A stretch of 64,000 nucleotides of DNA from Obelidium mucronatum (lineage: Eukaryota; Chytridiomycota; Chytridiomycetes; Chytridiales; Chytriomycetaceae): contig JAIVFH010000101.1 of NCBI GenBank assembly GCA_025765595.1, positions 54,838-118,837 on the forward strand. The letters are read 5' to 3'. Under the pieces are notes generated by a model. That model worked only from the letters and a program-made list of their open reading frames with translations. It was not told where the DNA came from and ran no database searches. Every line of letters begins with the position of its first letter. Within the stretch, counting starts at the first letter, position 1. The translations under genes and the position numbers were made by a program. Positions 1-64,000 of the stretch are shown here, piece after piece.

Positions 1-36
1 ACTATTACTTTGAGTGCCTTTTTTAATTTTTAACTG

Positions 37-2788
37 ATGTCACAGGCTTCACAAACAGACCCAGACTCAATACCTTCAGCCACTCGATCACTTCTCTCCT
101 TCCTGACAACAGCAACAACATTCTATCGATCTCTGATACAAAGCGTTGCGGTTTACTGCACGGAATCATTCAACTTGCCATTGAACGTGACAAATTTATT
201 CTTGGAAACGAGGCGGCGGAGTCAATTTGACTATTCAGCCGTAAGGACGCAAGAAACTCATGAATTTATGAAGTTGGTTCAAAGAATTGTCTTCAAAAGT
301 GTAGTGTATTTGGGCGATTTGGGTATGGATGGTCATTTTGAATTCGTGGGGAGTGCTGACAAATTCCGACAAAACCAGAGCGTTACAAGGCAACCTATGA
401 TATTGAAAACAGGAATTTAGGAAAGTGGCGGGATGTGAATTCTATTTATGAATATGCGATGCGGATAGATCCGGAGCAAGGTTGGAACAGCCTTTTCGTT
501 TGACTGGGTATATAAATATTTCTTACTATTAGGAAAACCGCAATCGCAATTAGCAATTGTTGCTACAACATGCAAGAAGCATTTAGATGCGTTGTATTGG
601 TATTCTTTAAGGTTTGTTCCGAGGCGGTTGGATCTATTTGAGGTTTAACAATCAATCAGCATCGCCAATGTTACCCCTCTTCAGCTCGCCAAAGGGAACT
701 TGTTTACATTCCATCAAAAAGTGACTTCACGATTAAAACCTATCACAACGGAGACAGATGTTAAAATGTACTGACTGCTTGGCTTTTTGTACTCTTTTTC
801 TTACCTTTACTTTTTCAGATCCACGTTGGACACATTATCGTCTGCAATCATTCAATTTCATCGCCTCTACTTGTTTCACCCAGATGACTCTCGGATATCG
901 ACAGTCTGGGACCTTGAAACGTATTCAAGCGCCGCAGCATTACAGTCAATTATTTATACCCTTGTAGAAAAGTTTGTTGGGTCAGGTGCAGAGTTGGAGG
1001 CAGAGAATGAAAATGAGGGAATTGTGGATGACATTCCGGTTTCAAAAGAAGTTTCCGAAATACTTCTAAAGATGATCATCGTTTTTATTACTGCATTCAC
1101 AGAGCTGGGCTCTATGTTTGGGGAGAAAGGTGAGAATTGCCTTCTAACTTGGTCCCGCTCACAACTTTTTTTACTCAGACAAAGCACCGCAAGTTCGCCA
1201 AAAGATCCGAGACATGCAGTGCATAATTTTGTCAACTCTTTTTCGAGTCTCATCGACTTGTTTGACCCGACTCAATTCCTACACAACCCAATCTGACACC
1301 AACTCTCCCAATAATGACGAAACATCATTTCTCTTTGCTCCTATGGCAATCCTTTGCTCTTGGGCTTATTCCACTTTTTTGCCGATTACAACCGACTCTG
1401 GGGTTTCTATGGAGCCCTTGGTTGTTCCGTTGCCGAATTCCAGAAATAGCCAGCGAACTTCAGGAGAGAGAAGTGCTCCCTTGAATGTCGTTACTCTCGA
1501 TGTGTTTTCATTGTTTCTGAAGTATACCACTGGGAATGGAGTTTCTGAGATAATGAAACAGCAGTCAAATGTGAGTAGGAACCTTCCTTATGTTTTCAGA
1601 AGACCAAGTAGTAAAGATGGACCATTTCCTCTGGTTTAAAGGCAATTTTCAAGTTTAGTCGAGCCTTGGCGACTCTTAGTACCACCCTTCTCTCATTCGC
1701 TGATGTTGATGGTGATCCAAAAACTCTCCCCGAAGACGTTCCGTTACTTGGGTTCGCACCGCTTAAGCCTTACTTTGTCGAAACTTTGAACGCCAATGGT
1801 CTGAAGCGGGCTTTGGAGCATGGTGTTTCTAGCGATGAAAGTAGCGACGTTGAATATGTGGTTTCACGGTCGAGTCGCGTCTTGGCATTGGCGAAACGCA
1901 TGAGTGAGAGAAAAGAAGTGGACTTTTTCGCATACGAGGACGCAAGTAAAGGGGCCGGCGCGGCATTTACAGTTCGTGACGAAGAAAGCAAGGTATGTAT
2001 TTGGAAATACGTTCGTTTCTTCTCTTTGTTGTTTTATGAACCTGAACTGATTTTTTTTCCAGCGCATCGCTCGTTTAAAAACTGCCAAAACTTTAGCACT
2101 CCAACTTCTCAAAACGCAAATCTCAAATCTTGAAACGGACTTGATTTCTTCCACTTCAATCCCTGTAACAACCACCTATATCCCCGACACTTCAATCTAT
2201 ACCAATCATCTTCCCCTCATCAAAAAACTCCTGATTCCCCGACAAGGAGGGGCGGCTGCAGCTGGGCTCCAAAAACGCATCCTAGTTCCCATGGACGTTG
2301 TGCATCATTTGGATCACTTAAAGAAAGGCAGCGGTGGTGTCCATGCCCGGGCGAGAGAAGCGACTCGGTATTTGGAACAGCGGTTTCGATTCGGAAGCGA
2401 GTACTTGGTCTCCCAACAATCTGGTGAAACTGTGAAAGATGTTCAATACGTCGCACCTGTTTCCGCGCGGGTGCTTGATGGAGCAGAAGAGGAGGAAGAC
2501 GGTTCTTACTACACGACGCCTCCAAAGTACTTGAAAAGCTTTCTTGGGTGCTCAATGTATTTCCGAGGAAAGGGTGTGGAGGTTGAGAGAGAACGTGTGA
2601 AGCGGTTGCAGGAGCTTGGAGTTGACATCGTGACAACATCGGACGTGGATTTGAAGGCATTAGACCATGGAAGGGTTTTTGTTCTCAGTGAAGATGAGGA
2701 GGTGATTGAAGAATGTAGGAGGTGTGGGGTTGCAGTCAAAACTGTGTCTGATTTGAGAAAGAGTGGTGAATATGGGAGACGATGGTGA
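37..2788 (+). CDS. SMG6/EST1-like protein with C-terminal PIN nuclease domain (5' end missing)
   Basis: Multi-exon gene. The first exons resemble the EST1/SMG5-7 TPR region: a stretch ending YLGDL, then after an intron near 325-382 RYKATYDIENR, a helix pattern seen in the 14-3-3-like domain of SMG7/EST1. The last exon (from about 2063, after a long intron with a poly-T acceptor) holds a PIN domain: YIPDTSIYTNHLPLIKKLL, ILVPMDVVHHLDHLKKG, HARAREATRYLEQRF and VFVLSEDEEVIEECRRCG, matching the order of blocks in the SMG6 PIN endonuclease that cuts mRNA in nonsense-mediated decay. The acidic residue of PDTS and the SEDEE block are candidate metal ligands. Relative to SMG7 about 70 N-terminal residues are missing; the sequence before base 51 looks like an intron acceptor, so the true start is probably upstream of the window. 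The junction near 1580-1660 could not be resolved. Confidence 0.72.
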
Positions 2789-3350
2789 ATGTTTGGATGT
2801 AGAAAAATGTATTGCGCTCCACTTCTTCAGCCTGCTTATTTCTTCAGTTTTAACTTACGTGATGATAAAAAAAGAAGAAATTTACTTTTACAGTAGCATC
2901 TTTTTCGTTTATTTTGTCAGTTTGGTACATGGACTGTTGGTTTCTACACTACACAACCGTCCGAATGCGACCAACGCATACCTGTGCCACCCGGCTTTCT
3001 CATGCCGCACCGCCCCATTTTGGGGCAGCTTGTCGGGCTTGACGATTGATGTTGTGCAGTCAGCTGATAAACACGGTTTGTCTAACGCAACCACTCTGCG
3101 TTCTGCAACTTCCAAAAAAAAAAACTGGGCGCTAAATGCTTTACCCAAAATACTCTTGAGGTTGTTGTAGAGGGACTTTGTTGGGAAAAAAACACTTTCT
3201 GATTCGTGCGTGGCTGTTGGGTGCACAGTGCGGCCGCCTTCTCACTGAACATCACTCGACCTAGCCCTGAGACTTGGCCTTATCAACGTTCTGAGCTTAG
3301 TTGTCCAATGATCTAAAAAAGTTTTGCGAATAACCTGAGGCCTCATAAAC
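2789..3350. other. intergenic, no gene seen
   Basis: Between the SMG6-like stop and the ceramidase start. Open frames on both strands (for example minus 2909-3226) lack splice support and family resemblance. The gene ends in AT-rich DNA; the last 60 bases before 3351 form the ceramidase promoter and leader, with no clear TATA box. Confidence 0.5.
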
Positions 3351-4301
3351 ATGAATTACAACCTGACTGGAACAGAAGGATTCTGGAGGTACAAAATTAC
3401 ATTCTGGCGTTCCTGAATTTTAGCTGAGAGCTGAGCAGTCCAGTAACAAGCACCAAGGACTGGTGTGAAGAAAACTACGCGATATCCCCATACATAGTCG
3501 AATTTTTCAACTCAATCTCATGTATTGGATACATCTTTGGAATGTTGGCCGGGCTTTGGTCAATTCGAGGTGGTGCGGTAGACAGTGCTTATATTGTTGG
3601 GTTCTGCAGTATTGGGATCATGGGGCTTGGATCTTTTATGTTCCATGCATCTCTGAAATACGAAATGCAGTTAATGGATGAGATCCCTATGCTCTTGGTG
3701 AGAATATCGATACATTTTTAAAGCGAACTTCTTACCCTTTCGTCATTGAAAATAGAGTGTTTGCATCCAGCTGTATACCACCTTGATGATCCGTCCAATG
3801 GATCGACAAACAGCCACATGGATTCATACGATTCTCGTCTTGTACTTCGCCGTTGCGGTCGTATGTCATGTATTGGTCACAGCCCCAGAAGTATTTGCTG
3901 GACTGTTTGCAATTATTCCAGTGCTATTTGTCCTCTATGCACCGTTTCAAACGCGGGCTTTCTTGAGAGATCCACTGCTTATGACCCACAAAAGAAATTT
4001 GTGGCAATTGTATGGACTCATTTGTGCAGTCTTTGTGATTGCGGTTTCAGTCTGGAGTTTGGATAATCATTTGTGCTTCAAGTTACAAGAGGCTCGTCGC
4101 CATATCGGATATCCAATCGGTATTGTAACGGAGCTTCACATGTGGTGGCACTTTTTGACCGCCCTGGCGGCCTATTGCACAAGTTTGAGGGCGATGTACA
4201 TGAGACTCCTGATTGAAGGTTACAGTGTGAATTTAAGGTGGATTTTTATATTTCCTTGGTTGACGAAGGTTGAACAAAAGTATGATAATGATCAAGTTTA
4301 A
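3351..4301 (+). CDS. alkaline ceramidase (ACER/YDC1/YPC1 family)
   Basis: Integral membrane amidase that hydrolyses ceramide to sphingoid base and fatty acid in the ER or Golgi. Three exons with introns 3389-3438 and 3698-3755; joining them gives GFWSPVTSTKDWCEENY at the N terminus, the hallmark of the family (calcium-binding DWCEENY). The second block GSFMFHASLKYEMQLMDE contains the conserved S-x3-H and D-E of the zinc-dependent active site, and the C-terminal block ELHMWWHFLTALAAY supplies the H-x3-H zinc ligands. Several hydrophobic segments between (for example HTILVLYFAVAVVCHVLV) fit the seven-helix fold. The length of about 280 residues is normal and all active-site residues are present, so it should be active. 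Confidence 0.93.
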
Positions 4302-4345
4302 ATGAAAGAATATCAACTGCTTCTTTATTGTGGTCTATCTCTATA

Positions 4346-7300
4346 TTATAGTCTTCGTATCCCCAAGAATCCATGTCCCACAAGCTCTTTCTTCCCACCG
4401 TGGTAATGAAGAGCGACAGTGGACTTTGCCGGAAGAGAGAGAAAATCCTAGATGTTTATGTATTAAGAAAGAGCTCCAAAAAAAGTCAGGCAAAACACTC
4501 ACAATCAAACTCAACCCCGTTACAGTTCCTGGCCTAACATCTCCATCCCCATTCCTCACAAACCCACTCGAATGATGTACAACATACGCTGGCGAGTTCA
4601 ACGCACTCATGACACTCTCTCCATTCACTACCACCTGCACACTCGGTTTCCAACTCACATCGAAAAAGGCAAACGAAATTTCGTAGAACCCAGCCTCTTG
4701 AACCCGGATACAAGTCACATCCTTTTCCCATTTGAAGTTCATGGGGTCTGTGTTTGTGGATTGAAGGTTCCAAGGGATGGAGGAGCCTAGTTTGAGGGTG
4801 CTGCTTGTCCAGAGCCAGTGGCCGCATCGGTAGAAGGGCTGGCGGACGGCGGTTTGGTACGCGGTTTTACAGGCGCTCAAGTCTGCGCAGAGGAGGTATA
4901 GCTTTTCGTCAAATTCTCGTGTGAGTGAGGAGATTAGGGTTTGGAGTGGTTTGTTTGCTTGCATGGAGGCGGGGGTTCCCATGGTTGTTCCCGTTTGGTC
5001 GAGCATTTGTTCTGAGAGCGACAGTTTTACGTGATCTAGAATGTCTTCTTTGAGTTCAGATATTAGGCTGGATGGGATTTTTGAGGCTGGGGATGTGGTT
5101 GCTTGTTCTAATTGTTGCATCCATCTGTGTTCCAAAACGTCCAAGGTTTCATGAAGCTGCGCCAATGAAACTGAGTTTGACTCACGTCGTTGCGGATGGA
5201 ATACTGAAGTTGTGGGGGCCTTTTGAGGCTGCTTCAGCTGCTCATGCACAATATCAGTTTTGAAGTTATGCAGCCGGACTTCGACCTGTTTCTTGAGTTC
5301 GTCAAAAAGATCTCGCTTAATCTGATCCATGTCCTTTTCGCTTAGTTTCCTGGTTGTTTCTTTGTTGCTTAATTTTTCGTACATTCGCTTGAGCTCGTCT
5401 CGCGTCGCTAAATGCCGCATGAGTTCTTCCAAAACCACAGTATCCACCTTCCCGTTGACAGTTTTAAGGACTTTCTCTATTTTAGCTGCAAAATTCTTCT
5501 CCAGTACTTCGCGAATTTGGCCATCCCCTTCAGCACCATTCTTGTTTGTGGTTCCTTTGACCGCTGATCTCAAATTTTCCATCGCTACCAGCTGAAAGTC
5601 AAATCTCCCTTGTAATACTTTAATGCTCTCTTGGGACTCATCGAGTTGAGACTGCAGCCGTCGATTCGATGTTTCAAGTGTCCGAACTGTCGATTGGAGG
5701 TCTTCAAGTAATTCCTTGGTCGCGATTTGATGCTGTTGAGAGTTGCGCTGATAATTTCTCTGCCTTTTGATTCAAGATTTGGAATGGTTGAGTGCAGCAG
5801 ATTTGTGAGAATAGGGTGTTGATTGTCGTGTATACTATTGCCTGGATGCTGAAATTTAGGATCGTTAATATCAATGAGTGTGAAAATATATAATAATGGG
5901 ATCTTTACCAAGCTTTGGAGAAGATGTATTCTCACCCCCGCGACCAGCCACCAACATCCTTGCCTCCATTTGCAGCATTTTTGCATCCAAACCATCCATT
6001 CTAGATTCAAACATTTTCAAGCGTGACTTAACAATTTTCTCAGTGTCGAATTTGTGAATAGCTGTTTCGGCTAGATCCCTGGATTCAAGTTCTTGGATTC
6101 TCGACATGAGACGATCGACTTTCTCAGAAAGCGACGCAATTAGGGAGGACTCAGATGTCCCCAATACACTTCTTTGAGCTGTTGATGAAGATGATTTGGA
6201 GCGTTGTGGGGGCTGTTGTTGCTGGTGTTTGGAGGTGTGTTTTCGTTGTGAAGTTGATGCGTTTTCAGATTGCTGCAGTTTTCGTGTCGGTGACGAGTTT
6301 TTAGATGGAGAGGTAGACGACGCGTGTTGTCGATTTGCTGATGGAGCACGGACAATAGGAGACATGGATGGGGCAGACATGTCATGGTTTCCAGATAGTT
6401 CACTTTCATGCATGACAGCATCATCAAGTTCCGCTTCATCGTGAGAATGTTCATTGTTACTTGATGAAGAATTTCTCTTACGGTGATGATGGTGGCGGTG
6501 CTGCTGCTGCTGCTGTTTGGTATCCACAAAAGCGGTTGAGTTTGTTGGCAACAGGTTTTCTCTAGAGATGATGGCTTGCGACACAGCATTGTTGACAATT
6601 TGATGCATTTTTTTCTCGAAAGCTCCTCCATCGCCTTGTACTCGCATGTGGTTGTTGCTGGTATTGTTTACTGGCAGTTTGATTTGTAGTTGTAGAATCT
6701 GTATGTCGTTCAAATGGCCGCAGTTGGCGACGCCTGGCTGGACGAAAAACTTTCCTTTCCAGTCGTGCCTCTGATATCGCCGTACACACTTTGAGGGGTG
6801 AAGCTAGGTATCGGATATTCATTGTTGGACTGCTGAGGGTGTGGGCGATGGGCAAAGGGTTCTTGATATCTGTAGAATTGGTCAACGCTTTTACTACGGA
6901 ATGGGGTATTAGATGACTGTCTCCATTGATTTCTGGTGGTTTCGTCAGATAGTGGAGACCGCAAAGAGTCCACACCGCTGACAGCTAAAACGAAAATGGC
7001 GTCAGCAACGCGATTAAATCAAATACAAAATTGAATAAATATCGAACCTTCTTTAAGAGCCTGAACAGCGCGTGTTTGATCAGTCATTGCGGCCATAACA
7101 TCCGTGATTGGCGTTGGAGTTGGAGTTCGCCTGGCTGCAGAATTCAGTTGAGGCAGCGATGAAGAAAATCTCGGAGAAGAAAGGGTTGTTTGTTGCTGCT
7201 GGAGCAGGTAATTCCTCGTGACTGGCGAAGGAGGCCTCTTCGAGCTCGGAGTTTGTTCATTGTTTATCGTCTGAAAGACGAAGTTGCTAGACTGTTCGCC

Positions 7301-7615
7301 TGGACCAGAGTCGCTGAAGATCCGATTGTTGTCCGAAGCTGCTTGAGTTGAGTCCAGCGGAGGAGCCGAGGAAGTTGGGTGGTTGTTTGCAGTGTTTTGC
7401 ATTGAGGTTGTGCTAAAGAGAGACGCGGTGGAAAGCGCTGGTCTTTGCTTCCAGAGGAATCGAGCATCAAAGGTGTCGTTCGAATGTTGGCTTTCGTTTG
7501 AGGGAAAGTCCATTGGCGCTTTGGGTTTCAAATGGTGACAAATTTGTTGATTTGTTTTGCGTTGTGTCGAATGATTCTTGTCCGAGATTAAATCAACACA
7601 GCCGCATGCTTTCAT
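4346..7615 (-). CDS. long coiled-coil protein with C-terminal C1q/TNF-like domain
   Basis: Minus-strand multi-exon gene. The N-terminal third is disordered and Ser/Gln/His-rich (a poly-Gln/His run near 6490-6510); the middle is coiled coil (LLEDLQSTVRTLETSNRRLQ near 5640-5740; KIEKVLKTVNGKVD; LKRMYEKLSNKE). The C terminus resembles a C1q/TNF jelly roll: GFYEISFAFFDV, VQVVVNG, then after removal of an intron at about 4462-4516 (GTGAGT to CATCTAG) DFLSLPAKSTVALHYHGG and GHGFLGIRRL, stop at 4346-4348. That splice replaces an otherwise unlike tail and is good support. Further introns lie near 5753-5908, 6770-6830 and 6986-7046. Start at 7615 or 7510. The domain name is inferred from pattern only; function unknown. 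It shares a 115-base upstream region with the ABC transporter. Confidence 0.6.
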
Positions 7616-7730
7616 GCGATAAATATTTAAATAGTTTGGCAATAATTTCGTGTTTTTGGCTGGACTGGGAAACCGGCAGGTGTTCCTGACAATTCTTGTG
7701 AAAAAAACAGATCTTGAGTCTTGGTCGGCT
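7616..7730. promoter_or_regulatory. short divergent promoter region
   Basis: The coiled-coil gene (minus, start 7615 or 7510) and the ABC transporter gene (plus, start 7731) diverge from about 115 bases, so they probably share promoter elements. An AT-rich stretch (ataaatatttaaatag, 7619-7634) is the best TATA-like candidate. Inferred from layout only. Confidence 0.35.
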
Positions 7731-10700
7731 ATGTCTTCAGAATCAACGACTCGAAAGAGTAATCAATTCAGAGCATTGTCGCGAAAAGCATTGTCCTTTC
7801 AGAAAAGGCAGTGGTTTACAAATGTCTGCTGTATATGGTTAGAGAAAACTATGCCACACACATTCACACTAACTTTTGCATCAAAGTCTATGCCCTCTTA
7901 TGATGGTTGCTATTTCTGCTGTATTGGGAACAGTGATCAATCGGCTGATCGCCAAAAGTACGCCTGTTGAATGTAAGGAAGCACGGCACAGCAAGTGCTC
8001 ATTCCCCCCTCACTAAATGCGCAAGAATACAGTCATTCTGTACTGTGGAAACAACAACTCTCTCAACTCTGTGGGATTTCCAATCTACGACGCGTCCGAT
8101 CCACGCGTGTTTGGCGCCAATGTTCCGAATGGAAAAAGCACAAACTTCCTGACTTACATCAACATCAACTTGAACGGCGGCCGAAACTCGTTTGCCGGCG
8201 CCAGTCCGAATCACCAATGCTCTTACTGGTTTGGCCAAAACTATCCAGCCCTCTCGCCAATCTACGAGAAGAATGCAAACCTGACTGGCTTTGCCAAAAT
8301 GGATACGTAAGTGCAAGAGACACATGACCAAACCACAACTATTGTGCAATTTAACACCAAACCCAGCACTTACTCGTCGCCTCCCGACGGCGGCTGGGCT
8401 GGAGCCCTCCAGACACTGTTGGCCCAAAAGTCTCCCGATGCTGGCACAATGCAGCAACAGCTGTCAATAATGCAATCGAATGCTTGGATTCTTGCAGCTG
8501 CGCAGCCATCTCTCGTGAGCTTTCTCGGTGCCCGGCCTCAAACTCCACCGCTGGACTTCGTTGCCGCCCAACAGGTTGCGGCTTCTTCTGCTCTGCAGCC
8601 TTTCTTAAACTTCACAACTGTGAATTCTTCATCGTTAAATGGCTATTTTGGACTTCTGGGATCCATTGAAGGCCGCTTGTTTATCAACGCGTCGGCTGGA
8701 AATCTCGCCACGTTCAACAGAGTCCCGTATGCTCTCCCGGTGGCAACATCTTCTGATTTAGACTTGGATGACGCATTATCGGGCTACATTAACCAAGTCA
8801 TTGCTGGTCTGGCAAGACTGGATAAATCCGTATTAGGTGCAAACGATCCTGCGATCCAGGACTTGCTGAAGTTCTACAGCAATGCCCAACAAGTCACTCA
8901 AGCAATGCCTTATGGTGCTCTCTATTTGGAGGAATTTGATCCTTTGAATCTGTTGGTGGGTGCTTTTGCCGATTTTTTTAGAGCGCCGAAGACTTCATAC
9001 ATTTGGCCAAAAGCGTTCTCTAAAACATCCAACCCCTAACATTAAGGCACGTCCCATTTTGCATTTCGGAAGCGACGCACGTATTTCAAACTCTGGGAAC
9101 TTTCCTACTGCTGGAAAACGTTTAATTACAATGATTTCTCAGTTGGATCAAGTTTTTTTACGTGGTTTATTAGGTTCAGAGTTTTCTGGTGCTACTATTA
9201 CTCAGGGCATCAGGGCTTTTCCACAACAAGGTGCTTTTTTTAAATCCTGCAGCCGAAGGCGGAAGGCTTAGTTCCCGAAGGTGGAATCGCTGGAGGTGAT
9301 ATCCCACAGTGGTTGTTAAACGCCGAAGGCGTGACTCCATTTGATCACCTTTCCGCGCGCCTTTGGCGCGATTCCATTCTGCTGACGAAACTTTGTATCG
9401 AGCGAGTGACCAGCAGGAATTTAATTTCGCACATGCCTCGAAAAATAGCGCAATCATCTATCCACACCCTCCATACAGTTATCAACTTCTAACTCGAAAC
9501 CTGCAATATCAAAACAAATAGTCAGTACAGAACTGGTGCTACCTTTCGGAGGCCTTATTGGAAGAATCTTGTACCCTTTTGGAGTATCGTTTTTACTTCC
9601 AATCTTCACAATCATGTTGGTAAAGAGAAGGAGGAACGAATGTAAGTCATATTTATTCAGTAAATACTTAATGATTTATGCCATTATAACCCAGTTTCAT
9701 CATGATGAAATTGAATGGCTTAAAAAGCTGGACGTATTACCTCAGTCATTATGTCACGTTTTACATTCTGTACACGTTTTCAGCAGCAATCTTTTTGATT
9801 GTGGGTGTCAAATCAAACTTGACCTTCTTCAGTCAAACACAAGTGGGAGTTTTGATTCTCTTGTTTTTCGTTTGGGGACATGTTCAGATTGTATTGGCGT
9901 TTCTGTTCAGTACACTGTTTTCTAGGAGTCGAATCGCTTTGGGTAAGTAGCTGATAAAAAAATTCGCTCATTTTTCGTAATTTAACTTCCATTACCCATC
10001 CAGTTTTGGTGTTCCTTATAGTTTTAGTTGGTGTGATTGTGTCATTGGTGGCTGAACGCCTCTTTAGCAATACAACAGCACCAGCAGGGTTCTTTATCTG
10101 GCCCCCATTCGCGTTTTACCGGGCTTTGACTTTGATTAACAAAGCAAGCTATTCACCAGGCGTTCGGGTAATATCAACAACAAAAGGGGTATTCCAATTT
10201 TTAGATTTTAAGCCTAAAAAAAAACCCACACAGCCATACAAAATATCAATGTTGACTCAAGGAGATGAAGTTCGAACATGCATTTCTTTTCTTGCGGGGG
10301 AAATATTCGTCTATGGCGCCGTGGCAATGTACTTGTCTTTTGTTATCCCAACAGAGTTTGGGAAAGCGTTGGATTGGCATTTCCCAATTACTCTGCCGAT
10401 TGCAAAGTATCAGAAAATGCAACGCCGGAAACTCAATAACGGAATTGTAAGATTCATTTTTTTTTTGCGACTCTACTCGCACGCAATCTTTTTTCACAGT
10501 CAAGGTTTAAACAATCGAAACGAAAGGACCCACTATCAGAAACCCAACTCGCACAAGCAATGAACCTGGATGAATCTGAAACGCAGTTTGAGGATGCAGA
10601 TGTCAAGGAGGAAAAGGCGAGAATCGAAAAGGGCGAGTTCCCAAAAGACAGTCCTTTGGTTCTTTCGCATATGCGAAAAGTGTACCCAAGTCGAGGTGGA

Positions 10701-11020
10701 TTGAGGCCTAAATTCGCAGTCAAGGATGTTTCTTTTGCAGCAGATTTGGGAACGGTGTTTGGACTTCTGGGGTAAAAAAAAAACAACAACAAGGACAACT
10801 CATATTCTTAAGAAATTTTTACAGACCAAATGGAGCAGGAAAGACAACTTTGATAAGTATTTTGACGGGGTTATATCCAGCCAGTTTTGGAAACGCTATT
10901 CTGGCGGGATATGATATCCGTAGCGACGCTTCAGATATCTGCCAGGTCATGGGAATATGCCCCCAATTCGATATTTTATGGGAAGACTTGACAGTGGAGG
11001 AGCATCTTTATTTTTATGTA

Positions 11021-11051
<31 letters not shown>

Positions 11052-11949
11052 GTAAGCTGCCTGTTTTATTGACTCCCACGTTTCGTACAATTTATAAGGC
11101 TCGGCTTAAAGGCGCTGACTCCACAAATGAACGCGAATACGTGACAAAAGCACTGGAGAACGTTTCTTTAGGTAGCTTGGGCAGCAGGTTGACAAAGAGA
11201 CTGAGTGGTGGGGAAAAGAGACGGCTGTCGATCGCGATTGCCTTGATTGGGACTCCGAAAGTTGTGTTTCTGGATGAACCAACGGTATAGAACAAGCGAG
11301 ATCATTTTTATTTTCACAATTGAAACTTGGCTTCTTCTCATTCCTTTGGGCAGACTGGACTCGATCCCGAAGTACGCCGGTTGATTTGGAATATTGTGCA
11401 AACGGCAAAAGAAGGGAAGACTGTGGTTTTGGTAAACGACAATTGAGATGCAAGTGCCTAATTTTATTAAATTGATATTTTTTTAATATTTGGCTCAGAC
11501 AACGCATTCAATGGAAGAAGCAGAAGCTTTGTGTAGTCGTATTGGAATCATGGCGAAAGGAACGCTTCGTTGTATTGCGAATTCCTTACGCCTAAAGGAG
11601 CTGTATGGGTCTGGTTTCCGTGTCTACTTTAACACCAACCCCGAAGACATGGTACGCGCATGTGGTTGGGTAGAAACTTTGTTGCCAGCAGGGTTCAAGA
11701 AGATTGATTCATTTGCAACAATGTAAGTACAGTCTTCCCAAGCTAAAAAAGAAGCCATGTTGTTTGTTTAATTTCGTTAAAAGGACATCATACGAGTTTC
11801 CTTCCGCGTCGAATATCATATCAAATATCTTTGAGAAAATGGAATTGGGAAAGTCGCCACATGGGATTCTGGATTGGGGCATCTCGCAAACATCATTGGA
11901 AGATGTGTTTGTGAAGATTATATCAGACGACGATGCGAATGCAGATTAA
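7731..11949 (+). CDS. ABCA-type (ATH/plant ABCA-like) half transporter
   Basis: ATP-driven membrane transporter with one membrane region and one nucleotide-binding domain. The N terminus (QFRALSRKALSFQKRQW, then a helix MMVAISAVLGTVINRLI after an intron at 7827-7870) is typical of the subfamily. The ABC2 membrane region follows from about 9540: GGLIGRILYPFGVSFLLPIF, MMKLNGLKSWTYYLSHYV, LVFLIVLVGVIVSLVAERLF. The ATPase has Walker A GPNGAGKTT (split by an intron at about 10771-10824), signature LSGGEKRRLSIA, Walker B VVFLDEPTTGLDP and H-loop TTHSMEEAEALC; all are intact. At least ten introns. One intron (about 9229-9400) is unusually long and filled with GC-rich hairpins; another (from 11019) begins with a run of about 30 T. 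Single ATPase and about 1,100 residues suggest a half transporter; the lipid substrate is unknown. Confidence 0.88.
9239..9372. repeat. GC-rich mini-hairpin cluster inside an ABC transporter intron
   Basis: The intron holds several short perfect or near-perfect palindromes: CGCCgaaGGCG (9320-9330), gCCGaagGCGG near 9242, CCCgaaGG near 9273 and CGCGCCtttGGCGCG (9357-9371). Their GC content and GAA/TTT loops stand out against the surrounding AT-rich intron. They look like GC-cluster or double-hairpin insertions as known from fungal organelle genomes, but this locus is nuclear by gene content. Confidence 0.5.
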
Positions 11950-12268
11950 TTAAAACGAATAAAGGAGTATGCTGAATGCTTTTTTTTTTCGTTCTAACCC
12001 TTGTCAAACCTGCCCAATGGCCGTTGCGGGATACGCCAGAAGGCCCACCACGGGTCTCGATTGGGGTATCTTTGGAGGAGATGTCAAAAGAAAGCCCAAA
12101 GCAATTAATATTTCAGATGATTTTGGCTCGCGGGGCTTTTATACAATTTCAAAAAATGATCCCATTGTCCAACCTCATTGTCCCACTCCCAAAATAATAT
12201 GAGAGCAAGCAAGTGGTTTCAGTTCTCTTGATTCTAAACATAAATAGTGCTGTTTCCGGACTGTCGTA
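11950..12268 (+). other. ABC transporter 3' flank with unexplained open frames
   Basis: Two overlapping plus-strand open frames (11969-12202 and 11976-12197) follow the transporter stop. One has a gene-like composition (for example GPPRVSIGVSLEEMS), but neither has a convincing start, partner exon or family. This could be a leftover exon of the CBM-like frame downstream. Confidence 0.25.
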
Positions 12269-12551
12269 ACGTGGTTCAAAGGGGCAAAAAGCCCCGCCTG
12301 CGCCACAAGCCCAAATGAGTCCCCCACAAGGAGTTTCTCAATCTGCAAGCAATGTGGCCACCTTTGCCTCGGCGACTCTTTTCCCCGATATCGCAACATC
12401 GGCTTTACCATTGCAGTCTTATGTTTGCAATGGCATTTCTTTATTTCAAGCTGGTTATTTGAGTGATGGACAACCTGGATGGGTTTTGCTGGATACTTGT
12501 GTGGATGGAACGCGTTGCGTTGTGAATCTTCCTTTTGTTGGATGCCAATGA
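12269..12551 (+). CDS. small CBM19-like cysteine-patterned frame (possible fragment)
   Basis: Open from 12269; first ATG at 12315. A proline/alanine-rich linker (APPAPQAQMSPPQG) leads into YVCNGISLFQAGYLSDG, then WVLLDTC, DGTRC and VGCQ at the stop. The spacing CNG...W...C-x4-GT/DGT-x-C...C resembles chitin-binding module family 19, although the second cysteine of that module is not evident. A linker in front suggests it was, or is, attached to an upstream domain that I cannot find. Its position beside two GH20-like genes fits chitin-related work. May be a gene fragment. Confidence 0.35.
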
Positions 12552-12631
12552 TATAAATTATAATGTCAGATTGATTCCGCTTTATATACTTTCTTTAAAC
12601 ATGGATTTGATTTACCAAAATATGAGAAGAA

Positions 12632-14781
12632 TCAGTAGGGATAAGCAATAGACTGTGGCTTGATGTAAACAAGATCATCGGTGTTATACAAGCTGGTGAT
12701 TTTGCAGTAGTCAACAAGTTCGTTGTAGTGGTATGGGGCGACTGGCGCACTTCCATCTGGACTATTCTGCAATGTGCCAACGAATCCAGCTTCAAATGTC
12801 TTTTGACCCGCGCTGGTGTTTCCGTCACAGTATTCAGACATGTATACCATTTCTTCCTTGTTTCCGAGGTATGACAAGTCGGCAGCGGCAATCGCGACTT
12901 CGTTCACCAAGGAAGCACGGAATCTGTCAAATCGAGCTGTGGTCTTGATAGCGTCGAAAGCAGGAGCTGCAGTGTAAGACCAGAAGCGCTCAGCAGCAGC
13001 AGATGCGCGTGGGAACACGTAGCGATCCAAGTTATGTCTTTTGATAGATTCGGTCCACATCATAGTGAATGCTCCTTTGACTGCAGACGGCTGGTTGACA
13101 CCCGCCAACGGATCATGTGCGTAGATGGCAGTCCAGTTTTTCCATTGTCCTGGCTTGGTCGTATATCCCGGAATATCGTAGGCGTAGCTTGGGTTGGCGC
13201 CCTGGTATTCGTCAAGACACCACGCGACGCTTGGAGAACAATCCAGTGAGTAGATGGAGTAAGGAGCAGTCACCAAGTTATTGTATCCTTGAGCCGAAAG
13301 ACTGTTAATTACATCTGCACCTGGCTCTTCTACTGTAATGAGAGCGTTCTTTGGAACAGTAACACCAAAGTCCAACGCATAGCTCCAAGCGGCATACTTC
13401 TTCTTGTTCTTTGCCAGGGATGCTTGGAGTTTTGGCTCAAATTGTTGCATTATTGGCTTCATGAGTGAGTTGTCATGACTGTCCCAGTTATCTGGAACAA
13501 GTTTATAGTTTCTAGCATTAACTCCATCGTGACCAGTGTGCAGGTATGGGTCCTTGAACCAGGCTCCGACTTCGGAAATAAATTGATCGATAAAATTCAC
13601 GACTTCTGGCTTGCGGATGTCCAGGGCGCCACATGGCGGTTCATCACAATGCTGACGTCCCCTGTCATGCTATCACATTAAAAACTTGACTAAATAATTT
13701 ATCGATTACATCACTCACCACCAAACAACCCCCGGCTCATTTGTCGAGTTTGCAAAGTCAGCATTGTGTCCATCCCAAGGGGAGTAGTTGAGGTCTGTCA
13801 CAAGAGATGGATTGGCACTGGCAAATGCAGCACCGCGACCAGGTACGGAGAATTCCGGGATAACGCGAATTCCACGAGTGAAAGCATACTCAATGATTTC
13901 AGTCACATCCTGCTCGGTGTAGACTTTCGGGCTACCGTCCTTGTTCTTGAAAGCACCTCCGTTTTTGTAGAGCTGGGGGTAGGAGTCCCATTTGATGGGA
14001 ACGGACTGGGAATCAAAGATGTGCCTGCCAAATACACAGTGATTGTGAGTCTTTGTGGGCAATAAAATGCGATACCCTTACCAGTGGAACACGTTCAATT
14101 TGGAGTATACCATTCCATCCAAGAGACGCAGAATATCTTCCTTGGGGAAAAAGTTGCGGCCAGTATCCAACAACAGACCACGGTATGAAAAGCGAGGAGC
14201 ATCGTTGATGTTGGCGAGTACCAGTTGTCCATCAGCTGTAACCAATTGGGAAAGAGTCTGGAAGCCATAAACCACACCGACTTGGGTAGCAGCTAGTTAT
14301 GTGAAAGGGTATTAATAAACAGTTTTGTGGATTTCGAATCTAGGGTTCCTTTTTACCCGAGATAACAACACCCTTTGACGTGGCCTTGATGGAGTAGGAC
14401 TCGTCAGCACCATCCAATTGAGCGGGACCAGCAACTTTCTTTCCAGTGATCTTGACTGTGATTGGAAATGTGGCGGAAGATGATCCCGCAATAGAGGTAG
14501 ATGCCTTCTTGGCAGCCAGTGATTTGTTCAACTGGCGGAAGGCATACGCAATAGAAGGATCATCAGTGAACTCCAAGTTGGCAACGGTGAATGATTTGAT
14601 GGCAACAGTTTGGTTCAAGTCAACAACCTGAATTAAAACAAGAGTTATGCACCAATTACTGACTTTGCCAATGCAGACTTACACTCTGTGGAGCAGGCCA
14701 TAGGTAGTCGATAGCAGAGTGGGTGGCTGCTAGGGCAGAGCTGATGGAAGTGCACAAGAGCACAAGGGTTTTGAGCAACAT
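12632..14781 (-). CDS. secreted GH20-fold protein, probably catalytically inactive (copy 1)
   Basis: Signal peptide (MLLKTLVLLCTSISSALA), then a GH20b-type N-terminal domain (YLWPAPQS, FPITVKITGKKV) and a TIM-barrel region (SYRGLLLDTGRNFFPKED, KLNVFHWHIFDSQSVPI, RGIRVIPEFSVPGRGAAF, DPYLHTGHDGVNARNY). Five exons; introns near 13640-13730, 14025-14080, 14295-14355 and 14628-14684. Family: beta-N-acetylhexosaminidase, which normally removes terminal GlcNAc from chitin oligomers or glycans. Oddities: the catalytic Asp-Glu pair in GGDE reads GHDG (the Glu codon position 13523-13525 encodes Gly), and the EFDxPGH block reads EFSVPGR. Length (about 570 residues) is otherwise normal and the frame is clean, so this looks like a maintained pseudo-enzyme or lectin-like protein rather than decay. 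Confidence 0.85.
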
Positions 14782-15377
14782 TTATTTTGAGGCTGGGTGG
14801 TAAGTGGATCAATCTGCTTTTAAAAGACTTTGGCTTGCTGATCACGTGTTAATTTAATCACAAAAGTTTTTCGGAATGTCTACGTCAGCCAAAACCAGAA
14901 ACACCAGATAGCCTTAGAACGAGGTCCCCAGATGGAAAACTTGACCCGAAATCCAACGCCTCTGGTGTTCTAGTTGAGACGGGGTCAACATTGGAGCTTG
15001 AATAGGAACAAGGTCGATTCAGCTCTATTAAAACTTTAAAGAAGCTTTCTTTGCATTTTGTTCAAGGTTTAATTCTTTCGGTGCAATTATCCTCAAAAGT
15101 GACCTTCATTTTTTTGGTGAATTTTTCTGCTGGGTGTCTATGTGGTCGGCTTTGTATGCAGAGCTTTGAGGTAATTGAGCACAGAACACTTTAGGTATCC
15201 TCATCCACGTAATAAAATTTATGTTTGCTGAGATTGAAGATGATGGCATTAACGACCTAGGTTCAAAAAATGTAGATGCATTCCTACACCGCTGAGCTCT
15301 CGAATTGACAATTTAAGAATACAACGAGAAAGGTCATTTATATCATAGTAAGACGCGACAATAGAACAAAAATAATA
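14782..15377. other. intergenic spacer between the two GH20-like genes
   Basis: About 600 bases holding the promoter of copy 1 and the 3' flank of copy 2. No splice-supported reading frame and no obvious repeat seen. Confidence 0.5.
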
Positions 15378-17525
15378 TCAGTAAGGATACTCAACCACTT
15401 GCGGCTTAACGTAAACAAGATCATCGGTGTTATACAAACTGGTGATTTTGCAGTAGTCTACAAGCTCGTTGTAGTGGTATGGGGCGACTGGCGCACTTCC
15501 ATCTGGGCTATTTTGCAATGTGCCAACGAATCCAGCTTCAAATGTCTTTTGACCCGCGCTGGTGTTTCCGTCACAGTATTCAGACATGTATACCATTTCT
15601 TCCTTGTTTCCGAGGTAAGACAAGTCGGCAGCGGCAATTGCGACTTCGTTCACCAAGGCAGCACGGAATCTATCAAATCGAGCTGTGGTCTTGATAGCGT
15701 CGAAAGCAGGAGCTGCAGTGTAAGACCAGAAACGTTCAGCAGCCGCAGAGGCACGTGGAAACACGTAGCGATCCAAGTTGTGTCTCTTGATGGTCTCAGT
15801 CCACATCATGGTGAATGCTCCCTTTACAGCAGAGGGCTGGTTCACTCCTTCCAATGGATCGTTTGCGTAAATAGCGGTCCAGTTTTTCCATTGTCCCGGT
15901 CTGGTGGAGTACCCAGGGATATCGTATGCGTAGCTTGGGTTGGCGCTTTGGTATGCGTCAAGACACCACGGAACTGTTGGAGAGCAGTCGAGGGAATAGA
16001 TGGAGTAAGGAGCAAGAACCAAGTTTGAGTATCCTTTAGAAGTCAAGCTGTTGATGATTTCCGCGCCGGGGTCTTCAATGGAAATGAGAGAGTCCTTTGG
16101 AATGGTAATACCAAAGTCCAATGCGTAGCTCCAAGCGGCATACTTCTTCTTGTTTTTGACCAAGGATGCGAGCAGCTTTGGTTCAAACGCTTGAATAACT
16201 GGCTTGACCAACGAGTTGTCGTGGTAATCCCAGCTGTCTGGAACCAACTTAAAGTTTCTTGCGTTGACACCATCGTGACCAGTGTGCAGGTATGGATCTT
16301 TGAACCAGGCTCCAACTTCCGAAATCAGCTGGTCAACGAATTTAACGACTTCTGGCTTTCGGACGTCCAAGACTCCGCAAGGTGGTTCAGAGCAATGCTG
16401 GCGACCCCTTTAGGTATATCTTGTCAAGGCCAAATGGTTTGAAACAAGGAAAGAAAATAAGGTTACATACCACCATACAACCCCAGGAGCATTTGTCGCG
16501 TTGGCGAAATCGGCGTTGTGTCCATCCCAGGGAGAATAGTTGAGATCGGAAATGAACGCTGGGTTGACATTGGCAAACGCGGCTCCACGAGCAGGAAGAG
16601 AAAACTCTGGAATAACACGAATTCCACGAGTGAAAGCGTACTCGATGATTTCAGTTACGTCTTGCTCGGTGTAGACTTTGGGACTACCGTCCTTGTTCTT
16701 GAAAGCACCTCCGCTCTTGTAGAGCTGGGGGTAGGAGTCCCATTTGATGGGAACGGACTGGGAATCGAAGATGTGCCTGCAAAATACAAGTTGATTGTGA
16801 GTCCTTGTGGGCAATAAAATGCGACACCCTTACCAGTGGAACACGTTCAGTTTGGAGTACACCATTCCATCCAAGAGACGTAGAATATCTTCCTTCGGGA
16901 AAAAGTTGCGGCCAGTATCCAACAACAGACCGCGGTATGAAAAGCGAGGAGCATCGTTGATGTTGGCGAGAACCAGTTGACCATCAGCTGTAACCAATTG
17001 GGAAAGAGTCTGGAAGCCATAAACCACACCGACTTGGGTAGCAGCTGATTGATTTTAGTTAGAACCTAAATTTTGTGAATTAAAGGTTCCTTAATACCTG
17101 AGATAACAACACCCTTTGACGTGGCCTTGATGGAGTAGGACTCGTCAGCACCATCCAATTGAGCGGGACCAGCAACTTTCTTTCCAGTGATCTTGACTGT
17201 GATTGGAAACGCCGCAGATCCCATGGCAGATGCCTTCTTGGCAGCCAGCGATTTGTTCAACTGGCGGAAGGCATACGCAATAGAAGGGTCATCAGTGAAC
17301 TCCAAGTTGGCAACAGTGAATGATTTGATGGCAACAGTTTGGTTCAAGTCAACAACCTGCATCGTTGATGGGCATTAATCCAATATTAATCAATGTCAAA
17401 TAAGAACGCGAAAAAAAACGCATTACACTCTGGGGAGCAGGCCATAGGTAGTCGATAGCAGAGTGGGTGGCTGCTAGAGCAGAGCTGACAGAAGCGCACA
17501 AGAGCACCACGTTTTTGAGCAACAT
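15378..17525 (-). CDS. secreted GH20-fold protein, probably catalytically inactive (copy 2)
   Basis: Tandem paralogue of the gene at 12632-14781 with the same exon plan, signal peptide (MLLKNVVLLCASVSSALA) and domains. It carries the same loss of the catalytic pair (HTGHDGVNARN near 16255-16290) and a changed second block (EFSLPARGAAF in place of EFDxPGH). The Gly in place of Glu is encoded GGT here and GGA in copy 1, so it is not a fresh point mutation. Identity with copy 1 is patchy: the 3' 340 bases, the exon with LLLDTGRNFFPKED and the second exon are almost identical, whereas the stretch around 16050-16360 differs clearly, as expected after gene conversion. Confidence 0.85.
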
Positions 17526-17881
17526 TGTTTTTTGAAAAGATTTGGGACACTCGCTGATTAAATAGGGGCCATGTGACGAAATTTTTCTGGGGCTGTGCGC
17601 ACTATTCCTGTATACTGGCAGAAGTCTGGATTGTGATATTCATACGCTGGGTTCGATGGGAACAAGCTAAATTCCAATGGCAGCGAATACCAGATGTTTT
17701 GTTCTTTGGGCCAGGAAGCTGTTATCTGTGTAACAGTCCGCAATTTTTTGATACCCGTTGCATTTATGCTTTGTAAGCATGTATTCATCCATATAGAGGC
17801 GAACATGTATTTCAAAAACGGCAAAGGATATCGTCGGCGGGACGGGAATTAATTGATTTTGTACAACAGTCAATAAAAACT
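17526..17881. other. intergenic, left flank of the mobile element
   Basis: Promoter side of GH20-like copy 2 followed by about 300 bases without convincing coding sequence. The boundary to the mobile element is set at the CACAACAC motif at 17882; the target-site duplication was not identified. Confidence 0.45.
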
Positions 17882-18060
17882 CACAACACTGTTCGTTTGC
17901 ACCACACCTTATTGTTTTTTCGCAACACAATTTTTATCGCAGCACCTTTTTTTCGCAACACCACATTGATTTTTTCACACCGGTGTCTTTTTTTCTGTCA
18001 CCGATTTCTTTTTTTTCACACCAGTGTCTTTTTTTCTGTCAACGATTTCTTTTTTTTAAA
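17882..18060 (+). repeat. left terminal motif array of the mobile element
   Basis: Series of CACAACAC, CACACC, CGCAACAC, CAGCACC, CGCAACACC, CACACC units separated by T-rich spacers. The inner part contains a direct repeat of about 40 bases: TTTCACACCGGTGTC with its following T tract and CTGTCACCGATTTC (about 17972-18016) recurs with few changes (about 18011-18057). It also serves as leader of the integrase gene starting at 18062. Confidence 0.55.
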
Positions 18061-18061
18061 G

Positions 18062-19866
18062 ATGGATGAGATCAATGCACACCTGGACAACTTCATTGAC
18101 AATCATTTCCTGGATCCAGCGGATTTTGTTTCTGATGACGCAGGCGACATGGGTCCACAGGAAGAAATGGCATCCCATATCGCTCTTCAAGACTCTTTCG
18201 AACAGCATGCTCTCCTTCTTATTGGCCGATCGCGAAGGGCCATGATTCAGCATTCAACAGACCGCGACACTCTTCTTCAGTGTCAAACATTCATCGGAAC
18301 AATTCGGGACTATGCCAACATGAATCGACGGGTTTTGTCAGAGGAACTTGTCTCCGTTGTCATGCCCATTCTGGAACAAGAGATGAGAGCATTGGATATT
18401 TGCATTGCAAATGTTGAGGAGGAGATACGGAAGGTGTATGGCGGGAGGATTGCCGTTCAAGCAACCTACTCAGGACTCAGCGGTCGGCCTCGACTACTGA
18501 TTGATTTGGAAGAAGTCAACAAGCTGCGATCTCTTGGAGTCACTTGGGTCTTGATAGCTCAACTGGCTAATGTGACAACGAAAACTCTGAAGAAGCGAGT
18601 CTTTGAAAGCGGATTTATCGACCCATACAACTGGACTGACATCTCAGATGACGAACTATTATTGAAAGTTATTGCAATCAGAAATGAGTTCCCCAATTGT
18701 GGAGCTGATAGTATGATGAGCCACTTGAGAGTAAAATGTGGAGTGAGGGTTAGTCGAAAGCGCGTGCGAACCGCTCTCAAGCTAGCCGATCCGACCGGAG
18801 TCTTGAACCGGCTTGTAAAAACAATCGTAAGACGAAAGTACACTGTTGCTGGACCACATTCGTTGCAACACATTGATGGAAATCACAAACTGATACGCTG
18901 GAAGTTTGTTGTTCACGCGGGTCAGTTTTTCTTTGGTGTTGTATATCTGTCTTTAAACTCAAACTCTTGGCAGGAATTGATGGGTTCTCCCATTTAGTCA
19001 CATTTTGTGTGGTGTCAACAAACAATCGACCAGAAACGGTTTTGGAAGCGTTTCTTGGAGGAGTTGAAGCTCATGGATTGCCATCTCGAGTTCGAAGCGA
19101 CAAAGGTTAGTTATTGATGGGAGAATATCAACGATTTATCTTTGAAGCAGGGGGGGAAAATATTCTGGTGGCGGATTTCATGCTCCAACATAGGGGTACT
19201 GGTCGAGGATCCATCATTGCTGGGCGCTCTGTCCACAATCAACGTATTGAACGATTCAATCTGGACCTTCGTATTCAAGTGTTGGAATCGTTTATGTCCA
19301 TATTTCACCAGCTGGAGGGCCAAGGAGAGCTTGATATCAACAACGACCGTGAGCTCTGGGTGCTGCATCAAGTCTATCAACCTCGAATTCAGGAACGGCT
19401 TGACGAATTTGTTGCGTCACACAACGATCATAAAAAAAGAATGCACCGATATCTCACACCGAACCAGGTGTTTGCAGTCGGAATGGTTCTTCGGAATGGA
19501 TATTCTGGTCCGGGATCCGGACTTGACAATGCTTTAATTGACAACGAAGGAGTTGAGCGCTTTGGCGAAGATCCTCAGGGCCGCGCGCGAGCAGCCAGAG
19601 TTCCCGAAACGCAATTTGTTAATGATGGCGCAAACCATAGGCCGTATTCGAGGAAACATCGCGCTCGTGTGAGTCGGGTAAAATGTCCCCTGACGCCGGC
19701 TCAACTTTTGGAATTCACCCGAATCTGGCCGGCCAAATTTAGAGTTAATGACGGGCAAGACGGGAGATGCATATTCAGGGAATGCAAGCAAGCGGTCTGG
19801 GAAATGGTTGGACATGTTGAGAGGGACGAGGATTTTAACGAGAGCAGCGATGCCGAAAATGAGTAA
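18062..19866 (+). CDS. DDE/rve-type integrase-transposase
   Basis: Three exons (introns about 18921-18974 and 19106-19150). The N-terminal half is helical with an HTH-like stretch ([17 protein letters not shown]). The catalytic core reads [17 protein letters not shown] (first Asp), [19 protein letters not shown] (second Asp) and [16 protein letters not shown] (Glu); the last two acidic residues are separated by about 34 residues, the normal D,D(34/35)E spacing of retroviral-type integrases and IS3-like transposases. All three catalytic residues are present and the frame is open, so the enzyme may be functional. The [11 protein letters not shown] signature belongs to a group of integrase-core proteins scattered in fungi and animals. 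An AATAAA-like poly(A) signal follows at about 19890. It is the defining gene of the mobile element. Confidence 0.85.
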
Positions 19867-20188
19867 ATAGAAAGAGGTTTATTGGGCTATTCAATAAAAA
19901 ATTCATCACATTTGTATCATTCCTGCGAAGTTCCCTAACTATGCCTATAAGGGTGCACACCAATAGCACCTGCTTTTGATATGTGAAGATTCACTGGTTC
20001 AAATTTCAGACAGTCCTCGGGCGCCAGAATAAGAGTCGGCGGCTTTGAAGAAAGTCCCTGTATGCGATGTAGCGCGTGGAGAACACAGACTGATTTCCAA
20101 TTCCAATTGACAACGTTGACCAATTCCGATTTGTTCAAATGGCGAAACTTGGGACTTTCCAAAGCCACACAATGCTTTCGAATCTTTG

Positions 20189-20689
20189 AATGCCGACAGT
20201 TGCGCCGAAAGTGCAGCTGGTATTTAAATATAATGCCAGAGGACATCCATGTAAATTCGTCCAGGAGTTAGCGCGTGATATCCAGGGCAGTGATGCCATG
20301 GTTATGAGATGGGAAGTGGATTCGATGGTGACGTAAAGACCAGCTGCAGGTCCGTCAGGGAGCGGTCTTCGAGCACCTGAGAGGCCGTCAAGGCTGTCGA
20401 CGTGGCCGTCGACTCTAGCGCCAGCGCCACGCCCGCGATTGCAGTGTTGTCAAAGAAATTAACTATAAAAAAATATTATTATTATTATTCCAGCGTCGCG
20501 TCTCTTTCACAGGCAAACAAATCAACTGCCGAACTATGTCCAATTCCAGCAACTGTGCCCCGATTTCTAAGCAGATTTAAAGAAGTCAAAGATCGAAGTC
20601 GTACTAGCGCAGTCTCTATCACAATAGGAGACAGTCAGGCATATCAAGCACAGCACCTGCACAGCACCCTGCAACTTAGACACAAGTAA
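20189..20689 (+). CDS. small hypothetical protein of the mobile element
   Basis: Exon 1 starts MPTVAPKVQLVFKYNA and runs to a donor at about 20331 (GTAAAG); the acceptor TTATTCCAG at 20492 continues in frame (VASLSQANKSTAELCPIP) to the stop at 20687-20689. This gives about 110 residues with no domain I recognise. The intron (about 160 bases) has a GC-rich first part that can also be read on the other strand, so the model is tentative. The opposite strand (19935-20246) also has an open frame. Confidence 0.3.
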
Positions 20690-20904
20690 ACTATAATTTA
20701 TTTTAGAAATAATAATAAAAATCAATAGCCTAGGTCTTCAGAGGTCATCAGTGCGATGGGCGGGACGCGACTTTTTTTGGCTTTCAATCGTAAAAAAGAA
20801 AAATAACATATTTAAAATGCTTGGACACAATCAAAAGGCAAGTTGCCTGTATTCTACTTTAATAATGGCTGCCTGCAGTTTACTAAGTGTCTGTTACAAT
20901 TCTA

Positions 20905-22612
20905 GACCTTTCTCCTAGCCCGAATCGGCCTGATTAAGCACCCGGAAGTGGAGGACGAGCTCTCCGATGTCGATAGCAACAGCGACACATCGAAATTTGG
21001 CGACACAGACGAAAGGAGAGCCATTGATGAGGTGGGTTGCCCAGCCACTTCTCTTCTTCAAGCGGATGTGCTTTTTCTCCGAACTGGAGTATTGGCGAAG
21101 CCATGCGAAGTGACAAACCGTCTTTTGTCTTGTTGGATGTTCTTTGTTCCCAAACGAGAATAAAGGACTTAACTTGTGCTTTTTCTCCAAACGGAGTAAT
21201 TGCAAAGCCTTCCAAGCCGCTCTTTTATTCCGCGGTTTCTTTTTTACTCCTCTCTGATACTATTTTATTTCCAGCACTCTCGCGAGGATAGCTCCGGTTC
21301 CGATTACGATGGCAATTACGATGGCATGCTGGAGGAAGACTGGGATTTGGAGGAAGAGGAGGAGGAGATTAGTTTAACACTTCGGAAAAAACTGAAACGC
21401 CTAGGTACCGTTTTGTATCGCCCTAGAGTTTGAATTTTTAACCACTTTTATCTAGATGCGAATGAGGCGGTCAGTCTCACACCCATGCCCAATCCATACA
21501 TCAAGTACAAGCTGCCCCTGCCCGATATCCCGTATGCCGACCACTTCCCTTGCGTCGAAGATCGGAAACGCCACCAGCATGTTGTATTTGGTCTTTCCAA
21601 GTTACCGTGCTTCCGCTCCAACAAAAGTCACCAGTACTACAAAGAACGCCGCGCCTTCTATGGCCGATCCCCCCCTCAAACCAGTGCCCAAGCTCTACAA
21701 GAATTTGAAGAAGGGGTTCTTGTGTTTTCAATGGACGGCCATTTGGAACTTGCGGTCCTTCCTGAATTTCTAAACTGGATCTACTATACCGAAAAGCAGA
21801 GCGGTGTAGCGCTGGATCAAAGAACAAAGATTCCGGTCCACGTTCCAAATCAGTCCCTTAGTGCATTCCTGCAGTTTACAGCGTCCTTCAAGTCCCCTCC
21901 CCAGAAAATGGATTCTCGCCGCAAAGTATATTTCTCGCGCTTTGGCTGTGTCTTTTACCTTGGTTTGCGAGTGGCTCGGGGACAGTTCAAAAAAGGCTTA
22001 TTTGATGGCAACATCATTCCTTCTGTGGATTGTTCTGCCAGTCATGCAAGCAAAGCCTATGCCAAGTTCCGATACAACACCGCTCCTTTGATGCAAGCCA
22101 TGGGTATTATGTACGAAATTCTGGCTCCCGAAGCCTACAAACGCGACCGCCGTATTGTCGACTTTTACGCCAAAAGTACAATGCTGGATCATGCCAAAAC
22201 TACTACCCGGGAATTTAAGTTGATGAGGGCGATTGTTGTTTGCAATGAAGTGCAGTACCATTATGATACAAATGATGATTCTCATATCCTGGCGCTGTCT
22301 CCAATGACAGTCTTTGGTTATTTCTCCGGAGGAGATCTACTGCTGCCTGCGCTGGGTGCCAAGGTTAAATATAGGTCGGGCACCTATGTGTTGACAAGGC
22401 CTTTTCTATTTGAGCATAAGATAACCACCATTACAGGGCCTGAGTGTTTTGATGAGCAACATCTCGCTTGTCAATTCCTGAAAGCAAATTCTGGAAGCAA
22501 GGGATGGAGTATGACAATGGACGAAGTTCAAAAGCATGGGGTGAGGTTTGGTTTTGTCAATTACAATGAACATCTGGCTTCCACACATGCAATTAATGTT
22601 TTAAATGGATAA
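20905..22612 (+). CDS. 2OG-Fe(II) oxygenase-like protein (5' exon not found)
   Basis: Acidic N-terminal region (VEDELSDVDSNSDTSKF, DWDLEEEEEEISL) in two exons joined over introns at 21030-21273 and 21402-21456, then one long exon to the stop at 22610-22612. The C-terminal part has the layout of a double-stranded beta-helix dioxygenase: QYHYDTNDDSH gives the H-x-D iron ligands (His codon at 22259), followed by YFSGGDLLLPALGAKVKY with the typical G-G-x-L-x-x-P-x-L-G turn, then Y-x-x-G and FLFEHKITTITGPE, where the His would be the third ligand. Such oxygenases occur next to transposases in fungal genomes (TET/JBP-type families), but whether this one acts on DNA or protein is unknown. No ATG lies in frame in the first exon seen (20905), so an upstream exon is missing. 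A CAATAAAG poly(A) signal follows at 22622. Confidence 0.55.
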
Positions 22613-22959
22613 AAGTAAATGTCAATAAAGTTCAACTACCTTCAACACATTATTTATTGATCAAAGACTGGGCAAAGCGCACACGATCGCACACACGCAG
22701 ACGGTGCAGCGGCTTGTCGGGATGACAGAGACGCGCATGCGGCAAAGTGCGACTTGCTGAAGACGGCGCGGCTGTGGCTGGCGGCAGACACTGCGCCTGC
22801 AACACCGCCTGCGCTGCCGCATGCACTGCTGCTGAACAAAGTAGTGCGGCTTGTGCCTTCTTCGTTTTCTTTGACGACTGTCTTCTTCTTCTTTGACATT
22901 GTCTTCAACAAAATAGATTAAGAGTCTTCGTTGCTGCCGTTGTACAGGATAGGTAGTAG

Positions 22960-22960
<1 letters not shown>

Positions 22961-22987
<27 letters not shown>
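22961..22987. repeat. TG dinucleotide microsatellite
   Basis: About 13 uninterrupted TG units inside the spacer of the mobile element. Confidence 0.9.
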
Positions 22988-22991
<4 letters not shown>

Positions 22992-23053
22992 ATACACCGG
23001 TTCGACTACGACAGACGACTAGTGGCCAGGGTTGAACTATTGACAATAGGGAA

Positions 23054-23199
23054 CCTTCACCAGCGCGTCAATAATTGACAGCTCCACACGCGACAAAGCA
23101 AGGTAAGGAGAGTGGCGATAATAACCTTCAACAGCGTGCGTGTCAATAATCGACAGTTCCACGCGCGACAACGTAAGGTAAGGGAGAGCCGCGATAATA
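23054..23199. repeat. two-copy imperfect tandem repeat of about 71 bases
   Basis: Unit 1 begins CCTTCACCAGCGCGTCAATA at 23054, unit 2 begins CCTTCAACAGCGTGCGTGTC at 23125; both continue through a TCAATAAT-GACAG block, CCACACGCGACAA or CCACGCGCGACAA, AGGTAAGG and GCGATAATAA. A third unit would begin at 23200 but breaks off after CCTA. Confidence 0.8.
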
Positions 23200-23884
23200 A
23201 CCTAGTCAAGAGGAAGTCATTGCAAAAGTGAAGCAATCGACAAGTAGGAAGGATGGAGTTTTAAAACAGGCAATGATTGGGATAAAAAAAAAGAAAGGCC
23301 AAGGATGAAGAAAATAAGATTCACCAAAAATTTCAATCAAGTGGTGACTAGGTTTTGAAGCCTCGTCAACATGGGTGACTGTAATGGTGTAGTGCTTTGC
23401 GGAGTCATTTGAGGGTGGCAGAGATGGCGTTTTTTGTGCAGAAGCTGTAGAGGCTCTCTCCGCTAAACTCTCCTTGAGGCAGTTCTGGAACTCACGTACA
23501 CAGGAGTCCAATTTTTTGTGTGGGCATGTCAAAGATCACAGTGAGTGTCATTTGTTTCGTGGAATGTTCTCTCTTGCTCTTTCTAACACTTCTTTGTATT
23601 TATAACCGGAGTTAGTCTGAAACACGTGTTTCAGGTATTTCCTCCAGAACACACTAACGCCTCATTTCACACACTGATTCTAATTATACCATGGTCCACG
23701 AGTGAATACCATTCACAAGTCTTTCTTGTCAATTAAATTAGTGTGTTTGTTATATTCTACATACGATTTAGTGCACTAGAATAAGTTAGGATGTTGTGTG
23801 TATTGGATTAAGAGTCTTATCTCGTGTGTATACACATGAGATTTATTGACGACCAAATACCAACGTCATAATAACTGTCAGGGC

Positions 23885-24884
23885 ATGGGCTTGAGTGGTG
23901 GTCTGGGACTTCCTCTCCCTTGTGGACAGGTGTCATTTGCATTGGTGTTTATGTCTATAGGTGTGCGCAAGAAATGCGTGGCGCTGAAAGCCGGCGGCGG
24001 CGGGGGCGGCGGCTGTGCAGCGTGTGCAGCGCCGGGGTGCGGCGGCAACTGCAACTTTTCAACCATGACTTTGCTGGCAAGCAACGCAAGCAATGCTTAT
24101 CCAAACAACCACCCAAACAACCCCGCCCTGTCTGCCCTCAACTGCGTCGTCCATGTCTTTGACACCCCGCTCATTGACCACAAAGACCACTTTGCCTGGG
24201 ACCTCGAAGACGTCGACCTGATGCCAACAATCGGCAACTGGATGCTCGTGTACCAGTTGTGTACAAACAACGGCAAAAACAAACCCTTGTTCTACTCGTT
24301 CAATGCAGACAACTTCTTGAACTGGTTCTTTCAGCAAAAGCCCTTCTTTAGACTCATGCGATGTGCCATGGCTGCCTTCAACGCCGATCCTCCTCTTCCC
24401 GAAATTGTTGCCGTCAATTACTACTCTCGTGCCAGAAAGAGTGTTATTCACGCAATGACGGAGAAACCTACTCACCAATTGGTTGTGTATGTCTGTAACC
24501 ATTTTTTTTTTCTTTCTTCTGTTCTTGAAAGGCAGTTTTCTTTTCTTTTACAAATCTTGTATTCGCCGAAGGCGATGGATTCTTCTACTCAAAGCCAATC
24601 TTCATCTGTCTTGTTCTACTTCTTTCACCTTTGGCGAGTTTTGATCTCCTCGTTTCTACTTGCGGAGCATGTATTGGTCTGCGGAAGTAAGCTTGATGCC
24701 CACTGCCCCTTTGCCTGAGAGTCATAAGCTGCCTCTTAGCCACACAGCGTCTATCGGCTGTGATCGTCCGGTGCTGCATCACCTACCTATTATGATACTG
24801 TCTCTTTGGACTCAACCCACCTTTAGTGTAGGCACCAAAGCTATGATTAGTGGAAGCATCAACTCTATGATTTTGAATCAGTAA
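23885..24884 (+). CDS. hypothetical protein with hydrophobic segment, mobile-element passenger
   Basis: Exon 1 (23885-24488) begins MGLSGGLGLPLPCGQ, has a glycine run and a Cys-rich patch (CAACAAPGCGGNC), then a conserved-looking region (VFDTPLIDHKDHFAWDLEDV, NADNFLNWFFQQKPFFRLM, PEIVAVNYYSRARKSVIHAM). An intron at about 24489-24535 joins to a hydrophobic exon (PIFICLVLLLSPLASFDLLV, CGACIGLR); a second intron (24690-24742) leads to the last exon ending SINSMILNQ. The short introns restore one frame, which supports the model. About 300 residues; no family recognised. It lies between the oxygenase-like and HECT-like genes and converges with the latter. Confidence 0.5.
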
Positions 24885-24939
24885 GAACTATATTCAATTT
24901 AATTTTATTGAATAACAAAGGAAAAGGAGCCACTGTTCT

Positions 24940-27900
24940 TTATGCTTTGTTCAACATTCCAGCATCCCCACACAGAGCACCAATCATTGCAGATTCCATC
25001 AACTCCTTATCTGTGCAAACTGGCAAAGTCAAAAAGGAATTGCATGCTGCCACATTGATGGGAACAACGTCCTCAAATTGTCTAATATGATATCCACTGG
25101 AATCTGTTGTTCTTGCAGCTACTTCCTCCACTGTTTCCAACCCAACCTGTTCAATGATTCCAATGTTTTTACCTTTAAACAAAAGCTTGATTTTTTGGGC
25201 AGCAGGCAAGATATTGTGGCCCATGAGAGTCATCATGCTCTGCTGTAACTGCTTTGAATCCCATGTTCCCAAAATCTCAAAAACCAAATTCCAAGATTCT
25301 AATCTGTCCGTATCTTCAACCATAGGCTTCTTGGAGTGATCAAACAGGGCTATAAACTCTGCAGGAGTTGTGACCCTTATGGAAAGCAAGTGAACTGCCT
25401 CCAAAAGGCTGCTAGTATTGCTGCCGATAACGCTGCGAACTCCAATCCGAACAGAGGCCATATAGGGCTCTCTTTTCTTCACCAACTCAGTATGAATCAA
25501 AAATTGCTCCCAGTTTTCTTTGCAAGTGTAATCAATACAACCCTAAAGAGATTGTCATATTAATTTCATTGATTAATACTCAAAACCCTCTCACCACTGG
25601 TTCTGCTAGTCCTGCTTGACTCATGTAGAGATTCATCAACTCCAGATCTTCTGGATTGTCTCTCGACAATTGAAATGTACCTAGAAACCCAGGTTTCAAA
25701 TCCAAAACCATCTGCTTGGTGTACATAGTCAGAGGTGCCTCCAAACAGTTGAGGAGAAACGCCGGAGACAATGCCTCATCAATTGCAACGACAAAGCCGG
25801 CTTGAAGGAATGATACTCCTATACACTGATAAAATTGATTTAATGAATTTCAAATCTCCAACCTCTACATACATAACCAAGCTGTTCCAGCTGTCCTCCA
25901 TTGATGTTTCGAGTTGGAGACTGTAGGAGTGATTTCACATGACGGCAATGTGCTTCACCCTCAAACATAATATTGCTGGATGTGTATGTGCTTTGCATAT
26001 GTCTATGGCTCCTCGCCCACGCAGCTCCTTTACTATCAACTATCACTCGACCATCCACTGAATAATCCAACTTGAGCTGCTTTGAGACAACCCTTAAGAA
26101 AGTCTCTTCCTCAAAAAGCTGATGGAATAATTGATGGTAATCAGAATTCACCGAACTTCCCGAAACTTCAAACCAATGAGAATCCAAAGGATCCAACTCC
26201 ATTCTTTGGCATATACTAGCCCGATGTTCACTGAAGACATCCAAGGTGACAGATGTTGGGTTAACCCCATCACCAGCTGCAGTTTCAACTGGAGGCAAGC
26301 CGTCTGGGTCCAGACCACTGTCTGTTAGATCAATGACAGAAACAGCAGCAAGCCCTTGAGGGGCAGAGGCTCGAAGTATTGTTGTCCTTCAATTGTAGTA
26401 CCAGAAGTTGAATCAGCCAGCACAGAGCCACCTGCGGATTGAGAATATCTTGCAGTTGGAGACAGTGGCTCTTGGGCAACATTAAAATCCAACAGCATTG
26501 TAGCAGCACTCAGTGTCTTGGGAGTACGCTCCAGACTTCCACTGGTACTGGCACATGCTTCAATATTGCTGTCATTGGATTGGAGGGGCAACATAGCAAA
26601 GACCAGTTCGTTTGAGTCAACGAACTCACTATCACTGAATTCAAAGTCTCCAGATCCCAGCATCTGGATTTCTCGTCGTCTTTGGCAGGTTTTGGGTGGG
26701 GTCAAGGTCACCTGGAAGTTGGATTGATTGTTGACCCTCACAGATTTCGTTTGGAAAGTCTTCGTACTCTGCCAAAACACTTTCAACTTTGGTATAATCA
26801 CCTAACCATATGTTAGTCTTCAAGTCTGCCAAAAAAGGGACTTTTGACTTACCCTGAGGTTCCCCAACACTGATAAAGACCTGGTTCTCTCTTCCATTGT
26901 AAACGCAATTCATCGCTTCCATGCCCACGATCACAGGGGCCTCTGGATCTTCATCAGCAGTCAAAGGAGGGAGCACATACTGATAAACTTGAGGGTTTGT
27001 TTGTCCCAGGAACAAGTAGTAGCAGGGTGAATACTTTGATCGGCCCTTTTTGACCACTCCCGAAAACTTTTTTAGAAACACTAGTTTGTTTCCTTCAGAT
27101 TCCAGTCCCAGCCGATCACAGGCAGTGGTTGCAAATTCCACCACTTTGGCAAGAAGTTGGTCTTTTGTAACAAATACTGAATGTTGAACAAGTCTGAAGT
27201 CTTTCAATGTCTGTGTTCTGAAATACAGCATTGAATAAATTGCCAATCAATAAAAAACTACAATTCACCTGGTACAATCATCATAAGGAGCCACATATGC
27301 AGTATGTTGAACATTGTCGGCATCGGCAAGCAGAACCGGGTCCACAAAAGTCAGAATATACTCCCGTACCACAGGTTTGATTAAACGACTTTTTGTTATC
27401 GGCTTTGCGGCAAGTCGTTTGGAAGGTCTGGAGTGCTTGACGCTGGCGGATGGTCCTGAGCTCAGTAATCCCAATGTTTGCCCTACTGATGATCTAGACA
27501 CTGCAAGCCTCTGAGACTGAATGGGATCAACAAAGTGGCTGTTCGGCTGAGGATAATTGCCAAATGTTGACAATCGCTCGGCAGCGGCATTCCCAGCTGG
27601 TAGCACAGGTGCCAGGGGAACCGGCAAGGGAGGAAGCTGGCCAACCCTGTTTGAGAAGGAGTTTGAAATACTTTGCGCCTGTTAGTATTACAAATGAGAA
27701 AAAAAGGGAAAGTGTAAAAATACATTGATTCGTACATTGACTCCGCACGAGCCGGCGTTCCTCTGCTTTGCGGCAACTCCATAGCTCCCAACACTGTCGC
27801 AGTGGATGTGGCAGCCATAACACTAAAGGAAAAAAGACTTTAAATAAAAAAGTTAATCCACACTACAACAATCACCTTTGCAGCGGAACCGTTGCAACCA

Positions 27901-28534
27901 CAGTCGACATTCCTTGGTCAGATCTGATCAATAACCTTCCAGCCGGCCGACTTGTAACCCTTGTTGCAGGGCTTGCTGCCGCTTGCGCTTCATGAGCCCT
28001 GGAGACGTTGTTAAAAAGAAATAATTTAAACAGACGCAGATAAGCAACTAACCTCCGAACACAGTCTGAACAAAGCCCAAAGTACAGTAAATTGGGCATA
28101 AACATCCCACTGCATGTCCCTGAACATGGTTTGTGGCCTCCGTTGAACATTCTCCAGTTTTAATTTGAAAAAGGCAAATTGAATGTCCAGACAGAAAATC
28201 CTCGGGGATTTAATCGGGGGTTTTCAATGGCCATCTGCTGTCGATCATCTGCCGTCGATCTTTCAGGAAACGTGGGATGAATCGGCTGAACGACGGCAGG
28301 GGTAAAAACGTTGACATCAATGTTGACGGAATCCCAGCATTGACGCTTCGATTTTCCAGGCCAGCAAAACTCAGTGGCATTCATGGCAGGTCTATCACCA
28401 ATAAAGAATGTTCAATAGAGTTCATAACGGCAAGTCCAATTCTCTTACCATGTCAAAATATTCGTCCCCTTGGGTTTGCGGCTGGTGTGGCTCCGGATTT
28501 TGGTGTTGCTCTTGATTTTGGTGTTGCGAAAACA
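24940..28534 (-). CDS. HECT-like ubiquitin ligase protein with N-terminal Cys cluster, mobile-element passenger
   Basis: Minus-strand gene of about ten exons starting just inside the right terminal array. N terminus Gln-rich (MFSQHQNQEQHQ), then a small Cys cluster (GGHKPCSGTCSG, FGLCSDCVRR) that may bind zinc, a low-complexity linker, and a conserved middle part (FLKKFSGVVKKGRSKYSPCYY, PVIVGMEAMNCVYNGRENQV). The last three exons fit the HECT C lobe in order: GVSFLQAGFVVAIDEALSPA, GFLGTFQLSRDNPEDLELMN, then near the end VVPINVAACNSFLTLPVCTD with the Cys at the place of the catalytic residue, and KELMESAMIGAL before a short tail. HECT enzymes take ubiquitin onto that Cys before transferring it to a substrate. 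A normal HECT ends within a few residues of the aromatic after the helix, as here. Exon junctions near 26640-26720 are inferred from frame. Confidence 0.6.
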
Positions 28535-28627
28535 TTTTCGGTGGTGTGAAGAACCATCTGGGTGTTGGGAAAAATGAAAAATGTTGCGCGTCTTTTTTTC
28601 TTGGTGTGAAAAGATAAATGTGTTGTG
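28535..28627 (-). repeat. right terminal motif array of the mobile element
   Basis: Read on the minus strand from 28627: CACAACAC, 11 bases, CACACC, 12 bases, CGCGCAACA, T-rich spacer, CAACACC. Order and spacing mirror the left end at 17882. It is also the leader of the HECT-like gene. Confidence 0.55.
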
Positions 28628-28728
28628 CAAAATAAATGTGTGTAGGTCATTTTTAATTTTTTCCCACACGGCCTGCCATAAAAGGATGGGCAAACGAATG
28701 TAAGTATTGCGACAAAAAACCCAGAGAA

Positions 28729-30363
28729 TCAACACAAGTCGTCGTCATCAGCAGTGAATCCTCCACTTTGTTGATTGGACGGCGCAGGCTGATATTGTTG
28801 AGGCTGTTGTGAGTATCCTGTTGGCTGGCCATACATGTTCGACTGAGAACCAGTAGGAGATCGTGCGCCCAGCGGGAATCCACCGATACCAGGCTGCTGG
28901 GGCTGTTGCTGATATAGATTTGGTTGCGATCCAGTTGGTGAACGTGCAGGTGGCTGGAACTCGTGTTGCGGTGGAGTTGATGGTCCCCCATACAGCTGCT
29001 GCCCGCTTCCTGTTGGTGGACGCGGTTGGAACCCTTGAGGAGGTGTATATCCTTGCTGCTGCTGCGGCGCAGGTGGTGGTTGAAATCCTTGCGGCGGTGC
29101 AGCATATCCTCCGGATTGGGATTGTTGTTGCTGTGGTGGTGGTTGAAATTGAGTCGTTCCGTTGAAGTTTTGTGGGCCATTTGGAGCGCGCCCACTTCCA
29201 GGAATGCGCAGAGTTTGTGACGCTTTCGCGATCTGAGAATTTTTGAGCGACATATTGATGGAAGTGTGTGATTTCAAAAAAAAGTACCTCATTATCCAAA
29301 TACCGAATATTCGGCCTCTTCAAGATATTTCCCAAAAGCTCTTCGTCATAAGTTTCGAAAGCTTCAACAAGATGATGACAAATCTCGCCTTCATCACTAT
29401 CGTAGAATCCTTGGAAGCTGCAAAGTATTGTGAGTAACCGATGGAAAGATTGAGTGTGCCAAAAACTAACAAACAACATACTCTTCGAAAGTGATGAGCT
29501 TTTTTCGTGCATCCACGGAATCCCCACTCAAGAGCACGGTAATAGTTGTGACTAGGGCTTGTTTGTTGAAGGAGGGGTGGTTGTCTAATTTCCTATATAT
29601 TTGAACTAATCGATCCGAATATTCAATAGCAGGTGCCCAACTGTGACAGAGAGGGATATTTAGTGAATTGATGTTCAACGTTGGGTTATTTGCGTACCGC
29701 TTGTTTTTCACTAGGAAGGAAACAAAGCGTCCCAATGTGTCAATTCCAGAGCGTGGTTTATCTTCGCTTTCGTAGATGGAAATCGAATCCGTGTAGTAAG
29801 AGATGGCTAAATCAATGTCCACAGTCTCAAGGGATCTAGTTCAAGTACCACGTCACGAACAAGCAACCCCAGCCCCATGAACACAAAACACAGACCTTGC
29901 CGCCTTCTCGACACATTCCGCACCCTTTTCCCCGCTTCCGTACATGATAAACAAATCGCTTGCTTGTTTAAACAGCTTTGCGGCCTCCACCATGTTCTTT
30001 GATTGCTGCTGGACCAGCAGCGCAGCGGCTTCGATCTGCTTCCCAGCGAGAAACAGCGCATCTTGTTTTTTGTAGCACTCGGCTGCTTTGAGGTACGCTT
30101 CGACTGCGTACTCCGTGGCCTTTGCGGCTTTGAACTGTACCGCTGCGGACAAAGCGTTAGAACAATCGCGGCAAAGTAAGGCCGCCTGGCTAACCCGCTT
30201 GCTCAAAGAGTGGCCGCGCGCTGTCGAAGTCCGGTGTTGGTTTTCCAAAGAACGACTTCTTGTCGAGACTAAAGCGCAGAGTCAGCTAGCATTGAGACAG
30301 AGGCCGATCACTCAACTGCTTGCCAGCCTGATTCATCAGGTCCATTCCAGACTGCAGCGACAT
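28729..30363 (-). CDS. gamma-SNAP-like vesicle fusion adaptor with long Gln/Pro-rich C-terminal extension
   Basis: SNAP adaptors link SNARE complexes to the NSF ATPase so that it can take them apart after membrane fusion. Start MSLQSGMDLMNQAGKQ at 30363; introns restore HLDKKSFFGKPTPDFDSARP, then the TPR-like helices TEYAVEAYLKAAECYKKQDA, AGKQIEAAALLVQQQSKNM, EAAKLFKQASDLFIMYGSG, DIDLAISYYTDSISIYES and IEYSDRLVQIYRKLDNH, a pattern specific to the alpha/gamma-SNAP superhelix. The family core ends at EAFETYDEELLGNILKRPNI and RYLDNE. The last exon (28729-29230) adds about 165 residues rich in Gln and Pro, with repeats of GFQPP and of SPTGSQ, ending in an acidic DDDDLC tail; ordinary gamma-SNAPs end soon after the core. 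The stop lies about 100 bases from the mobile element. Confidence 0.85.
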
Positions 30364-30412
30364 GTGTGTTGGGCGGTGAGTTTATTATTTAAAAAAAGTT
30401 GGTGTCATCAAT

Positions 30413-31156
30413 ATGGACATTCCACCAACCGACTTTTCAGCTTTGACAGATCTCTTTGAAGCTGGACTTAAGCAGGAAAGAGAGCGAAATGGATTTAATT
30501 CTTCAGCGAAAGAGGCGTCTACCGTTCAGAAGGTTGCTTTCCTATCCCTAAATCAACGCGTCTCTAAAAGTAACCTCAGCTCACTCCTGGATCGATCGGT
30601 TCCTACTCATCTTCTGCCTCCAAAGTTCCTGCTTCGGCTGAGCCAGTTCTGAAGAAAGACTCGAAGGATATCTGGAATGACGAAGAAGTTGAAGACTCAA
30701 TTGTGGATGTTTCTGATTTATGGCTGCAGCCAGAGTAATACTTGACACATGAATTATAAAATTGATGAACTAAAGCGCATTTTTATTTTGAATCAGATAC
30801 ACTGTCACGTATCGTCAAAAAGTCACTTCCGAAGATATGTTTTTGCAAATGAGCGGAAAAACACCTGGAATCCACGACTCTGACGACTTGATCGTGAATG
30901 TACTTCTTCCTGGAACTGAGTTCAAAGACATTGAGCTCACTGTCACTGAACAAACGTTGGAAGTTCGATGTCCAAAATAGTGAGTTTTCTCTCTCGTGAT
31001 TTATCGATAGATATACTAGTGTAATCTTAAGCTGCATTCGTTAGCAAACTCTTGTTTCACTTTCCGCGTGATGTCAAAGAATCGGAAGGAAGTGCGAAAT
31101 GGGACAGAAGCAAAGCGCAACTCACTGTGACTGTGCCCGTTAAGCCACTGTTTTAG
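30413..31156 (+). CDS. PIH1D3/DNAAF6-like axonemal dynein assembly factor
   Basis: Cytosolic co-chaperone needed to pre-assemble dynein arms of motile cilia. Four exons; introns near 30534-30579, 30736-30796 and 30980-31044 restore one frame. N terminus MDIPPTDFSALTDLFEAG, then the family block KKDSKDIWNDEEVEDSIVD, then a PIH/CS-type domain: YTVTYRQKVTSEDMFLQMSG, SDDLIVNVLLPGTEFKDIEL, LEVRCPKYKLLFHFPRDV and AQLTVTVPVKPLF at the end. Order and spacing match animal PIH1D3, and the length (about 190 residues) is normal. Presence implies a motile flagellum at some life stage. It diverges from the gamma-SNAP gene across about 50 bases. Confidence 0.82.
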
Positions 31157-31415
31157 TATCATCATATGGAATAAATGCTTCTTTATTTTTTGCATTGATT
31201 GTTGAGTTTTTTGGGTGCCTTCCTTTGGTTTATCTTTGAAATACTCTTGAATACAAAATCAAAGAAAAAATCTCTACCTGAAAATCCACTCAGAATCATG
31301 AAATATCAGCGGATAAGAAAACTAAATGTGAAAACTTGTTTGCCTCTGCCGTTCAGTGATCTCTTCTGCTATCATTAGAGATTCGGATCGTTTTAACTTT
31401 CCACTTTGATGAGGT
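31157..31415. other. convergent 3' flanks
   Basis: DNAAF6-like and RING-like genes end towards each other. An AATAAA at about 31170 is the likely poly(A) signal of the former. Nothing else seen. Confidence 0.5.
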
Positions 31416-32113
31416 CTAGACGTTGATCAAAGTAGAGGCCTCCCCTGTCTCAATCCGCCTCAATCTTCTAGCAACTTGAGCATTGATGCATCTTTGCTCT
31501 GAAATCATCAGCTCAAGTTTCTTATTCCCAAGGTTTTCAACCAAACTTTGCTTTTCATTTCGTAATCCCAACACTATTCGTGAATTGAACGATTTCAATT
31601 AGGAGTCCATTTGATAAAATTAAATATTGATAGGACTGACTTTCTTGTTTTGTGTCCTCATACAGCGCCTTGACGTGTGGGTTGGTGAAATTCGAATCAA
31701 TCCATTCTTTCTCATACCGATTTCTTTTTGACTCTGTCACCCACAACAGCCCATCGATTTCAGCAGCATTTCTGGCTCGCCCGTTCGCTGGATAGTGTCT
31801 TGGTTTTGTAGTTGGAGAATCGGTTGCTAAGGGGGCTGTAGACGACGTCGGCGAACCAAGGGAGAGGTGAACGGCAGTGTAAAGATTGACTTCCAATGAG
31901 TTTGGAGACTCAGGATCGGCGTTAATAAGAGCAGTCGCATCGAGTCTAAATAAGAAGCAAGGTCGATGGGATGTCTGACATTGGGGCAAGTGCCGCTGAC
32001 TGAGTAGCCCATTGAGTAATACATGTTTGATGGAATGATGCGTTGACGCACAAGCAGTTAAGTGCAAAAGCGTCTGGGGTCGCCATGGAGTCAAAGCAGA
32101 TTGAACAAGTCAT
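31416..32113 (-). CDS. RING-like N terminus with coiled-coil C terminus, hypothetical
   Basis: Starts MTCSICFDSMATPDAFALNC and continues LCVNASFHQTCITQWATQ, which supplies C-x2-C, C, H and C of a RING-type zinc site. The expected last C-x2-C lies in sequence near 31970-31980 but in a shifted frame, as if a base were missing in a run of C, or a small intron overlooked. Downstream frames read SLEVNLYTAV, YEKEWIDSNFTNPHVKALYE and, after an intron (about 31565-31640), KQSLVENLGNKKLELMISEQ, a likely coiled coil, ending at 31416. The alternative reading of exon 1 (LLHLTACASTHHSIKHVLLN) resembles an ankyrin helix pair, which I consider a chance frame. Identification is weak. Confidence 0.4.
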
Positions 32114-32424
32114 TTTTGTCCTAGAATTTTTGTTTTCAAACGAAATGGTGACATGAAACCAAACGTTCAGGTTCCGAAAAACGCCTCGATCAAGTTTGAG
32201 CGGTCGGCGATTTATATTCTAATATTATTAACTTTAATTCAACGGTTTAAGACATACCGTCAAAAATTGCATTTGATAAAACAGACAGGTGAGCGGCTGT
32301 TCCCGAAGTTTAGAAGAAATGAGGTAAACATGAGGTAGAACCAACATGACTTAAATATATTGGAATAGTATAAGTTATACTGATAATAAATATTTGATAT
32401 TCATTTTATTTTTTATTTAATTCA

Positions 32425-33263
32425 ATGGCTTCAAAAGGTGATCTTGACTCACTCATCCACCCACTGTCTCTAATCCCCCGACTCATCAGGCGCAATCGTT
32501 CGACTTCGCAAAGAATACAATCTCTTGCAGAAGGAGCCAGTTCCGTTCATCATTGCAAAACCACTTGAATCAAACATTCTTGAATGGCACTACCTGATTA
32601 CTGGACCAGACGACTCTCCCTACGCCGGCGGTCTATACTGGGTACGCATACACAAGTTCTGAGTCTGTTGGCGTGGGTTCGAGGGGGGGAGAGATAGGCT
32701 ACTAAGTACATGTGCAATCTTCCAGGGTAAACTTGTCTTTCCTGCAGACTATCCTTTCGCTCCACCAGCTATCCAAATGATAACTCCTTCAGGGAGGTTT
32801 ACACCGTCGACGAGGCTTTGCTTGAGCATGTCCGATTACCATCGTTGAGTACCATGTTTTTTGTTTTCGAGAGATGGCTATGGACCTCCTCCGACGAGCG
32901 GATGCTATGAAGAACTATGAGGGGATGTTTGAGAATCTGCCTTCGCTCCATTCGAAAGCCGGCTGGTCCCAAAACGAACCCTCACTAAAAAAAATCAATT
33001 GTAACAATAGCGGAATCATGGTGTCCCGGATGGAACGTTGGAACAATACTAAATGGTCTTCTTTCGTTTATGGTGAGAGCGAGAGCGAGACCTTTTCTGG
33101 GAAATCTAACTTCAAAAAAAAAAAAAAAAAGCTCGAATCAACAATCACAACAGGAAGCATCTCAACAACAGATGCTGAAAAGAAGCAACTCGCAGCTGCA
33201 AGCAAAGAATGGAATAAAGGTAATGCGAAATTCAACGAAGTCTTTGCAGATGTGGAACTCTGA
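32425..33263 (+). CDS. UBE2J2/Ubc6-type ubiquitin-conjugating enzyme lacking the membrane tail
   Basis: E2 enzyme of the ER-associated degradation branch. Exons join to RLRKEYNLLQKEPVPFIIAK, NILEWHYLITGPDDSPYAGG, GKLVFPADYPFAPPAIQMIT, RFTPSTRLCLSMSDYH with the catalytic Cys, then (after an intron of about 170 bases, 32842-33011) PESWCPGWNVGTILNGLLSFM, and after an intron containing a poly-A run LESTITTGSISTTDAEKK. The TPSGRF in place of the usual HPN is normal for the J family. The protein stops at NEVFADVEL, about where animal UBE2J2 continues into a linker and a C-terminal membrane anchor; no hydrophobic exon is visible in the following 180 bases. Either the anchor is lost or its exon was missed. 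Confidence 0.85.
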
Positions 33264-33448
33264 AGTAATAAAAAACGGAAGTTTTTTTAAAGTTTGCATG
33301 AGTTATTTATTTCTTCTTATTTCAAATAGTAGTTCATATGTATGGGCTTAATTAAAGAATATCTAATAGAATGGCAGTGGCGATCAACGACAACTGGCGC
33401 CTATACTGTTTGTCCACTTAAAGTCATTATGTTAAAAGCGTGACAGTG

Positions 33449-33898
33449 TCAGAAAGTTGAAGGATCTTCTTGTCGAGATCTCTTGCGAACACTCCCATCG
33501 TCACTGGGTAAACTCAAAGAAGGAGTAGGTGATGGCGGAATCGAATAGTGCATTGGTCCAGTCTGACTCATTAGTGTGAGCAATTGGGCAGAAAGTTGCT
33601 GGTTCTGGTTCAAAAGAAGCTGCATTTGTTGTTGCAGCTCTAATTGGGCTTGCTTAAGTTGCATCACTTGTTGCACCAACAGCAGGTTCTGCTGTGCGAT
33701 CTGCATTTGCTGTTGGGAGGCTTGAATTGAAGGGATTGAAGGAAGAACATATCGAATTGAGGTAGTGCTCTGGATTTGGTGGATGTGTTGTTGTTGTTGT
33801 GGTTGGTGCCGTGTCATTTGAACACCTGCTGCAGCTTGAGTAGGAGGTGGAGAGGGCAGCATGCGAACTGTCACAGGATGAAGGAGTGGGTGGTTCAT
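33449..33898 (-). CDS. Gln-rich coiled-coil protein, single exon, relative of the 51-57 kb cluster
   Basis: 149 residues. N terminus has a short hydrophobic/proline motif (LLHPVTVRMLPSPPPTQ), then His/Gln-rich sequence, a central coiled coil (LVQQVMQLKQAQLELQQQMQ and LLNQNQQLSAQLLTLMSQ) and a basic-acidic end (VRKRSRQEDPSTF). The same plan recurs in the cluster at 51175-57151, so I regard it as a dispersed member. No known domain. The basic patch could be a nuclear localisation signal. Confidence 0.6.
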   Translation of the reverse strand: MNHPLLHPVTVRMLPSPPPTQAAAGVQMTRHQPQQQQHIHQIQSTTSIRYVLPSIPSIQASQQQMQIAQQNLLLVQQVMQLKQAQLELQQQMQLLLNQNQQLSAQLLTLMSQTGPMHYSIPPSPTPSLSLPSDDGSVRKRSRQEDPSTF

Positions 33899-34104
33899 TC
33901 TTTGGGTTTTTAACTTAACTGTTCCCCCCTAAAAAATTTAATTGGAGCCTCCCTTCACCAAAAAATTCCAATTACCTAAAAAAAAAAAATTGAATAGATT
34001 TTCACAATTTGTTGAGTTTTAAATTTCATTGGAAGCGTTAACAAACAGCTAATTCAATACTGTTGGGCGAACAAAATCTCATAGAAGAAGACAAAACGAA
34101 TTTT

Positions 34105-35090
34105 TTACACAACTCCGCGCATGGCAATCTCATCCCCGCCTTGTGCGAGAAGGTACTGCTTTCGCGTCCCCCAAATCAAAAACCCAATTTGCAAGCAGAA
34201 ATCAATAAATGTACTGATCCAGCTAATATCTCCGCTGGCGTACAAGAACTTTTGGACATCCTTCTCGTAAATACCAACGCCGATAGACGCCCAGTACGAG
34301 TTCTGAACAAATGAGTCAATGAGGCAGAAACTGGGGGTGAGCAACACGCCAATCAAAGCAATCATCATATTTGTCTTTTGGATCTTTCTATCCACATGTG
34401 GGTACACCTATTATTTTATCAGAAAATCAAATGAGTAGATGCTGGAAGTTATTCTTTGCAAATTGACACGTACAACAGCCCAAATTGTAGTAGTCCCGAA
34501 AACCATGTCGAAACTGGTTGTTAAACACTCAAACCAGCGAGACACAACAATCTGCAATACGCAATGAAAACCGCATTAATAAATTATCCCATAAATTAAA
34601 AAGATAACTTTCTTTTGTTAAAAACGATCTTACCAACTTTTTGGCAGACCCAGCTTGAACATACCAGTCGGAAGAATGGTCTGGAAACAAGGTCATAAAA
34701 TTATCAACATAGTCTTCAAACTTTTCGCAACGCCATTCATGTGGCTTGTCGGCAGAGATCTGGAATTGTACGAAAAGTCTGAATTTCCACAGATTTGAAA
34801 GAGACCGCCGACATGGAATTCGTCACCACGCCAGTATGCTGAGTGAAGAGTTTCAAGTTTGTTGGAGGACAGGCAGCCAGCTTCAGACCCAACTCAAGCG
34901 ACTTACGCAAAATGATGGATGCCCATTGGGCAGACCAACTCAAGCACAAGAACACAAAGACGGCGATGGCGACACGAATGATGACCTTGTCCTTGATCAG
35001 TTCATGCTTGCGGGTAACAGGTGTCGCGGGGGTTGCCGGTGCGATCTCTTCCGGAAAAACGCTGGCTTTGGCTTGGTTGGCGGCTTCCAT
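34105..35090 (-). CDS. claudin-like four-helix membrane protein, tandem copy A (one frameshift)
   Basis: Exon 1 starts MEAANQAKASVFPEEIA; after KVIIRVAIAVFVFLCLSW comes the first helix. An extracellular loop follows (YWRGDEFHVGGLFQICGN, then PHEWRCEKFEDYV), whose G-L-F/W-x2-C...C pattern recalls the claudin/Sur7 superfamily, then three more hydrophobic segments and the C-terminal tail (RKQYLLAQGGDEIAMRG). Compared with copy B the loop is four bases shorter between GGLFQICGN and PHEWRCEKF, which shifts the frame near 34770-34800 next to a run of A/T; adding one base restores the family reading. So either a real frameshift or an assembly error. About seven exons. Confidence 0.6.
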
Positions 35091-35316
35091 CTGTTTTCTT
35101 GCTTGAGTGGCGACTTTGGCTTTTCATAAGTACCCATCTCTCTAATTTTCATCTGCTTTTTTTCCTCCACGATTTCACAACCAAAACGCCACTTTTGTCC
35201 CTTTTTTTTAATCATGCATGATGGATCATTGCAAAAAAAGCAACGTGCTTTCAGCCTTTCATTTTATTTCCCATAGATATTAACCAAAACAAAAAAAACT
35301 AGGTTTGTTAACTTCA

Positions 35317-36420
35317 CTATGCAACATCAGCACGCATGGCAACTTGGTCGCCCTGTTGAGCCAGTCTGTGCTGACGTCTGACACCGTATGCCAAGAATGA
35401 GATTTGCAGGACCACGTCGACAGATGTACTGATCCAAGCAATGTCTCCAGAAGCGTAAAAGAATGTCTGGATGTCATCGTTGAACATGCCTACATGAGCT
35501 CAAGCGTCAGCATAACGTAATGAAATCAATTAAGAAGCCTTCACTGCTTACCAACACCAATTTCCTCCCAGTAAGAATTTTGAACAAAGCCGTCAACCAA
35601 AGCGAAAGCTGGTGGTAACATGCAACCGATAACGGCGGTGATCATGTTGCGCTTTTGGATTTTCGGATCATAGTGGGGGTAAATCTGAAAATCTCCCAAC
35701 ACGTCAGATTAAACAAAAACTGTAAAAAAAAGAAACGACAACGCACCACAGCCCAGATGGCCATAGTCCCGAACACCATATCGAAACTAGTTGTTAAAGA
35801 TTCGAACCAACGCGAGACGACAATCTGGATCAAGGACGAAAGTTATGAACCACCCATATAAACTCGAAAGAATTAAAAACGAATACACATACCAATTTCT
35901 TTGCGGACCCAGCTTGGATATACCATTCAGTGTCCTTTGGAAAAATGGATTGAAAGTCGTCGACATAGTCTTCAAACTTTTCGCACCGCCATTCATGTGG
36001 TCTGTCTGGTTGAATTGTGTTGCCGTCGTAACTGAATTTGGTGTTTCCGCAAATTTGAAAGAGCCCTCCGACGTGGTATTGGTCTCCTCGCCAGTATGCT
36101 GTTTATGGATCATAGTTGTAAATGGGGAGATTGATTAGGCACTCAATGCCATATGAATGTGTATCTTTGCTTACGAAGGATGATGGAGGCCCATTGAGCA
36201 GCCCATGAGAAACAGAGAAAGACAAAGATAATAATGGCTTTTTGGGTGACACAGCGGTTAGGAAGAGTACACTGAAAGTGGAGTCAACAAAGTCGGGACA
36301 TTTACCCCATCGGATCAACACCTTGTCCTTTGTCAACGCATGCTTGTTGGCAGTCAACTCTTGCTTGGCTTCGTCAGAGACGTGGAGGTCTCCGGCTTGC
36401 TTCAATTCAATTGCTTGCAT
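35317..36420 (-). CDS. claudin-like four-helix membrane protein, tandem copy B (intact)
   Basis: Start MQAIELKQAGDLHVSDEAKQ at 36420, stop at 35317. Introns of 50-70 bases join KDKVLIRW, a helix IIIFVFLCFSWAAQWASIIL, the loop YWRGDQYHVGGLFQICGN to PDRPHEWRCEKFEDYVDDF, then FESLTTSFDMVFGTMAIWAV, a helix region MITAVIGCMLPPAFALVDGF, and DIQTFFYASGDIAWISTSVD to the last helix and tail (QQGDQVAMRADVA). No break in any exon, so it is the reference for its neighbours. Two Cys of the extracellular loop flank a W-R motif as in claudin-type proteins. Probably a plasma-membrane protein; function unknown. Confidence 0.7.
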
Positions 36421-36911
36421 TTTCAACACACTTTGTTAAGCCTTATCAACAGGGATGAGAAAGTTGAAATAATGTAAAATTTTCATCCCATCTCTCTTTT
36501 TTCGATGCCCGCCACTTTGACGCCACCTTACCGTTTGATTCCATTTGAGGGCGTTTTACGAAGATGTTGATCGAGGAAACCGGATACGGCTCTAGTTTGA
36601 AAGTCTGTGAAGGATGGGTAATGGGATTGCCAGCCTTGTGGCCCAAGCATTGAAAAACTGTGGAAAGCGGCCGCTTGTGGCTGGCTCCCATCTCCTTTGA
36701 AATCGTAACCCTATCCCGATGTTCATCTTGGCGATCGTGGGCGGTTGTAGTTCAAGCTACAGCTGCCCATGGATTATATTGAAGGCTTGTTTCAAACCGT
36801 ATTTTCAAAAATATTGAGCAGATGTACTGCTCTTTTTTACTTCAAAATTCCCGCATAGATTTATGGGAAGGGTGGGAATCAAAAATAACCATCAAAAGAC
36901 GAGCGAGTTTT

Positions 36912-38036
36912 TTAAGCAACAGTCCGCGCGCATGGCAACTTGGTCACCCTGTTGCGCCAAAATATATTGCCGTCTGACACCGTACACCAAGAATCCGATT
37001 TGAAGGGCAAAATCGATGGAGGTACTGACCCAGGCGATATCTCCAGAAGCGTACAAGAATGTTTGAATGTCATCGTTGAAGAAACCTGGGAGTTGAAACC
37101 AGGAGGAAGAAAAATAAGCCACGACCAAGATGTAAAACATTGGTTCCCGTTAACTAACCGACACCGATGGCGTCCCAGTACGAATTTTGAATGAAGGAAT
37201 CAACCAATGCGAAAGCGGGTGGCAGCATGCATCCAACAACGGCACCAATCATGTTACGTTTTCTGAATTTTCTTGTCAAAGTGTGGGTAAATCTAAAGCA
37301 AGTGTATTGTTAATTCGCAACTCCAACTCAGAGTTTGAGTCGAACACACCACAGCCCAGATCGCCATAGTTCCAAAAACCATATCGAAACTGGTAGTCAA
37401 AGCTTCGAACCAACGAGAAACGACAATCTGTGGGAAATCTCAAAATTCAATAACAGTCTGGCGGCGTACATGCAAACAACAAACCAATTTCTTTGCGGAT
37501 CCAGGCTTGAATATACCATTCGGTGTTTGGGGGGAAGATGGATTGAAGTCGTCCTACATAATCTTCAAACTTTTCGCAACGCCATTCGTGTGGTCTATCT
37601 GGGTGGATTGTGGTTCCATCGAAACTGAACTTTGTGTTTCCACAGATTTGAAAGAGTCCTCCGACGTGGTATTGGTCTCCTCTCCAGTATGCTGTTTTAA
37701 AGGATGCCGGAATGAAACGGTCAGGAAACGTGGAGATCGGATGGACATTCAAAAGCAATTATGATAAAAATGGGAGGCTTGCTTACGAAGGATGATGGAA
37801 GCCCATTGAGCAGCCCATGAGAAGCAGAGGAAGACAAAGATGATGATGGCTGTTGGGTGACAGAGGGGTTAGCAGGGGCAGGGTGCAAAGCAGAGCCAAC
37901 CAAGTGGACAGTACCCCATCGAATCAGGACCTTGTCCTTGGTCAGCGCATGCTTGTTGGCAACCGAGCTCCTGCTTGGCTTCGTCGGAGACGTGGAGGTC
38001 TTCGGCTTGCTTCAATTCAACTGCTTCGTTTGCCAT
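36912..38036 (-). pseudogene. claudin-like membrane protein, tandem copy C, broken by four single-base insertions
   Basis: Closely related to copy B along its whole length, including the 5' end (MANEAVELKQAEDLHVSDEA). Relative to copy B it has one extra base at four places: about 37965 (in the codon run after KQE), about 37508 (loop, after WYIQA), about 37262 (an A run in the exon with FDKKIQK) and about 36933 (in the last codons, after MRA). Each throws the frame out, and correcting all four gives the same ending as copy B. Splice sites remain in place. Four independent insertions argue for a decaying pseudogene, or for poor base accuracy here; resequencing would tell. Confidence 0.55.
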
Positions 38037-38359
38037 TTCAGCCACTTTGTTAAGCCTGTTTGGATCAAAGAAAAAGTTGAAACGGAGAGCAAAAAATTCT
38101 TTTTTTAATCCCAGATTTTCGAGATTGCCACTCGAGACGACGCCACCTTCCAATTTCATTGCGCAATGAAGATGCGTTTGGCGGCCGTGTTTGACGGCGG
38201 AAGCTGGAAGGAGTCTTGCTTTCAATGCTGGCATTGCTCTGGGGGCGGGGTCTCTCTCGGCAGACAAAAGAACGGGTGGTGGCCCAATCTTCGAAAAACA
38301 AGAGACCGCGCGTGGCTGGTTCATCTCTTCATATTTGAAATAATCGAACAATCAATAAA
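38037..38359. other. intergenic, nothing seen
   Basis: Promoter side of copy C and 3' flank of the reductase gene. The open frame at 38169-38351 has no splice-supported partner. Confidence 0.45.
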
Positions 38360-39341
38360 TCAGTGTCTGTATTCTAGTACTGTCCGCAAGAATAAAAAGT
38401 GATCGCCTATGGATCGAACGCCAGCCATCCGAAATACAGGGCTGTTATCCGCGTGATATGAGTCCGCGTCTATACAATTAAATAGAGACGGTCTGGGTTG
38501 TCCAGTTGAATCGTTCGTACCAATCTGTCAGGGAGTGTATTGTGGTCAATGGGCCAGATAGGCAACAAACGTAATAAAGTGAGAAAAACTACTCACAACT
38601 TGTCCGACTTGAGTAAGCCTCACTTCATCAATCAACTTAGCATCAATCATTTTTCTAATCATGGATCCTCCAGCATCAATCTCCAAGTATTCCACATGTA
38701 GTTCGAATCTAAGCCATTTCAACCAGTGCACATAAGTCAATTCCTCTTGGAACGTTATTTGATGGAGAAAAGGCCACAAAACGGACAGTGCCAGGGACAG
38801 TAAACCGGATCGTTGGCAGCGTCCCATAGTCCTCGATTCTGAGTGCACTGTTCTCGTGTAGCAGGTAAAAGCGTTTTGCGCCCGTTCGCATTCTCCTGGT
38901 TGTGATGCAACAATTACAGGAATGTCGGCTGAATTAAACATTGCGTGCTTGTGAAAGTCAAACGTGGAAGCCGATGAAGACACCAAGATTTGAAATGGAG
39001 CGAATGGTTTCTTAAGAATAGAAGTTCTGTATTGCTGCATATCTTTGAATAGAGGAACAGTGTCGCAGGAGGGGATCGGTTCTAACACACGGCCCCGAAG
39101 AGAGAACAGCATCCGCAAAGACCCAGCCTAGTATTTGATTATCGTTTAGTTGTTATATTCAGCCTGTGTTTTATAGTTTCAACCTGCATTCAACAGTCTG
39201 TAATCAGCCAATGAAAAGACGCCGGCTTCGGGATGTCTCTTCAGGGCAATATCAGCTCTCGATACTTCCGTGTTCGTTCTCGTTCTTGTTTACAATCTGT
39301 GCTTCTCCAGCGAGCTGATTGGTTGTTACTTTGAAATGCAT
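38360..39341 (-). CDS. RibD C-terminal-domain (pyrimidine/dihydrofolate reductase-fold) protein
   Basis: Start MHFKVTTNQLAGEAQIVN at 39341. Joining over an intron at 39128-39183 gives HPEAGVFSLADYRLLNAG and FADAVLSSGPCVRTDP, equal to the ADAVLVGAGTVRxDxP block of RibD_C reductases. Later exons give PFAPFQILVSSSASTFDFHK, DIPVIVASQPG, then VEYLEIDAGGSMIRKMIDAK and LIDEVRLTQVGQV, equal to the VEGGGTLIxSLLxAGLVDELxL block. An intron 38533-38598 leads to the last exon (IGTNDSTGQPRPSLFNC ... FLFLRTVLEYRH). Such enzymes use NADPH to reduce a pyrimidine or pterin-like substrate, in riboflavin synthesis or in looser relatives. The frame change near 39060 needs a small intron or is an error. Confidence 0.62.
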
Positions 39342-39700
39342 GTATCCATCCAGTGACGTCATGCTATTTGACCAAATGTATGGCCTCTTCTTGGGTGCTT
39401 CTACTTCCCTCGACAGAATAAAAAGAGGCTAGCTCGTCCATTGGAACACTGGCTAGCGCTGAATTCGGCTAGCTTTGGTTTGATGGTCACAGGGCATTAG
39501 AAATTTAAGCAGTTTAATTTTGGGTATTTTATTTCAAATACAGGAAACCAAACTATTTAAGATGGACTAAGAAAGGCAGAGAGAAGAATCACTTCTATAA
39601 CTCTCTGTTAAATGCACGCTATTTAGTTGACTTTCATAATTGAATTTTTCGCAAATCAATTTGGAGATTTTCAGAAAACACAACCAAGCATCGAATTTCA
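39342..39700. other. divergent promoter region
   Basis: Between the reductase (minus) and BTB gene (plus). Contains AATAAAAAGAGG at about 39417, a TATA-like element, and the repeat GGCTAGCTCG/CGGCTAGCTTTGG near 39427 and 39467. The minus frame 39567-39968 overlaps the BTB first exon and is rejected. Confidence 0.4.
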
Positions 39701-42058
39701 ATGGAGGAGCTTGAATACCGACCTCCTTCAGCCAGCAAGCCACTGCCAACACCGTCGCCTGATCAGCGGCCAGCCTCTGTGGGGGGAATCCCAACGGCAA
39801 AGATTCCCTCAATGACTCGAGTGAGAACAGGAGACAGACGCGGTAAGTTGGTGATTTTTGGCCCCGTTCAACATTCAAATGAACCCAGTCTGATATCGGT
39901 TCTTTCTCATATATAGTATCTATGATTGATGGGATCAAGCTTGGAAGCACAAAGGTCCTCAATGCCATGTTGGTGTCTCCTCCCTTATCTGATCCCTAAA
40001 GGGTTGTCCCCCCTAAATTCTCTCTCGTTCACCACAGTAAACCGAATAATGGAGCTTCAGAACCAGTTGGATTGGATTCCAAGGATACGATCGTCTTTTC
40101 ATCGACAACTCGGTCGGATCGAATGGCGAATGTTTGTTATGGATTGTATCACAATGGTGAGTGTTAGGCCCTCCACATACAAATAGAATTCTTCCTGATG
40201 AACACAGCTATACTTCAATTATACTTGTTGCGTTTTGTCAGAGGTCGACTCATTCGCATCGAAGTTATATGTATTGACATCCTAATTTACAGGATACATC
40301 AATGGAATGTTCTCAGACATCACCGTTCACGTTCTTGGAAAGACATATAACCTCCACCGTCTTGCTCTCATCAACAACAAGTACTTTGCGATTCGCATGC
40401 TGGAATTTCATGGCGATTCTCTCACAAACAAATCTGGCAAATTCGATTTGTCGATTGATATGCAAGATCCAAATGTGACGCATGAAGCGCTTCAAGTGGT
40501 TTTTGCGAGACTGTATGGATATTTTGAGGATCGCGTGACGACAGAGAATTTGAAGAGTTTGTTGGCGACTGCTTATTATTTCCATGATTCTGATCTCTGC
40601 GATATGTTAGTATATTTTTGTTTTTCTGTTTTTTTTTTTTTTTGTTTGTTTGTTGCTGATATGCGAACTTGAAGGTGTGCTGACTTTATCAAGACAATCA
40701 AGTTTACCCCAACAAACGCTCTCGAGTACATTACATACAGCAGCACCTTTGACTATGGCGAAACCTCGCTTCTATTCCTCCGCCATGTTCTCATTTACCT
40801 TTGCCGCGAAGCCGCCGTAGACAAGAATCTCCAAGAAACGACATTCCCCCAATTAGAGTTTTCCTGGCTCGCTCGCATTGTGCAAAGCGACACATTCTAC
40901 ATTCTCAGCGAATACGATCGATTCGAGTTTATCCGCACGGTCTTGCAAAGAAAGTTTGAAACCGACAAGTTTGGAGGAATGAAGGGGTTGATCCAGGATA
41001 TGACGAGTCATGTTTTGGCGTTGGGGCGGTTGCCGGTTTCTCAAGGAAAGGGGCTTGTGACACCGCCACCGGAACCCAATCAGCAGCAGCAAGATGTTTT
41101 CATCAGTGCTGCGGAACAAGCCGCGTCCACCAATGTTGTCTTTTTGGGTAAACTCGCTCAAGTGAGCAGTCCCAGCTTGCCACCAGCCGAAATCAACCCG
41201 GACCACGTGGATGCCGCCATCAACCTGTTATCAAAGGGATTGCTGTACGCGCACATCCCACTCGCGCAGTACGATAAAATCCGAAACGAAGGTGTCGTCC
41301 CAGGGTTTGTTTTCGACCGCCATTTCCGAATCCACCACGACATGATCCGGTTAGTCGACACGTGTCCCAAGGGGATTCAAAAGCTGGGTGTCAGTTACCA
41401 TTACAACCGCAAGAACGTTGTCGTGCGTGAAGGAGCGCCTGAATCGTTCTTTGATGTTGTGATGGGACAAGTGTACAAGCACGATTTGTTGGAGATGCCG
41501 CCCTTCCGATTTGGGGTTGAGTTTGGAGGTGTTGTTCCGCAAGTGGCGGTGGAGACGAGTGGGAAGCCGCCTGCACCGGGAAATGCGCTTTTGAAAGTGT
41601 TGAAGGGGTCTTTGGGGGAGAGTCTTGTGAGTAGAGGGGTTCCCTATGCGGGGTCAATGTGGTCAATCAAGATTGAGAAGGGGGTTGAGGAATCGTTGAA
41701 TCATGTTGAGGTTTCTTTGTGAGTGTATCTTATGATCTTTTATTTTTTTTTGTATGTTCATCGCTAAATCATCGTTTCTTTGCTTTTCAGAGTTCGTAAA
41801 TTGGGCGCCAAGGATTCCACCATTTGCGTTGATTCTCGGCCTGAAGCCAAATTCTGGTGCCGTGTTATTGCTTACGTCTGTGTGAACTCCACCGTCACCG
41901 AGGCATACACGTTTGAATCGACTGGTGTGAGCTTCTTGACCCAACCAACAAGAATCGGGGATGTAAATGCTGAATTGTTCAAGGAGCTCTACGTGGCTGG
42001 AAACACGGAGCCCAATGCAACATCAGTTCGTATGGCTGTATTGTTGGGTGTTCTTTGA
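39701..42058 (+). CDS. BTB/POZ-domain protein
   Basis: Exon 1 (MEELEYRPPSASKPLP, proline-rich) and a second short exon precede LDWIPRIRSSFHRQLG. After an intron ending at about 40292 comes a BTB fold: GMFSDITVHVLGKTYNLHRL, LINNKYFAIRMLEFHGD, EALQVVFARLYGYFEDRV and LLATAYYFHDSDLCDM, followed by BACK-like helices (LEYITYSSTFDYGETSLLFL) and a C-terminal beta-rich region ending SVRMAVLLGVL. BTB proteins of this layout dimerise and often bring substrates to cullin-3 ligases. Introns at about 40602-40675 (with a T run) and 41720-41790. The first exon junctions (39840-40045) are uncertain. About 640 residues. Confidence 0.72.
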
Positions 42059-42273
42059 AGAGACCAATTTTTTTTTCGACTTTTTCAAAAGTTTGATGTA
42101 TTCAGTATCAATATATATCAATATTCTAGATATTTATTTTCAGATATTTTCATTTTTCTTGCGGAGGTGTTGTTTGGTAGGAGATGAGCGTTGGGATGTT
42201 CTCGAACAATGGCCAACTATTTTATTTTTTATCCTTCCCCAATCTCCTCATCCCCCGGACGAACAAGAACAAG

Positions 42274-44725
42274 ATGAACAAGTTGGGCGCGAGTGATCTT
42301 TTGTCTTATGTGAGCGAGAATATTCCAAAATCGAAGCGGTTCTCGACGCTGTCTCAGCTTGGTTTGTTCCTCGTCAAGAAGGTATACTTCTGAACAAAAA
42401 ATAAATAGAGTTATCCAGCGTGTGGAGAGATACAACTGCGTACATTTGTCAGCAAGTAACCAATAAGAAGGTGAACTCTTTAGCTATTCTTGGATTTGCG
42501 ACACGTCTCTTTTTTTAACCATCAAACTTGGCATGTCTCCCAAAAAAGAGCATCAATTTCCCTGGCGTTGGATCCTTTTACATGAAGAAAGTAAAAAGCG
42601 TTTCTGTGACTGGAGATACTGCCGACACGTCTGTGCCTTGTTTTGTTCCAGCAAAGTCTTGGGAAAAGATTCCTGGCTACAAAGTGCCCGCATGGAACGT
42701 GACAGGTTTGCTTCTAAAAGAAAAAAAAAGAAGTGCAGTCCTGGGTCGTTTAAAAAAAAAGCGGTACATTATTTTAGGCTCAAACAGTGCAGAGCCAATG
42801 AATTTTGCCGCAATTGCAGGACTGAGTGGATTCAGTCGTGACGATGTCGAGCCAGGATTAAGAGACATTGTTCACGCGCTTTTTCTTGTTTTAAAACGAG
42901 GAAGTAACGTCAGTTTGTTGTTTGCTGATATGGGGAGACTCATTTTCCAAAATCGTGAAATCAAGTTTTGGTACGTCCCACAGTTTTGAAAGCGATTTCA
43001 AATACTCATAAAAGAAACCTCCAAACTATTCTTCCCCAAAAAAAAGTTTCACAGCAGAATTTTTGGAACTGATTGCGACGGGATCGTACCGTGCCCCAGA
43101 GTAAGTTTTGTGATAGCATCAAGCATTCAGATATTTTTTACTAATTGACGCGATTATAGAATTCTGGTTAAAACCAATGCAAAGCCGCTGACTGCAGCGT
43201 CGCCAGCCATAATTCCTTCCACCACTCCAACCAAAGAACATCAGGAAGCTATCCCTGAAGAACTCTCGGAGGATCACGCAAGTTCGGGCCATCATCATGG
43301 AAATACTCACGAGGAAGCTCACCAGGATCAGAAAAACGCAGCGTCGCAACCACACGGACAGCAGCAACAGCAACAACAACTTCAACAGGCAGAACAGACA
43401 CCAAAAGACCCTAAACAAGAAGAGTTGGATGAAATCGAAAGACTTGCGATCCTGCTTACGACTCGTGGAGGTAAACCAACCAGCGATGAATAGACCCATC
43501 CTCATGCTCCGCAAAAAAAACGAAACAAAACGACAGACACGCACACCCATCCACACGCTGGAAACCGCTTATGGAGTGACGCGAAATGCCCAATCTGTCG
43601 TCAAAAAAGCCAAGAGGTGGTGGACTTGAAAGATCGACTCACAGAGCGTGAAAAATCGCAAGATAAAATGCTGCTGCTGCTTTCTTTGGAAGTGGACCGC
43701 GAATATTTAAAGAGAACGCGGGAAGTGGAAATGAAGAAAGTGAAGGCTGCGATTGGGACTGCCATGTATAACCATGCGGAAGCGCTGGAGAAGGTTATTT
43801 TGCTTGTTTCTTTAATACAAACACTTAATTCTTCTTCGCATTAAAATGTTTTAGGAAATCAAGAGAAAGACTGAGAAAAAGAACTTGCCTCTAGGAAACA
43901 TGTTTGAAAATAGAGATCCAGGACCGGATAGAGTTTTGCAGGCAAAAGAGTTGAGAGCCGGACTTCACGATCAGGTTGGAGAAAATCGATTTAGTGTTTG
44001 AGAGATCATACTTGTCCTTATTCTTCCGTTCGAAACTAGATTACAATCAAGAGGACCAGACGATTGCGTGATAAACATGCAAAAGACATTGAAGACCGCG
44101 AACTTAACGAGCGCCTTTTGAAGGAGTTTAGTGATGTCTCTACTATATTTTTTCTCTTGATTGACTGTTGATGACAGATTCAAAACTGCCGAAGTTCAGA
44201 ACCACTTTGACAAGCTCCGCCGCCGTCAGCAACAGCAAGAAGCATTAACAGAGCAAATGGCTCTGGAACAAATGGCACGCAAGCGCGAAGCGATTCTTGA
44301 GCCAATGACAGAAAACTCGTTTGCACGCAGTGAGACGCTCATGTTCTTGTACCAGAAGGAAAAAGGCAAAGCAGTTGTATCAAGAGCAATTGGCGATTTT
44401 GAAACAACGGCGAGAGTATGAAACAAGAGTTGCGGATATGGAGAAGAACCATTCTTTGGAGCGGCTGGCATTGTCTAGGAAGGAGTTGAGTTTTCAGATT
44501 CAACTGATTGCTATTCACTGACATCTGGCAATTTGTTTTGCTAGACTTCAAAAGGATATTCAAACGATGAAGCAATCCAATTTCAACACACGCAAGAACC
44601 TTGAGAATACATGGGGCGTCCAGAAAGTACAGCGGGAGCAAGCGCAAGCCGCTTTGGGGATACTAAATGTTCTATCGATTTTCTTTAACAATTCTACTTC
44701 AATTCGTTATTATATTCGCTGTTAA
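42274..44725 (+). CDS. CCDC81-like protein (HU-type domains, CxxC motif, coiled coil)
   Basis: Animal CCDC81 is a centriole/centrosome-linked protein with two HU-like domains. Here exon 1 (MNKLGASDLLSYVSENIPKS) and the next exons give VTNKKSINFPGVGSFYM, then FVPAKSWEKIPGYKVP, NSAEPMNFAAIAGLSGFSRD, LRDIVHALFLVLKRGSNVSL and FADMGRLIFQNREIKFWYV, matching both HU-like units in order. A Gln/His-rich linker follows, then CPICRQKSQEVVDLKDRLTE (a Cys pair also present in CCDC81) and long coiled coils (HFDKLRRRQQQQEALTEQM, LFLYQKEK...). Near 44360 a run of five A shifts the frame; the partial copy at 47340 has four A and stays in frame, so the original reading continues as KQLYQEQLAILKQRREYE. A flagellar/basal-body role is inferred. 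Confidence 0.68.
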
Positions 44726-44870
44726 TTTTGTGTAATTTGATTGATTTGATACAACACAACCGAATAAATTAAACCGATCAAAAAGTCAGCCTATCCGTCT
44801 AATGGAAGCAAGAATTGCCAGTCTCCACGGTAAGTAGAGGGCGAGAGCATATGCAAGTTACCGAATCGAT
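44268..44870 (+). repeat. direct repeat, copy 1 (3' end of CCDC81-like gene plus start of the next gene)
   Basis: From about 44268 to 44870 this sequence is repeated at 47250-47740 with high identity, including the coiled-coil exon, the 3' end of the CCDC81-like gene and the leader GTCTAATGGAAGCAAGAATT of the CH-domain gene. Copy 2 lacks about 100 bases (44557-44665). Confidence 0.85.
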
Positions 44871-44897
44871 ATCTAAAGGAACCATAAATATATTTGT

Positions 44898-47185
44898 TCA
44901 GTTTCTCTTTTCAACAACCACATTGTATCCAAGGGCTCGGCCACCTTCCACAATCAAACCGCCAAACACAGCACCCACTCCTCTCAGTACAATTCTCAAT
45001 ACATTCCCAAGAGACAAGTCGACACCTTGAGATACAGCGCGTTCGGCCCGATTGCCAAAAAACAGGACTGCATATGCAAGAACCATTTTCTGTACCTTTT
45101 TGGCTTGTCGCAAGAAGGCTGCTGGATCCTTGATATACAATGCAACCATTAGCAATACAGAATACAAGCCGGCAGCCCGCATTCTCCTATAAAATCTCGA
45201 CAAAAAAGTTGATACTCCAATCGGCGACTGTGATCCAGGACTTGACACAACTGAAGTGGATCCATTCGCTTGTTTAGCGCTTGTCATGAGATGGGAGAGG
45301 TGGTTTCGTTGCATTATTACAGCAGGTTGTTTCTTAATTATCGAAGCGTTTGGATGCGAGTTGGTTGGAATCTTCATCAGAGCTGGTGAATTGTGACCCT
45401 GATGCTGACCACCCGCATTCCCTAAATTTGCCGCGACATTGGTAGGAGACGCAGACGGAACATATCGGTAAGCATTCGGTTCGGTTCTAATACACAAATA
45501 ATGTCAAAACACACACACACACACACAGAAGTCTTCCGACTCACTCCACGATATTCAAATATCTCATAGGATCCGCGCCACTTCCTCGAATAGGGCATTC
45601 CACAACGTTTCCGTATCCGTTACGTTCAATATTCGCTGAAGTGGCATCCATAACGAGCAGAAGCCCATTTTGCTCATTTTCAACCACAACCCAGTTCACG
45701 GGCTCGTCATTGGTGGGTTCTTCGTCGTCTTGATACCGATCATCTGTATTTTCGTACTCGGCGTGTGTATTATTTCCTGAGTATATACCTCCATTGTTGT
45801 CGTAGTAAGGGCCGTCTTGGGAATACGTTGGTTCGCTATACATTTCTCCGGCATAAGGATCGACGGCATGCAACGGATGTATCATGTTTCCAAATGACGT
45901 TGCTGATCTCCTACAGGGTAGTATGCAGTGCTATCGCCATCACTTGGTGTGACATGTCCGATTCGCGTTGGCGGACGTCCAAGTTGCTCCGACGATACAA
46001 CAGAAACATTCAAGACCCGTCCATTTTCATCAATATAGACAGTATCCGGTGTTGGCTGAATGACTGGTTGTCGGGTATTTGCTAAAGCCGGGGAATAAGC
46101 CGAGGAAGAGGGGATAGACTGATTTTGCTGAGCTCTTTGATAGTATCGCGGAATATTCGAATTTGAATTCTGATGTGTTAGGGATTCCAGACTTTTTTGT
46201 CGATACCGAGAAGCATCTGAGAGAATTCCAGAACTATTCGTGTGAGGCGGGAAGAAACTATTATCAGAGGAGTTGTAAATTTGATCCAGAGATTGATTTC
46301 TTGGTTGGTATTGACTATATGACTGTTGGGGTGTTGGTGGTGGTGGGCGTTTGTCTAGAGATTGTTTACGAGTGTCTAAACGCTTCAAGGACTGTGATCG
46401 TAGAGTCTCTTGATGAGTAGGATAGAGTGGGGGGATATTCATGGTGTGCTCGTTTGGATATTGCATTCTTTGCTGCACTGTCGCTCTCAAGTTTTCGTGT
46501 GACATCAAAACATTTGCAGATCTTTCAGACTGATGAGAATGAATGCTGGCTGATGAGGATTGCAAGTATTCGGAATTTTGCCTTCGTATCGAACTGTTTT
46601 ATGGTTGAGAGACGTGTGGGTTTTTACCTTCATAACAACAAGGATCCAACCATACCTCTGGAATCGGGACATACGAGGACTCTTTATTCTTTTGAGGTGC
46701 GCATTGTCCTTATTGCTTGGCGGTTGGATGGGAGCCTTGGTGAGAATGGATTTTGGTGAAGGGTTGGATGTAACAGGGCTGCTGAATGTATGAACAGAAT
46801 CATTCGACGGATCCCGCATAAGTAACTGAATGTGACAAGAGAAGTGTTATAAACTTGAGTCGCTAAAACATGGTTGGGTGATGATAAACACCTGAGTTCG
46901 AATTCTTCTGTTACGTTCCTCGAGGAGACGTCGCTGCCTCAATGCATTAAACTGCGCCGCATCTAGCGCCTGTCCAAACAAATTATCGATATAGTTGTTG
47001 GTTGAATTTGTATTTGCTGGTTTCGGATGTTCGCTTGCTTCTTGAAAGTCTGCTTCGTCATCGGATGATGAAGGTGAAAACTGAGTATTCGGCTGGGGTT
47101 TACTGATTTGAGTTGTTGCTGTGGTGGGCTGTTGCTCTACTTCTGGAAAGGCACCGATAAGAGGTGAAGTCACAGAAGCACTCAT
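44898..47185 (-). CDS. disordered protein with C-terminal hydrophobic region, between direct repeats
   Basis: Start MSASVTSPLIGAFPEVEQQ at 47185. Exons with Ser/Gln/Pro-rich sequence follow (FGQALDAAQFNALRQRRLLE; KRPPPPTPQQSYSQYQP; RYYQRAQQNQSIPSSSAY; DTVYIDENGRVLNVSVVSS), then PVNWVVVENEQNGLLLVMDA, and a final exon with two hydrophobic stretches (AGLYSVLLMVALYIKDPAAF; KMVLAYAVLFFGNRAERA) ending ALGYNVVVEKRN at 44898. No domain recognised. The whole gene sits between the two direct repeats, as if inserted between the CCDC81-like and CH-domain genes. Exon limits approximate. Confidence 0.5.
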
Positions 47186-47249
47186 AAACTATTTTTAGAA
47201 CACAAGTTTTTATACAAGTGAGACGCGTGAAACTCCATGTGGTCCAAGG

Positions 47250-47740
47250 AGAGATGGCACCCAAGCTCGAAGCGATTCTTGAGCCAATGACAGAAAACTC
47301 GTTTGCACGCAGTGAGACGCTCATGTTCTTGTACCAGAAGGAAAAGGCGAAGCAGTTGTATCAAGAGCAATTAGCGATTTTGAAGCAACGGCGAGAGTAT
47401 GAAACAAGAGTTGCGGATATGGAGAAGAACCATTCTTTGGAGCGGCTGGCATTGTCTAGGAAGGAGTTGAGTTTTCAGATTCAACTAATTGCTATTTATT
47501 TCACTGATATCTGATAATTTGTTTTGCTAGACTTCAAAAGGATATTCATGTTCTATCGAATTTCTTTACTGTAATTCGTTATTATATTCGCTGTTAATTT
47601 TGTGTAATTGGATTGATTTGATACAACACCAACGAATAAATTAAACCGATCAAAAAATAAGCTATCCGTCTAATGGAAGCAAGAATTGCCAGTCTCCACG
47701 GTAAATAGAGACAGGAGCATATGCAAGTTGTCGGATCGAA
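47250..47740 (+). repeat. direct repeat, copy 2
   Basis: Second copy of 44268-44870, carrying a partial CCDC81-like coiled-coil exon (SETLMFLYQKEKAKQLYQEQ) that stays open to 47514, and the first exon of the CH-domain gene. It is presumably the older junction, because only this copy leads into the rest of that gene. Confidence 0.85.
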
Positions 47741-50612
47741 GGAGGCTCACTCTTTGAATATTCTACCCTTTCCCTAGAGCAACTCACAGAAGGAGAGCCG
47801 CTCGCCCTCCTGGAGCAGCTGCAATCGGACCATGAAACGCTCACTGTTGCAGTCTCTCAGCTGCAGAGCAAAGCTGCTGGTGTTGAAGAGCGGGTGGCTC
47901 TCGTGGTCAAACAAGTAGTCAGGGACCTGCAGACCAAGATCGATGCCAGTGTGCGCAAAGAACTCGAGCGGGTGTCGACTCAGATTGTGTTTGAAGTTGG
48001 CGGCGACAAGGAGCTCGAGGCCAAGCTGGCCGAGCGGGTGCGCGACTTCAAGGCCGGCCTTGGCCTCTCGCTCGAGCTGTCGCTGGGCGATCTGCCGACG
48101 AGCGTTGGCTCGAAGGCCGCAGCGCTGTTTGTTGATTTGGTGTCCGTGGCGGAGTTTGAAAGCCAGGCGAAGCTCGAAGAACGCGCAAGCGACCTCGAAG
48201 CAGTGGCCGCAAACACACAGCCGCCGCCAGTGGTTCCCCGCCCAGCGGCGGCTCCCGCAAGGCCGCTTTCCCTGCAAGCGACTCCCTCAGACCCGCCCCC
48301 ACGACCCGCTGTGCCGTCAAAGCCACGCCCAAACACCGTGGCAGTTGTGGAATCACACGATCAAGCGCCTGCTGAACAAGATTCTCATTCAGACGCGGCG
48401 GAAGTGGTCCCTGAAACAGCTTCGGAGCCAGTTGCCGAGGTGGCATCAGAAGAACACCACGAAAGCAAACCACCAGCTGTACAAGCACGAAACAAAAACT
48501 TGATGAGTGATTTGAATAGAATGCTGGCTGCTCCACCGACGAGTGCCCATCGCGTTTCTGCGACGACTAGTGGCGAAGATTTGGGCAGCGAAACTACAGA
48601 TTTATCTACGGAGAAGAAGGCCGATGAAGACAGTTCTCATGTTGAAGCATTGTCTGCTGAAAAGGTGGAGGAAATTCCATCTTTGGCCGAAGTCGCTGCT
48701 GCCGCGACGGCAGCCGCTGCGGCAGCAGCAGCAGCAACAACAACGGCAACTATTGCTCCTACAGGTTCCGCGCCGGCTCCAGTTGCAGCAGTTACATCGA
48801 AAGCCTCGAATGCATCGCTTCCAACAACTTCGAATCCGGCGTTGAATGTGTCGACTCCAGCACCACCAGTGACGCCAAAACCGGCGTCTACAACAACACC
48901 TGCACCACCCGTTGAAAAGACGGAAAAGAAGGGATTAATGGGAATGCTGAGTCATTTGACAAAATCTAGACCAAAGGCTGGGCGAGCAGCGTCCAAGAAG
49001 GGAAGCGAATCTGCCGCTATCGATAAGGCAGAAGTTACAGCTGAAGCCAAGGTTTGACAGAGCCATGATTCGACCGTGATAACTGAATCACAAATTATTG
49101 GCTCTTTTTTTCCAGGAGTCATCTGCCTCGGCAGATGCTTTGGCGGCAACCACATCTGCAGATGTACTGGCGCAACAAGGAGAGGAAGTACAATCAGAGC
49201 CGACGCCAATTCAGCCTGAAGTCGCAGAAATCGAGGTTGCGGTTCAAGAACCAACACCCGTTGCTGCTGCTCCAGAATTCAACAGCGAACCCGAAGCGTT
49301 TGTTCCCCCAAGACCCCCAGTTCCGTTTCCACGCCCTCGCCCAGCCCCCGCAGGTGCAGGGGAATCCCGATCATCGGTTGTGGAATCGCGACAAAGTATT
49401 TCTGAAGGCCGAAAGTCGCTCGTTGTTGACAACACTGCAACACCAATCACTCCAACGACGCCGTCTTATCACGCTGGAATGGTCGATATGATGACTGGTG
49501 CGCCCGCCCCGCCACCAAGACCAAGACCTGCCCCTCGCACCGAAAGCGCAGATAGGCCGCTAAGTACTCTCTCTCAGACGGAATCACCACACGAAAGCTT
49601 GGAACAGGTGTCTGCTTCAAATAACGGAACCGAGGAGCAGCACACGACTAATGCGGTGACGACAGAGGATGGAGGCGATGTTCCAGCAAGACCTGTGATC
49701 CCACCAAAACCGCCTGTTAAGAAGATTCCTGGAGTCTTTTCCAATCAACGTGGGCATAACGCGATGGCTGCACTGGCCAGCGCCATGAACAGTCGCGCTG
49801 CTAGTGTTGGTGCTGGTGCGAGGAGTAGCGTGGTTGGTGGGGAGGAACATGCCGTGACTCCATCGACACCGACTGATGCTGCTGGTGACCAACCTCATGA
49901 CGCTCATGTAGAAGCTAATGGAGAAAGCGCGTCTTCAGTTTAGTACAAGCCGGAATCTGGTTATGATTTTCGATTGATTGTTTCTAACTATGGTCTCTGC
50001 AATTAGCTTCCACACCATATGAGTGCCGAGGCTCTACAACCAGCACGACGACTTTCAGACAACTCATCAGCTGATCCACATCTTCAAAGTCCAGTATTAC
50101 TGGCCCAACCATTGGTAAAAAAGAGCCAATGACTTCGTGTGTCTAAAATCCACATTTAGAATATCAAAAAAGTCGCCCATTCAGTTAGTGGGGATGATAA
50201 AGCAATTGAAAAGGTTCGCTTCTTCGTCTCGTGTCTTTTTTTTGTTAAACGCACCCTTTCAATTGTAGCATGCTTTAGATTGGTTGAACCTCCACCTTGC
50301 AAGCAAGGAAATAGTTGTGGATGATCTTTACACTTCTCTTGGAGATGGATTGAAGCTTATTTATGCTCTTGAGGTGAGAAGATGAATGAATGGGGGCTAT
50401 AGCTTTTGTGTTCTATAAATGCTGATGGAACATTTTCATTGCATAAGGACGCAACTGGTGAATCAGTTGGAAAATACAACAAACGAGCTGCACTCCCTGT
50501 ACACAAAATCGACAACTGTGCAGTGGCCCTCAACTTTTTACAAAAGAAGGGAATCAACACACAGTTCATGACGCCACAGGATATGTTGGATGGAAGAAAG
50601 ACAAGATCTTGA
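47673..50612 (+). CDS. proline-rich coiled-coil protein with C-terminal calponin-homology domain
   Basis: Exon 1 MEARIASLHG, then a coiled coil (EPLALLEQLQSDHETLTVAV; VALVVKQVVRDLQTKIDASV) and a helical part (KELEAKLAERVRDFKAG). A long low-complexity region has several PxxP ligands for SH3 domains (PPVVPRPAAAPARPL, PRPPVPFPRPRPAPA, RPVIPPKPPVKKIPG) and an alanine run. The last exons form a CH domain: ALDWLNLHLASKEIVVDDLY, SLGDGLKLIYALE, ATGESVGKYNKRAALPVHKI and DNCAVALNFLQKKGIN. CH domains bind actin or actin regulators, so an actin/endocytosis scaffold is likely. Near 50592 the frame closes after DMLDG, while a one-base shift would give a typical CH end (KILTLFNYITKK); probably another one-base error. 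GC-rich at 48000-48300. Confidence 0.68.
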
Positions 50613-51174
50613 CTTTGTTTAATTACATTACCAAAAAGTTTTAAAGATGGGTAGGGGGTTTTTTTTTCTTGGGAGAGTGTATTTCGGTTGGATTGTTCTC
50701 TTGGCGTTTCTTGTTTGGAATATACAGTTTAAGTTTTGGGCATGGAAGTGTGGCTTTTTGATGCTTGAGCAGGAAGTTGCTCACATGAACAGAGGAAAAT
50801 TTCATGTTACACATATTGACAGCATCCTTTGCAACTCTGAACAAGACTCGAGGCCATACATCATGTATGATTCGATAAAAATGAAATGGTTTTCTTTTTC
50901 CTCCGTTAGAGGGAAGGTTAAAGGGGTAAGTTTCAGCACAAAGCCCTGAATTATTCACTGACACGGTAATTTAATCCAAGAACCAACCAAAGCATGTGTA
51001 AGGTCCATGCACTTCAATGAGCTATGATGTATTCGGTACCCATTTCCTGCATAGGCCAATATACTGATTTATCAATAGCGCCGTTTTGTAAGTCGGCGAA
51101 GGCATCAACTACCCCCTGACTACCTCCATAGACGGTAATATCACCGATACTGGCAAGGTATGTTTATTAGAACT
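50613..51174. other. intergenic, possible read-through frame only
   Basis: An open frame at 50647-50949 (hydrophobic start GRGFFFLGRVYFGWIVLLA) lies just after the CH-domain gene; it may be the 3' UTR in translation. No start context, no partner exon. Nothing else seen. Confidence 0.35.
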
Positions 51175-51591
51175 TCAATAAGATTGGCGCCGATCCCACA
51201 ATTGCAGTAACGTTGTCTCCATTGTGGCATTCTGGTGGATCAGATCAACAACCAACATTTCAAGGGTATGAATCTGATTTTGCATTTCATGGATCTCCAA
51301 TGCGAGTTTGGAATCCATAGTTTGAACTTGCTCTCGATCCACGCTGGCATGATGATCATCCTTCTCATGTGAAGGTCTGTGTTGATGGTATAATGGTTGC
51401 GATGAAATCAGGACCCGCAAATGTGATGACGATTGTATAAGGTCTCGTGAAGCTGGTGTTCGAAAGACAATCAACGGCGGCTGTGGTATAGTATTTGTTG
51501 AGATAGGAAATGCCAAGTCGGTAGTAGCAGGTGACAATGGCATTGCTACGCTTTCAAGAGAAGCTTTCGCAAAGCTGTGTGGCGCGTCCAT
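51175..51591 (-). CDS. small coiled-coil protein, cluster member 1
   Basis: 138 residues, single exon, starts MDAPHSFAKASLESVAMPLS. Has the shared N-terminal hydrophobic/proline motif in the form NTIPQPPLIVFRTPAS and a C-terminal coiled coil (MDSKLALEIHEMQNQIHTLE, LVVDLIHQNATMETTLLQLW). It lacks the C-terminal acidic-leucine motif of its neighbours and stops right after the coil, so it may be shortened. First of a row of similar minus-strand genes; function unknown. Confidence 0.5.
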   Translation of the reverse strand: MDAPHSFAKASLESVAMPLSPATTDLAFPISTNTIPQPPLIVFRTPASRDLIQSSSHLRVLISSQPLYHQHRPSHEKDDHHASVDREQVQTMDSKLALEIHEMQNQIHTLEMLVVDLIHQNATMETTLLQLWDRRQSY

Positions 51592-51860
51592 TGCTTCTTT
51601 TTTTTTTTGGATTTTCGCAGGATTTTTCGATCAAAAGTGGAGATGGCAAAACACAGAAGTGGTGATGGCCCAAACCACATTACGAATTCTTACCACCATA
51701 ACGCGCCATATCGCAAAATATATACGAGCCAGGTCAAAATTAATTTGTCCCCCTGTTTGTTTCCTCAAAGTATAACAATATTATTTAACAGCTTACTATC
51801 AATTTTATTAAAACTGGCACAGAATAGTAGATTCAAAGATTATTAAGGTTTTGGTTCTTT

Positions 51861-52499
51861 TTACATAAAAGGGAGAGAGGATGATGCGGTGTCCGTACTA
51901 TTATTGTTGCTGCTTGGCCCTGTTGTATCAAATAACAACTCTGACAAAACGTCGTCCGCGTCATCTCTCGGTCTTTTTCCAGAAGATGTTCGATCGAAGC
52001 TCGAGTTTTGTACTGACTGCTGGGGTTGATTCATAATATCGAGCATGAATCCTTGTGTCTGCATTTGCTGGAGCCTTGTAATCTCGTTTGCCATTCGCTG
52101 CTGCTGGTTAAAAAGCTGAAGTACCATCGCTTGAAGTCCCTCCATTTGATGTTGCATTTGCGATATCTTTGCATGCAATTGATAATCTTGGGAGGTTTGT
52201 TGGTGCCGAGTATTGTTGTCCTGGAAATGCGGAAGCTGAGGATTGAACTGCGGCAGTGGCTGGTAGTTGGAAGAAGGCGGAACGGCTTGGACAGGCGACA
52301 TTGTTGGCGGGGTAGGCAAGTTTACTGTGGCCCGACGCTGTCGCACTGCCGCAGGAGACGAGTTAGATCTTGCCGGTAGAAACACATGCTGGTAAGCAGC
52401 ACTGGCATGTAAGCCAGGCGGGGCAGTATTTCCGGAAGGGACTTCTATGCGGACCGGAGGGACGGTTATGACATGGGGAACTTTTGATTCCGCAGACAT
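51861..52499 (-). CDS. Gln-rich coiled-coil protein, cluster member 2
   Basis: 212 residues, single exon, start MSAESKVPHVITVPPVRIEV. Motif V-x-V-P-P-V-x-I-x-V-P near the start; proline-rich part; coiled coil with Gln and Leu heptads (HAKISQMQHQMEGLQAMVLQ, LFNQQQRMANEITRLQQMQ); C-terminal motif GKRPRDDADDVLSELLFD followed by a Ser/Asn tail. The motif order basic patch, acidic stretch, L-x-x-L-L-F is shared along the cluster and looks like a short interaction or activation motif. No known domain. Confidence 0.6.
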   Translation of the reverse strand: MSAESKVPHVITVPPVRIEVPSGNTAPPGLHASAAYQHVFLPARSNSSPAAVRQRRATVNLPTPPTMSPVQAVPPSSNYQPLPQFNPQLPHFQDNNTRHQQTSQDYQLHAKISQMQHQMEGLQAMVLQLFNQQQRMANEITRLQQMQTQGFMLDIMNQPQQSVQNSSFDRTSSGKRPRDDADDVLSELLFDTTGPSSNNNSTDTASSSLPFM

Positions 52500-52810
52500 T
52501 GTCTAGTCTTCTTTTTTGGAGTGGTTTTTTTTTTCGTCGTTCAGGGTAACAAGGGTGGCACTTTGCTTTTTGTTCAAGCCTTAACTGACTTTTCCATTTC
52601 GGGCAACTTCAACATCAAGGGCAAAACCAAAATCAATCCAGTTACTTTTTTTATTCTTACGATTCTAGGTACAAGCGGGAAGGGAGTTTGGAGGTAAGAC
52701 ATGTTACAAAAACGAATAAACGCGACAGATACGTCAGCGGACACCAGAAATAAACAAGACAAGCAGAAAAAGGATGATATGAATATAAAAAACAGCAATT
52801 CGAGAGCAGT

Positions 52811-53869
52811 TTAGGCGGCTTCAAAGCTCAGCAGCTCATTCAAAATATGATCTGCTTCCGACAAATCAGCACCGGTAGTAAGAGTTATATCATCTTCCAG
52901 TTTACGCTTTCCTCCGGCAGCTACTCGCGGTGAAGTTGCTTCAAGTGGAGTAGTAATCGGCGTCAAAATATTGGTGCTGTTTGGTGTACTCGAATTCGGG
53001 TTGGGCAACGCACTTGCGAGGTTCAGAATCTGGGAACTCATAAACCGCTGGTTCTCCAGGAGTTGATTAATATGTAGCTGCATTTGCTGGATTTGGAGCT
53101 TGAGTTGGTGTACTTCTGCTGAAGGATCATGATGCTGTAGTTGTTGGTGAAACTGATGCTGCATCATTTGGTGTTGGTTATAGTTTATGATGGGCTGAGA
53201 CGCCTGCCGACGCAACTGATGATATTGTTGCTGTTGTTGTTGATGATGCTGATGTTGGAATTGTTGATGGTGCTGCTGCTGCACGTGTGGGTTTTGATTG
53301 GCCGTGGGTGTGGGAGGGATATCGAACATCATAGGATTTGCAGTTCCCTGATCCGCCACGAGGCCCGTTGACGAAGTGATGACAGTTGGCGTGCGAATCG
53401 ACAGGCGTTTGTTTGGCTGCTGTCTTTGTGGGGCGGATGCGTTTGGTGGAGAAGTGACAAATTGAGTGGACCCGGACACCATTGGGTTCAGGCTGCCTGG
53501 AACGATCCCAGCCGACAGCGGCTGGCTGGAAGGCAACTGCCAGCCGTGTGCCACATGGATTGGCGCTGAATTGTTGCGGTTCTGTGGAGGGTTGCGGTTC
53601 ATTGGGTTCATTGGGTTGATGTTCAAGGGGAGATGCTGCTGCCTTCCAAGCTGTGGATTAAACTGATGCTGCTGTTGTAAATTCTGCTGCTGCTGGTTGT
53701 TGAACAGCTGTTGATGTTGCTGCTGTGCTTGCGGTTGGTACTGCTGTTGTTGTGTCTGCTTCTGCTGCCCTTCATTGAGTTGACCAGAAACTCCCGAGGT
53801 CTGTCCCACTGCCATCGGTGAATTTGATGCAAGAGTAGGAGAAGCATTCTTTGGTGATACTGAAGCCAT
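52811..53869 (-). CDS. Gln-rich coiled-coil protein, cluster member 3
   Basis: 352 residues, longest of the group. Start MASVSPKNASPTLASNS. Very rich in Gln and His (CAG/CAA/CAT runs at 53220-53290 and 53640-53770), a central motif KRLSIRTPTVITSS, then a coiled coil (VHQLKLQIQQMQLHINQLLE, NQRFMSSQILNLASAL) and the C-terminal motif GKRKLEDD ... EADHILNELLSFEAA. The end matches member 2 (DDVLSELLF). Expandable Gln runs make the length likely to vary between strains. No known domain. Confidence 0.6.
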   Translation of the reverse strand: MASVSPKNASPTLASNSPMAVGQTSGVSGQLNEGQQKQTQQQQYQPQAQQQHQQLFNNQQQQNLQQQHQFNPQLGRQQHLPLNINPMNPMNRNPPQNRNNSAPIHVAHGWQLPSSQPLSAGIVPGSLNPMVSGSTQFVTSPPNASAPQRQQPNKRLSIRTPTVITSSTGLVADQGTANPMMFDIPPTPTANQNPHVQQQHHQQFQHQHHQQQQQQYHQLRRQASQPIINYNQHQMMQHQFHQQLQHHDPSAEVHQLKLQIQQMQLHINQLLENQRFMSSQILNLASALPNPNSSTPNSTNILTPITTPLEATSPRVAAGGKRKLEDDITLTTGADLSEADHILNELLSFEAA

Positions 53870-54381
53870 TTTGGTATCGATAAAGTGACGTATCTTTTGT
53901 CGTCTCGTTCTTTTTTTTTCCGAATTCGATTGATGCCACCCTCGAAATTATCGTCCTTGTAAAACTCAACCCTCATTTAGAAGGTGGCTGATACCGCTCG
54001 CTTTCACAGCCAAAACGCTTGATATAATTATTGTATTATTCCTCTCGTAGTCACCTATTCAAAACCTCTTTTATGCACGAGATTCTCCATTGTTTGATTC
54101 ACACGCTACTCCGATTATTTGTTTCTCTGTTTTCAAATCGACATTTAACGCATTAAGTGCCACTCAGATGTCCCACAAATTACAATATTTCAGTGGGCGT
54201 CCCTTTCGCCCTTGGCACAACCAAAATGACCAAACAAACATTCAGTTTGAATATTACAGAAACTGCATCAGAGCTATAATAGTTTGCACGCTCCTGTTGA
54301 AAATTTCATGATCAAATCATTTTTAATTGGTCTTGACAAAGTGTGTGGGGCAACTTATTTTATTGAAAATGCAAGCTTCTT

Positions 54382-54936
54382 TTAAAGCATCAAAAAGTCT
54401 AAATTTAAGTCTCGATCCTGTTTTTGTCTTTTAAGGGCAGTCGGGTTGTAATCGACTCTCAACAGTGGATCTACTAAATCTTGCGGAATCTGAAGAGGTT
54501 GTGGTATTCTATAGAAAACTGGTTGATTCTGTTCCGACAATGCTTGCAGTGTTTGTGAATGGTGGCCTGGTTTCATGGGAGGAAGCATTGCCAAGACTTG
54601 CAGGATTTGCTTCGAGAGAGCCCTATTTTGTTCTTGTAAGGCTGTTATCTGATGCTGCATATTGGCTTGATTGTTGCGCAAGGCTGTGATTTCATCCGAG
54701 GGATCCAAAGGGCAGGCAGTTTCGGTGTGTCTTGGTGGTGGAATTGGTGTTGATCCTGGCAGCACGACTCTGATTTGAGGTGGGAGATATGGCGAAACCG
54801 GGCACGATCGAGTGTCCAGAGACCTCTTGCGTTTATTTACGGCCGGTGGAGACGACGGCGGTGTATTGGCTTGTGCCGACGATTGTGGAATATCTTGAAG
54901 GAGACCAAGAGTGGGCTGAGCAGCGATGGTATTCAT
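54382..54936 (-). CDS. coiled-coil protein, cluster member 4
   Basis: 184 residues, single exon. Basic patch NKRKRSLDTRSCPVSPY, then the motif LPPQIRVVLPGSTPIPPP, a coiled coil (DEITALRNNQANMQHQITAL, QEQNRALSKQILQVLAMLPP) and C terminus TALKRQKQDRDLNLDFLML, which keeps basic-acidic-leucine order of the shared end motif. The coil is almost in the form NQ-x-N-x-x-L-x-x-Q-I seen in members 2, 3 and 6. Function unknown. Confidence 0.6.
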   Translation of the reverse strand: MNTIAAQPTLGLLQDIPQSSAQANTPPSSPPAVNKRKRSLDTRSCPVSPYLPPQIRVVLPGSTPIPPPRHTETACPLDPSDEITALRNNQANMQHQITALQEQNRALSKQILQVLAMLPPMKPGHHSQTLQALSEQNQPVFYRIPQPLQIPQDLVDPLLRVDYNPTALKRQKQDRDLNLDFLML

Positions 54937-55353
54937 TGCTTTGTGATCACTGATGACTGATTTGTTAGGAAATCCATTCCAGGTGGTTGCCCGGCTTTAA
55001 GATGTTTGAACCGCTTCCAGGAAAAAATCTTATTTGTTTCATGACAACCATATAAAATTTCCATTGATCACTCGATATATAAGTCATCTATAGTGTGCGT
55101 GCAGAAAATGTGAAACTATTGGGCAGTAGGAGTTTATTGATTATGGGAGTATCACATCAACCTCAAACTTATATATTAATATCTACAATATTTTATTCTG
55201 AGAACGTACCAACCCCGAAAGAAAAAATAACTGGAGAGCGAATACTAAAAAAACGGTAAAACATGGATACCCGGAATCATTACTAAAGGGATTAAATTCA
55301 AGAAAGTCTGGGGCTTCACCAAAAAACATTTTTGGTAATCTCTGACGGAGCTT
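54937..55353. other. intergenic within the cluster
   Basis: Promoter of member 4 and 3' flank of member 5. No supported gene. Confidence 0.45.
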
Positions 55354-56016
55354 TCAAAAAGCACCATTGAGTGTTTGACGCATTTGGCTGTACAGCTTTT
55401 TGGTGATGGGAGCCAAGGACGGGTTTGTCGTTGCTGACAAAGCGGAAATTGAGTCATCGAAAAGGAAATCAAGAATAGCCTCATCAGCGTCTCTAGCCCT
55501 CTTTGTGCCTCTTTGAAAAGAGTCGGCTGTTACAGGGTATATATCAGTGGAAGCAGGCGGACTTGGCAATGAGGTGGTTCGTTGATGCTGGGTGGAGGCA
55601 TAGAAATTTGGTGCTTGGGTCCAATTATTTGAGTGGTAGGATATGGCGTTTTCATTTTCACACTCGGTGAATGGTTCCCATGAAGAAAGAGCCAATGTGC
55701 TTGGAGGAGATGAAGATATTCTGTGTCTGCGTTTGCTGGGTGGAGGCTGCTTAGCCGTGTTTTCACAAGCCGATGCTATCACTTGAGGGGATACCATAAC
55801 AATGGGAGGGATCGACGGATGGTTCCAAGACGGTAGACGGACAAGGATCTCTGGAGTAGTAGATGTGAAGGAAGATTGCTGTTGAACTGATCTTCGGCGG
55901 CGTGAGTGTGATGATCGGTACACTGGAATTGCTGAAACTGGTACATGTATTTGAACTGGACTCGGCGAGACGGGTAATAAGTGTTGGAAGTCGATGCTGC
56001 TCTTGCGGTTGTCCAT
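55354..56016 (-). CDS. cluster member 5 with shared N- and C-terminal motifs
   Basis: 220 residues, single exon, start MDNRKSSIDFQHLLPVSPSP. Motif SPVQIHVPVSAIPVYRSS followed by a basic stretch (HSRRRRSVQQQSS), then a second such block (EILVRLPSWNHPSIPPIVMV) and KRRHRISSSPPS. C-terminal motif GTKRARDADEAILDFLFDDS, clearly the same as in member 2. A central coiled coil is weak or missing in this copy, so the two end motifs rather than the coil define the family. Function unknown. Confidence 0.58.
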   Translation of the reverse strand: MDNRKSSIDFQHLLPVSPSPVQIHVPVSAIPVYRSSHSRRRRSVQQQSSFTSTTPEILVRLPSWNHPSIPPIVMVSPQVIASACENTAKQPPPSKRRHRISSSPPSTLALSSWEPFTECENENAISYHSNNWTQAPNFYASTQHQRTTSLPSPPASTDIYPVTADSFQRGTKRARDADEAILDFLFDDSISALSATTNPSLAPITKKLYSQMRQTLNGAF

Positions 56017-56377
56017 ATGTATACGAGTGGTTAAGAATTTTGGGGGTGATTCGGCAAGAGGGGATTTGATTTAGAATCCTCTTTTTTAAGATTTTTTTTC
56101 GCGTGCCACCCGGTCCAGAAGCAGAGCCTTATTTGGGATTTAATCAGTACCACGGTCTCGTTTAATTTTTCCTATTTTTCGCTTCAAGTGTCTGTTCAAA
56201 TATAGTTTTACGTTCCGATCCGGAAACTGCAAAAAAAGTCCAAGCACTCGCGCGCTTATTAGTGGAACCGACGCAAGATATACAAAGCCAGCATTTACTT
56301 TTCTTTTCGACTCCAAAGGCACAACACATTATAAAACACATTTAAAAAACGAAATAGGTAGGGTTAAGCTCAACAAT

Positions 56378-57151
56378 TCAAAATAGAAGGGATGATAGGA
56401 GATCCTCTGCTTCCTTCATACGCTCAGTCTTTGGTTCCACAGGCGAAGGCGATGTGATGGACAGACCAGAAGCTGAAGGAGAGAGAGGGGCTTTGTCTTT
56501 GCGCAATGTTTCGATTTCCTGCAGCAGCCTCCTGTTTTGTTCATTCAGCCTATTTATTTGCGCTTGCATTTTGATAGTTTGCGTTGTGATAAGCGACCAT
56601 TCGGAAGCAGGGATCTGAATGAATTCAGGTTGTAATTTCGGGGGTGCTTGTGCCGGGGGTGCTTCAGGCAAGTGGAGTTTTGGAGTTTCTGGCGGAGAAG
56701 GAATTGCAGCAGCGGTTGTTGTTGATGAGGAAGACGAGGCACATGAAGGAGACAAAGACCGGCTTTGCTCGTTCTGAGGGGGGGCTGCTGCTGACATTGA
56801 TGGTGTTGAAGTGGAGCCAGGTTCACAAGGAGGTGACAGTCTCTGGCGTTTAGTCTGGCTCTGAGTCTCGCCTGCGGAGTCAGATTCAATGTCCAGTTCG
56901 TCTAGAAAAGATGTTTCTGTTCTGAGGGGCGACCCCTTCCGGCCCTCGAGAGAGTAGTGGTGGTGGTGTTGGGGCAACGTGGTTTCAGAAGGCCGCTTGA
57001 AGTGCGGATGCAGCATTAGATGTCGCTGCGGGGCTGGACTTAAAAGCGGATGCTGAAATGTGAACATCGTGTCGGGGGTTTGATGGTTGGCAGTGGCGTC
57101 ACTGTTGGGAGTGTGCTCAGAGATGTGGTTGAAAATGAGTTTTTCTGTCAC
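56378..57151 (-). CDS. coiled-coil protein, cluster member 6
   Basis: 257 residues, start MTEKLIFNHISEHTPNSD at 57151. Ser/Pro-rich first half with an acidic patch (FLDELDIESDSAGETQSQTK) and a basic one (KRQRLSPP), then IQIPASEWSLITTQTIKMQA and the coil QINRLNEQNRRLLQEIETLR, ending with TERMKEAEDLLSSLLF directly at the stop. The last eight residues match the D-[ED]-x-[IVL]-L-x-x-L-[LF]-F motif of members 2, 3 and 5. Function unknown; a leucine-zipper type dimer is possible, but no basic region sits directly before the coil. Confidence 0.6.
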   Translation of the reverse strand: MTEKLIFNHISEHTPNSDATANHQTPDTMFTFQHPLLSPAPQRHLMLHPHFKRPSETTLPQHHHHYSLEGRKGSPLRTETSFLDELDIESDSAGETQSQTKRQRLSPPCEPGSTSTPSMSAAAPPQNEQSRSLSPSCASSSSSTTTAAAIPSPPETPKLHLPEAPPAQAPPKLQPEFIQIPASEWSLITTQTIKMQAQINRLNEQNRRLLQEIETLRKDKAPLSPSASGLSITSPSPVEPKTERMKEAEDLLSSLLF

Positions 57152-57238
57152 CAGTTAAATTTCATATTTAGAGTATGTGATTCTTATTTATTCTTCATGA
57201 GGTACTTCCAGTAAGATATTGCAGCTTAAGAGGTCTTT

Positions 57239-57925
57239 TTAGTTGTTAGGCTTACAGTTGCGTGCGCGCATTCTCTGTAGCAGTCTTTGTTGTACGTCGA
57301 TCAGCCCATATATCCGCACCCTCATGACTAACATTCGCTCCTTTAAATCCACCATCATTTTAAGCTGCTCCAGCCGTGCCTTGTTAATTTCGCCCACGGA
57401 TGCTCTGCTCAAGCTAGCAGGCGTTTCTATACCACGATTTTCGTTGTTCGTCAGATCTGTTACCAGGCAGTATTTCTCGAATAGAGTCCTATTCGGCACT
57501 TCGGAAAGTTCTGCTATCGCCCCAGAGTCGAACTTATCTGGCATTGAACGAGCCTCGGTCAAGCGATCTTCTTCGATTTCTTCGGGTTCATCAACAACAG
57601 TCTCAAAACTCACAATCGAGTCCCTTCGCGTCGGTACAATAACCGTGATGCTTCTTATCGCCTCTTCCGTCTTTTCCCTGTTCTCGTGACTAATGGAAGT
57701 GGATTCCAACTCAAATAATGTCTCGTCAGAGGCGATTGATGACTTGCGCTCATGGGAAGTCGTTTCCTCAATACCAATTGGATTTACGGGTATATTTGGT
57801 AGTTTTTTCGCCCTTCGCAAGACCTTTGGAAGGATCGTGATGTCACGCGGCTCCAGACTATTCCTTGGCTTCTTTCGGGCTGACTTGGGAGGAAGCAATT
57901 GTAGTTTCATCGCATCCGAAGTCAC
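57239..57925 (-). CDS. basic/acidic coiled-coil protein at the end of the cluster
   Basis: 228 residues, single exon, start MTSDAMKLQLLPPKSARKK. Two related halves: ITILPKVLRRAKKLPNIPVN, then an acidic stretch (ETVVDEPEEIEEDRLTEARS), and a C-terminal helix (INKARLEQLKMMVDLKERML, IYGLIDVQQRLLQRMRARNC). It lacks the shared end motifs of the neighbouring cluster, so membership is doubtful. The plus-strand frame 57243-57689 is its shadow. Confidence 0.5.
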   Translation of the reverse strand: MTSDAMKLQLLPPKSARKKPRNSLEPRDITILPKVLRRAKKLPNIPVNPIGIEETTSHERKSSIASDETLFELESTSISHENREKTEEAIRSITVIVPTRRDSIVSFETVVDEPEEIEEDRLTEARSMPDKFDSGAIAELSEVPNRTLFEKYCLVTDLTNNENRGIETPASLSRASVGEINKARLEQLKMMVDLKERMLVMRVRIYGLIDVQQRLLQRMRARNCKPNN

Positions 57926-57947
57926 TTCAATAGTTGAAGTTTCGGAT

Positions 57948-58163
57948 ATGGATGGGAAGATGAATGTGGACTTCCGATGGAAGTACGCGCTGAGAGCGTT
58001 CGCAGTATTTGCGTTCTTGATTTTTATGGAGCTTCGCCGCTTCAGAGCAGAAGGCGAGTCGAAGGTTGCTCATGAATTTAGGGATTTTCTTTTGCTTGCG
58101 TTCTGGTTTTTGTGTTTTGTTCAGTTTCTCTTCATTCTTTTCATTAACTGGCCAAAAATCTAA
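57948..58163 (+). CDS. two-helix membrane mini-protein
   Basis: 71 residues, single exon starting MDGKMNVDFRWKYALRAF. Two hydrophobic segments (AVFAFLIFMEL and FLLLAFWFLCFVQFLFILFI) separated by a charged loop (RRFRAEGESKVAHEFRD). Composition and a clean stop favour a real gene. It diverges from the preceding minus-strand gene by about 20 bases. No family recognised. Confidence 0.45.
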   Translation: MDGKMNVDFRWKYALRAFAVFAFLIFMELRRFRAEGESKVAHEFRDFLLLAFWFLCFVQFLFILFINWPKI

Positions 58164-58444
58164 TTTATTGATTTCATTGATGTTTTTTTTTTGAACTTCG
58201 GTGTTTCCTTTTTCATTACAAACAAAATAGACAATCAGAGATTAGAGTAACGATACATTGTTTTTTATTTGCTGAGGCTGGCGTGTGAATTTGGCATTTA
58301 ATTCCAAAAAAAGTAATACAAATACGCTTTTATGGGCTTGATTGATGTAACGCTAGCAATACATGGCCCAACTCTACAGTAGATTGAGATGGTTCAATTC
58401 TTATGGGCACGGGAGCGGCAGGAGTTTTGGATAAATCTGTTGAT
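58164..58444. other. convergent 3' flanks
   Basis: AT-rich region between two gene ends; no gene seen. Confidence 0.45.
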
Positions 58445-60729
58445 TCAGTTGGGTTTTCGAGAATATCTTGTGTTTGGATTATTCTGAACTTGACCGTCAA
58501 TCACCGCTGATACTATATCCTCGTTCTTAACACCAAAAATGCGGCGGCATGCGGAACAAACAAATTCTTGGTTGTCCCATTTAGGATACCACTTCTGGAC
58601 CAGGGTCCTCGACACCAGCTTCTCGTTCAATACAGTAGATATGCTGCCAGACGCTGCATCGACCACAGGAAATCATCGGAAGACCATCTGTGATTAGATA
58701 TGATTATTTGGATAAACACATGATACAAAAAAAACCATGCTGCGTTTTACCATCCCAATTTTTAGCCTTTTTTCCCACAACTGCAACTAAACATCCAAGA
58801 GTTTACGACAGCTGCAGCTTTTTTACTTTTTCCACGGCCTCCACGACCGCCTCTGCCACCACGGATGGGCCTTGGTCTGTCTTCCGGTTTGTCAATACGA
58901 GTTCGTTTCACAGGTGATGCAAACTCTGCAATATTGGTTGGATGGTCGTGGACTTCCTCATTCGAGTTATCATCAATGATGTCCACAGACACGCTCTCGA
59001 GGGATTCTCGTATAAGATCTTCAGGAATAGGACTCTCCTCGCCAAACCGCTGCATTCTTCTTTTGAGTCTTTCCTGGCGTAATTGGGCGGCGTCTTTTGG
59101 CACAGGAGGGCCTGCGGCTGCTCTGGCGCGGGTGGTTCTACGACCAAACTCTTCCTATTTATTATTTTTCAAAGAAACAGAAATGAGTTTCCCCATTTAA
59201 TACCATGATAGTTGCTATACCTCCTGATAGTCTGCACTTATAAGTCCTTGTTCGATCCACTGTAACCGTTCTTGTTCCATTTGCTCTACTTGACGGGACT
59301 CGAGCCGAGAAGAACGTTTTCTCAACAAGTTCTGAGCTTGAATTTCTTCCTGCCGTCGGTGCTCTTCAAGTAGTTGCAGTCGTTTCAGTTCCTGCTCTCC
59401 TCTTTCCTGTACGAGTTTCCATGCTGAGTGGAATCAAACAACTTGTGTCAACAAAAGAACACAAACCTCCAAGTTTTCAATCACTTTTACTCCAACGCCT
59501 GATGTCAGAGCCTGATACAAGGTTTTTTTCGTATCGGTGCTTACTGTCCTTGAACTTTTCGGGGTATGTTTTCCAATCGCTAATGGTGCGGCAGACGAGT
59601 TCCCATTTTGGTTTCTTTTTTAAAAGGCGGGCATGTTTGGAGGGTGTGAGGGGTGGTTTTCCTCGACCCACGGCTTTGGGCAGTTCTTGCGGTAAACTCG
59701 CGGGATCGAATTCGCGATATAGCCGATTATCTTTTGGCATGGAGTTATATTTTTATGATGATGCGAGCAAAATAATACACCTACCATCAAATAACCAAAA
59801 AGTTCCGCCTTCAGTGTCCCAGCCAATAGGATCTACTCTCCAGTGCCTGCAATCATCCTCATCTTTGGCGACGGATCGAAAGCGTTCTGGTAAATCAAAC
59901 TGCCATTCAGATATCCGACGGAGAATCCGCACCTTTTATATAAATGAATCAAAGAGTGTTAAAATAATAAACAAATAGTAGATACGTCAGTGATGGTTAC
60001 CTTTTCAATAGGAGATAGGTCTTGATATTCCGTTTCTTGCGGGAACATTGATGTCCAGTCTTGCTGCCTCTTTTCGCATTCTTTACGAAACCAATGTGGC
60101 CAGGATTCAGGACTGTAGGAACAAATATATTAGCAGGTGCCATTAGTGAATGTGGGAGGCAAGTTCATGTGGTGGTTGATTGTGATTGATGCGTATCCTG
60201 AAGACACAAAGCGAAAACCGCCATGTATTCTATTCCATTGGAGCCAAGTATTACAGGGATCTGAGCGAACGTATAGTATCCAGAAAAGGTCCGAACGAGT
60301 TAGGTGGGTGTTGGGGGAGACGTACGTAACGAATCTGTTGAAGGTCATTATTCTGAGCATTTTGACATGAAGATTGATGAGTTCAGCAGGCGGCGGAGTC
60401 GTAACGAGAGCGTTTTCGAAGGCCTGTGGGTATGAAGTAGGCTAGTTTTAATATTGCAGTTATTCAGCGCAGTGGTTAGCAGCAAACACCTCGGTGGACT
60501 CGAACGGATACTCGATCGGGCCCTGGAACATTGTGCAGAACTGCGCCGTAGCGGCAAACTCCCAGGCGGCCCTGAGCCGGCCGATGTTCCAGTCCTTGCG
60601 CCTAGCGGGCTCGTCCGGCGGCGCATCGTTCGTAAGGGATTCTTCGTCCGAAGACGCGGCGGCCTCGGACGCGACGTCGGAAAAGGCGGCAAGCGACGCG
60701 CCGATGGGCGACAGCGAACTGTCTGACAT
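58445..60729 (-). CDS. CECR2-like DDT-domain chromatin protein with PHD-type finger
   Basis: Start MSDSSLSPIGASLAAFSDVA at 60729. N-terminal block WEFAATAQFCTMFQGPIEYP and ELINLHVKMLRIMTFNRF fit a DDT domain, which binds ISWI-type remodellers. The middle is very close to animal CECR2: VRILRRISEWQFDLPERFRS, DDCRHWRVDPIGWDTEGGTF, WLFDDNRLYREFDPASLP, then PKWELVCRTISDWKTYPEKF. A Glu/Arg-rich coil (EQELKRLQLLEEHRRQEEIQ) and an RGG patch (RGGRGGRGGRGKSKKA) lead to a finger read as FSCSCGKK, LPMISCGRCSVWQHIYC, NQEFVCSACRR, which is the PHD cysteine/histidine order. The finger is interrupted by shifts of one base near 58766 (a run of six A) and near 58600. Likely subunit of an ISWI-family remodelling complex. 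Confidence 0.7.
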
Positions 60730-60776
60730 GTTTCTTTTTATTTTTATTTCTTTTTTATTTTTGTTTTTGCTTTTGA

Positions 60777-62591
60777 ATGCAGTGCTACTACGAGGCCCTG
60801 GGCGTAGAAAGAACGGCTGATGCCGCTGCGCTAAAGAAAGCATACAGGACAAAGGTGCTTTGTTTGGATTCAGATGCAGTCAGAGGTCGATTGTAACCAA
60901 CTAATGACATCTGCTCCAACGAAGGCTCTCGAATTACACCCAGACAAGAACCCGCATAGAATAGAAGAAGCAACTCGACTGTTTGCACACGTTCAGAATG
61001 CTTATCAGGTTCTCAACGATCCACATGAACGGGCTTGGTTGGTTACCAGGCAGTGACTTCACCACTCATTGGATGTTAACCAGCTCCGAGTAGGTACGAT
61101 TCACATCGAGAATCGATTCTTCGAGGTCAAGACCCAGATCCAACAGCAGCCAACCATACCCCCTCGTCTTCCACATCAACTCCAGTCAACACTCTCATGC
61201 AGTTCTTTTCTCCGTCATGCTATTCTGGATTCGATGATTCAAACATCAAATCATTCTTTCGTGTCTATTCTGCTCTCTTTGAAAAACTCCAGAATGAGGA
61301 GCTAGTGGCCGCTGAAACAGACCCGGAATCAATCTTCCAAACAGACAAGACCAGTGTTTTTGAATTCCAAGAGTTTGTATTTCTAGGGGATTCAAAGGAG
61401 GAATATCCACGGGAATTTTATAATCGGTGGGTGTTTACCTATCTATTTTCTTTTTTGGTAACTGACATGACTTTAAATTCGACATGCATCAAGATTTCTG
61501 ACGTTTAGCAGTACAAAGTCGTTCAGATGGTATGACAAGTACAGACTGAGTGATGCTGAGAACCGCCCCGTTCGACGAGAAATGGAATCCCAAAACCAAA
61601 AATTCAGATCAAACGCGAGGCGAGAGTACAATGAAACAGTCAGAGCGCTTGCGAGACATGTCCAGAAGCGGGATCCGCGATATCAACGGCATTTGGAAAA
61701 CGAAAAATACGCCAGAGACGTGAAAGCTGCTGCGTTAAAGGAAAAGAAGCGGAAGGAAAAAGAAGAAACGTTGAAGAAAGCAGAGGTGTTTGAAGTTCAG
61801 GATTGGGCGAAAGGGCCGGATCTCATTCTGGATGAGGAGGATGAAATTATTGAGCTGAATGAATTTTATTGCCAAGCCTGCGGAAAGCTCTTTAAATCTG
61901 ATCGTCAGGTTGGTGCTTTTATTGGGGTAGAGTTTCAACTCAATCTTGATTGCAGTGGAAAAATCACGAGAATTCGAAGAAACATAAGCAAAATGTAGAG
62001 GAGCTTCGTCGCCAGCTACTGGAGGAAGACTCGTTTCTATTCGGGATCGAAGACGAGGAAAACACTTCAGCAGAACACATTGAAAAAGGATCTATCCCTG
62101 AGCCGCCTGTCATTTCGAGTCAAGGGGGCCTTGATGCACTCCTTGCAGAGTTGGATCTATCTGATTGCTCGTCAACGGTCGACAATTTAATTCCTTCACC
62201 TGTTTCAAGTACCCCCTTGGAAATGGACAAACAGCCTGCCAATGCCTTCAACTCGGATGTTGACACTCAATCGCTTGACTCAGAAATGGAAGATGTACTC
62301 ATATTAAACGCTACAAAGAAATCTAAAAAGTTAAAGCAAAAGGTCAAATTAGCCGGACCTCCTACGAATCTGGAACCTGCACCAGCTTCAAATACCACGA
62401 TTGATTCTAATCAACCGTCGAAACTGAGTGCAAAGGAAAAAAAGAAACAGCGAGAAGCTAAAAAAGTGGAAAAGCAAAAATTGGAAAGTACAGTTTGTTC
62501 TGTGTGTCAAAAAGGGTTTTCAACGCGGAATCAGTTGTTTGAGCATTTGGAGGACTCTGGACATGCGGTTCTTCGCAATAAAAAGAGATAA
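60777..62591 (+). CDS. JJJ1: JJJ1/DNAJC21-type J-domain co-chaperone of 60S ribosome maturation
   Basis: J-domain protein that works with Hsp70 and the Rei1 zinc-finger protein to release and recycle Arx1 from cytoplasmic pre-60S subunits. Exons join MQCYYEALGVERTADAAALK, the J-domain HPDKN motif (LELHPDKNPHRIEEATRLFA), YQVLNDPHERAWYDSHRESI, then SPSCYSGFDDSNIKSFFRVY, EFVFLGDSKEEYP and KSFRWYDKYRLSDAENR, matching the DNAJC21 region after the J domain. Two C2H2 fingers follow: FYCQACGKLFKSDRQWKNHE and CSVCQKGFSTRNQLFEHLED, with a charged lysine-rich tail between. Introns near 60855-60920, 61031-61093, 61425-61508 and 61910-61954. Length about 540 residues, normal. It shares a short promoter (60730-60776) with the divergent CECR2-like gene. 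Confidence 0.9.
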
Positions 62592-62743
62592 AACTATAAG
62601 GAGTATCGTAAATGTAAATTGCAGCTCTGGTGCTGGCTTTTCTTGAACTTGCTTTATGATCTCCAACTCCAGCTCCAGCTCTTGGAACCAACAGAAATAA
62701 ATGCAAAACAAAACCTGAAAAGCCACAAGTAAAAGTTCCAAAA

Positions 62744-62998
62744 ATGACGATCACCAACACAATTCCCCGCCTTGGAAATCCCAGAATTGGCAGACGCGCT
62801 TTTCTATATGCCGTTATCGCGAAAGCTGGGTTCACGGGAACGCCCATATTCAAGGCAGGTCCAAGCTTTGGGGTTGGCTTGACCCAGTGTCTCCAGGAGC
62901 TCGAATATCTTGGTATTCGTTATGTTGACACACCTGGCCTCGCCGACCCTGAGCTTGAAGCAAAAGTAACTGAGGTGCGGTGGCAAGCCATCCGCTAG
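62744..62998 (+). pseudogene. truncated P-loop GTPase-like fragment with degraded Walker A
   Basis: 84 residues. FGVGLTQCLQELEYLGIRYV then DTPGLADPELEAKVTE: the DTPGLAD motif is the G3 switch of AIG1/septin-type GTPases, and the stretch AVIAKAGFTGTPIFKAG follows the usual order after a P-loop. The P-loop itself reads GNPRIGRRAF in place of G-x4-GK-S/T, so nucleotide binding is unlikely. The protein ends soon after the switch, long before the G4/G5 motifs, hence a fragment. It may belong to the decayed mobile-element material that follows. Confidence 0.4.
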
Positions 62999-63101
62999 GA
63001 CCTTTTTAGCACTGAATTTTTTTGTAGAAGCTTTTAAGAGTAGTTCAGCATAAAAACGTGTTTATTTGCAACCCTAACCCTTTGCAAAATGGGGTCAATA
63101 C

Positions 63102-63460
63102 CTAAGAAAGAGCAAGAGCAAAAGACTTTTGCTCCTCTTTCCATTGATGGAAGGTATGTATAATATGATTGGGAGTATAATGTGGCAGTTGTACCAAATT
63201 AATGAGACGAATCATCTCATCTGCAAATTTTTTAGGGGGACGGAACTTTCTTGAATAAGCCAAGGAAAGTTTTTGCACAAGTCTAATGGATGCCAATGTC
63301 TTGACACGAGAGAAAGCTACATATAAAGTTTGAGGATTATAGTTTGGACGGTCCAATTGAGCAATGGTGATCCAATGATTCAAGGTGACCCCTTGAAGTT
63401 TCTCAGGGTGCAAGCCAAAGCCGAGATAGCGGGAAATTGGGTCAGAGTGATGGACTTTGA
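63102..63460 (-). pseudogene. PIF1-like (Helitron-type) helicase C-terminal fragment
   Basis: About 110 residues including LGFGLHPEKLQGVTLNHW and TLYVAFSRVKTLASIRLV, the last helicase motifs (V and VI, Q-G-x-T-L and Y-V-A-x-S-R) of SF1B helicases of the PIF1/Helitron group. Upstream it is closed by an in-frame stop at about 63461 within the probable LTR edge of the copia element, and no N-terminal part is in the window. So the fragment is probably a Helitron remnant, possibly cut by insertion of the copia element. Confidence 0.5.
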
Positions 63461-63479
63461 CTTATCAGAATTGGGCAGT

Positions 63480-63707
63480 GATATTCTGACAGATAGCGTG
63501 AGAGGGGGCACGGCAACAACACCAGGAACTTATGAGGAACAATGTGAGTGTGAGCGATAGAGAACACAACACAGGAGTTTCGAAGCAAGAAGTAAAGAAA
63601 CACAAAGGGGAAAGCGAAACATTATATAGGAAATATTTGGGGGGTGGTTGAGTAAGTGAAACCCAAAATAAACAAATGATGTTTCAGATGTGTGATTGTG
63701 TTCGACA
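63480..63707 (-). repeat. 3' long terminal repeat of the copia element (inner end uncertain)
   Basis: Read on the minus strand the repeat starts TGTCGAACACAATC at 63707, right after a purine-rich tract (GTTGAGGGGCA) as expected for the plus-strand primer, and contains a TATA box (CCTATATAATG near 63624). The other end should be CA; it cannot be fixed without the second copy, which is outside the window. Confidence 0.45.
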
Positions 63708-63713
63708 TGCCCC

Positions 63714-63998
63714 TCAACTGGAACCCGGTAGGTACTTTGAGAGATCAATAACATTGATAAATTCCTTGTGTTTTTGGAGATCAAATTTTGATACTGGTTT
63801 GGTGTTCGGATCTGCTGGATTATCCGAGCTGTCAATGACAGATGCATTGATAAGGCCTTGGTGTTGTCTTTCGCGTAAGGCCATGTGCTTGACATCGATG
63901 TGTTTTGACTTATTCCTGTGACAGTTGTTGTGCGCTATAGCTATTGCAGTGTCGTTGTCGCAATAAATTGGAGTTGGTGAAATTTGGTAGATTCCAAT
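63714..63998 (-). CDS. Ty1/copia polyprotein, RNase H C-terminal end (partial)
   Basis: Open frame entering from the window edge: YCDNDTAIAIAHNNCHRNKS, KHIDVKHMALRERQHQGLIN and SSDNPADPNTKPVSKFDL, stop at 63714-63716. The DN-x-x-A-I-x-I-A, SKHIDV-x-H and NPADPNTK blocks are the copia RNase H signature. The aspartate of CDN is a catalytic metal ligand. Upstream domains (reverse transcriptase, integrase) are outside the window. Confidence 0.85.
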   Translation of the reverse strand: MGIYQISPTPIYCDNDTAIAIAHNNCHRNKSKHIDVKHMALRERQHQGLINASVIDSSDNPADPNTKPVSKFDLQKHKEFINVIDLSKYLPGSS

Positions 63999-64000
63999 TT

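Follow-up and report, generated by a model that had tools for sequence, protein, structure and literature searches.

We found that a 10,852-bp stretch of the genome of Obelidium mucronatum is an IS3EU transposon, and the reading that we favour, with a probability of about 70%, is that this chytrid element carries a putative anti-silencing oxygenase of TET/JBP type together with a diverged ligase of probable HECT type. It lies in the window (the whole stretch of 64,000 nucleotides that was analysed) between ordinary genes on both sides, as the initial annotation had described, its neighbours being a GH20 gene (E = 2.5e-25) to the left and, to the right, a SNAP-like gene (E = 6.2e-7). That annotation had also proposed a single mobile unit uniting the transposase, the oxygenase and the HECT-like gene, and this proposal is supported by the ends of the element, by its target-site duplication and by other copies in the genome (Table 1).

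The ends had previously been placed at 17882 and 28627, but the matching CACAACAC stretches found there are subterminal repeats situated exactly 53 bp inside the real ends. Of all the end pairs examined in a grid of 300 x 300, 17829/28680 alone has both TA..TA and a 6-bp duplication without mismatch, which rules out 17882/28627 as termini. The alignment of copies that had been suggested for finding the exact ends and the target-site duplication agrees with these ends: base 17829 is where the copy C182 starts and base 28680 is where the copy C140 ends (each contributing one element end in the DNA compared), with flanks that differ from those of the window copy, which is itself bordered on both sides by AAAGGA. 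The alignment of a further copy, C124, spans 18021 to 28669 and stops short of the terminal bases, with TATGG located just beyond it on the right.

Table 1. Coordinates of the element and its parts within the window
Feature	Position	Strand	Remarks
Whole IS3EU element, 10,852 bp	17829..28680	+	start shared with C182 copy, end with C140 copy, other flanks
Target-site duplication AAAGGA, left	17823..17828	.	identical to 28681-28686
Target-site duplication AAAGGA, right	28681..28686	.	6 bp, perfect
Left terminal inverted repeat	17829..17864	+	imperfect, 21/36 positions match right end
Right terminal inverted repeat (inward reading: TATGGCAGGCCG...)	28645..28680	-	
Subterminal repeat units at the left end, CACAACAC and TTTTTTCACACC-type	17882..18055	+	
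Transposase exon 1	18062..18920	+	GT-AG introns and reading frame
Transposase exon 2	18974..19105	+	
Transposase exon 3	19151..19866	+	
Probable upstream exons of TET-like gene, acidic N-terminal part	20900..21404	+	borders inferred
Main exon of the TET/JBP-like 2OG oxygenase, open and retaining HxD...H	21437..22612	+	
Fragment of host multigene family, passenger	23840..24718	+	own-genome matches; unmatched in C124 and C140
C-lobe exon of the HECT-like gene, containing the Cys motif ACNSFLTLP	24943..25542	-	
HECT-like gene span, possible start codon at 27818	24940..27818	-	deposited model P0001 starts near 28150

An intact, inward-pointing integrase gene at the left end was correctly recognised in the earlier work: 18062-19866 encodes a protein of 568 aa in three exons that matches Pfam rva_4 (E = 2.2e-67), and a reading of the translation places the putative catalytic residues within HIDGNH, SDKG and HNQRIER. 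No HHCC-type or zinc finger family was matched in the Pfam scan of this protein. The gene therefore encodes a DDE transposase that belongs to the IS3/IS481-like integrases and lacks the HHCC finger, and together with the termini TATCG...CCATA (i.e., TA..TA) and the 6-bp duplication this identifies the element as IS3EU; the choice between IS3EU and IS481EU follows from the termini and the duplication. Among 7,990 scored candidates, 1,117 relatives of the transposase were obtained at E <= 0.001, the nearest of them from the chytrids Podochytrium and Rhizoclosmatium. Between copies, dN/dS ranges from 0.06 to 0.55 for the transposase, with values of 0.54 and 0.55 for exon 1 (against C182 and C124, respectively) and of 0.06 for exon 3 against each of these two copies, the C182 comparison covering 617 of 711 bases.

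The oxygenase gene reported between the transposase and the HECT-like gene is indeed there, is TET/JBP-like and has an open main exon, while its N-terminus resembles the paralogue P0003. Comparison of its profile with one built from three Tet_JBP genes of the same genome, one of which lies above the Pfam cut-off, gave an hhalign probability of 93.7% over 60 columns (0.3% in the control against HECT), a match equalled by none of 100 column shuffles. The HYD...H of the window gene aligns with the HRD...H of these reference genes, and the profile alignment thereby places a double-stranded beta-helix core with HxD...H in the predicted protein. By this profile match and motif, we class the predicted protein as an oxygenase of TET/JBP type despite its Pfam Tet_JBP score of 17.3 bits, which is below the cut-off of 34.9; Tet_JBP was matched by one of the three members of the window TET-like alignment, and the 8 places given by a genome search with the Tet_JBP family do not include the window gene. 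For both the TET-like and the HECT-like proteins, protein searches returned two matches, each from Obelidium, and no relatives outside that genus, PDB sequence searches with the respective alignments gave no match, and AlphaFold2 reached a mean pLDDT of 28.

The inward minus-strand gene described at the right end of the element is present and ends at 24940, with a start near 27818 or upstream of that; its identity as a HECT gene is probable rather than proven. The sole Pfam match of its C-terminal exon is to HECT (E = 0.084, 12.9 bits against a cut-off of 23.9), and this match, confined to the last exon, is in register up to the C-terminus. The exon includes a Cys motif, ACNSFLTLP (C140 and C124 have ACNAFLTLP at this place), and we take this motif and its spacing to be those of a HECT C-lobe, judged by the general HECT motif and by HECT genes of the same genome. 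Neither longer pieces nor a shorter piece of the gene matched Pfam HECT, and the window gene is absent from the 36 places found by a genome search with the HECT family at E <= 10. A PDB match of the last exon to a ribosomal protein (E = 1.5) was taken as chance.

Additional evidence comes from a second, sister family of IS3EU elements in this genome (C15, C45 and C313), whose transposases are 41-42% identical to that of the window, whose right end reads ...CCATA in the three copies read and in which a HECT-like gene adjoins the transposase without a TET gene between them; histone-H3-like and F-box-like genes also appear to belong to it. The third genes of the two families are related to each other (tblastn E = 0.001, hhalign probability 61%), with a profile match that ends before the Cys; the sister family has STCFSNVNV in all three copies, and this is unaligned with the window Cys motif in the profile comparison. 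Against a profile of five HECT genes from the same genome, the third genes of both families, combined in one profile, gave a match that 1 of 100 shuffles equalled.

The most serious competing explanation is that the third gene is a strongly diverged alpha-kinase or another unrecognised fold, its resemblance to HECT being due to chance. This we consider doubtful, though well worth weighing, as the gene shares its position and orientation with the alpha-kinase of published elements (PMC12730594), its HECT scores are below the cut-offs or absent, and the window-family profile alone is at shuffle level against HECT (43 of 100 shuffles as good). However, the Pfam scans gave no alpha-kinase match, the C-terminal exon matches HECT and no other family, and the sister-family gene alone reaches the HECT profile with 1 of 100 shuffles as good. 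Assignment of the third gene to the HECT type is thus moderately supported and, as judged from sequence, probable.

The genes also recur together, a point that had been proposed as a check: the copy C124 keeps the transposase, the TET-like gene and the HECT-like gene in the order and orientation of the window, the first two being separated by a retroelement. Copies that stop between the genes had been named as a sign against a single element, and they are seen in C182 and C140 (in the latter, the sequence beyond the stop reads as retroelement frames) but not in C124, where the genes stay together. The copies C124, C140 and C38 are nested or rearranged, and C182 and C140 are partial.

A hydrophobic protein had likewise been listed as a gene of the element, and this has to be abandoned, since the ORF at 23840-24718 is only part of a gene from a large family of the host, with 59 matches in the genome at E <= 1 and 49 at E <= 0.001 (itself counted), the closest other match being 85% identical, on C34. 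These matches rule it out as a core gene, and 23471-24699 has no nucleotide match in the stretches of C124 and C140 that were compared. The fragment is a precedent for a second alternative, that the TET-like and HECT-like genes are mere passengers from host DNA without a role in transposition. Broken accessory genes also occur: the window HECT-like gene has frame breaks relative to the C140 copy at about 26.3 to 26.75 kb, the TET-like gene of C124 is broken, and none of the copies seen has all three genes intact. Divergence is uneven as well (dS of 0.03 for transposase exon 1 against 0.17-0.30 for the HECT-like and TET-like genes), so that pieces may have moved between copies. We nevertheless consider mere passengers unlikely, given that dN/dS between copies is 0.15-0.21 for the TET-like gene and 0.10-0.15 for the last HECT-like exon (against three copies), that a related third gene occurs in two IS3EU families with such distant transposases, and that a paralogue of the TET-like gene is found again at other places (C194 and C76) as part of a repeated unit. 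That the cluster is only chance debris of several elements, as the nested, rearranged and partial copies might hint, is highly improbable, because the perfect duplication and terminal repeats rule out chance for the outer borders, other copies start or end at the terminal bases, and C124 has the same gene order.

Returning to an IS3EU element equipped with a TET/JBP-type oxygenase and a HECT-type ligase, we propose that the DDE transposase would recognise the terminal repeats (TATCG/TATGG) and, as is probable, the subterminal CACAACAC repeats as well, and would cut and re-insert the element, a reaction consistent with the observed ends, 6-bp duplication and gene. The oxygenase, to judge from its family and active-site residues, would most likely oxidise 5mC, or possibly 6mA, on the element, and such base oxidation could counter methylation-based silencing. 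The third gene, which is under purifying selection, most likely encodes a diverged HECT-type ubiquitin ligase, and this putative enzyme might mark for turnover either the transposase or some silencing protein of the host. The TET-like and HECT-like pair may in this manner help the element to escape host silencing. Since the sister family has the HECT-like gene beside its transposase and lacks TET, the HECT-like gene was apparently the earlier companion of the transposase, and TET would have been inserted between the two later. A wider and more tentative idea, which we rate as possible without favouring it, is that chytrid IS3EU elements act as vehicles for a kit of exchangeable chromatin and ubiquitin genes (with a HECT-type ligase as its constant member, to which TET is added in one family and histone-H3-like and F-box-like genes in its sister) that would rewrite or remove host silencing marks.

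If these assignments hold, transposon-borne TET/JBP enzymes, for which three fungal lineages have been described (PMC12730594), now extend to a chytrid, and here the enzyme is tied to a ubiquitin-ligase-like partner in place of a kinase. Symmetric 6mA is a reported regulatory mark in early-diverging fungi (PMC13297926), which makes the substrate of the oxygenase, 5mC or 6mA, a directly testable question. The histone-like gene of the sister family suggests repeated collecting of chromatin genes by such elements.

Literature searches returned no paper joining IS3EU with HECT or a TET/JBP-carrying transposon with HECT, no transposon-encoded HECT ubiquitin ligase or G2 M phase-specific E3 transposon, nothing related, judged by title, on HECT domain, transposase and TIR, and nothing on transposons of Obelidium mucronatum. 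Work published in PNAS in 2014 reportedly dealt earlier with TET/JBP-carrying transposons of mushrooms. Compared with HECT-type E3 ligases (PF00632), the window gene is similar in its C-lobe-like last exon and in its final Cys motif and spacing, but it falls below the Pfam cut-off and its N-lobe is unrecognised by Pfam. Mushroom Kyakuja and Zisupton elements carrying TET/JBP genes (PMC12730594) are likewise DNA transposons with such an oxygenase, although their transposase superfamily differs from the IS3EU of the window, as shown by match and ends. IS3EU/GingerRoot elements are described as having TA..TA termini and usually 6-bp duplications (PMC10045372); the window element shares both as well as a DDE transposase without the HHCC finger, and to this general plan adds the TET-like and HECT-like genes.

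The initial annotation knew of no element with just this gene set, and the suggestion that nothing close had been described is countered by TET-carrying IS3EU elements published in December 2025 from rusts and the truffle Tuber indicum (Kojima 2025, PMC12730594), in whose main text the word chytrid has no occurrence. As described there, TET is flanked by the transposase on one side and by an alpha-kinase of opposite orientation on the other. The TET/JBP-like gene of the window element and of C124 has a corresponding place, next to the transposase and followed by a third gene that points inward, and the IS3EU transposase and the 6-bp duplication are common to the window element and the published ones. 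The rust elements have TAYGG..CCRTA, which the right CCATA of the window element fits and its left TATCG does not; the third gene, an alpha-kinase in the published elements, is HECT-like here, and the host is a chytrid instead of rusts or Tuber indicum. TET-carrying IS3EU elements as such were thus already known.

The window element is a DNA transposon of the IS3EU type: its ends are well formed, its transposase is intact and its TET-like exon is open. The window covers C101:54838-118837, and the borders of the element were obtained from searches of its own 48.3-Mb, 694-contig assembly, in which contigs C182 (97%) and C124 (98%) match the element on the left, and C140 (90%), C124 and C38 match it on the right. 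Nucleotide alignment with C182 begins at 17829 and that with C140 stops at 28680, the flanks differing beyond these points, while C124 aligns from 18021 to 28669, with TATGG immediately outside at the right. The six bases AAAGGA flank the element on both sides, and 17829/28680 is the sole pair combining TA..TA with a perfect 6-bp duplication when 300 x 300 positions about the two ends are compared. In the inward direction the two ends read TATCGTCGGCGGGACGGGAA and TATGGCAGGCCGTGTGGGAA and agree in 15 of their first 24 bases, a likeness equalled by 2 of 20,000 random pairs. The earlier placement of the ends at 17882 and 28627 has to be abandoned, the CACAACAC stretches located there lying 53 bp internal to both ends, mutually in register.

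Coordinates and content of the element, its partial copies and the related histone-like loci
Feature	Location	Strand	Content
Element	17829-28680		10,852 bp
Oxygenase main exon	21437-22612	+	Open
ORF stretch	23840-24718
Third-gene part missing from the C124 copy	about 26138-27628	-
Partial copy	C182		Left end and transposase
Partial copy	C140		HECT-like gene plus right end, followed by frames of a retroelement
Partial copy	C38		One piece of TET and two of the HECT-like gene; transposase not matched
Sister-family histone-H3-like gene	C15:381501-386500 (L073), C15:379500-381500 (L069)		Between left end and transposase; split across two frames, with a stop
Sister-family histone-H3-like protein	C45:213900-215900 (L071)		Pfam Histone, E = 9.4e-22

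The integrase gene, annotated as intact, is indeed so: three exons with GT-AG introns encode an open protein of 568 residues, which in Pfam matches rva_4 (E = 2.2e-67) and, weakly, HTH_21, and whose DDE residues, by our own reading, would lie in HIDGNH, SDKG and HNQRIER. Among 7,990 candidates scored, 1,117 relatives were found at E <= 0.001, the closest of the 120 listed being those of Podochytrium (53%) and Rhizoclosmatium (46%). According to PMC10045372, TA..TA termini are constant in complete IS3EU families, which usually show duplications of 6 bp as well; the window element has both, and its assignment was made by transposase match, termini and duplication rather than by a tree.

Although the Pfam match of the oxygenase to Tet_JBP (E = 0.0028) is under the cut-off, and only one of three members of the oxygenase alignment matches Tet_JBP, the gene is, judged by profile comparison, of the TET/JBP type, because it can be bridged to Tet_JBP genes of the same genome. 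A three-gene Tet_JBP profile matched the window gene and two paralogues over 60 columns with a probability of 93.7% and, counted as a single comparison, E = 1.8e-7, none of 100 column shuffles being as good, and HYD...EHK of the window family lines up with HRD...DHK of the Tet_JBP genes, in agreement with the initial 2OG-oxygenase-like reading; the control comparison with a HECT profile gave 0.3% probability. A genome-wide Tet_JBP search found eight places, on C41 (two), C21, C39, C23, C204, C225 and C240 (L051-L058), one of them over the cut-off and none of them the window gene, and the window protein itself reached five of the weaker of these places (E 8e-5 to 6e-4, 36-37%, ~60 residues). 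The three Tet_JBP genes read from C39, C41 and C23 are almost identical in sequence and for this reason perhaps lie in mobile elements themselves. TET-like paralogues of the window gene on C194 (62%) and C76 (61%; L017, L018) belong to a common repeated unit, with 98.7% identity along 2.3 kb, as far as the compared C76 DNA extends. Since no real match to the window HECT-like protein or to the two chytrid transposases tried (one at E = 0.54) was found around C194, this TET lineage probably occurs in more than one setting. A frame neighbouring these paralogues, which we take to recall Ulp1 proteases, had no match in Pfam.

The third gene, on the minus strand, is a probable but not proven HECT gene. 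What stands of the initial HECT-like annotation is a last exon of 200 residues that is matched in Pfam by HECT alone (E = 0.084; residues 14-195 aligned with profile positions 145-302 of 306) and in which ACNSFLTLP occupies the position of the HECT cysteine motif TCxNxLxLP, observed also in HECTs of this genome. Against it, the match is under the cut-off and disappears when longer pieces or a shorter one are scanned, and neither the gene nor its copies are among the 36 places at E <= 10 of a genome-wide HECT search. In profile comparisons with five own-genome HECTs, 43 of 100 shuffles were as good as the window family alone, compared with 1 of 100 for the third gene of the sister family, a second IS3EU family of this genome, and likewise for both families together. 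Pfam scans of the third gene gave no alpha-kinase match. Upstream of the last exon the window gene has frame breaks relative to the C140 copy, which has one break of its own, and a deposited protein of O. mucronatum, a chytrid in the family Chytriomycetaceae, BDR26DRAFT_948833, is 99% identical to the HECT-like query.

Within this genome the three genes do recur together, in identical order, at two loci, the window and C124; in the latter a retroelement, Copia-like by its frames, is inserted between transposase and TET, and the TET gene is broken. C140 and C124 have in common 1.15 kb past the TET end that is absent from the window, which carries the 23.84-24.72 kb ORF stretch in its place. This ORF, which has no Pfam match, is a fragment from a large gene family, clustered in part, with 59 matching stretches in the genome at E <= 1, many of them on C34, C67, C213, C2 and C4, and 49 at E <= 0.001, self included (closest other 85%).

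All three element genes are under constraint. Between window and copies, dN/dS is 0.54 and 0.55 for transposase exon 1 and 0.06 and 0.06 for exon 3 (the C182 piece having a 36-base insertion); for TET it is 0.18 against C124 (one stop skipped), 0.21 against C38 and, for its 3' part, 0.15 against C124, silent sites being saturated against C194; and for the HECT-like exon it is 0.11, 0.10 and 0.15 against C140, C124 and C38. Silent divergence from the C124, C182, C140 and C38 copies differs about tenfold among modules, dS rising from 0.03 for exon 1 of the transposase through 0.13-0.15 for its exon 3 and 0.17-0.19 for the HECT-like exon to 0.21-0.30 for TET, and this inequality suggests recombination or exchange between element copies.

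The sister-family copies (C313, C15 and C45) are 94-97% identical across the transposase part, and their transposase is 41-42% identical to that of the window. Their minus-strand HECT-like gene directly follows the transposase, with no TET between, and resembles the window third gene (tblastn E = 0.001 in a search of one contig; 61% probability by hhalign, with E = 7.9e-5 in a single comparison and the match stopping before the Cys). As a related third gene is thus present in a family with no intervening TET, TET seems to have been inserted later than the HECT-like partner was acquired. The right end, ...GGCTGACCATA, is found in all three copies with differing flanks, and the left end, TACCGTCAGCCG..., in one of the two searched, C15, but not in the C45 stretch examined; the outer bases in C15, CCGTTC (left) and CTGTTC (right), form an imperfect duplication. 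Between left end and transposase C15 carries the histone-H3-like gene and an F-box-like ORF (E = 0.05, under the cut-off). Long-tailed relatives of the H3-like protein occur on C2, C202 and C10 (47-50% identical).

Functionally, the TET-like enzyme might oxidise bases and so lift silencing of the element, as PMC12730594 proposes, without experiment, for its own elements, while the HECT-like protein could transfer ubiquitin, removing a silencing factor or tuning the transposase. The main text of that paper describes TET-bearing IS3EU elements from seven rusts and Tuber indicum, and contains no occurrence of 'chytrid', 'HECT' or 'ubiquitin'; no paper pairing IS3EU with HECT was found in our literature search, whose scope excluded most subscription journals and Repbase entries. 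The architecture, TET between the transposase and an opposite-strand third gene, is thus already known in outline from these elements, in which the third gene is an alpha-kinase; within the reach of this literature search both the chytrid host and the HECT-like partner are new.
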